29,982 nt of DNA, taken from positions 1 to 29,982 of IMG/VR virus record IMGVR_UViG_3300042509_000299. One strand, 5' to 3'. The first letter of the stretch is position 1, and the number at the start of each line of letters is the position of its first letter. The notes below the pieces were generated by a model. It saw only the letters and a list, made by a program, of their open reading frames with translations. It was not told where the DNA came from and did not search any database. Source of the stretch: a virus. This document shows positions 1-29,982 of this stretch, piece after piece. The position numbers and the translations under genes were made by a program.

Positions 1-282
1 CCATTTGAAATAATTTGTTTATTCAATTTAAAAATAATATAAATAGCTAACTGTTAAATCTATTTGCAAGTATCTTTCTATAAATATCGTTTACAGATTC
101 TTTATTACATCCCCTATTGTAGTAGAAGTTCATTACTCTTTTTATTCTTTGTAAATCTGATTGCTTTTGTTTTTCTTTTGCTGTCATAACTTTTCTATTT
201 CTTGTTTAACTTCTTGCCAATATATTTTTGCAATTGGATGCGTATAAAATTCATTAATTATTTCTTCAACTGCTATTAATGC
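1..282. repeat. Left copy of imperfect terminal direct repeat
   Basis: This segment aligns without gaps to 29701-29982. I count 18 mismatches in 282 bp, 14 of them in positions 61-120. Positions 156-282 are identical to 29856-29982, exactly 127 bp. It begins at the first codon of the small terminase and covers the 46-aa gene and the end of the 61-aa gene. The likely meaning is that the contig closes into a circle of about 29,700 bp, with two sequence variants of the closing region present in the sampled population. A real terminal redundancy with divergence is less likely. Confidence 0.85.
47..187 (-). CDS. 46-aa basic protein upstream of terminase
   Basis: A short reading frame starts MTAKEKQKQSDLQRIKRVMN and ends RFNS. 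Its ATG overlaps the TGA of the 61-aa gene in an ATGA junction, which suggests translational coupling. It is the last gene before the small terminase once the ends are joined. The second copy at 29747-29887 keeps the frame open despite about six amino-acid changes, clustered in the C-terminal half, which argues that it is a real protein under constraint. It is Lys/Arg-rich with a helical look and contains an FYYNRGCNKES stretch. I do not recognise the family; a DNA-binding or terminase-associated role is only a guess from position. Confidence 0.7.
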   Translation of the reverse strand: MTAKEKQKQSDLQRIKRVMNFYYNRGCNKESVNDIYRKILANRFNS

Positions 283-369
283 GAATTGTTTTGCAAAGCT
301 AATTGTATTCATTGGAATTGCATTGTAATACTTTAACATTAATTCTCTAGCTTTATCATTTGGTTTCAT
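184..369 (-). CDS. Conserved small phage protein (YWQEVKQEIEKL ending)
   Basis: The start chosen is MKPNDKARELM at 369, because it makes an ATGA overlap with the gene upstream (366-590); an upstream ATG at 399 would overlap that gene by 34 bp. The product is 61 aa. The pattern KARELMLKYYN..., then AKQFALIAVEEIINEF, then YWQEVKQEIEKL resembles a small protein that I know from many Bacteroidota phages and prophages, always of unknown function. It is mostly helical with no catalytic motif. It lies in a string of tiny overlapping genes at the end of the third early unit. Its 3' end is repeated, unchanged, at 29884-29982. Confidence 0.75.
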   Translation of the reverse strand: MKPNDKARELMLKYYNAIPMNTISFAKQFALIAVEEIINEFYTHPIAKIYWQEVKQEIEKL

Positions 370-590
370 AATCTTATTTCTATTTTTTGTGTTGAACAAC
401 TCATTTTATGTGCTCCATTAAATTGATGGCATTTACTACAATATTCCCAATACATACTACAATTAATAGCATCTTCTTCTCTATTAGGTATTAAGTAAGA
501 TTGTCTATAGTTATCAGGTGTTGCTTTAAACCTGTAACAAGTTTCTTTTGATTTACAAAGTGTATCTCTACACATAGCTATATCTGCCAT
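366..590 (-). CDS. Cysteine-rich small protein, possible zinc binder
   Basis: The 74-aa product begins MADIAMCRDTLCKSKETCYR and has eight cysteines: C7, C12 and C18 near the N-terminus, C44, C51 and C54 in the middle, and C65 near the end with neighbouring histidines. The arrangement C-x4-C-x5-C-Y-R-F is familiar from small proteins of Bacteroidota phages, and the spacing suggests metal binding. No function is known to me. Its start lies inside the end of the 31-aa membrane peptide gene (13-bp overlap) and its stop overlaps the next ATG, so it sits in a tightly coupled operon. Confidence 0.75.
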   Translation of the reverse strand: MADIAMCRDTLCKSKETCYRFKATPDNYRQSYLIPNREEDAINCSMYWEYCSKCHQFNGAHKMSCSTQKIEIRL

Positions 591-673
591 AATTTAAATA
601 TTAAAATTCCTATTGTTATTATTATACTCCAAGAAATTATCTCTACTATTCTTTGTTGTTGTTTATTATTCAT
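578..673 (-). CDS. 31-aa single-pass membrane peptide
   Basis: A short frame starts MNNKQQQRIVEIISWS, followed by a hydrophobic run IIITIGILIF and a short tail KLWQI. The hydrophobic segment (about residues 12-26) is long enough to cross a membrane once. The frame begins just downstream of the 58-aa gene (stop 677-679) and overlaps the start of the cysteine-rich gene by 13 bp, the same packing as its neighbours. Such tiny membrane peptides are common in early phage operons. Function unknown. The evidence is position and composition only. Confidence 0.5.
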   Translation of the reverse strand: MNNKQQQRIVEIISWSIIITIGILIFKLWQI

Positions 674-676
674 ATT

Positions 677-853
677 TTAATCTTCTTTTAGTTCATCAGC
701 TAATTCTAAAATAGCTCTTTTAAATTGTTGCTCGTTAAAGGTTGCTTGTATTAATAAACCTTTAAATAGTTGTAGGTATTCGTCAAGCGTTACATCGTCG
801 TGTTCTGTTTCAACTATGTACTTGTATCCGTAGTTTTCTAATTGTAGTTTCAT
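677..853 (-). CDS. 58-aa acidic hypothetical protein
   Basis: The frame runs from MKLQLENYGYKYIVETEHDD to LADELKED. It fills a gap that would otherwise be 180 bp without a gene, and is spaced 3 bp from the gene upstream (857-1057). The protein is acidic and probably helical in its second half (EQQFKRAILELADELKED). The string EHDDVTLDEYLQLFKGLLIQATF suggests a small folded domain. I do not recognise it. The closest general analogy is the many small accessory proteins in phage early operons. Confidence 0.65.
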   Translation of the reverse strand: MKLQLENYGYKYIVETEHDDVTLDEYLQLFKGLLIQATFNEQQFKRAILELADELKED

Positions 854-856
854 ATC

Positions 857-1057
857 TTACTTTTTTAATAGTTTTTTAAAATGCTGTATAAATTCATATT
901 CTGTAAATGGTTTATTTTCTTTATCAAATGTCCACATTCTAAATATTTTTTCTTTTGATTTTTCTTTATAAATCATTTTATAAGAAGTAATTTCTTCTTC
1001 TTTAAGGTTTGGTAATAATATTGTAGCTTTTTTAATTTTAATATCAATTATTTTCAT
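857..1057 (-). CDS. 66-aa hypothetical protein
   Basis: The product begins MKIIDIKIKKATILLP and ends HFKKLLKK; it is basic and lysine-rich. The first half looks like beta strands (alternating hydrophobics) and the end like a helix. It lies 3 bp from each neighbour within the third early unit. No family recognised and no motif visible. Confidence 0.65.
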   Translation of the reverse strand: MKIIDIKIKKATILLPNLKEEEITSYKMIYKEKSKEKIFRMWTFDKENKPFTEYEFIQHFKKLLKK

Positions 1058-1060
1058 ATC

Positions 1061-1369
1061 TTAAACTATTTTGTGTCCGTTAATATTATATCCTTTCTTT
1101 ACTGCTATTGATATTACAGGTAGTTTAACTTTTAAAAATGTAGCTGCTTCTTTATAGGTAGTAAAGGTATAGAATTCTTTTTCTGGTGATAATATTGTAA
1201 TTGTTTTTCTTTTCTTAGTTTTTATCTTACTATCGTATTTATTATCTATTATAGTTTGTAAGCAATTAAAGTCATCTTTATCCCATTGATTATACTGTTT
1301 GTCCCATAAATAACATTTAGGTTGTTTGTATAGTATATCTATTACTTCGTAAATATTATAATTATTCAT
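1061..1369 (-). CDS. Protein with NUMOD1-like C-terminal motif
   Basis: The 102-aa product has a C-terminal segment (about residues 70-102) reading YKEAATFLKVKLPVISIAV followed by KKGYNINGHKIV. This resembles the NUMOD1-type DNA-binding helix-turn-helix repeat found beside HNH and GIY-YIG homing nucleases, in which a helix with EAA is followed by a second helix and a Gly-containing strand. No nuclease motif is visible here, so it may be a stand-alone DNA-binding protein. The N-terminal 60 residues are unrecognised and rich in Tyr, Trp, Asp and Lys. It overlaps the DnaA-like gene upstream by 8 bp. The NUMOD1 comparison is by eye. Confidence 0.6.
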   Translation of the reverse strand: MNNYNIYEVIDILYKQPKCYLWDKQYNQWDKDDFNCLQTIIDNKYDSKIKTKKRKTITILSPEKEFYTFTTYKEAATFLKVKLPVISIAVKKGYNINGHKIV

Positions 1370-1784
1370 ATCCTGCTTCTTTTTTAAATATTTGTAATAA
1401 GTCTTTTATTATTCCAGGCACTCCTTCAGGAGTTGTTTTTAATTTTAACCAATCAGCAAATTCAATAGCATAATCATCTTTAGATGTATATTTGTCTATC
1501 TTTTCTCCTGCTAATAATTGTATTGCTTCACTATACTTTTCCATTAAATCTTTATCGTATTCTATAATATCTTCAAAAACATTAATAGCGTGTAATACTG
1601 TAGCGTGGTTTTTATCTAAAGTATCACCTATTTCTTGTAATGAATAACCTCTATCTCTTAATAGTTTATAGTAAATCATTCTAGCTTCTATAAACTCATA
1701 CTTTCTTGTTTTAGTTGTTAAATCTACTCCTGTTACTTTTTGTATTGTGTTTAATATCTTATTTTTTATTTCTTCTTTAATCAT
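1362..1784 (-). CDS. DnaA domain IV-like DNA-binding protein
   Basis: Residues about 18-75 of this 140-aa protein match the C-terminal DNA-binding domain of bacterial DnaA: KTRKYEFIEARMIYY, then SLQEIGDTLDKNHATVLHAI. The segment NHATVLHA (59-66) corresponds to the DnaA signature DHSTVLHA that reads the DnaA box. There is no AAA+ ATPase domain, so it cannot melt an origin alone. A plausible role is to mark the phage origin, or to compete with or regulate host DnaA. The C-terminal half (about 75-140) is unrecognised. It overlaps the gene upstream by 4 bp (ATGA type) and belongs to the third early unit with the exonuclease. Confidence 0.8.
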   Translation of the reverse strand: MIKEEIKNKILNTIQKVTGVDLTTKTRKYEFIEARMIYYKLLRDRGYSLQEIGDTLDKNHATVLHAINVFEDIIEYDKDLMEKYSEAIQLLAGEKIDKYTSKDDYAIEFADWLKLKTTPEGVPGIIKDLLQIFKKEAGYE

Positions 1785-2005
1785 TTCTTAAATTTTAATC
1801 TTATTTTACTTCCTAATTGTTTTGCAAATACAGTTAAAGTTATAAAAGATACTATTTCAATAGCTCTATAAATACCAGCACAAACTTCGTAATCTTCTAC
1901 AGCTTCATACTCTGTAATAATTTCTCTTAGTTCATCTATTGTAGAACCATTCTCAAGTTCATACAATGCTATTTTAAAGTGTTCTTCTATTCTTTCTTTA
2001 TCCAT
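1781..2005 (-). CDS. 74-aa hypothetical protein
   Basis: An acidic helical N-terminal half (MDKERIEEHFKIALYELENG) is followed by a hydrophobic stretch AIEIVSFITLTVF and a basic tail. The middle stretch could be a weak membrane segment or a buried helix. It lies 1 bp after the exonuclease gene and overlaps the DnaA-like gene by 4 bp, so it is probably co-translated with both. No family recognised. Confidence 0.65.
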   Translation of the reverse strand: MDKERIEEHFKIALYELENGSTIDELREIITEYEAVEDYEVCAGIYRAIEIVSFITLTVFAKQLGSKIRLKFKK

Positions 2006-2006
2006 A

Positions 2007-2771
2007 TTATAATATTCCTCTTAACACATATTGGTCTAAGTCTACTCCTTCAGTTTGAAAGAAGTGTTTATAATTACTAATACCTTGCTTAAACTTTTCT
2101 TCTCCTTTAGCATAGAACTCATCACTACATTCGAATATAGCTATATCTAAACTACCTTTATCTATTGCAATAAACACAAATTTATCAACATTAAACATTT
2201 TCTTGTATAACCAAGCTTGTAGGTCGTAAGAATATTTATCTGCACTATATCTAAAGTCTTTTATTCCCGTAGTAGTTTTTAAGTCTACAATTATATTTCC
2301 TTTTAATATATCTGCTTTTGCTCTAATTGGTATACCATCTATCATAGCTATTTGTGGTACTTCAAACTCTGCTTTTATTAAGTATTCTTTTACTGCTTCA
2401 TTTCTAAATAATGCATCAACTAATCTTTCAGCTGCTTTCTTTTCTGTTTGTGTATAAACTTCTTTACCTGATTGTTTAGCTAATTTATATTCTTTACTTG
2501 CTTTTGTAGCAGATTCTACAAATATCATATCATCAATCTTATTAGGTTCTAAAACCATAGTATGAAATAATTTACCATCTCTCAAAGCTTGAGATTCACC
2601 TGAACCATACTTAGTCGTGTAGTAATATGTTTTAGGAGAAGATAATAATGTTTTAATACTTGAACTACTTAAAGCGTTTTTACCTAAGTAATCATAATAA
2701 AAGTTATCATCATACATATTATCTAATATTTCTTTTTCATCCCAATGTTTTCCGTCAAATGTAGTTATCAT
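2007..2771 (-). CDS. PD-(D/E)XK recombination exonuclease (RecE/DUF3799-like)
   Basis: This 254-aa protein matches the exonuclease VIII / Cas4-type PD-(D/E)XK family (PF12684-like). The visible core is GKLFH (H70), the segment RAKADIL with D154, the pair IVDLKTT with D163 and K165, and the helix motif SYDLQAWLY with Q185. Such enzymes resect double-stranded DNA 5' to 3' to give the 3' single strand used by an annealing protein. The annealing partner here is the ERF protein at 8037-8615, which lies in another unit with the same type of promoter. The spacing to the 69-aa gene upstream is 1 bp. Family assignment is strong; exact substrate and polarity are inferred. Confidence 0.88.
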   Translation of the reverse strand: MITTFDGKHWDEKEILDNMYDDNFYYDYLGKNALSSSSIKTLLSSPKTYYYTTKYGSGESQALRDGKLFHTMVLEPNKIDDMIFVESATKASKEYKLAKQSGKEVYTQTEKKAAERLVDALFRNEAVKEYLIKAEFEVPQIAMIDGIPIRAKADILKGNIIVDLKTTTGIKDFRYSADKYSYDLQAWLYKKMFNVDKFVFIAIDKGSLDIAIFECSDEFYAKGEEKFKQGISNYKHFFQTEGVDLDQYVLRGIL

Positions 2772-2772
2772 A

Positions 2773-2982
2773 TTATCTTATTTTAATGTTATTTAATAAA
2801 TTCATAGTTTCATCTGTATTTAATACATCTCTAATTTCTTGTGCGTACATATCGCTCAAATCAAATTCTCTTGTTAAAGCAGCTATAACATCTGTTAAAT
2901 TAGCTACTAAATAAACATCTTCTCTAGCTTCTGATAAAGCTAATAATTTTTCTAGTTTTAAAATAATTTCTTGTTTGTTCAT
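2773..2982 (-). CDS. 69-aa first gene of third early unit
   Basis: I chose the start MNKQEIILKLEKLLAL at 2982. The longer frame beginning at 3018 would start upstream of the putative -7 element at 3006-3013 and could not be transcribed from it. The leader between promoter and ATG is A-rich and ends AAAAACTATG, the same leader type as at 7674 and 9101. The product is acidic and helical (LEKLLALSEAREDVYLV) with no catalytic motif. Function unknown; position as first gene of an early operon suggests a regulatory or host-takeover role. Confidence 0.7.
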   Translation of the reverse strand: MNKQEIILKLEKLLALSEAREDVYLVANLTDVIAALTREFDLSDMYAQEIRDVLNTDETMNLLNNIKIR

Positions 2983-3005
2983 AGTTTTTGTTTTTAAATT
3001 ATATA

Positions 3006-3057
3006 CAAATGTAAACATATTATTTTAATAAAAAAATACTTTAACATTTATTTAACA
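3006..3057 (-). promoter_or_regulatory. Early promoter with paired TGTTAAA operator
   Basis: On the minus strand the -7 element is TACATTTG (3006-3013), matching Bacteroidota TAnnTTTG. No TTG is present at -33. Instead, 26 bp upstream, two TGTTAAA heptamers occur at 3040-3046 and 3051-3057, 11 bp apart. The same pair and the same 26-bp spacing occur at 28084-28135, and at 36 bp in 9132-9193. The position of the proximal heptamer, about 40 bp before transcription start, suits an activator that replaces -33 contacts. It directs the 69-aa, exonuclease and DnaA-like genes. Confidence 0.7.
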
Positions 3058-3079
3058 AAAAAGGAAGCTATTTGCTTCC
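3057..3079 (-). terminator. Intrinsic terminator, stem GGAAGC/GCTTCC
   Basis: In the minus direction a 6-bp GGAAGC stem with a 5-nt loop (arms 3074-3079 and 3063-3068) is followed by six Ts. The stem overlaps the stop codon of the 47-aa gene, so it ends the transcription unit that contains the ABC-GNAT and helicase genes. The next promoter starts immediately downstream. Confidence 0.8.
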
Positions 3080-3211
3080 CTTAATCTGTGCTATACAAAT
3101 ACTGTAACGTTGGTCTTTATCTGGATATTCTTTTACCATTACATCATCAATCATACATCTTTGTATAAACTCTTTTTCTTTTTCTTCTTTTTGTGGTTTT
3201 GGAATTGGCAT
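3068..3211 (-). CDS. Stand-alone MPIPKP small domain protein
   Basis: The 47-aa product begins MPIPKPQKEEKEKEF and continues IQRCMIDDVMVKEYPDKD, then QRYSICIAQIKGSK. This pattern (MPIPKP, F-x-x-R-C-M, EYPD, QR-x-x-x-C) is a widespread small phage domain, usually found at the N-terminus of head maturation proteases or other morphogenesis proteins. Here it is a free-standing gene in the early region, far from the protease at 19193-20092. Its stop codon lies inside the terminator stem. The identity of the motif is from memory; its biochemical role is not known to me. Confidence 0.75.
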   Translation of the reverse strand: MPIPKPQKEEKEKEFIQRCMIDDVMVKEYPDKDQRYSICIAQIKGSK

Positions 3212-3218
3212 AATATAT

Positions 3219-3461
3219 TTATTTATTGTTTTCTATCCATTGTGTTTGTAACTGCTCATAGTGTTCTATTTCTCTTTGTAAATAATCTAAAGCTTTTCTT
3301 AAGTCTTGTAGTTCGTTATCTTTCTTACCTGCTCTAGACAAATATTTAATTACATTTCCTCTATTGAAATTTAAATTATAATCTTTAATAAAATCTATTA
3401 CATCATAGCCTTTATTGTTTTCGTAATGTAATTGTGTTGCTCTCATATCTACTTGTGCCAT
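3219..3461 (-). CDS. DUF3310 (SaV-like) protein
   Basis: Residues about 18-65 carry the DUF3310 hallmark: YDVIDFIKDYNLNF, then GNVIKYLSRAGKK, then LQDLRKALDYLQREIEHYE. DUF3310 proteins are small helical phage proteins sometimes called SaV-like and sometimes fused to nucleotide kinases; their role is unclear but they cluster with DNA metabolism genes, as here. The 80-aa length fits the domain alone. It shares one base (TAATG) with the gene upstream. Confidence in the family is high, function low. Confidence 0.85.
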   Translation of the reverse strand: MAQVDMRATQLHYENNKGYDVIDFIKDYNLNFNRGNVIKYLSRAGKKDNELQDLRKALDYLQREIEHYEQLQTQWIENNK

Positions 3462-3811
3462 TAGTCTATTCTTAAAAATTCAGATTCAGCATATTCTAAA
3501 AACCATTCTTTGTTAGTTTCGTACTTTTCTATAATAGCTTCTAACATTACTAATTCATCAATAGTTTTAGTTGCTAATTTGTGTACTAAACTTTCTATTT
3601 TTCTTTCTATATTTAAAAGCATTTCAGGTTCTGATTTATGCATCTTAACATATTCTTCACTTACAATATGCTCTAGGTCTTTATTTAAAGAGTTAATTCT
3701 ATTCTTTAAACTTTGTCTATATTGTGTTGTTGTTTTTAAATTATCATTAGCTTCTAATAATAGTTGTCCTAAGATAATTGATTTTAAATATTCTAGTTGT
3801 ATTATATTCAT
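3461..3811 (-). CDS. 116-aa helical hypothetical protein
   Basis: The sequence is almost wholly helical and charged, with heptad-like stretches (RQSLKNRINSLNKDLEHIV and LLNIERKIESLVHKLATK) that suggest a coiled coil. It begins MNIIQLEYLKSIILGQLLLE. It overlaps the PD-(D/E)XK-like gene upstream by 4 bp. No family recognised. It may be a structural partner of a neighbouring DNA metabolism protein, but nothing in the sequence shows this. Confidence 0.7.
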   Translation of the reverse strand: MNIIQLEYLKSIILGQLLLEANDNLKTTTQYRQSLKNRINSLNKDLEHIVSEEYVKMHKSEPEMLLNIERKIESLVHKLATKTIDELVMLEAIIEKYETNKEWFLEYAESEFLRID

Positions 3812-4209
3812 ATTTCTTTTAAAATGTTTTCAGGTTGTATTTTTAAATAAGTTACTTCTTTTGATACTTTGTATCGTAAACTAAAGTGCGTAGAAGCAGG
3901 GTTTTTGTTGTTAGTTTCCCAATCAGGTTTTACCATTAGTAAATTCCAAAAGTAAACACCCCTTGGGGTAGAATTAACATAAATAGGAATATCTAAATGC
4001 TTTTCACATTCTACTAACATAGCATCATATTTCTTCTTTTCTAAAAGCATATTATCATAGTGTGCTGTTCTACACTTCAACTCTATTCTGTGTTTGAATT
4101 GTGGTGAATAGCAATCCCATCGGCTCATTTGGTTTTTAGATTTAACCAAGTCCTTATAGATATTTTCTTTTAGCCAAAGAAATAGATTTTGTTCGTTCCA
4201 GTTATGCAT
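3808..4209 (-). CDS. Probable PD-(D/E)XK-type nuclease
   Basis: The 133-aa product contains SRWDCYSPQFKHRIELKCR: an aspartate (D32) followed 12 residues later by E-L-K (E44, K46), the spacing of a PD-(D/E)XK active site. The rest (KKYDAMLVE..., IPIYVNSTPRGVYFWNLL) alternates strands and helices as expected for the fold. Small phage nucleases of this type include VRR-NUC and Holliday junction resolvase-like enzymes. I cannot tell which, and the N-terminal catalytic residue is not certain. It overlaps the neighbours by 8 and 4 bp within the helicase unit. Confidence 0.6.
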   Translation of the reverse strand: MHNWNEQNLFLWLKENIYKDLVKSKNQMSRWDCYSPQFKHRIELKCRTAHYDNMLLEKKKYDAMLVECEKHLDIPIYVNSTPRGVYFWNLLMVKPDWETNNKNPASTHFSLRYKVSKEVTYLKIQPENILKEI

Positions 4210-4573
4210 CCTGTTGAGTTTCGTAAACTTTTCTTAAATCGTTAAGTGTATCTCTCCAGCAACTAGCACAGTTACTATCTTGTATTACTTCATTAAATAC
4301 AGCTTTATAAATATCTTTAATTCTCCATTGTTCTTTTGGTGTTAAAGTTTCTTTTTTAAACTGAAAGTAAGGTAGTAAAAATTCTATATCTTCATCTTTT
4401 AAGCAGTTTGGTTTTCTGTAGCTCCAAATCTTATTTAAAAATTCTTTTCTTGCACTACATCCACAATCTATCCCTGTAGCGTTTGATACAGCATCTACTA
4501 CTGCTTTAATACCTGTAGCAGTTGTTATTTGCTCTACAGTATCTCCTAATCCTTTTGGTTTTCTTTTTGCCAT
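4202..4573 (-). CDS. Conserved phage protein with C-x-C and C-x2-C pairs
   Basis: The N-terminus KPKGLGDTVEQITTATGIK and following DCGCSARKEFLNKI are familiar from hypothetical proteins of Bacteroidota phages. Two cysteine pairs, CGC near residue 37-39 and CASC near residue 103-106, could bind a metal together. The middle is helical (LKDEDIEFLLPYFQFKK). It lies between the sigma-like gene (3 bp spacing) and the nuclease-like gene (8 bp overlap). Length 123 aa. Function unknown. Confidence 0.7.
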   Translation of the reverse strand: MAKRKPKGLGDTVEQITTATGIKAVVDAVSNATGIDCGCSARKEFLNKIWSYRKPNCLKDEDIEFLLPYFQFKKETLTPKEQWRIKDIYKAVFNEVIQDSNCASCWRDTLNDLRKVYETQQDA

Positions 4574-4576
4574 AAT

Positions 4577-5089
4577 TTATAGTTTTAAGTTATCGTAATC
4601 TTCTTTTAATAGTTCTTTTAATTTTTCTTTATGCTTTTTTAGTGAGTGAAATATACTTACAAAGCTTATTCCTGTTTCTTTTGCAAGTCCTCTAATGCTA
4701 ATATTAGAATCTCTATAAATAGAAAATAGTTTTTTATCGTACCAATCCCAGTTGTTTACTTCAGTTTCTGCTTTAGTTCTAAATTCGTTCCAATCTAACT
4801 CTTTTTCTAAATCAAAGTCATCTACCATATTGTAAATTTCTTCATTTAGTTCGCATTTAGTTATTCGTTTTTTTACATTGTAAATTTGAAAATGTATGTT
4901 TCTAATAATAATAAAGCAATAACCTCTATTTAATTTACCATTAGTAAACATTTGTTCTTCTGTTACTTTGTATTTATGAAGTAAAAGATAAAACTCTTGT
5001 ACAATATCTTCTGCAAAATCAGAATCAAATACTGAAGCTAACTCTACTAAGTAATCTTGGTACTGTGAAACTTTTTCTAAGATTCCCAT
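4577..5089 (-). CDS. Sigma-70-like protein
   Basis: This 170-aa protein has the layout of a small sigma factor. Residues 26-37 (AEDIVQEFYLLL) resemble sigma region 2.1-2.2 (AEDIVQEVFL). A connecting acidic stretch follows, and residues about 131-155 (SIRGLAKETGISFVSIFHSL) form a helix-turn-helix like region 4. Similar proteins occur in Bacteroidota phages and are annotated as sigma-like. It may direct host RNA polymerase to late phage genes, whose starts lack clear TAnnTTTG elements in this window. The DNA-melting residues of region 2 are poorly conserved, so an anti-sigma or plain HTH role is possible. It overlaps the upstream gene by 13 bp. Confidence 0.65.
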   Translation of the reverse strand: MGILEKVSQYQDYLVELASVFDSDFAEDIVQEFYLLLHKYKVTEEQMFTNGKLNRGYCFIIIRNIHFQIYNVKKRITKCELNEEIYNMVDDFDLEKELDWNEFRTKAETEVNNWDWYDKKLFSIYRDSNISIRGLAKETGISFVSIFHSLKKHKEKLKELLKEDYDNLKL

Positions 5090-5274
5090 AAAATATTAAT
5101 AGATAATATACCTAATAAAAGCTGTATAGTATGGTAGTTAACTTCTTCTTCTTGATCTACATCATACAAAGCACCTACCATAAACCCGTGTATAATTGCA
5201 AATTGTAACTCTTTACCTGAGTAAACCGCCCAAGTTATAAGTGTAAATATTAATAAACTAGTAAGCAATATCAT
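5077..5274 (-). CDS. 65-aa membrane protein with two hydrophobic segments
   Basis: Two membrane segments are visible: about residues 1-18 (MILLTSLLIFTLITWAVY) and 50-63 (TIQLLLGILSINILW), with a central GFMVGALYDVDQEEEVN. The pattern, with VGALYD and an acidic loop before the second segment, is one I associate with small proteins in Bacteroidota phage replication regions. Function unknown. It overlaps both neighbours (17 and 13 bp), so it is surely part of the helicase unit. Confidence 0.7.
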   Translation of the reverse strand: MILLTSLLIFTLITWAVYSGKELQFAIIHGFMVGALYDVDQEEEVNYHTIQLLLGILSINILWES

Positions 5275-5575
5275 AATTAAAAATTTTAGCTTTTATTTTA
5301 CCTATTTTTGTTTCTCTTAATGCTGGTTTAACTTGTATGTTAATCTCTACATTAGTTAGTTCGGAATCTTGCTTTAAAATAGCTTTAAAAGCTTGTTCAA
5401 TAACTCCAAAATCTAAATTATCTTCAATATCTAATAACTGCTCTATCATTTCTAACTTAAAAGTAATATCTTTAAAATAAGAAAGTAGTTCGCTATTATC
5501 TGAATTGTAAACTAGCATTTTAGCTGCTGAAGTTTTTAGATCAGAAATATGATTTTTTATTGTTATTTTTTCCAT
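5258..5575 (-). CDS. 105-aa hypothetical protein
   Basis: The N-terminal two thirds is helical (ISDLKTSAAKMLVYN..., FKLEMIEQLLDIEDNLDFG) and the end is beta-like (NVEINIQVKPALRETKIGK). No motif is recognised. A TATATTTG element at 5580-5587 lies just before its start, but without a TTG element or TGTTAAA pair. It is the first gene after the helicase-like ATPase and overlaps the membrane protein gene by 17 bp. Confidence 0.65.
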   Translation of the reverse strand: MEKITIKNHISDLKTSAAKMLVYNSDNSELLSYFKDITFKLEMIEQLLDIEDNLDFGVIEQAFKAILKQDSELTNVEINIQVKPALRETKIGKIKAKIFNYDIAY

Positions 5576-5613
5576 TGTTCAAATATATTAATAAATTTTT
5601 AATAAGTAGATAA

Positions 5614-6522
5614 CTAAAAGTCCAATCCTTTAATATTTTTTGCTTGTAGTAAGTTTACACCCGCATAAGTAAAGCCAATATTGTTAGGCATCATTCTTAA
5701 TTTAATAGGTGCGTCTATTGAAGTAGGTCTACCACCTGTTTCTACTTCTTTAACTTTTCTTACGTGTACTTCACTGATCATCCAGTCAGTCGGATGCTGT
5801 GTATATCTATGTATAGTAAATACATCATCAGCTCTGTTACCCCATTTACCACCACCTTCTACATCTGCCATATTAGGAGGCACAGGCAAACCATTATATT
5901 CGTGTTCTTTTGGGTGTGTTCTCCTTAAAGCTTCTGTAACAGCGTGTGTATTTAACCAAATAGATATTTGATTTTCTTTACAAAATAAACGCATTTCACT
6001 AGATACTTGATAATCGTATTCGTGGCTACCTACATTTTTCATTAAATCTCTATCTTTTGCAAGTGAGTTGTAAGGATCAATAAGTAAAGCATCATAGTGC
6101 CATTCATCGTGTATTTCTTTAGCTTCTTTAAGCAAATCTTTGTAAGTATATAGTTTATCTACATCAATTATTTTAAAGTGCTGTAATACCCAGTTTAAAC
6201 CAAATTCTATTTCATCATCAGTCATTTGCTGTATTGCTTTATTTCTAGCAAATTCTAGTATTTTTCTAGCTACTGAAGTTGAGGTATTTTCACTTGAAAA
6301 GATTAACCACTTAATATTATGCTTTATAGTATACATAGTCATTAAGTAAAGAATAACTGTAGTTTTTCCTACGTTTGCGTGTCCTATAATTACGTTAAAG
6401 TTTGCAGGTTTAAATCTAATATGTTCGTCAAATTCTGGTATGTTAATTTTAAGACCTTCTTTAACTCTACCATATTTAACATCTAAAATGTTTTTTTGTA
6501 TATCTAATAAATTCGCTAACAT
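5614..6522 (-). CDS. DnaB/RecA-type helicase-like ATPase
   Basis: A 302-aa RecA-fold ATPase. Walker A is GHANVGKTT (47-55), Walker B is DALLIDP (144-150), and a sensor-like strand WLNTHA follows (189-194). The string GGGKWGNRADDVFTIHR is typical of the DnaB C-terminal domain. The N-terminal DnaB domain is missing, which is common in phage homologues that load or act as replicative helicase, or as Sak4-like recombinases. No primase or polymerase is encoded, so it probably works with host proteins. The gene is 12 bp downstream of the ABC-GNAT gene. ATPase class is certain; helicase versus recombination ATPase is less so. Confidence 0.82.
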   Translation of the reverse strand: MLANLLDIQKNILDVKYGRVKEGLKINIPEFDEHIRFKPANFNVIIGHANVGKTTVILYLMTMYTIKHNIKWLIFSSENTSTSVARKILEFARNKAIQQMTDDEIEFGLNWVLQHFKIIDVDKLYTYKDLLKEAKEIHDEWHYDALLIDPYNSLAKDRDLMKNVGSHEYDYQVSSEMRLFCKENQISIWLNTHAVTEALRRTHPKEHEYNGLPVPPNMADVEGGGKWGNRADDVFTIHRYTQHPTDWMISEVHVRKVKEVETGGRPTSIDAPIKLRMMPNNIGFTYAGVNLLQAKNIKGLDF

Positions 6523-6534
6523 AGTTTTTAATTT

Positions 6535-7674
6535 TTAAAATAATGATATTTGATTTTGTGCTACATCTCTATAAATTTCAGTTTTAAATTTTATTATTGA
6601 AGTATCGTCATTTGATTTTTCTCCAATATATTTATAACTGTAACTTTCTCTTTCCATCATTTTTCTTCCACTTGAATCTTGTCCTGGTATTTTACCATTA
6701 CCAGCTGTTGCAATCCAATTTTTTTTATCATTTTTCATCATTTGACCAAGTGAAGGACTTACAGTTCTAACATACATTTGATGTTCTTCTTTCCAATATA
6801 ATGAACAAATATAATTAAAAACTTTTTTGCCAATACCTAAACCTTGATAATCTGGTAAAATAACCATTCTACTTAATCTTCTTGTTTTTGCATCACCAAC
6901 ACCTGGAAAAGGTAAAAATGCCATAAATCCAATTGGTTTTTCATTCATCATAATTAAAAAATTTGTACAAGCAGGATTTAAATCTTGTGTTAAATAATGA
7001 TGTTGTTTGAATAAATTCCAAGCTTCATATCTACATCGAACAATCTGAAGTTCAATTTTTGGTCGCCGAAGTGATGGCGCTATCTCAAGACGCCCTTTAG
7101 ATGGTGAATAAATCCAATCAGGTTGTAACCATTCCATTATATCAAAATGGCAAGAAGCAAGTACAATTTTTTTATTATTTCTTCTAATATACTTTTGTAA
7201 TGCGTTAGACATAGATTTAGCAACATCTCTATCAACAACTGAGGTATATTCATCGATCAATATTACTTCATTTTCTTTTGTTGTAGCTACAATATAAGCT
7301 AAATTTGCTCTATATTGTTCACCATTTGAAAGAGTATTAAATGGTCTTAACCAAGTTGGAACAGAAGCAAGTCCCATTTGTGTTAATAATAATGTTGCTT
7401 CTTCTGGTTCAATAAAATCAAAATTAGATATTAAAGATTTAGAATTATCAAAATAAGATTTATCCATTTCTTTTTTAAAGTAATTTTTTAATATAGTAGT
7501 TTTTCCTGTACCAGAACCACCATAAACTACACCTATATTCCATTCTTTTGGTAATTGTTCTAAATTAGCTTCAATAATTACACTGCTTTCTTCTTTATTT
7601 TGAATATCAAAATAATTACAAACATACTCAGTATATTTATCATTATTTATTTTATGTGTTAAATTTATTTTCAT
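6535..7674 (-). CDS. ABC-type ATPase fused to GNAT acyltransferase
   Basis: Two domains in 379 aa. Residues about 35-200 are an ABC ATPase: Walker A GGSGTGKTT (52-60), signature LSNGE (115-119), Walker B VILIDE (137-142), H-loop His176. There are no membrane segments, so it is not a transporter. Residues about 205-350 are a GNAT domain: HHYL (225-228), then RLSRMVILPDYQGLGIG (266-282), whose QGLGIG forms the acetyl-CoA loop. I know similar fusions from phages and mobile elements; Mom of phage Mu, a DNA adenine modifier, is also GNAT-like, so DNA modification is a reasonable inference but unproved. The gene follows a strong terminator with no visible promoter of its own. Alternatives are protein acetylation or anti-host activity. 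Confidence 0.85.
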   Translation of the reverse strand: MKINLTHKINNDKYTEYVCNYFDIQNKEESSVIIEANLEQLPKEWNIGVVYGGSGTGKTTILKNYFKKEMDKSYFDNSKSLISNFDFIEPEEATLLLTQMGLASVPTWLRPFNTLSNGEQYRANLAYIVATTKENEVILIDEYTSVVDRDVAKSMSNALQKYIRRNNKKIVLASCHFDIMEWLQPDWIYSPSKGRLEIAPSLRRPKIELQIVRCRYEAWNLFKQHHYLTQDLNPACTNFLIMMNEKPIGFMAFLPFPGVGDAKTRRLSRMVILPDYQGLGIGKKVFNYICSLYWKEEHQMYVRTVSPSLGQMMKNDKKNWIATAGNGKIPGQDSSGRKMMERESYSYKYIGEKSNDDTSIIKFKTEIYRDVAQNQISLF

Positions 7675-7689
7675 AGTTTTTGTTTGTTT

Positions 7690-7717
7690 AAAAAAAAGGG
7701 TAGCTTTTACACTACCC
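7690..7717 (-). terminator. Intrinsic terminator after SSB-like gene
   Basis: On the minus strand GGGTAG, an 8-nt loop and CTACCC (arms 7712-7717 and 7698-7703) are followed by eight Ts. It lies in the 51 bp between the SSB-like gene and the ABC-GNAT gene and closes the recombination operon. Any transcript that reaches the ABC-GNAT and helicase genes from upstream must pass it. Confidence 0.85.
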
Positions 7718-7725
7718 TTGATAAA

Positions 7726-8019
7726 TTAAAATGGTAAATCAGCAACTACCTCAGCACCATTTACTTTAATGTTTCTAGCGTTGTTGTGTTCTGTATTAGT
7801 AACTACTTTATCAGCTACTTTAACATTTCCATCAGTCCAAACTACTTTTCCGTTACCTACAAAGTTTCTTTGTTCTTTTGCAGCTTGTTGTTCTTTAGTT
7901 TGTGATTCCCATACTGATACGTTTTGTCCGTATCCGTTAGTTTCGTCATTTAAAGATAAAGTATAGTTTTTATAACTTCCATCTTGTTGTTTAATTCCAA
8001 TGTTTAATAATGTACTCAT
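7726..8019 (-). CDS. Probable single-stranded DNA-binding protein
   Basis: The 97-aa product is mostly beta-like (KNYTLSLNDE, NVSVWESQTKEQQAA, NFVGNGKVVW) as expected for a small OB fold, and ends in VVADLPF. A short acidic-hydrophobic tip ending in Pro-Phe is the hallmark by which bacterial SSB recruits partner proteins (canonical DDDIPF). It directly follows the ERF annealing gene (17 bp apart), a usual pairing. I do not see the full SSB family signature, so this is an inference from tip, size and context. Confidence 0.6.
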   Translation of the reverse strand: MSTLLNIGIKQQDGSYKNYTLSLNDETNGYGQNVSVWESQTKEQQAAKEQRNFVGNGKVVWTDGNVKVADKVVTNTEHNNARNIKVNGAEVVADLPF

Positions 8020-8036
8020 AATATTTAATTTAATTG

Positions 8037-8615
8037 TTATTTAATTTTTAATAGTTCGTCTTTTACTGATTTTGATAATTTGTATTTAGTTTCTATTGCT
8101 GCTAATTTACCACCTTTTTTTAAATATTCAATAGCTTGTGTAAATTCAGGTGTATTTTTATTTAGCCAAGATAACTCTTTTTCTTTAAATTCTGCACCAG
8201 GTTTACTATTTTCTTTTCCGTGTGTATTAGTTGCATCTGCATCTTGGGTATCGTCAATAAGTAGTAAGTTACCTAAAGCATACTTTTTACCATAACTAGA
8301 AGCTGACCCAAAAGCTTGTGGTATCTGCATACCTTTTTGTGCTAAATCTACTCCTACTATTGCAGTAGCTTTAATTTCTTGTACACCATCAATATCGTGT
8401 ATAGTTGCTGCTGAAGAAATAGTTGGTATATCACCATAAAATAAACATTCCTCAGTTATAGTAAAGTATACACCATACTTTTCATTAAATGGTTTAAGTG
8501 CTTCTAAGATATCTTCTGCACTTCTAAAATTGTACTTACCAAATGAATTAAATTTACTCTTATTCGATTTAAATTCTACTTGGATTTTACTTAGTTTTTC
8601 GTGTAATAATTTCAT
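8037..8615 (-). CDS. erf: ERF-family single-strand annealing protein
   Basis: The segment GKYNFRSAEDILEALKPF (26-43) and the C-terminal part of the core QAFGSASSYGKKYALGNLL, with DDTQDADA (100-128), match the ERF superfamily, whose hallmark is a GS-x-x-(S/T)Y-x-x-(R/K)YAL helix followed by an Asp-rich stretch. ERF proteins anneal complementary single strands during phage recombination and genome circularisation. The exonuclease partner is at 2007-2771, SSB-like protein is next, and NinG is upstream. The 192-aa length is normal. It shares one base (TAATG) with the 58-aa gene before it. Confidence 0.88.
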   Translation of the reverse strand: MKLLHEKLSKIQVEFKSNKSKFNSFGKYNFRSAEDILEALKPFNEKYGVYFTITEECLFYGDIPTISSAATIHDIDGVQEIKATAIVGVDLAQKGMQIPQAFGSASSYGKKYALGNLLLIDDTQDADATNTHGKENSKPGAEFKEKELSWLNKNTPEFTQAIEYLKKGGKLAAIETKYKLSKSVKDELLKIK

Positions 8616-8791
8616 TACTTGCTAATTTCGTAAAGTTGTTGTTTAATAATTGTTTTGTACTCATTAGGACAGTTATCCTCACAAAGTTCAAACACATAGG
8701 TTTTTACTTCATTTAATTTACTTTCAAGGTCGCAAACTTTTCTTTGTAGTGCTTCTACTTGAAATCTTTGGTAATCGATTAAATCTTTCAT
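8615..8791 (-). CDS. 58-aa hypothetical protein, coiled-coil start
   Basis: The frame starts MKDLIDYQRFQVEALQRKV, has a heptad-like helical region to about residue 35, and contains three Cys in the second half (FELCEDNCPNEY). It fills the gap between the ribbon-helix-helix gene (2 bp apart) and the ERF gene, sharing a TAATG junction with the latter. This packing is the main evidence. Function unknown. Confidence 0.65.
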   Translation of the reverse strand: MKDLIDYQRFQVEALQRKVCDLESKLNEVKTYVFELCEDNCPNEYKTIIKQQLYEISK

Positions 8792-8793
8792 AG

Positions 8794-8937
8794 TTAATTT
8801 TGTTTAAATAATTTTGTTTTAATGTAATTGCTTAAAGTTCTATTTTCTTTTTCTGATTCAGATCTTAAAACTTTTAATTCTTTTTCAGTAACTCTAAAAC
8901 CAATTACTGTAGCCGCTGTTTGTTTTTCTTTTTTCAT
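8794..8937 (-). CDS. 47-aa ribbon-helix-helix DNA-binding protein
   Basis: The product reads MKKEKQTAATVIGFRVTEKE, then LKVLRSESEKENRTLSNYIK. A short strand (VIGFRV) followed by two helices (EKELKVLRSESEKE and TLSNYIKTKLFK) is the ribbon-helix-helix fold of Arc, CopG and MobC-type proteins, which bind DNA as dimers with the strands in the major groove. The ATG overlaps the preceding stop in an ATGA junction. It is the second gene of the ERF operon and a candidate regulator of the TGTTAAA operators, although nothing links them except position. Confidence 0.75.
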   Translation of the reverse strand: MKKEKQTAATVIGFRVTEKELKVLRSESEKENRTLSNYIKTKLFKQN

Positions 8938-9101
8938 TTTAAATAATTTAAGTTTAATTCTAGTAATTTAATTGCGTATTCTAATTCTTTAATATTTCTT
9001 CTAAATGCTTCTTCTGCTTCTGGCACTAATTTAATATTTTCTTCTAATTTAAATTCTAAATAAAATTTCTTTTCTTTTAAAGTTTCAATAGCTGTATTCA
9101 T
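8934..9101 (-). CDS. 55-aa first gene of ERF operon
   Basis: I chose MNTAIETLKEKKF at 9101. The alternative ATG at 9134 lies inside the -7 element of the promoter at 9132-9139 and could not be in the transcript. The leader ends AAAACTATG. The protein is helical and charged (EKKFYLEFKLEENIKLVPEAEEAF..., then ELEYAIKLLELNLNYLK), probably a coiled-coil hairpin. It ends in an ATGA overlap with the ribbon-helix-helix gene. Function unknown. Confidence 0.7.
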   Translation of the reverse strand: MNTAIETLKEKKFYLEFKLEENIKLVPEAEEAFRRNIKELEYAIKLLELNLNYLK

Positions 9102-9131
9102 AGTTTTGTTTTTTATTGTTGTTTGATGTAG

Positions 9132-9193
9132 CAAATATACAAGTATTTTTTTAATACAACACTAAGTATTAATATTTTAACAAAATTTTAACA
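9132..9193 (-). promoter_or_regulatory. ERF operon promoter with paired TGTTAAA operator
   Basis: On the minus strand TTG (9157-9159), a 17-bp spacer and TATATTTG (9132-9139) form a complete Bacteroidota promoter. Farther upstream, TTTAACA on the plus strand (TGTTAAA on the minus) occurs at 9176-9182 and 9187-9193, again 11 bp apart. The gap from the -7 element to the first heptamer is 36 bp, exactly 10 bp more than at the other two sites, so the proteins would sit on the same DNA face. Transcription should start near 9125, giving a leader of about 24 nt. Confidence 0.8.
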
Positions 9194-9199
9194 CATAGC

Positions 9200-9226
9200 A
9201 AAAAAAGGGCAGCTGTTACGCTACCC
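9200..9226 (-). terminator. Intrinsic terminator after NinG gene
   Basis: On the minus strand GGGTAGC, a 6-nt loop and GCTGCCC (arms 9220-9226 and 9207-9213, one G-U pair) are followed by seven Ts. It closes the NinG unit and lies only 7 bp from the operator of the ERF operon. Confidence 0.85.
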
Positions 9227-9253
9227 AATTTCAAACAAAAATTACTATGAAAA

Positions 9254-9631
9254 CTAAGAAAATTCTTTTAATTTGTCTTTATATTGTTCTATCATATCTT
9301 TTATTTCATCTAAACTCCATTTTTTAGTTTGTTTAGAAAGTAAATATAATTCTTCTGATAGTTCTTTTCCTATTTTTAAGCTAAACTCAAATTGTTTACC
9401 TTGTTGCATTACATTACATCCATAACATTGTGGTGATACATTTCTTTCATCCCACCTAGTACTCATATACTGCCTACTCATAAAATGCCCACAGTGTATT
9501 TTTTTAACTTCATATTCTCTATCACAGGTAATACAGGTGCAATATTCATTTTTAGCATTAGAGTATCTAATATACTTGCTAAATACTGCATCTAAATCTT
9601 TTACTAGTTGTGATTTTGTTTTAGCTTTCAT
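9254..9631 (-). CDS. ninG: NinG/Rap-like recombination nuclease
   Basis: The 125-aa protein has the zinc-binding core of the NinG/Rap family: CTCITC (C31, C33, C36), HCGHFMSR (C47, H49), RWDERNVSPQCYGCN with C69 and C72. Rap of phage lambda is a structure-specific endonuclease that resolves recombination intermediates and supports RecA or Red recombination. The protein is shorter than lambda NinG (about 200 aa) but keeps the whole core. It forms a one-gene unit between a possible -7 element (9636-9643) and a terminator, next to the ERF operon. Confidence 0.85.
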   Translation of the reverse strand: MKAKTKSQLVKDLDAVFSKYIRYSNAKNEYCTCITCDREYEVKKIHCGHFMSRQYMSTRWDERNVSPQCYGCNVMQQGKQFEFSLKIGKELSEELYLLSKQTKKWSLDEIKDMIEQYKDKLKEFS

Positions 9632-9884
9632 AGTACAAATGTAAGCAAATTTGTTTATACTTAAAAAAATATTAAAATAGTTATCTAGTTTTTGTAACTT
9701 TTTTATATATTTGTCGTATAATTATAAAACGGATGCGTCCAAGACTTGCAAAACCTAATAAATATGGAAGTTGCTCGGATCAGGTAAAATTAGAATTGTT
9801 CTTTTTCTATAGGGGGTTTTTCTTTCTTTTCTTTTTCTTTTTTACGCTTTTTTCTTTTTCTTTTCTTTCTTTTATTATAATTAC
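9632..9884. other. Intergenic region between spanin and NinG genes
   Basis: This 253-bp stretch is the longest without a minus-strand gene. On the minus strand TACATTTG (9636-9643) could be the -7 element for ninG; no TTG lies at the right distance, and the leader would be almost absent. On the plus strand TATATTTG (9706-9713) is followed 19 bp later by an ATG opening MRPRLAKPNKYGSCSDQVKL, the only place where the plus strand looks promoter-plus-ORF-like. Positions 9797-9875 are nearly all pyrimidine on the plus strand. No hairpin with a T-run was found, so the end of the lysis transcript is unmarked. Confidence 0.5.
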
Positions 9885-10337
9885 TTACAATAAACTAAAA
9901 TACTTTCTAAAGCGATATACTAAATAAACAAAAATAATAACTAGTAGTAATAACAAATATTTAAAATAACTTTCTTTCTTAATTACTTCTTTAGTTTTAG
10001 TTACAGTAATAGTTTTAGTTACATACTTAATTACTTGCTTATATTTAACATTATTTTGTTTAGTATATAAAGTGTTATCTTTTTTCTTTTCGTGTCTTAA
10101 AACAGCGTTAAAATAGGTATTACCATTATAAGTAAATGGTTTTAAAGTATCTTTAGCGAATACAGTAAGTAAATCTGTAGTTATATCGTATTTAATAGTA
10201 ACATTACTACTATCAGTTAAAGTTGTAGTAGTTTCTTTTGAAGTTTCTTGTTTAATTTCTGCTTTATTTACAATAGCTTTTCTGCTACCACAACTAAATA
10301 AAAATAAACTAATAATTAATATATACAGTTTTACCAT
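9885..10337 (-). CDS. One-component spanin (u-spanin)
   Basis: The N-terminus MVKLYILIISLFLFSCGSRK is a lipoprotein signal with lipobox LFSC and the modified cysteine at C16. The C-terminus YLLLLLVIIFVYLVYRF (127-143) is a membrane segment followed by a basic tail. A lipid anchor for the outer membrane and a transmembrane anchor for the inner membrane in one 150-aa chain is the layout of a unimolecular spanin such as T1 gp11, which fuses the two membranes in the last step of lysis. The gene overlaps the endolysin gene by 29 bp, completing a holin-endolysin-spanin cassette. Confidence 0.8.
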   Translation of the reverse strand: MVKLYILIISLFLFSCGSRKAIVNKAEIKQETSKETTTTLTDSSNVTIKYDITTDLLTVFAKDTLKPFTYNGNTYFNAVLRHEKKKDNTLYTKQNNVKYKQVIKYVTKTITVTKTKEVIKKESYFKYLLLLLVIIFVYLVYRFRKYFSLL

Positions 10338-10761
10338 CTTTTTTTATTGCTTTAAGTGTTTGTTTTCTGTTTTTACCTTTATTATAAGAAACGTGTACCC
10401 AGTCAGGATTCTTATCTGTACCAAACTCCCAAATCATTTGATCAAACTCTAAATGCTTTTTAATATAATCAAATATATCTTTATTAGTAAAACCTGTAGT
10501 AGCTACTAAATCTAAAGCTTGACCTTTATTATGCTGTGATGTTTTAGAACCTCCTACAGCTTTATTTAACTTTTCACTTCTATAACCACTTGAAATTCTA
10601 ATTGGCTTATCAATACCATCTCTTAAAGGTTGAAATATATTATTAGCTATTTCAATTAAATTTCTTAAATGTTCATTAGTAGGACTATTATCAATTCCTT
10701 TAGCTTTTGCAGTATTAGAATGTATTAACTCTTGTAATGTTAAATTTTTAGTAATTATCAT
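10309..10761 (-). CDS. Peptidase M15 endolysin
   Basis: The 150-aa protein matches peptidase M15 (M15A/VanY type). It contains RISSGYRSEKLNKAVGGSK (55-73), SQHNKGQALDL with zinc ligands H77 and D84, and DWVHVSY with H123. It cleaves peptide cross-links or stems in peptidoglycan. There is no signal peptide, so release should depend on the holin encoded just upstream with an ATGA overlap. The size is normal for single-domain M15 endolysins. Confidence 0.9.
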   Translation of the reverse strand: MIITKNLTLQELIHSNTAKAKGIDNSPTNEHLRNLIEIANNIFQPLRDGIDKPIRISSGYRSEKLNKAVGGSKTSQHNKGQALDLVATTGFTNKDIFDYIKKHLEFDQMIWEFGTDKNPDWVHVSYNKGKNRKQTLKAIKKDGKTVYINY

Positions 10762-11192
10762 TTTAAGCTATCTATATCAGTTTTAACTTCTTTAGCTCTT
10801 TTCATTAAGTTTTTAAGTAACTTCCAAATATCTACATTTAAAGCTTCTTCTATATTTTCTTTAATTGAAACTAACTCAATAAACACTAAAATAATAGCTA
10901 TTAACTTTGTAAATAAAAATTGAGTGCTAAAGTGTAGGTTTACTAATTCATTTAAAAGGTATTTATCAATAGTGTATAAACTAATAATAGATACTTGGTA
11001 AAGTAACATTTTAGAGATAACATTAGAAAGTTTACGGCTCCTGATAGACTGCAATCCGTTTAACTTTATACTCTTAAAGATACCAGTAAATGTATCTAAC
11101 ATTATCCCAAATGCCACAGCAATAAGTAAGCCCTGAATAGGAGCAAAAAATAAAACTAAACCAGTAAGAAAATAACTAAGATATGATTTCAT
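10758..11192 (-). CDS. Phage holin
   Basis: The 144-aa protein has hydrophobic segments at about 5-34 (LSYFLTGLVLFFAPIQGLLI...), 58-76 (KMLLYQVSIISLYTI) and 92-110 (FLFTKLIAIILVFIELVSI), then a basic amphipathic tail. The motif GIMLDTFTGIFKSIK after the first segment resembles holin family 4 (PF05105), in which a D-x-x-T/L-G-x-x-K signature follows the first helices. It overlaps the 120-aa gene by 17 bp and the endolysin by 4 bp. Alternative: antiholin or generic membrane protein, less likely here. Confidence 0.82.
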   Translation of the reverse strand: MKSYLSYFLTGLVLFFAPIQGLLIAVAFGIMLDTFTGIFKSIKLNGLQSIRSRKLSNVISKMLLYQVSIISLYTIDKYLLNELVNLHFSTQFLFTKLIAIILVFIELVSIKENIEEALNVDIWKLLKNLMKRAKEVKTDIDSLK

Positions 11193-11538
11193 TTTCTAAA
11201 GTATTTAAATCTGTTTCTACTTTAGGTTCGTATCCTGCAAAATAATGTTTTGGATTATTAACTGTTATTTCGTTTTTACCAAAATCTATTTTGTTTTCAC
11301 TCATAATATCAAAGTGATAACCATCTGCGTAAATAGGCGCAGTTACTTGATTTAAATCATTATCTACAGTTCCATTAACTAAAACAATTAAACCTAATTC
11401 AACTACTGCCTGAATTCCATTTCCAAAAGATAAAACTAATTCTTTATTTAAATTTTCACTTTCAATATAAACTCCTTTTTTTAATAAATCTTTTAAAGCA
11501 GTTTCTTTATCCGAATATTTTAATTTATATATATACAT
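11176..11538 (-). CDS. 120-aa hypothetical protein between fibre and holin
   Basis: The protein starts MYIYKLKYSDKETALKDLLK and alternates strands and turns (YAPIYADGYHFDIM-like central stretch, NEITVNNPKHYFAGYEPK near the end). It is one base from the fibre gene. Proteins of this type between receptor-binding protein and holin are common in Bacteroidota phages, and may be fibre accessory proteins, but the sequence gives no direct sign. Function unknown. Confidence 0.65.
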   Translation of the reverse strand: MYIYKLKYSDKETALKDLLKKGVYIESENLNKELVLSFGNGIQAVVELGLIVLVNGTVDNDLNQVTAPIYADGYHFDIMSENKIDFGKNEITVNNPKHYFAGYEPKVETDLNTLENEIIS

Positions 11539-11539
11539 T

Positions 11540-12703
11540 TTAAATAGTTGTTAATTGTGCTAATTCAGCATTAGTTAAACGAGTTTTCCAAAGTGCAGAA
11601 GCATTTATATTTTGTCTTCCTATATATTGGCTTACATCATATTGAAAACCGAAACTTGTTAAAGTTCCTGATACCGAACCACTTGTGTCTGTTCCTACTT
11701 GAACACCATCAGAATATAAAACAAAATCATTATTTTTATAAGCAAAAGCAAATTTGTGCCTACCATTTTGTAAACTTGTTGTCCAAACAACTAAACCTGT
11801 AAAAGTAGAACCATTATTATAAGCTCCAATAAGTCCTGCAGGCGTTATTTCTATAAACGCAGAAGAAGTTCCTTTAGCATATAATAAAACAGGTTCATTT
11901 ATTTGAGCAGATATATTATCAATATTAGTATCAATAAACATCGTACCCTCTGTTTGCCCTATTAAAGAAGTTATTGCACTTTTAGAAATAACATCAGCAT
12001 TACGAGTTACTGCAGCTGTAGTTGTAGGTATATAAGAAGTAGCGTAAGAACCTAATTCTAATTGTATACCTGATATTTTAAAAGTTTTAAGCGTTTGACT
12101 TGAGTATCTAACAATTCCAAAATATCCCGGAATACCATTACCTACAGTAGTTGCACTTATTCTATAAATATTATTTCCAATTAAAGTAACTTTTAAATTA
12201 TCAGGTGCAATATTTCCTTTAGCTACAAAACTTAAATTACCTAAAGAACTATTAACTCCTAAAACAGGTGCTGAATTATCATCCATTTTAATAAAGCAAG
12301 ATAATGTATAAACTTGTGATAAAGTTGTAGTTGCAGTTTTATAAAAATAAGTTGTTCCTGTTGAAGGTACTTGTATAGAATTAGAAAATCCATTTATAGA
12401 AGGTGATGCATTTGTACAATTAGCACTAATATCATAAGTAGATAAATTACCTTCGCTATAAGTTAATAAATTAGTCCTTTGTGGTTCTACTAAAATACTA
12501 GGACAACTAGAATTTAAATAATCTAATCTTGGTACATTATTAGCTACGCTTTCAATTAAACCACTTGAGTTAACTCTCGTTGCTGTTGTAGCTCTAGTAA
12601 CAGTTAAATCACCACTTCCATCAGTAGGAATAATGCTATATAATTTTGATGCTTTCGTTCCGTTTGGTGTAACTACCAAAGAAGCACTATCAAATAAACT
12701 CAT
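11540..12703 (-). CDS. LamG-like tail fibre or head-spike protein
   Basis: The 387-aa protein begins MSLFDSASLVVTPNGTKASK and contains RATTATRVNSSGLIESVA and PRLDYLNSSCPSILVEPQR followed by TNLL, a block well known from phage receptor-binding and structural proteins. The C-terminal part (GTMFIDTNIDN..., NGRHKFAFAYKNNDFVLYSDGVQVG, then SVSGTLTSFGF) reads as a concanavalin A/LamG beta sandwich, a fold that often binds sugars. Probable role: attachment to host glycans. It overlaps the small W-G repeat gene by 4 bp (ATGA) and precedes the lysis genes. Confidence 0.75.
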   Translation of the reverse strand: MSLFDSASLVVTPNGTKASKLYSIIPTDGSGDLTVTRATTATRVNSSGLIESVANNVPRLDYLNSSCPSILVEPQRTNLLTYSEGNLSTYDISANCTNASPSINGFSNSIQVPSTGTTYFYKTATTTLSQVYTLSCFIKMDDNSAPVLGVNSSLGNLSFVAKGNIAPDNLKVTLIGNNIYRISATTVGNGIPGYFGIVRYSSQTLKTFKISGIQLELGSYATSYIPTTTAAVTRNADVISKSAITSLIGQTEGTMFIDTNIDNISAQINEPVLLYAKGTSSAFIEITPAGLIGAYNNGSTFTGLVVWTTSLQNGRHKFAFAYKNNDFVLYSDGVQVGTDTSGSVSGTLTSFGFQYDVSQYIGRQNINASALWKTRLTNAELAQLTTI

Positions 12704-12936
12704 ATATTTTCTATTGTATTAATTAAACATTGTTTTGCTTCAAATGTACCGCTATCAGTATCTACTCTAGCCATAAAGTCAATTACTGATTCGTATTCAT
12801 TACCTAGTAATTCAGTTTCTCCACTCCAACTAACTGAGTAAACACTACCCCAACCTATATTATTATTTATAGCACCTTGACCCCAACCGATATCGTTGTT
12901 GTTTACACCTTGCCCCCAATCTATATTATTTGCCAT
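12700..12936 (-). CDS. 78-aa virion protein with W-G repeats and GTFEA module
   Basis: The N-terminus holds three imperfect repeats of about 10 residues built on N-N-x-I-x-W-G-Q-G (NIDWGQGVNN, NDIGWGQGAIN, NNIGWGSVY). The C-terminus IDFMARVDTDSGTFEAKQCL is the same small module found at residues 22-41 of the large tail protein at 21958-24432. Both suggest a structural part of the virion or fibre. It overlaps the 32-aa gene by 11 bp and the fibre gene by 4 bp. Function not known. Confidence 0.7.
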   Translation of the reverse strand: MANNIDWGQGVNNNDIGWGQGAINNNIGWGSVYSVSWSGETELLGNEYESVIDFMARVDTDSGTFEAKQCLINTIENI

Positions 12937-13024
12937 TTTCTATTTTTTTTAAAAACAATTCTAGCTTTTGTTTGTTCTCTTCTTTAGGTTTATAGTTACC
13001 TACTTTTTTTCTTTTTTTCTCCAT
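12926..13024 (-). CDS. 32-aa highly basic peptide
   Basis: The frame reads MEKKRKKVGNYKPKEENKQK and ends LFLKKIENGK. Its ATG directly abuts the stop of the connector gene and its end overlaps the next gene by 11 bp, so it fits the operon's packing. It is lysine-rich with a predicted C-terminal helix. No family recognised. Its reality rests on packing only. Confidence 0.45.
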   Translation of the reverse strand: MEKKRKKVGNYKPKEENKQKLELFLKKIENGK

Positions 13025-13537
13025 TTACAAAACCCAAGATCCATAAAAATTATTAGTATCAGGGTTCATATCATCATTTGAGTTAGAAGTATATTCTGGG
13101 AACTCCTGTTGTTGAAAACACATATAATCTATAAAGCGTTGTGTATAGTGTTCTGCTATATCTCTTTCTTTTTCTACTAAGAAATCTATTTCGTTTTTCT
13201 CTACATTAGTAGCGTTTTCCGAACTATGCTTGTAAACACCTTTATTAGCTATTGTATAAGCTGCAAAAGGCAAATAGTGAACCATACTCCAATGAATTAA
13301 CATTGGTTTAATATAAGTAGTTAAAAGCGTTTTATACTTTAAAAACTCTGCATCGTTAATATCACCATCAATAATTAAAGTTTGAAACTTATTGTATAAA
13401 TCAGTTCCTAAATAATTTTGAATAGTAATATCCTGTGCTATCTTTATATATTGAATAAAGTCATCTACATCTAAATTGCCATTTAGTATAGTAAACTTTT
13501 TTACATCCTCTGTACTTATTAATAGTGCGTAAGCCAT
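13025..13537 (-). CDS. Head-tail connector (gp6-like/DUF6712-like)
   Basis: The 170-aa product opens ALLISTEDVKKFTILNGNLD with helical segments (DDFIQYIKIAQDITIQNYLG, YKTLLTTYIKPMLIHWSMV), matching the small helical adaptor proteins that follow the portal in Bacteroidota phages. These form the first ring of the connector beneath the portal. The C-terminus (MNPDTNNFYGSWVL) is probably flexible. It lies 3 bp from the portal gene. Recognition is by pattern and context. Confidence 0.7.
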   Translation of the reverse strand: MAYALLISTEDVKKFTILNGNLDVDDFIQYIKIAQDITIQNYLGTDLYNKFQTLIIDGDINDAEFLKYKTLLTTYIKPMLIHWSMVHYLPFAAYTIANKGVYKHSSENATNVEKNEIDFLVEKERDIAEHYTQRFIDYMCFQQQEFPEYTSNSNDDMNPDTNNFYGSWVL

Positions 13538-13540
13538 ATC

Positions 13541-15349
13541 TTAATTTTTAAAACCTTTTTCGTTCCAATATTCTTCTGTATATCCTTTATAAGGCATATC
13601 ATTTGGCTTCATAGAAACCTTTTTATCGTTTCTAATTCTATACCCAAAACTTTCAGCTTTTGCAATACTTAATGGCTTTGCGTTTGGATTAGTAGGATCT
13701 ATTTTAGTATCAAAACTAGCATAAGTTCTACGCAACCAAGCGTGGCGGCATCTAGGTCCGCCTTTATAAAACCAGATTGAGTAAAAATCAGAGCCATTTT
13801 TTCCGAAACCAGCATTAACTGCTTCTCTCTCCATAGCCATAATATCTTCTTTTCTATAAACTTTATTAGCAGATAACATTTTGCTACAAAAATCTCTTTC
13901 TCCTGTTTCATTTCCACTATAAACATATCTAGTAATAAATGTAACTCCATCTATTACTTTATCGTCTTCTGACTTAGTTAAAGGTTTAGCAGTTCCTGTT
14001 CTTACAAAATTCCAAGCTTTAGAAAGTAAACTTTGTTCTTTTTTGTCTTTATGGTTTAAAAAATCTATTTCAGCATCTAATTCATCTTCTAAATCATAAT
14101 CTACTTCGTTTTCATCTATTAAAAACCATTCTTCGCTTAAATCTTCGCCTTTGCTTATTAATAAATCTGCTATATCCACAGAAGTATCTTTATCACTTGC
14201 ACAGCATAATTTAGACATTTTGATACCAGTTTCTTCCTCGTTAGTTGTAGCATTAGCAGTATTAACATCGATAAAATCTAAAGGTTGTATTGTTTTAAAA
14301 TATAAGTTTAATGATATACCATTAACCGCTAAAATAACATCTAAGGCATCTATTATTTCTATTTGGTATGGTCTGATAACAATATTATCAAATAATCTAG
14401 TTGCAGTTTCAATTTCATCTGCATTATTACTTAAACCACCACCTGTATCTCTAATTCCTAATAACATAGGACTTGTTACTCTATGCCCTACAATTAACTT
14501 TTCAAAACATTCAGTAGAAAGATACTCGTAGTGTGCAGGTGCATCGTTTAAAGGAATATCATCTACAGTAGTTTTGTTTTCTTGTGAAGCATTAAAAGAT
14601 ACAATTACTTTATCTCCTTTAGCACCTGTTAATTTACGCTTAACATCATTTGCAATTTCTTGCCTTTTTTCTTCTGGTGGTATATTGTTATTAAAGTTAA
14701 TTACTTTAGTACCACTAAAGCCATTCATTACATCATTAATCAAATAATCTGCAATTTCTTCTTCTAATTTAGCATAAGGTAAAGCACCACTATAATCTAT
14801 CGGAGTGTAATAATGGTAACCTGATACATAAGGTTTAATCACATAAATTTCTACTTCATTACCATTACCAAAACCAAAAGCAGGAATACGTTTTAAAACA
14901 TCTCCATTTCTGTATTTAGTCCAATCGTGGTGATAATACCAAGCTTCAACTTCTCCTTTGTCATTACACTTTTCAGCTCTTAAAGTATTCATAGGAAAAT
15001 GATCTATTCTAGTTACTTTACCTTTTGAGTAAATAACCTGCATAGAAGCCATACCTAGTAATTTTCTTTCTAAAGCTACTTTCTTTAAGCAATCTCCTTT
15101 TATAATAGACATCATTTGTGCATACTGATCTGGTTTTCTATTCGAATCAGTTGCAGAAATACCTTTACCATATATCATATTGGTAACACCAGTAATAATA
15201 GCGTGGTTAGTATTAGAATAAAGATATCTTTCAATTAAGTACTGAAAGTAATTGTTATCAGTTCCGTATTGTACAAAGTCTTTATTTTTGCTTTCTTCTA
15301 TTACAGGAGATGTATAAGCACTTAAATTTAAAATGTGTATGTTATTCAT
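13541..15349 (-). CDS. Portal protein with extra C-terminal domain
   Basis: This 602-aa protein has a portal core: a long N-terminal part with NTNHAIITGVTNMIYGKG, LEEEIADYLINDVMNGFSG, and SPMLLGIRDTGGGLSNNADE, the stretch that forms the crown/stem in siphophage portals. From about residue 440 there is a further domain with RYVYSGNETGERDFCSKML, VYRKEDIMAMEREAVNAGF and KGGPRCRHAWLRRTY. It resembles the C-terminal extension of Bacteroidota phage portals, which may replace a separate MuF-type minor head protein, absent here. It lies downstream of the capsid gene, not upstream as usual. Confidence 0.82.
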   Translation of the reverse strand: MNNIHILNLSAYTSPVIEESKNKDFVQYGTDNNYFQYLIERYLYSNTNHAIITGVTNMIYGKGISATDSNRKPDQYAQMMSIIKGDCLKKVALERKLLGMASMQVIYSKGKVTRIDHFPMNTLRAEKCNDKGEVEAWYYHHDWTKYRNGDVLKRIPAFGFGNGNEVEIYVIKPYVSGYHYYTPIDYSGALPYAKLEEEIADYLINDVMNGFSGTKVINFNNNIPPEEKRQEIANDVKRKLTGAKGDKVIVSFNASQENKTTVDDIPLNDAPAHYEYLSTECFEKLIVGHRVTSPMLLGIRDTGGGLSNNADEIETATRLFDNIVIRPYQIEIIDALDVILAVNGISLNLYFKTIQPLDFIDVNTANATTNEEETGIKMSKLCCASDKDTSVDIADLLISKGEDLSEEWFLIDENEVDYDLEDELDAEIDFLNHKDKKEQSLLSKAWNFVRTGTAKPLTKSEDDKVIDGVTFITRYVYSGNETGERDFCSKMLSANKVYRKEDIMAMEREAVNAGFGKNGSDFYSIWFYKGGPRCRHAWLRRTYASFDTKIDPTNPNAKPLSIAKAESFGYRIRNDKKVSMKPNDMPYKGYTEEYWNEKGFKN

Positions 15350-15671
15350 AAATTATAAATTCGTTATCTGTAGTATGCTCTACATAAGCATCCTTGTTTA
15401 TAGTGTAATCTGCTATAGTTTGGTTAGTGCAAAAAGCTAAACCTGTATAAACTACATTAGAATTATTTTTAACTTTAATAGTATAGTATTTATTTTCTAA
15501 AACATCTAAAGCTACGCTAGTTTGAATATAGTATTTAGAAGCAGTAAATGTGCAATTAACTTCTGTTTCTACATTTGTTTCTTCATCAATTAAAACTATA
15601 GAAGTAGCAGTAGTACCATTTACAATAAATCGTAATGTTTGTACTCCTACTTGTTCTTTTAGTATTATCAT
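15342..15671 (-). CDS. 109-aa beta-rich structural protein
   Basis: The product begins MIILKEQVGVQTLRFIVNG and is mostly beta strands (TATSIVLIDEETNVET, YYTIKVKNNSNVVYTG), ending NEFIIYE. It lies between the likely tail tube gene and the portal gene, overlapping the latter by 8 bp. Small beta-rich proteins in this place in Bacteroidota phages are probably virion parts; I cannot name a role. Confidence 0.65.
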   Translation of the reverse strand: MIILKEQVGVQTLRFIVNGTTATSIVLIDEETNVETEVNCTFTASKYYIQTSVALDVLENKYYTIKVKNNSNVVYTGLAFCTNQTIADYTINKDAYVEHTTDNEFIIYE

Positions 15672-15713
15672 TGTTTTATTTTAAAAATTAAAAAACTACA
15701 AATTTGTTATAAC

Positions 15714-15739
15714 AAAAAAAGGGCAGCAAAAAGCCACCC
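15714..15739 (-). terminator. Intrinsic terminator after tail tube gene
   Basis: On the minus strand GGGTGGC, a 5-nt loop and GCTGCCC (arms 15733-15739 and 15721-15727, two G-U pairs) are followed by seven Ts. It lies downstream of the likely tail tube gene, probably lowering expression of the portal relative to tube and capsid. Confidence 0.8.
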
Positions 15740-15762
15740 TTTAAAAGTAATATAATTAAATA

Positions 15763-16290
15763 TTAAGATCCAACAACAACAGTAAACCCTGCCCCTGCTA
15801 AAGTATCTCCGATAAAGTTAGCTGGTACTGGTTCCATACCTGTTAAAGTTAAAGTATATCCAGAAAGATCTCCCATAGCACCACCTGTTACAATAGTACC
15901 ACCTGTTACATCCATTCCGTGTTTTAATCCTGCGTAAAAGAAATTACCATTGTTATCTTCAACAATAACTTGTGGACGGCCATAAGCCATCAATTTAAGT
16001 TGTTTGTTATCTACAATAGATAATTTTTTAAATGTAAGAGCTAATACTTGCTCAAAGAAAGTAGTTCCATTTTCCCTAGAACTATTTATATTTTGTGTAA
16101 ATGTAGAAGCACCTTTTAAATCGTATTTATATGCTGTAGGCGTACCTGCTACATCGTCAATAACATCTGTATTAGTGCCATTGTAAGTGTAACCTGTAGC
16201 ATCACCATAATTTACGAAATAAACAGCTTTCAATCCACCTACTGAATCTTTACAAGGTTCAATTCTACCTAATGAAATATCACAAGCCAT
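15763..16290 (-). CDS. Probable major tail tube protein
   Basis: The 175-aa protein starts MACDISLGRIEPCKDSVGGL and contains INSSRENGTTFFEQVLALTF, YGRPQVIVEDNNGNFFYAG and GTIVTGGAMGDLSGYTLTL, then GMEPVPANFIG. This pattern is familiar from major tail tube proteins of Bacteroidota siphophages. Strong terminators on both sides, and relatively GC-rich codons like those of the capsid gene, suggest very high expression, as expected for a tube subunit. A head decoration protein is the alternative, because it directly follows the capsid gene. Confidence 0.65.
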   Translation of the reverse strand: MACDISLGRIEPCKDSVGGLKAVYFVNYGDATGYTYNGTNTDVIDDVAGTPTAYKYDLKGASTFTQNINSSRENGTTFFEQVLALTFKKLSIVDNKQLKLMAYGRPQVIVEDNNGNFFYAGLKHGMDVTGGTIVTGGAMGDLSGYTLTLTGMEPVPANFIGDTLAGAGFTVVVGS

Positions 16291-16316
16291 ATATATGTTT
16301 TTTTAAAGTTATTAAT

Positions 16317-16348
16317 AAAAAAAAAGGATGGTGTTTATTCCACCACCC
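16317..16348 (-). terminator. Intrinsic terminator after capsid gene
   Basis: On the minus strand GGGTGGTG, a 7-nt loop and CACCATCC (arms 16341-16348 and 16326-16333, one G-U pair) are followed by nine Ts. It is the longest stem of the six terminators in the window and lies 24 bp after the capsid stop codon. Confidence 0.85.
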
Positions 16349-16372
16349 TTTTAAGTTTAATCTTACTAATTA

Positions 16373-17326
16373 TTAGTTAGCAGAGTTAGTGATTCCGTAA
16401 GTTACGATATCTTGTACGTTTCCGTATTGTACACCAGCAGTAAATCTAGCTACTACTCTTACATTTTCAGATCCGTCTAAATCAGCCATATCAATTAACT
16501 TAACAGTGTTTAGGTCGTTTAATAAACCTGTACCAAAATATAAGTTAGATTTTTCAGCAGCGATTGCAGTGTTAGCAGCCATACCATTACAAACGAATAT
16601 TTTTACACCATCAAAAGTAAGTGATCCGTTATTCCACCATTGAGTACCCATAGAGTTAGTACCATTAGCACCTAAACCAGAAGCTCCAAAACCGCCTAAA
16701 GCACGTACATAAGCTTTAGCAATATTTTGAGATACATAGATATGTAAATCTTCTTTTCCGTAAAGTGCAGCAGGAAGTGCATCAACGATTTTCCCTAATT
16801 CCGTTACGACATTTGAAGCAGTAACTGTAGTACCAGCAACTTCTTGTGCAGTAGGTAAAGCAGCATCAGCAGCTAACAAAGTAGCGAAACCTGCAAATTC
16901 TCCTGCATTAGCGTTAACACCTCTCCAAATGTTTTGTTCTGTTTTCTCAGCAACTTTAGCAGCTACGTGAGATAAAATGTAATCAGCAAAGCTTGGAGGC
17001 ATAGAGTCAAATGCAGAATATCCCATTTGAACGGCTTCCCAATCCGATTTAAAGTCCTTCTTGCAAAGTTGCAAATTTACCTGGAATTCCTCTGGTTGTA
17101 AAATTCTTTCAGTTAAAGTTACAGTAGAAGTAGCATCAAAATCACAAGTTGCATCTTTAACGATTGCATCAGTAGCAAGTTTTTTAATTACTTCTTTGTA
17201 TTTAACGTTTGGTTTTACTTCGATACCACCATTTTCGATAGTAGAAGCTGATAATAATGCAGCAGAGATATATTTACCTGCAAAACTTCCGCTGTAAGTA
17301 GTTGTAATTGACGTTGTAGTAGCCAT
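16373..17326 (-). CDS. Major capsid protein
   Basis: The 317-aa protein contains NGGIEVKPNVKYKEVIKKLA, CDFDATSTVTLTERILQPEE, QVNLQLCKKDFKSDWEAVQMG and the C-terminal TAGVQYGNVQDIVTYG. I recognise this type from Bacteroidota siphophages, and its gene has the most GC-rich, regular codon use in the window, as expected for the most abundant protein. The size fits a HK97-fold capsid protein without a delta domain; scaffold function is encoded separately just upstream (17 bp apart). It ends at a strong terminator. The HK97 fold itself is inferred. Confidence 0.8.
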   Translation of the reverse strand: MATTTSITTTYSGSFAGKYISAALLSASTIENGGIEVKPNVKYKEVIKKLATDAIVKDATCDFDATSTVTLTERILQPEEFQVNLQLCKKDFKSDWEAVQMGYSAFDSMPPSFADYILSHVAAKVAEKTEQNIWRGVNANAGEFAGFATLLAADAALPTAQEVAGTTVTASNVVTELGKIVDALPAALYGKEDLHIYVSQNIAKAYVRALGGFGASGLGANGTNSMGTQWWNNGSLTFDGVKIFVCNGMAANTAIAAEKSNLYFGTGLLNDLNTVKLIDMADLDGSENVRVVARFTAGVQYGNVQDIVTYGITNSAN

Positions 17327-17343
17327 TTTTTTAGTGTTTAATT

Positions 17344-17928
17344 TTAGTTATTATTAATGTTTGCAATTTTACTCAATACAGTATCAAAAGTATTTCTAGT
17401 TCTGCTTTGTGAGTATAGATTTAATTTAACCTCAGAAGTTGCTTCTGGGTTGTGTACTAAAGGTTGTGCAGATAATTCTACACCTTCTTCTTCTTTTACT
17501 TCTTTTAAAGATTTAATTTCTTCTTTTAAAGCTTCAATTTCTGCTTTTAAAGCGTCTACTTCTTCTTTTGAAAAGTGAGATTCTTTAACGATAGATTCGA
17601 TAACTTTTTTAGGAGTAGCAGTTTCAGACATTTCTTGTTCAACTTCTACTTCTACTTCAGGTTCTTCAACCTCTACTTCAGCTTCAGGCATTTCTACCTC
17701 TTTAACTTCAGCGATAATACCTTCTTCAACAACGATAAGCATCATACCATCTTCTAGTTTGTACTCTCCAACTGGTAAAGCGATACGATCTTCTTCGTTA
17801 ACGATAAAAACAGGCATACCAGCTTCAAAAGCTTCAGCTTCTAAAACTGTTCCGTTATCTAACTTCATTTGGGCTAGTTTTACTTCCATTCCCAAAATGG
17901 TTTTGATTTGATTAATTACATTTGACAT
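17344..17928 (-). CDS. Probable head scaffolding protein
   Basis: The 194-aa product is very acidic. An N-terminal beta-like region (about 10-80, with VKLAQMKLDNGTVLEAEAF and GEYKLEDGMMLIVVEEG) is followed by an acidic Glu-Val/Pro repeat (about 82-100), then a coiled coil (FSKEEVDALKAEIEALKEEI, 119-145). A coiled coil with a disordered acidic arm directly upstream of the capsid gene is the normal layout of a scaffold. The N-terminal domain is also seen in Bacteroidota phage homologues. The protease at 19193-20092 would clear it during maturation. Confidence 0.7.
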   Translation of the reverse strand: MSNVINQIKTILGMEVKLAQMKLDNGTVLEAEAFEAGMPVFIVNEEDRIALPVGEYKLEDGMMLIVVEEGIIAEVKEVEMPEAEVEVEEPEVEVEVEQEMSETATPKKVIESIVKESHFSKEEVDALKAEIEALKEEIKSLKEVKEEEGVELSAQPLVHNPEATSEVKLNLYSQSRTRNTFDTVLSKIANINNN

Positions 17929-17942
17929 ATTTATTGATTTAA

Positions 17943-18314
17943 TTATAAAGATTTTAATTTATCCATTATTGATTTAAAGTATGTAGGTTTATTCATTATA
18001 CTTTTTCTAGCAGCATCTGCTACTTTTGCAAGTGGTACAGAATTATAATCTATACCTAAATCTTTAACTTTTGATTTATATAATTCTATTTCTTTATCAA
18101 AATTATTAGCTAAATCTCCAATCATATTATTGTATTTTACAACTGTATCTTGAACTGCTAATATTTGTTTTTTATATTCGTTATCAAAATCTTTTTGTAG
18201 TTGATTTGCTTTTGAAGTATAGTTCCCAACGTTTACACTTTCTAACTCAACTTTATGCTGTGCCAAATCAGTTTTAAACAATTTGCTAGTTACATTATTT
18301 AATTCGTTACGCAT
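17943..18314 (-). CDS. 123-aa helical protein in head block
   Basis: The sequence starts MRNELNNVTSKLFKTDLAQH and is helical and charged (SKANQLQKDFDNEYKKQILAV, FDKEIELYKSKVKDLGIDY), with a basic end (ARKSIMNKPTYFKSIMDKLK). It lies 14 bp upstream of the scaffold gene. It may assist head assembly or be a second scaffold component; nothing decisive is visible. Confidence 0.65.
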   Translation of the reverse strand: MRNELNNVTSKLFKTDLAQHKVELESVNVGNYTSKANQLQKDFDNEYKKQILAVQDTVVKYNNMIGDLANNFDKEIELYKSKVKDLGIDYNSVPLAKVADAARKSIMNKPTYFKSIMDKLKSL

Positions 18315-18357
18315 TGTTTTTGTTTTAAAAATTAATAATTATTTATTTGTTATATTT

Positions 18358-18549
18358 TTAACCTCTAGTGTTTACAATTACTCTAGCTTGGTTAGTATTA
18401 GTTACTTCACTAACTCCTTGACTTACTAATGTACCTACACCTTGATTTAATAGATCACCATTACAGCATTCTGCTTTATAAGTTCCATCGTCACATAGAC
18501 AACCTTTTCTTCCACCCTCAGGGCTTGTTTTGCTTTTTGTTTTTTTCAT
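18358..18549 (-). CDS. Cysteine-rich small structural-block protein
   Basis: The 63-aa protein begins MKKTKSKTSPEGGRKGCLCD and continues DGTYKAECCNGDLLNQGVG. The string KGCLCDDGTY-K-x-x-CC-x-G is one I know from short genes in head regions of Bacteroidota phages and prophages. Four cysteines within 14 residues could bind metal or form disulphides. The C-terminal third is Ser/Thr/Val-rich. It is 3 bp from the gene upstream. Role unknown. Confidence 0.75.
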   Translation of the reverse strand: MKKTKSKTSPEGGRKGCLCDDGTYKAECCNGDLLNQGVGTLVSQGVSEVTNTNQARVIVNTRG

Positions 18550-18552
18550 TGT

Positions 18553-19182
18553 TTAATATTTATGGTTTTGTGTTCTTTGAATAAAATAAATTACATCGTG
18601 TATACTACCAGAATGATTAGCTAACATTTTTACATTTAAACCATTAGCAACAAAATCTGCGTCTGCATAATATTGAAAAATTTTAGTATAACTATGCTCT
18701 ACGTTATTTCCTTTAGGAAAAGTAATAATATCCCTAATTTTATCATAAGGTGTATTTCCCCCATCTTGTAAATATAATTCTACGTATCCGTTTGAATTGC
18801 TTATTTTAGCTTTAAATGATATTGTAATAATATATACATCGTTTTCAAACTCAGCCCTTAATTTATTATTAGAATAAAATGCAGTATCGGAGTGAATATG
18901 TGAATTAATTACATTACCTGAATTATTAGGCACAGTAAAAGCAGTTGTATTAAACGAATAAGGCGAAGCAGAAGTATATTGTGTATCGTCATATCTAGCC
19001 CAACCTAAACCCATTTTATCAGATTGTGGTGGGTATACTCTTACTTGCTCATTATTGAAACCCATAAATAAAGCTTCATCAGTAACTAACATAGCACCTT
19101 GTTCTATATTTACATTGTCTACTTCCGTTTGAGTTGCTTCTTGTACGTGAACTTTGTATGCTGTGTTTATAGTTGTAGCCAT
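18553..19182 (-). CDS. 209-aa beta-rich virion protein, possibly head fibre
   Basis: The N-terminal part (YKVHVQEATQTEVDNVNIEQG, ALFMGFNNEQVRVYPP) resembles the start of small phage fibre proteins, where a short collar leads into a beta domain. The rest (NVINSHIHSDTAFY, VYIITISFKAKISNSNGYVEL, DVIYFIQRTQNHKY) alternates strands and fits a carbohydrate-binding or fibre-tip sandwich. It lies between protease and scaffold genes, so a head decoration or head fibre is plausible. Direct evidence for this is lacking. Confidence 0.55.
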   Translation of the reverse strand: MATTINTAYKVHVQEATQTEVDNVNIEQGAMLVTDEALFMGFNNEQVRVYPPQSDKMGLGWARYDDTQYTSASPYSFNTTAFTVPNNSGNVINSHIHSDTAFYSNNKLRAEFENDVYIITISFKAKISNSNGYVELYLQDGGNTPYDKIRDIITFPKGNNVEHSYTKIFQYYADADFVANGLNVKMLANHSGSIHDVIYFIQRTQNHKY

Positions 19183-19192
19183 TATGAGTTTA

Positions 19193-20092
19193 TTAAATAT
19201 TATTTAATTCTTTTAATTTTCTTTCAGACCATCCTAAAGCACTTTCTCCACCCCATAGCAAATAACTAATAGTACCACAAGCTTCAGTATCGTTTTCGTT
19301 GTAATATTCTTTTGCTCTACTTAAATAAGAATACATACGCTTTATAGTTTCTAAACTAATTCGTTCTTTGTTTGCTAATTGTTGTGCTCTTACTTTACCT
19401 ACTTGTGTAGCACATTTATTATTATTCTTTTCGTTTAATTCTATTCCTCTTTTAGCATTATTACTAACCGAATCAGGGTAATCATTATAAGATTCTAATT
19501 CGTATTTTAATAAAACATCTTTAATTTGCTCTATTAGTTTTTCTTCTTCTGTTAGTTCTTTACTTAATTCTTTTTTAGATTCTAATTTGTCTGCAAAATA
19601 ACCTTCTAAACTAAAGCCTTTAACTTTACCTGTTTTTACAAAATCATTCCAAATTTCATCATTATCTACCTTAATAGAAGCCATCCAGGTCCCTACAGGC
19701 ACACTTAAATTATATAATGCAGATTTATCTTTAGTTACATCTTCTACAATCCAAGATTCAACTACTGTTAATCCTTCAATAGCTTTTTGATGTTCTAAAG
19801 TGCTATTAGATTGGTTTCCTTTCTTTAAAAATAATTGTGAAGCTTTTACTACTGTGTCTTTTGAAAAGTAAATGTAATATTCAGTATCTCCACTCTTTCT
19901 ATAAATAGGTTTTTCTGGTATTAATACAGCACCCATTAATATACGCTTTTCTTTAGATACCTCAGCAAGTTTAACTTCTTCTGCTTTTAAAGCTACAAAG
20001 TCCGATTCTATTGCAGGTGATTCTACTACGCTGATAGCTTCTACACCTTGCAATTCTTCATTATCGTCTATAATTAATTCTATTAAGTTCAT
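19193..20092 (-). CDS. Prohead protease (XkdF/S78-like) with extra C-terminal domain
   Basis: Residues about 48-165 match XkdF-type head maturation proteases: RILMGAVLIPEKPIYR, YYIYFSKDTVVKASQLFL, NSTLEHQKAIEGLTVVESWI with likely catalytic H101, and KVKGFSLEGYF with likely nucleophile S161. After a charged linker, residues about 205-296 form a second domain (SNNAKRGIELNEKNNNKCAT, ISLETIKRMYSYLSRAKEYY, CGTISYLLWGGESALGW) found in many phage head proteins, role unknown. It would process scaffold and capsid. It lies upstream of the head genes, 10 bp from the next gene. Confidence 0.85.
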   Translation of the reverse strand: MNLIELIIDDNEELQGVEAISVVESPAIESDFVALKAEEVKLAEVSKEKRILMGAVLIPEKPIYRKSGDTEYYIYFSKDTVVKASQLFLKKGNQSNSTLEHQKAIEGLTVVESWIVEDVTKDKSALYNLSVPVGTWMASIKVDNDEIWNDFVKTGKVKGFSLEGYFADKLESKKELSKELTEEEKLIEQIKDVLLKYELESYNDYPDSVSNNAKRGIELNEKNNNKCATQVGKVRAQQLANKERISLETIKRMYSYLSRAKEYYNENDTEACGTISYLLWGGESALGWSERKLKELNNI

Positions 20093-20133
20093 TTACTTTT
20101 TATTTAAAAATTAATATTATATTAAATTGTTAT

Positions 20134-21828
20134 TTATCCTAATGTAGCGTTGTTTACTATGTTTCTATTTAAACTTTGTGCAGATGTTACGTTACTTGCA
20201 ACTACATAAGCTTGTACAGGTGCAGCACCTTGATCGTTCATAACTTGTGCTATTTGATTTGCACCACCAGTACCAACTACATTGAAACTTGGGGCAGCAG
20301 GAGCACTTCCTCCTCCACCACCGCTGCCTACATCAGCACCACCAGCACCACCACCGCCACCACCAAGAGCAGCTAAACCTTTAGCAGTACCAGCAATATT
20401 TGCAGCGATCCCAATACCTGCGTTTATTTTGTTCATTACTATTTCAGTAGCAGCTAAAGCAGCACCTCCTGGAAGTAAAGCATATTTCAATCTAGCAGCA
20501 GCATTTGCAGCTTGAGTATTAATTATAATTTTAGAAATACCAATAGCACTTTCAGCAATTAAAGCAGCTTTTTGTAAACCTTTATTATTTTCACCCATAG
20601 ATTTAATTAAACCTATAAAACCTTCGGCAGCTTGTAATTGACTTTGTTGAATATTTTTTTTGGCTTCTGCTACTCCTTTTTCTCTATCAATATCTTCTTG
20701 TGCTTTTTTGTCTTTAGCAGCTTTTTCCGCTTCATCTTTTGTCTTTTGTTTTTCGGCAGCTTCAGCATCCGCTTTGTCTTTTAATTCTTGGTTTAAAGTA
20801 GCATACTTTTCATTGTATAAAGCCATTAAATTAGCTTTCTCATTTTCGGTTTTAGCTATTCTATTTATTTCTTCTAAATCTCTTTGAGCTTGTAAATCTA
20901 ACTTTTGTTTATCTGTTTTAGCATTCATATTTAGTAATTCATCTAAATATCTTTGCTCTAAATCTAATTCAGCTTTCTTTCTATCTTCTTCTGCTTTTCT
21001 AGCTTCATCTGCTTTTCTTTTTCTTTCTTCTGCTGCTTTTTGTGCAGCTTCTTGTTGTTTCTTAGCTAATTCATCTTGGTGTTTTTGTTGTTCTTCTCTA
21101 CGCTTAGCAAGTTCTTCTTTTTCAGATTTAGTTTGTTCTTTACTTCCTTTATCAAATCTTTTATAAGCATCTTCTCCACTTTTTACAGCGTTTTTAAAAC
21201 TATCTTTCATTTGGTTAAACCCTTCTTTAGCTGCATCAAAATCTAAGGTAACAATACCTTTCATCATTTTAATATATCCACCACCAGCTTCTTTTACATA
21301 AGTAAATAAACCAACAAGCCCAGAATAAAATAAACCAATACCTTGTGTAATATATGGTAAAGCTTTCATAGCTAAATCCATAAAAGAATCTAATAATGGT
21401 TCTAATGCTCTAAATATACCACCAAGTATTTTTTCAAAACCTTCCATTAAAGGTTTTAATTTCTTCATAGCGTTATCGTTCTGTGAAAAAGCAGCAGCCA
21501 TACCACTAATAGCCGCTACTATAATTCCAATAACAGAAGCTTTTAAAGCGCCGTTAAAAGAAGAAAATGTTTGTTCTGTACTTCTAATTCCTTTACCTAA
21601 CATTCCTAATGGACCAGAAGCATTTTCCAAATATCCTGCCCAATCATCAGACGTTTTACTAGCGTCTTTAATGCTATCGTCTAAATCTCTAATTTGTTGA
21701 GATAATTTATTAAATTCAGCACTACCTGCTGCAGTTTCTTTTAATTGCCTTTTAAGCGATCTAAGATTTGCAATAGTAGGTTCTATATTACTATCTACAT
21801 TTAGATTTATTTGTTTTTCGATTGCCAT
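20134..21828 (-). CDS. Tape measure protein
   Basis: The 564-aa protein has the tape measure plan: an N-terminal helical part (LNVDSNIEPTIANLRSLKRQ), hydrophobic membrane-like stretches (about 95-115, SVIGIIVAAISGMAAAF, and 155-178), then a long charged coiled coil (about 235-405, Lys/Glu/Ala-rich), a second hydrophobic region, and a Gly-rich C-terminus (GGGGGGAGGADVGSGGGGG) before APSFNVVGTGG. The length would fix a fairly short tail, about 85 nm at 0.15 nm per residue. It overlaps the 52-aa gene by 22 bp. Confidence 0.85.
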   Translation of the reverse strand: MAIEKQINLNVDSNIEPTIANLRSLKRQLKETAAGSAEFNKLSQQIRDLDDSIKDASKTSDDWAGYLENASGPLGMLGKGIRSTEQTFSSFNGALKASVIGIIVAAISGMAAAFSQNDNAMKKLKPLMEGFEKILGGIFRALEPLLDSFMDLAMKALPYITQGIGLFYSGLVGLFTYVKEAGGGYIKMMKGIVTLDFDAAKEGFNQMKDSFKNAVKSGEDAYKRFDKGSKEQTKSEKEELAKRREEQQKHQDELAKKQQEAAQKAAEERKRKADEARKAEEDRKKAELDLEQRYLDELLNMNAKTDKQKLDLQAQRDLEEINRIAKTENEKANLMALYNEKYATLNQELKDKADAEAAEKQKTKDEAEKAAKDKKAQEDIDREKGVAEAKKNIQQSQLQAAEGFIGLIKSMGENNKGLQKAALIAESAIGISKIIINTQAANAAARLKYALLPGGAALAATEIVMNKINAGIGIAANIAGTAKGLAALGGGGGGAGGADVGSGGGGGSAPAAPSFNVVGTGGANQIAQVMNDQGAAPVQAYVVASNVTSAQSLNRNIVNNATLG

Positions 21829-21965
21829 TTTAATTTTCTTTTGATTTGTCTATATCCTTGTTTGAATGTACTAGGTAATTCGTTTTTACCTTTTGCAATT
21901 TCTATATTTTCGCTAACTCCATAATGGTCTTGCAGTTGCAATAATTGAATTATATTTTTAAGCAT
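21807..21965 (-). CDS. 52-aa basic protein before tape measure
   Basis: The frame MLKNIIQLLQLQDHYGVSEN continues to a basic C-terminus (STFKQGYRQIKRKLKWQSKNK). It overlaps the end of the 824-aa tail gene by 8 bp and the start of the tape measure gene by 22 bp, filling a 129-bp gap. It could help tape measure folding, but no family is recognised. It is supported by packing and by a natural-looking composition. Confidence 0.5.
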   Translation of the reverse strand: MLKNIIQLLQLQDHYGVSENIEIAKGKNELPSTFKQGYRQIKRKLKWQSKNK

Positions 21966-24432
21966 TTTGTATAATGTTTATGTATTGTTTAAAATCAGGG
22001 TTATGATATGTAATTTCTATTTCTTTATAAGCTACATCACCTGTAGTATTATCATCAATAGGTACTATAAAAGTACCATCTGCAGTATTACCTCTAGCAG
22101 CAAACGCTGTAGGATTATATTCTACATCGTATTCTTCACTATCTAATTTTAAAATAGTAACTTCTAAATCTTGTGCTGTATTATCTATATAAAATGTTTC
22201 TTTTAAAGCGAATCTACCACCTACAGAAGTAGATACTGTTCTAAAATCAGATATTAATTCAAAATCAACTTCACCTGTAGTTAAATCAGTTGTAAATTGG
22301 TTTATAATATACTTTTTATCCTTATAAACTATTTTATCATTTAATTTAATATTTGATAATTCAGTAATAGGCATAATAGCTTTTAATTTAACTACTCTAC
22401 AACGAATATCGTATAAACCACTAATATAGTTTTGATACCATAATTTAAATAAAGAGTCCGAAGCTGGTAATGATGTTTGCCAACTTGATATCTCTTCTCC
22501 AAAGTTTAAACTTGCAATATCATTATTTAAAAATAATTCATTTGAAAACCTTTGATAGTTACTTAAATTATAATAAGTAGTACCTGTGTACATTTTAATG
22601 CTAGTACCTAAACTTTGTATATTATTTTTATACATTAAAATAGGTTTTGTCTTATATGGATTTAAATCTTTATCTATTAAAGAAGTAGTTTGAAAGTTAC
22701 CTGTTGTTGAGCGTTCCCACATAACATCTTCAAAAGGGGATTTTATTTCATAAGTTGTACTTTCATTTGACAAATCATCTTCATAAATTAAATCACCATA
22801 ATCGTATAATCTTTGAAATGTATTTCTAAAAAAGTTGTTTAATACATTCTCAGATTTTTCGTGGTTAAAAGTTAGCTTTTTAAATAACTTAGTTCTTTCT
22901 AAATCTACACTATCGTTAATTACATAACTATTAATATTTATATATTTTCCATAAGCGTAATAAAACTCTAAAGGTTCTAAATTAAATTCAGTTTCACTTG
23001 TAGCAGTTATAGTTAAATTAAATAGTTTTATTAATCCATTAAAAAAATCTACTACTTTCATATCAGGTACATAATCACCAATATTAATTATTTCTGCTGT
23101 AGATTGACTAGGGGATGAATAAAAATGAAGTGATTGCCAAAAACCAGTAGTAGTCCATCCAAACGGACCCAAATGAGGACCATTCATTAAACTATTAATT
23201 ACAAGTTGACAACTAAATGTAAAAGGGGATTCACTTTCTATTTCATAATAAAAGCTTTGATTTTCATCTAAAGGAAAATTTGCAGAAAAAGAATAATCGC
23301 AAGTTCCGTATTGGTTATTAAGTACTTGCCTTAAAGTTCCATTTGTATTTTTAATTTTTAATCTATATGGAATAGTACTATTGCTTACATTTATTATTAT
23401 TCTATATTCTTCGTTAAATTTTGTTACATATTGTTGATTTGTATATGTAGGAAAATAAGGGTTTAATAATAATTTTTTTACAGTAACATTATCAGTTGTT
23501 AAACTAAAACCATCAAAAGGAGTAGATGGAAAAGTAGCTGAAACTAGCGTATTAAAATCAACTTTAACAGGCGCTGTATAAACATTTTGTTCTTCTTTAC
23601 CTTTAAAATATAAATATAAATCCTTCCAATATGAAGTATCAAATAATGTACTTGTAAAAGTGATTTCATAGTGAGATTGCATAAAATCAAATATTTTACT
23701 CACAGGAATAGCAGGAAATAAATCAGTATAATCTATTGACTTAGCTAAACTACCACCTACAGAAACATCATTTGCACCACCTGTTAAATATTCATATTTA
23801 TTTTTATTCCCAACTAAAGGATAACTAACATTATCTACTATAGTGCCATCGATTCTTTGCCTAACCTGATCAAAGGTATAAGGGTGGTTTAAACTGCTAT
23901 AATTAAATATAGATAATTTGTCCTCTTTAAATAAGTCCTTTATTTGTTTTACCTTACCATAAAAAGTAACTGAAAAGCTTTCAACTCTATTATTTTTTTC
24001 GTTTGCTTTCTCTATTTGTATTTGACCTTTTTTAAATGGTATTGTATTTACTTCTATTATAGCATCGTATCTAACACGCTGATCGAAGCCATCGTTAACA
24101 GCGCTTTCATTCCAATAGTTAAATATTTGATTATTAGTTTTAGATGCAGGTACAGTAAAGCTTTGCGTGTAATCAGTAAATACCTTGCTTAAATCGTTTA
24201 CATTTTGAATAGATGAAGTTAAACTAATCTTCTCATCTTTAAATAAATCTATTCTTTTATAAACATCAGTATATTCAAAGTAACCACCTAAAGATTCTAC
24301 CCTACTTAACAAACAATTACCAGCTTCAAAAGTACCACCATCAGCTAAAACTCTAGCTTGAAAACTATCTACTAAATCTGCTGAAGCATCAGTGTACTCA
24401 TTGACCTTTATATATACTTCTACATTAACCAT
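21958..24432 (-). CDS. Large tail protein (distal tail/baseplate-like)
   Basis: This 824-aa protein has several parts. Residues 1-50 hold a small module (FQARVLADGGTFEAGNCLL) shared with the protein at 12700-12936. Then RIDLFKDEKISLTSSIQNVN, VFTDYTQSFTVPASKTNNQI and FKKGQIQIEKANEKNN follow a pattern familiar from Bacteroidota phage tail-tip proteins. The middle (about 200-650) is beta-rich and the C-terminus (about 690-824) looks like small beta domains (NIKLNDKIVYKDKKYIINQF). It is probably a tail-tip or baseplate hub component. It shares one base with the next gene upstream. Confidence 0.7.
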   Translation of the reverse strand: MVNVEVYIKVNEYTDASADLVDSFQARVLADGGTFEAGNCLLSRVESLGGYFEYTDVYKRIDLFKDEKISLTSSIQNVNDLSKVFTDYTQSFTVPASKTNNQIFNYWNESAVNDGFDQRVRYDAIIEVNTIPFKKGQIQIEKANEKNNRVESFSVTFYGKVKQIKDLFKEDKLSIFNYSSLNHPYTFDQVRQRIDGTIVDNVSYPLVGNKNKYEYLTGGANDVSVGGSLAKSIDYTDLFPAIPVSKIFDFMQSHYEITFTSTLFDTSYWKDLYLYFKGKEEQNVYTAPVKVDFNTLVSATFPSTPFDGFSLTTDNVTVKKLLLNPYFPTYTNQQYVTKFNEEYRIIINVSNSTIPYRLKIKNTNGTLRQVLNNQYGTCDYSFSANFPLDENQSFYYEIESESPFTFSCQLVINSLMNGPHLGPFGWTTTGFWQSLHFYSSPSQSTAEIINIGDYVPDMKVVDFFNGLIKLFNLTITATSETEFNLEPLEFYYAYGKYININSYVINDSVDLERTKLFKKLTFNHEKSENVLNNFFRNTFQRLYDYGDLIYEDDLSNESTTYEIKSPFEDVMWERSTTGNFQTTSLIDKDLNPYKTKPILMYKNNIQSLGTSIKMYTGTTYYNLSNYQRFSNELFLNNDIASLNFGEEISSWQTSLPASDSLFKLWYQNYISGLYDIRCRVVKLKAIMPITELSNIKLNDKIVYKDKKYIINQFTTDLTTGEVDFELISDFRTVSTSVGGRFALKETFYIDNTAQDLEVTILKLDSEEYDVEYNPTAFAARGNTADGTFIVPIDDNTTGDVAYKEIEITYHNPDFKQYINIIQNA

Positions 24433-25541
24433 TATACTACATTATTTATTAATGAACTTGCAACTTCAAACTCTAACTCGTAGTTAATTACTTTGTCGTT
24501 TAAATGTGTTTTAAATTGTTGTGAACTATTTTTTAAAACTACTGCTGAATTGATAGTTCCATCTGCTGATTTTAAAAAAAGGTTTTCAGATAAAAATATA
24601 TCTTGTATATTAATATTATCGGATTCTTTCATCCAACCTGTATTACATTTAATAGTTTTATTTCCGTTTTTATTAAATATTCTTTTTTGTCCGTTATCTT
24701 GGTCGTATGGAGTAACCCATTTGCCATTAAAAGTATTAGTGTTATATTCAGAACCTTTTACATTTATACTTTGTGTGCTATTCTTAAATAAAGTCATAGT
24801 TTGCTTACCACCTAATCTATTTATAAATTGTAATGCAAATGGATTATATTTTATTTCGCATTCAGGAGTTAAAATACAGCTATATAATATATTACCACCT
24901 AATGCAGTACTTTCAACTACAATAAATTCAGTACTAACTATTACTCCTGAAGTAGGTGCTACTACCATTGGTATTCTAAATTTTTCTACCCTATCGTAAT
25001 CTGCATTATTATAATTAATATATGAATTATAAACTACTAAATTACCATTATAAAGAGCAGTAGTATTATATTCTATTGAAAAATCTGATGCAGTATTTGG
25101 GAAGTCAATAATAAAATCTAAAGTAGGTATAGTATTGGCATTATAAAAATAACTTACTGCACTACCATAATTACCTAATATAGCACAAGATGTGTCGTTT
25201 GTATAATTGTAAACATTATAAGGATTATATCCATTAACTCCTACTAGATAATCGTTAAGTTCTTCTACCCAAGTAGTGCCATTGTTATAATAAGTAACAT
25301 AATGCACATTACAAGCACTAGATTGATTGTCAAAAGTACTAATGGCATCGTAAACAAAAGGACTTATATTATAATAGTTATAATATTGTGTGTTACTATA
25401 AGGCAACTTCTCTAAAGTTTTAGTTACTACAGTAGGTTCAATATATCCTACTCGCCAAATAGTTAACTCTATCTTACTTGCTGTTGCAACAAAATTCCCT
25501 GCTTGTATAATATAAGGGCTTCTACAATTAAATACTTTCAT
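24432..25541 (-). CDS. 369-aa tail protein of Bacteroidota phage type
   Basis: The N-terminus MKVFNCRSPYIIQAGNFVAT, then KIELTIWRVGY and LPYSNTQYYNYYNISPFVYD, follows a pattern I associate with tail proteins of Bacteroidota siphophages, next to the large tail-tip protein. The middle is rich in Tyr and Asn. The C-terminal third contains KNGNKTIKCNTGWMKESDNI and a beta-rich end. Function is not known beyond probable tail location. It starts 6 bp after the gp10-like gene. Confidence 0.65.
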   Translation of the reverse strand: MKVFNCRSPYIIQAGNFVATASKIELTIWRVGYIEPTVVTKTLEKLPYSNTQYYNYYNISPFVYDAISTFDNQSSACNVHYVTYYNNGTTWVEELNDYLVGVNGYNPYNVYNYTNDTSCAILGNYGSAVSYFYNANTIPTLDFIIDFPNTASDFSIEYNTTALYNGNLVVYNSYINYNNADYDRVEKFRIPMVVAPTSGVIVSTEFIVVESTALGGNILYSCILTPECEIKYNPFALQFINRLGGKQTMTLFKNSTQSINVKGSEYNTNTFNGKWVTPYDQDNGQKRIFNKNGNKTIKCNTGWMKESDNINIQDIFLSENLFLKSADGTINSAVVLKNSSQQFKTHLNDKVINYELEFEVASSLINNVV

Positions 25542-25547
25542 TTTATC

Positions 25548-26054
25548 TTAATCTTTTAGTGTATCGTTCATTAAATTTTCTACATCCAAACCAAACTTCT
25601 CTATTAATTCGCCTGGTAGGTTTTTAAATGCTGCTTCAAATGGTTTAGTAAAAAACAAACTTGGTTTAATACCATTCTTAAAAATAGCACTTCTAACTAA
25701 ATAACTAGTTTGCTGATAACTCATAAACTTGCCATCTGGTTTTCTAAATTGAAATCCTTTTCTAGTTACCCAATCAGTAATAGGTTTTGCAGGTGGCATT
25801 TTAGATTTATAACTAAATGGAGTGTTATATTTCTTTTTAGTACCACTAACCCCTTTGTCTTGAAATACCCCGTAATCTTCCATTGTAAAAGCTAACCTAA
25901 AACTATTTGGCCCTACTTCTACTTCGCTTCCTAAACTATCATAAAGTTTTTTATCTACATTCTTACCTAACCTAGTTAAGTTACTTCTTGATTGTTGTAT
26001 TACATACTTAGCAAAGTGGTTTAAATATTTATATGTTTCTTTTTGGTTTAACAT
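25548..26054 (-). CDS. HK97 gp10-like neck/tail completion protein
   Basis: The 168-aa protein shows the gp10-like pattern: an N-terminal helix (NHFAKYVIQQSRSNLTRLGK), a beta-sheet core with YGVFQDKGVSGTKKKYNTPF, KPITDWVTRKGFQFRKPDGK and SYLVRSAIFKNGIKPSLFF, and an end that describes the domain-closing segment (KPFEAAFKNLPGELIEKFG). The (I)GI-x-PS-x-FF motif is common in head-tail joining proteins. It overlaps the tail terminator-like gene by 7 bp. Confidence 0.72.
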   Translation of the reverse strand: MLNQKETYKYLNHFAKYVIQQSRSNLTRLGKNVDKKLYDSLGSEVEVGPNSFRLAFTMEDYGVFQDKGVSGTKKKYNTPFSYKSKMPPAKPITDWVTRKGFQFRKPDGKFMSYQQTSYLVRSAIFKNGIKPSLFFTKPFEAAFKNLPGELIEKFGLDVENLMNDTLKD

Positions 26055-26470
26055 ATAGTCATTTCATTTGAAACTATTATATCAAATGTAACTGCCCATC
26101 CTGCTAGATCGTTTTCAAATCTTTCAGTAAATGGTTCATAACTTGGATTGCCTGATAACTCATAGTTACCATCTCTTAAATCACCTCTATTAAGTAAATC
26201 TAAAACCCTTGTAGCTAATAAGTGCTGAGTATTCCAAATATCTACTTTATTATCGTTTTCTTTTTGATTAATAACATCCATACAAAGTAAGGTAACATTA
26301 AAAGAAATAACATTGCCTTGGTGTGTAGATGAGTTAATCATTATATGCGTTAAAGGAAATATAGTTCGTTTGTTTAAATCAACTTCGAATATATCTCCTT
26401 CGGTTACTGTATTACAAAAAGGTTCTGCTAATAAAGCATCCTTAATTGTTTGTATTAAATTATATATCAT
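26048..26470 (-). CDS. Probable tail terminator protein
   Basis: The 140-aa protein starts MIYNLIQTIKDALLAEPFCN. It contains TIFPLTHIMINSSTHQGNVI and ISFNVTLLCMDVINQ, then a C-terminal block ERFENDLAGWAVTFDIIVSN. Alternation of strands around one helix, and its place between the tail assembly chaperone and gp10-like protein, suit a tail terminator, which caps the tube. Its start overlaps by 11 bp the end of the -1 frame of the chaperone gene, which suggests coupled translation. Confidence 0.65.
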   Translation of the reverse strand: MIYNLIQTIKDALLAEPFCNTVTEGDIFEVDLNKRTIFPLTHIMINSSTHQGNVISFNVTLLCMDVINQKENDNKVDIWNTQHLLATRVLDLLNRGDLRDGNYELSGNPSYEPFTERFENDLAGWAVTFDIIVSNEMTIC

Positions 26471-26717
26471 ATTTTTTTAGCATTTGTGATTCTATTTCTT
26501 GTTTTTCTTTTTCAAATGTTAGGAATGTAAGTGCAGCTGTAAGCCGAAGTTTCGATACTTCATCAAATCTTCCAGCATCTCCTTTAGCGAGAGCATAGAA
26601 AGAGCTATACCATCCCCATTTAGATCCGAATTGTGCTTGTCTATCATAGCTTGTACCTGAGGATTCATCTCCAAATAATTCAGGGAAGAAATCAATAATT
26701 CGTTGCTTAAATTGTAA
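26460..26717 (-). CDS. Chaperone C-terminal extension reached by -1 frameshift
   Basis: This 85-codon frame has no start of its own. It follows the slippery T-run after codon 163 of the chaperone gene in the -1 frame and reads LQFKQRIIDFFPELFGDESS, later FGSKWGWYSSFYALAKGDAG, RFDEVSKLRL and TFEKEKQEIESQMLKK. The composition is that of a real protein, and the KWGWY...LAKGD...FDEV...FEKEK pattern is one I know from phage tail chaperone C-termini. The fused product would be 248 aa, 20 aa longer than the zero-frame product. The frame ends 11 bp inside the start of the next gene. Confidence 0.72.
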   Translation of the reverse strand, partial: LQFKQRIIDFFPELFGDESSGTSYDRQAQFGSKWGWYSSFYALAKGDAGRFDEVSKLRLTAALTFLTFEKEKQEIESQMLKKYDI

Positions 26718-27205
26718 AAAAAAACCATAGCACCTAAAACTACATCTAAAGGCATTTGCTTCATTACATCACAGTAAGTAATACTTCCGTTATAATCTTG
26801 TATTAAATATTTATCACCACTTTTATCTGTTATTGGTCTGTATAATACAGCCATAGCATTGTGCATTTTATCCCACTTACCAAAGTAGTTATCTAAGTCG
26901 CTAAACTCACCTAAAGTAATATCATCTAAGTTAGGAATAAAACCAAAGTTAGTATCACCCAATTTAAAGATAGGTTTAAGTTTGTAATCTACGCTAAACA
27001 TTTTATCTAAAGTTTCTATAATTTCGTTAACGTCTTTTAAAGGCATTAAGTCAACTAACTTTAAAGGTACATTACAAAATATCTCTATCATTTTCTGCTG
27101 TACAAAATTACTTTCTGGGTTGTTCTCCATAATAGACACAAACCTTTGATATTGCTCTAAGGTAATTTCATTTAAAGAAGTAGGTATAGTTATTTTGACC
27201 TGCAT
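26519..27205 (-). CDS. Tail assembly chaperone (gpG-like)
   Basis: The 228-aa zero-frame product starts MQVKITIPTSLNEITLEQYQ and includes FVQQKMIEIFCNVPLKLVDL, FGFIPNLDDITLGEFSDLD and AMAVLYRPI, a pattern I recognise from Bacteroidota phages at the head of the tail gene block. After residue 163 a nine-T run permits a -1 shift to a second frame. Without the shift it continues YNLSNELLISSLNYLEMN to LQLHLHS. Two products from one start, like lambda G and GT, would regulate tail assembly. Some homologues may use only one frame. Confidence 0.7.
   Translation of the reverse strand: MQVKITIPTSLNEITLEQYQRFVSIMENNPESNFVQQKMIEIFCNVPLKLVDLMPLKDVNEIIETLDKMFSVDYKLKPIFKLGDTNFGFIPNLDDITLGEFSDLDNYFGKWDKMHNAMAVLYRPITDKSGDKYLIQDYNGSITYCDVMKQMPLDVVLGAMVFFYNLSNELLISSLNYLEMNPQVQAMIDKHNSDLNGDGIALSMLSLKEMLEDLMKYRNFGLQLHLHS
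26716..26724 (-). other. Slippery nine-T run (frameshift site)
   Basis: In the minus strand the codons ATG GTT TTT TTT TAC contain a run of nine Ts at 26724-26716. A slip of one base back after the second TTT puts the ribosome in the open -1 frame. The run could also cause slippage by RNA polymerase. The downstream -1 frame stays open for 85 codons. Confidence 0.65.
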
Positions 27206-27247
27206 ATTTTATTTTAAAAATAATTAATTAAGTTATTTGTATAAAGC

Positions 27248-27273
27248 AAAAAAGGTAGCCATTTCTGACTACC
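27248..27273 (-). terminator. Intrinsic terminator closing the four-gene cassette
   Basis: On the minus strand GGTAG, a 10-nt loop and CTACC (arms 27269-27273 and 27254-27258) are followed by six Ts. It lies 27 bp after the 85-aa gene and separates the small-gene cassette from the tail genes. Confidence 0.75.
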
Positions 27274-27300
27274 CTTTCAAACCAAATTTAACCTAACTAA

Positions 27301-27558
27301 TTATGAAGCTCTTTCTCTATAGTGTAAATATAATTCACTTATTTTATTATTCAATTCCTGATCTTGTTTATATATTTGTTTGCCTTGTATCTTGCTTCCG
27401 TTTATGTTTATTTCTATCTTTACTTTGTTTATTTTTCTTCTACCTTCCATATAAAAATCTTGTAAGCAGATAGGATATATTGTAATACCATTTTCTATAC
27501 ACCATTTAAAAGCTTCCATTCTTTTATCGTAGTCCTTTAAGTATTCCCTCAATTTCAT
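27301..27558 (-). CDS. 85-aa hypothetical protein, last gene of cassette
   Basis: The protein starts MKLREYLKDYDKRMEAFKWC, continues ENGITIYPICLQDFYMEGRR, then a beta-like basic middle (INKVKIEININGSKIQGKQI) and a helical end. It overlaps the 80-aa gene by 35 bp, unusually deep. No family recognised. Because the cassette has an early-type promoter, an early or host-directed function is more likely than a structural one. Confidence 0.65.
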   Translation of the reverse strand: MKLREYLKDYDKRMEAFKWCIENGITIYPICLQDFYMEGRRKINKVKIEININGSKIQGKQIYKQDQELNNKISELYLHYRERAS

Positions 27559-27766
27559 TTGTCAATAGTATTTGATCGGTTGTTTTAAAATAATCTCTAA
27601 GCTTAGTTAGTTCTTTTCTAGTGCTAGATATTTTAGCTTCTAGTTCTTTAACATAATACTTAGCAGCATCTGATTCGTTATCTTGGTTATTCCAAAATGC
27701 ATCCTCTTTACTTGGATCGTAAATCATTTCGTGTTCTTCTGTAGGGTCTCTATAAAATGTTATCAT
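27524..27766 (-). CDS. 80-aa hypothetical protein with coiled coil
   Basis: An acidic start (DPTEEHEMIYDPSKEDAFWN) is followed by a coiled-coil-like helix (KYYVKELEAKISSTRKELTK, about residues 37-56) and a short C-terminal helix. Its ATG overlaps the TGA of the 29-aa gene (ATGA). Unknown family; part of the early cassette. Confidence 0.65.
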   Translation of the reverse strand: MITFYRDPTEEHEMIYDPSKEDAFWNNQDNESDAAKYYVKELEAKISSTRKELTKLRDYFKTTDQILLTNEIEGILKGLR

Positions 27767-27852
27767 ATTCTAGCTATTTGAATTATTACATAGATTAAAA
27801 CTAAATAAGCAAATGTAAGCTGTGGTCTTTTGTTCTGTAAAAAGTATTTCAT
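27763..27852 (-). CDS. 29-aa single-pass membrane peptide
   Basis: The frame MKYFLQNKRPQLTFAYLVLI continues YVIIQIARI. One membrane segment is visible (about residues 12-28) after a basic N-terminus, so it may sit in the inner membrane with the N-terminus in the cytoplasm. It is 9 bp after the 60-aa gene and ends in an ATGA overlap with the 80-aa gene. The packing supports it. Confidence 0.55.
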   Translation of the reverse strand: MKYFLQNKRPQLTFAYLVLIYVIIQIARI

Positions 27853-27861
27853 AGTGTTTTA

Positions 27862-28044
27862 TTAAAGTATGTCAATAGTTTGATTTTGTTCGTGGTTTAA
27901 ACCTTCGTAAAACTTCATTTCTTCTATTTCATTATTAACTATAGTTTCAATAATATAATTTGCTAAAAATAAATCTCTTTTATCTGCATCTTTAGGAAAT
28001 ACAGTAAGCCTAAATGTAATCGGGTAATTTTTTTTATTTTCCAT
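27862..28044 (-). CDS. 60-aa first gene of early cassette
   Basis: I chose the start MENKKNYPITFRLTVFPKDA at 28044. The frame is open up to an ATG at 28125, but that ATG lies upstream of the -7 element (28084-28091). The leader is A-rich. The protein has a beta-like start (YPITFRLTVF), then an acidic helix (LFLANYIIETIVNNEIEEMK). It resembles no family I know. First-gene position under the shared operator suggests early expression. Confidence 0.65.
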   Translation of the reverse strand: MENKKNYPITFRLTVFPKDADKRDLFLANYIIETIVNNEIEEMKFYEGLNHEQNQTIDIL

Positions 28045-28083
28045 AATGTTTGTTTTTTTGGTTGTTGTTTTATTTTTATACAG

Positions 28084-28135
28084 CAAATATATAATGCTTT
28101 TTAATACTAAAAAAAATTTTAACAAAAGTTTAACA
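28084..28135 (-). promoter_or_regulatory. Cassette promoter with paired TGTTAAA operator
   Basis: On the minus strand TATATTTG (28084-28091) is the -7 element; a poor TTAG replaces the -33 TTG. Two TGTTAAA heptamers lie at 28118-28124 and 28129-28135, 11 bp apart and 26 bp from the -7 element, exactly as at 3006-3057. The heptamers overlap the last codons of the 50-aa gene after the large terminase. Confidence 0.7.
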
Positions 28136-28271
28136 TTTGACTAGCTACTTGATACATAGCTTTCATCTTCTTAATCTCACCTACAGTTCTAGGTAAGTTA
28201 ATCTGTACTTCTTTTCCTGTACTATGATGTATGTAGCATTGTATTACTGCTATTATTTCTCCGTAAGTCAT
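28119..28271 (-). CDS. 50-aa hypothetical protein after terminase
   Basis: The frame runs MTYGEIIAVIQCYIHHSTGK to MYQVASQMLNFC and shares a TAATG junction with the large terminase gene, so it is probably co-translated with it. It contains NLPRTVGEIKKMKAMYQ, likely helical. Its end overlaps the operator heptamers of the downstream cassette. No family recognised. Confidence 0.6.
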   Translation of the reverse strand: MTYGEIIAVIQCYIHHSTGKEVQINLPRTVGEIKKMKAMYQVASQMLNFC

Positions 28272-29440
28272 TAGTAAACGAAGTAACTACCTTTATGTGG
28301 ATTCTCTAATTGTGAAGTTAATGCATATCGTGTAGCATCTATTGCGTGATTGTATGCATCTATTGGTTTATTTAGTGTATTACCTTCCTTGTCTTGCATC
28401 CAAGTATAGTTAGCTAATTCTTTCTTTAGGTTCTTGCTTCTTGATGTTACGTATACCTTATTTTGATTTATAAGATTAATACCATATACTATACTATCTC
28501 TTCCTTTAGATACTGGTAATACCATATGACCATAACTATTTAATTCAGCTATTGATTTTGGTTCTGCACTATCAGCATATATTATATCTGTAACATTATT
28601 GCTCTTTAATAAATTACTTATTTCAGAATTTAATAAACCTTTTTGATATATTACCTCATCAAATATATATGAATCATTATATTTATATAAAGCTATTAAT
28701 GTAGTTGGATCTACACTATATCCAAAGTCCATACCATAACATAGTAATCTAGCATCTGATGGTAAATCAATCTCTCTCCAATCTGGTATACAAGCACCTT
28801 CTAATCTACCTACTTGTCCTAATCCATATACTTTCCACCAATTAGACCAATAATCACTTTCATTAGCTTTTTTTCTTGCTAATTCTATCTCATCTATAAT
28901 TGATTTAGGTAGTGCCTCGTTATCTAAATAAGTTAAGATAATAAAATCTACATCTCCATCATTTAGTAACTCCCTGTGCACCCAGAATTCATTTGTAGGA
29001 TTGTAGTCTAACCATATATCACCTGAAGTACGAATAGCTAATTGATTATAAGCTTCAAATGGTACGTTATTACACTCATTTATATATAATATGTTTCTTC
29101 TTGCTCCTCTTAATTTATCTGGCTGATCTACGCTAAAAAATTCAATATAACTACCATTAGCAAATGTATATTTTAATGTTGACTTATTAAACTGTATATC
29201 TCTATATCTATTAGTCATCATCATTATCTTTAAGAAGTCTTTTAATGCACCTCTTCTTAAATGTGGTATAGATTCTGATACTACACTTATTTCTAATAAT
29301 GGTTCTCTTATTGCTTTATCAATTAAAATAGGCAATACACCAAATGTTTTACCAGCTGATGTACCACCTTGAATGATACGCTTACGTTTCTTGAGACGCA
29401 ACATCTTTTTAATAGCAGTAGTAACTACAAACTCACTCAT
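28271..29440 (-). CDS. terL: Terminase large subunit
   Basis: The 389-aa protein has both domains of a packaging motor. Walker A is GGTSAGKT (25-32), Walker B is ILYINE (117-122). The RNase H-like nuclease carries acidic residues in YGMDFGYSVDPTT (D238), IIYADSAEP (D290) and NHAIDATRY (D368). It pumps DNA into the prohead and cuts the concatemer. The length is a little short for the family (usually 400-550 aa) but complete. It starts 18 bp after the small subunit gene. Confidence 0.92.
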   Translation of the reverse strand: MSEFVVTTAIKKMLRLKKRKRIIQGGTSAGKTFGVLPILIDKAIREPLLEISVVSESIPHLRRGALKDFLKIMMMTNRYRDIQFNKSTLKYTFANGSYIEFFSVDQPDKLRGARRNILYINECNNVPFEAYNQLAIRTSGDIWLDYNPTNEFWVHRELLNDGDVDFIILTYLDNEALPKSIIDEIELARKKANESDYWSNWWKVYGLGQVGRLEGACIPDWREIDLPSDARLLCYGMDFGYSVDPTTLIALYKYNDSYIFDEVIYQKGLLNSEISNLLKSNNVTDIIYADSAEPKSIAELNSYGHMVLPVSKGRDSIVYGINLINQNKVYVTSRSKNLKKELANYTWMQDKEGNTLNKPIDAYNHAIDATRYALTSQLENPHKGSYFVY

Positions 29441-29458
29441 AAAAGTGTCTTAAATGTA

Positions 29459-29704
29459 TTATAAATCACTTATATTAAATAGTGGTTGTTCGCTATTCAA
29501 TGTAATATCTTTAGTTTCTCTTGGTTTACCAGCATAATAGTTATAGAATAACTGTACAAATTTAAAATCACCAGCTTCTAATCCTTTATTAAGCGCTTCA
29601 AATGCTAATGGTTCTAATGGTTTTAATTTTTCTATTAATGCTACTTCTTCTGATTTTGAAGGTCTACCTGCTCCTTCTCTTGCACCACCTCTTTTATTTT
29701 CCAT
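29459..29704 (-). CDS. terS: Terminase small subunit
   Basis: The 81-aa protein begins MENKRGGAREGAGRPSKSEE. The GGAREGAGRP start is widespread in small terminases and DNA-binding proteins of Bacteroidota phages. It continues LEPLAFEALNKGLEAGDFKF and ends in a stretch (YYAGKPRETKDITLNSEQP) typical of the end of terS. It recognises phage DNA for packaging and directs the large subunit, encoded next. The first four bases of the left end repeat its start codon. Confidence 0.85.
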   Translation of the reverse strand: MENKRGGAREGAGRPSKSEEVALIEKLKPLEPLAFEALNKGLEAGDFKFVQLFYNYYAGKPRETKDITLNSEQPLFNISDL

Positions 29705-29982
29705 TTGAATTAATTTGTTTATTCAATTTAAAAATAATATAAATAACTAACTGTTAAATCGTTTAACTAATATCTTTCTATATAAATAGTTTATTGATTC
29801 TTTATTACAACCTCTATTATAGTAAAAGTTCATTACTCTTTTTATTCTTTGTAACTCTGATTGCTTTTGTTTTTCTTTTGCTGTCATAACTTTTCTATTT
29901 CTTGTTTAACTTCTTGCCAATATATTTTTGCAATTGGATGCGTATAAAATTCATTAATTATTTCTTCAACTGCTATTAATGC
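29701..29982. repeat. Right copy of terminal repeat with variant 46-aa gene
   Basis: This matches 1-282 with 18 mismatches. It carries a variant of the 46-aa gene (29747-29887; for example NYLYRKILVKR in place of NDIYRKILANR) and the end of the 61-aa gene (from 29884, cut by the end of the window). The last 127 bp are identical to 156-282. See the left copy for interpretation. Confidence 0.85.

Follow-up and report, generated by a model that had tools for sequence, protein, structure and literature searches.

The window, the whole stretch of DNA that was analysed, is a 29,982-base virus record, and an ATG-initiated ORF on its minus strand encodes a soluble ABC ATPase joined to a GNAT acyltransferase domain in one polypeptide. 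An earlier note on this DNA had read 6535-7674 as such a fusion within a replication region, and both halves of that reading hold: the fusion is recovered by the ORF, Pfam, PHROG 11143, AlphaFold2 and Foldseek, and the gene lies between those for a DnaB-like helicase and an ERF recombinase. The features of the locus are given below in order of position; conservation is that found in an alignment of 90 sequences with identity down to less than 30%, except for the C-terminal peptide, where it refers to the clade of the window protein.

5614-6522: DnaB-like helicase gene, downstream of the ABC-GNAT gene (Pfam/PHROG)
6535-7674, minus strand: ABC ATPase-GNAT fusion gene, 379 aa, PHROG 11143 (ORF, Pfam, PHROG, AlphaFold2)
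6538-6558, minus strand: peptide QNQISLF, residues 373-379 (C-terminus), of sliding-clamp-binding type (clade conservation; consensus QLxLF)
6604-7065, minus strand: GNAT acyltransferase domain, residues ~204-357 (Pfam, AlphaFold2 fold, Foldseek)
6829-6846, minus strand: acyl-CoA pyrophosphate loop QGLGIG, residues 277-282; G278 invariant, Q277, G280 and G282 almost so
6991-7002, minus strand: HHYL motif, residues 225-228; Y227 invariant, H225, H226 and L228 almost so
7147-7149, minus strand: H-loop histidine H176 (CHFD), invariant
7228-7266, minus strand: Walker B and D-loop VILIDEYTSVVDR, residues 137-149; D141, E142, D148 and R149 invariant
7318-7332, minus strand: ABC signature LSNGE, residues 115-119; L115, S116 and G118 invariant, E119 almost so
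7495-7521, minus strand: Walker A GGSGTGKTT, residues 52-60; G52, S54, G55, G57 and K58 invariant
7690-7717, minus strand: intrinsic terminator, GGGTAG...CTACCC then eight T, upstream of the ABC-GNAT gene (sequence)
8037-8615: ERF recombinase (annealing protein) gene, upstream of the ABC-GNAT gene (Pfam/PHROG)

NinG and an exonuclease VIII-like protein are also encoded among the neighbours in the window (Pfam/PHROG). No polymerase or sliding clamp was identified among the window ORFs scanned, in a record that may be incomplete, and the phage therefore probably uses the replisome of its host. Since the terminator stands between the ABC-GNAT gene and its upstream neighbour, the gene probably has its own promoter or relies on read-through.

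Walker A, LSNGE, Walker B (VILIDE, residues 137-142), HHYL and QGLGIG each lie at exactly the residues that the earlier note had given, while the minus-strand orientation, the H-loop, the C-terminal QISLF tail and the upstream terminator go beyond it. Pfam GNAT models exceed their cut-offs at residues 214-300 (Acetyltransf_1, E = 4e-8; Acetyltransf_7, 6e-7), ABC_tran falls slightly short of its own (4e-5), and PHROG 11143, a family of unknown function, matches residues 1-355 with 464 bits. AlphaFold2 gives two confident domains for the whole protein (mean pLDDT 88) and a GNAT fold for the GNAT domain alone (pLDDT 87.6), and in a Foldseek search of the PDB one half matches ABC ATPases and the other half GNATs. 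The fusion is real and not due to chance. As the ABC motifs and the CoA loop are conserved across the 90 diverse homologues, the ATPase and acyl-CoA sites look intact and active, and in the GNAT site HHYL probably represents the substrate side. An ABC transporter, whose ATPase motifs the protein does possess, was considered and rejected, because the ABC domain is fused to a GNAT domain and the neighbouring genes encode the DnaB-like helicase and a 97-aa ORF, with no membrane-domain partner.

Relatives are present in at least 178 IMG/VR stretches, and there are matches in 70 phage records, part of them to the ATPase half only. Close homologues are encoded by Nonlabens phage P12024S (65% identity), Tenacibaculum phage pT24 (49%) and Vibrio phage vB_VmeM-32 (47%), and distant ones by phages of Aeromonas, Leptospira, Pasteurella, Pseudomonas, Gordonia, Lactococcus and Streptococcus. 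A viral scan with the Leptospira protein as query gave one near-identical relative and nothing more, and a scan with alignment A1 yielded for the most part close relatives already recovered; PADLOC and NCBIfam scans of the window protein gave weak matches only, confined to the ATPase motifs. Iyer et al. (2021) predicted a GNAT-ABC family of DNA-modifying enzymes, citing QAX98348.1 (PMC7824862), and the idea that ABC-GNAT proteins modify DNA bases is thus an already published prediction and not a new one. The window protein is 39.6% identical to QAX98348.1 over residues 39-354, both match PHROG 11143, and by homology it is a member of this family (Iyer et al. 2013/2021), with which it shares the same two coupled domains, both with intact motifs, and likeness across most of its length. 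It differs in that its clade adds the C-terminal clamp-binding-type peptide, has replication genes for neighbours and lacks the ParB-like or formyltransferase partner. PMC7824862 places QAX98348.1 beside Tenacibaculum phage pT24, and the record is that of Aeromonas phage AsFcp_2 (L159:4854-6032); the pT24 copy is likewise homologous to the window protein. In the pT24 gene (L083:7995-9167), which the annotation splits into two "ABC transporter" genes, an in-frame stop falls within the GNAT domain; the gene may be broken, read through or recoded.

Bacterial clamp-binding peptides have the consensus QLxLF and are mostly C-terminal (PMC4549789), and UmuC of E. coli contacts beta through QLNLF (PMC3716654). 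Among the 88 distinct window-clade proteins, 85 carry the pattern Q..[LMI]F in their final 25 residues, compared to 0 of 148 from other clades, and 69 of 94 family ORFs end in it as against 9 of 891 other ORFs of the same loci; in the window, the ABC-GNAT protein is the only ORF product that ends in this way. Q373, Q375 and F379 are invariant and the linker is mostly variable in the window clade, whose sequences are related and not independent samples. The low pLDDT that AlphaFold2 assigns to the tail suggests that it is probably flexible. A conserved QLxLF-type peptide in a flexible C-terminal tail is what the ABC-GNAT protein has in common with clients of the beta clamp such as Pol IV, UmuC and IS transposases, in which the short peptide is mostly C-terminal, and UmuC-like proteins from two Flavobacteriia hold QINLF and QFNLF. 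Whereas this protein is an acyltransferase, the clients known so far comprise polymerases, repair proteins and transposases, and no acyltransferase was found among sliding-clamp clients in the literature searched.

Three window-clade proteins are exceptions to the tail motif; two (L045 and L046) have broken ends, and the third comes from vB_VmeM-32, which is T4-like and encodes a polymerase of its own. The vB_VmeM-32 ABC-GNAT protein ends in KDILDI and the polymerase in NAVLDI, a likeness that is short and weak on its own. Ligands of the T4 clamp gp45 bind it through C-termini that are alike in being hydrophobic and acidic (PMC2988020). The T4-like Aeromonas phage PX29 encodes its own gp45 clamp, and its Mom-like protein and polymerase end in GLTDLFGDF and SLTDLFGDW, respectively (L378:1432-2316 and L485:12471-15233); in AsFcp_2, a close relative of PX29, the ABC-GNAT protein ends in GLDFMFGI. 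No bacterial-type sliding clamp was found in the vB_VmeM-32, pT24 and L319 records. The ABC-GNAT tail thus appears, from these C-termini, to follow whichever clamp replicates the phage, which argues that it is not a chance peptide, and the PX29 ends suggest that a Mom-type enzyme may likewise be tethered to a phage sliding clamp. Docking of the window protein on the host clamp through its tail is well supported by these comparisons, and this tail is a new feature. Since some relatives lack a clamp tail, docking would be specific to the clade and not essential to the core activity.

The two domains are not always encoded in one frame. Of 84 classified loci, 46 have the ABC and GNAT coding sequences in overlapping frames, and many of the 46 come from Firmicutes phages (for example L157:5542-5645, L174:4452-4555, L405-L432, L168, L169, L170 and L340; among the phages are P335, MismyG, Oenococcus, Enterococcus 9184 and Thomasclavelia), where the annotation is that of an iron siderophore transporter plus a hypothetical protein. 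In every case GNAT is read in the -1 frame, a lone "+1" call appearing spurious; the two ORFs share some 85-150 nt, T-runs or A AAA AAG are found close to the frame change, and in 22 of the 34 split loci examined the GNAT frame offers no ATG, GTG or TTG ahead of the essential HYL motif. The fusion protein is probably made at these loci by a programmed -1 ribosomal frameshift.

Partner genes and genome position in relatives bear on the substrate. Of the 85 loci in the clade that Pseudomonas phage Komp_PAO1_1 typifies, 63 have a Formyl_trans_N gene next to the ABC-GNAT gene on its downstream side; Komp_PAO1_1 itself carries genes for a transposase, a DNA transposition protein and Gam. In Mu-like phages (MuA plus Gam) the ABC-GNAT/formyltransferase pair is placed after the tail genes, and in a Porphyromonas phage, whose transposase lies at 2.9 kb, it spans 32.8-34.4 kb of a total of 34.6 kb; this right end is the one that com-mom holds in Mu. 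About 50 of 80 tabulated loci lie at most 1.5 kb from the contig end on that side, to which prophage boundary calling could contribute. Such pairs of ABC-GNAT and formyltransferase-fold genes near a Mu-like right end include L164:4001-5730 and L165:4001-5604, and one can conceive of a formylated product or donor there. A ParB-like (ParB-N) gene stands immediately upstream of the ABC-GNAT gene in 17 of 17 loci from three other clades, and in Microbacterium phage Appa a Mom-like gene directly follows a ParB-like gene of the same kind. With two independent kinds of partner, the ABC-GNAT family is tied to Mom's genomic niches and shares them. A search for partners at 92 loci of the window clade gave two ParB-like and no formyltransferase matches, so this line of argument rests on relatives. 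In Gordonia phage Jace an aspartate decarboxylase gene (L166:5098-5523; Pfam 2e-33) directly follows the ABC-GNAT gene; the product of that enzyme, beta-alanine, is a CoA precursor, and the gene may therefore supply an acyl-CoA pathway.

Mom itself was compared directly. Mu Mom (PHROG 1384) and the window protein both belong to the GNAT superfamily, the fold being evident for the latter in AlphaFold2 and Foldseek, and by eye they have short motifs in common (HYS/HHYL and ELNR/RLSR). Their kin also share surroundings and ends, in that Mu-like ABC-GNAT relatives sit at the com-mom end, a ParB-like partner accompanies both, and the end of the PX29 Mom-like protein is nearly identical to the PX29 polymerase tail. 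The window protein differs in keeping the canonical QxxGxG CoA loop, which is absent in Mu Mom, and in having an ABC ATPase of its own. Membership of the Mom family by sequence was dropped, since the profile comparison was not significant (hhalign probability 0.1, with no PHROG 1384 match), a negative that is not strong because the Mom alignment held 8 sequences only. At the level of structure, a phage protein that is apparently the Mom-like protein of LP65 stands at rank 14 in BFVD, and the closest solved folds are generic protein or small-molecule GNATs, including RimI, GCN5 and HP0935; apart from family members, the substrate search returned generic GNATs only. Comparison of the GNAT domain with known folds, which the earlier note had proposed as a check, thus confirms a GNAT fold, and with a canonical CoA loop and generic closest matches the fold does not decide between substrates. 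The only solved protein to span both halves among the top 50 structural matches is TmcA (2zpa). TmcA and NAT10 likewise join a P-loop NTPase to a GNAT domain and acetylate an exocyclic nucleobase amine, which by analogy makes TmcA a structural precedent for nucleobase acetylation by an NTPase-GNAT protein. It differs in having a helicase-type NTPase and a tRNA-binding tail, whereas the window NTPase is of ABC type and has no tRNA-binding domain. Identity as a TmcA-like enzyme was rejected, given the ABC signature and H-loop in place of a helicase-type NTPase and a fold match that is partial across the two domains.

We propose, at about an even chance of being correct, that the protein is an acyltransferase that acts on phage DNA bases while docked on the host beta clamp at newly made DNA. 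The flexible QISLF peptide would dock the enzyme onto the beta sliding clamp and so bring it to new DNA; the ABC domain would dimerise upon ATP binding and grip or open the DNA for access to a base, a role of the ATPase that is speculative; the GNAT site would acylate the exocyclic amine of a base; and the mark, again speculatively, would shield phage DNA against nucleases of the host. Moderate support for DNA as the substrate comes from the published prediction, the mom-like slot, the clamp location and the partners common with Mom, and the protein would be Mom-like in action only if DNA is indeed the substrate. The identity of the base and of the acyl group, the part played by the ATPase and protection from restriction are speculative. 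The suggestion of base modification in the earlier note is in this way strengthened by the genome position and partners of relatives and by the clamp-type tail, and weakened by the missing profile link to Mom and the different loop of Mu Mom. The more general idea, that phage GNATs of the window clade and at least one Mom-like protein dock on the host beta or phage clamp so that nascent DNA is modified before restriction, is a tentative one to which we give somewhat less than an even chance.

The main rival is that the enzyme docks on the clamp but acylates a host replisome protein (the clamp, the clamp loader, a polymerase or a repair factor), which would turn replication phage-ward or disable a defence factor. 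Protein acylation, which the earlier note had held to be equally open, draws on the protein acetyltransferases RimI, GCN5 and HP0935 among the closest GNAT folds, on a clamp tail that would aim the enzyme at the replisome and is equally compatible with acylation there, and on the precedent of Rac, a phage GNAT that acetylates protein (PMC7824862). It leaves unexplained the mom-like slot and formyltransferase partner of the Mu-like relatives, the ParB-like partner common with a Mom-like gene, and those relatives that have no clamp tail, and we consider it unlikely. We also know of no dedicated ABC ATPase that is needed for protein acetylation, which counts against it further.

Two other readings seem to us more improbable still. 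The same nucleic-acid chemistry might be directed at RNA or single-stranded DNA, as in the acetylation of tRNA cytidine by TmcA, whose standing as the sole two-domain structural match in the top 50 is joined by a weak sequence match to a NAT10-type RNA cytidine acetyltransferase (E = 0.14); but the ATPase is not of the TmcA helicase type, the clamp tail suits DNA more than tRNA, and the slot at the Mu right end is one for DNA modification. Nor is it probable that the protein is a defence or exclusion effector against other phages and no modifier of phage DNA. Its ABC half does weakly resemble the defence ATPases PADLOC mad3 and AbiLi, and placement in Mu-like phages is moron-like, but those matches are weak and comprise ATPase motifs only, the window gene is located amid replication genes, and DNA processing fits the clamp tail and partner genes better.

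Acylation of phage DNA bases by a clamp-docked enzyme thus provides a testable model for a family that in many phages is labelled "unknown function" or mis-annotated as an iron/heme transporter. The model is directly testable, since a close homologue is found in the cultured phage P12024S and more distant ones in P335 and the Mu-like Komp_PAO1_1. If it is true, a small phage without a polymerase of its own would mark its new DNA at the host fork, an acyltransferase would join the known clients of the sliding clamp, and the family would hint at an as yet undescribed DNA base modification.
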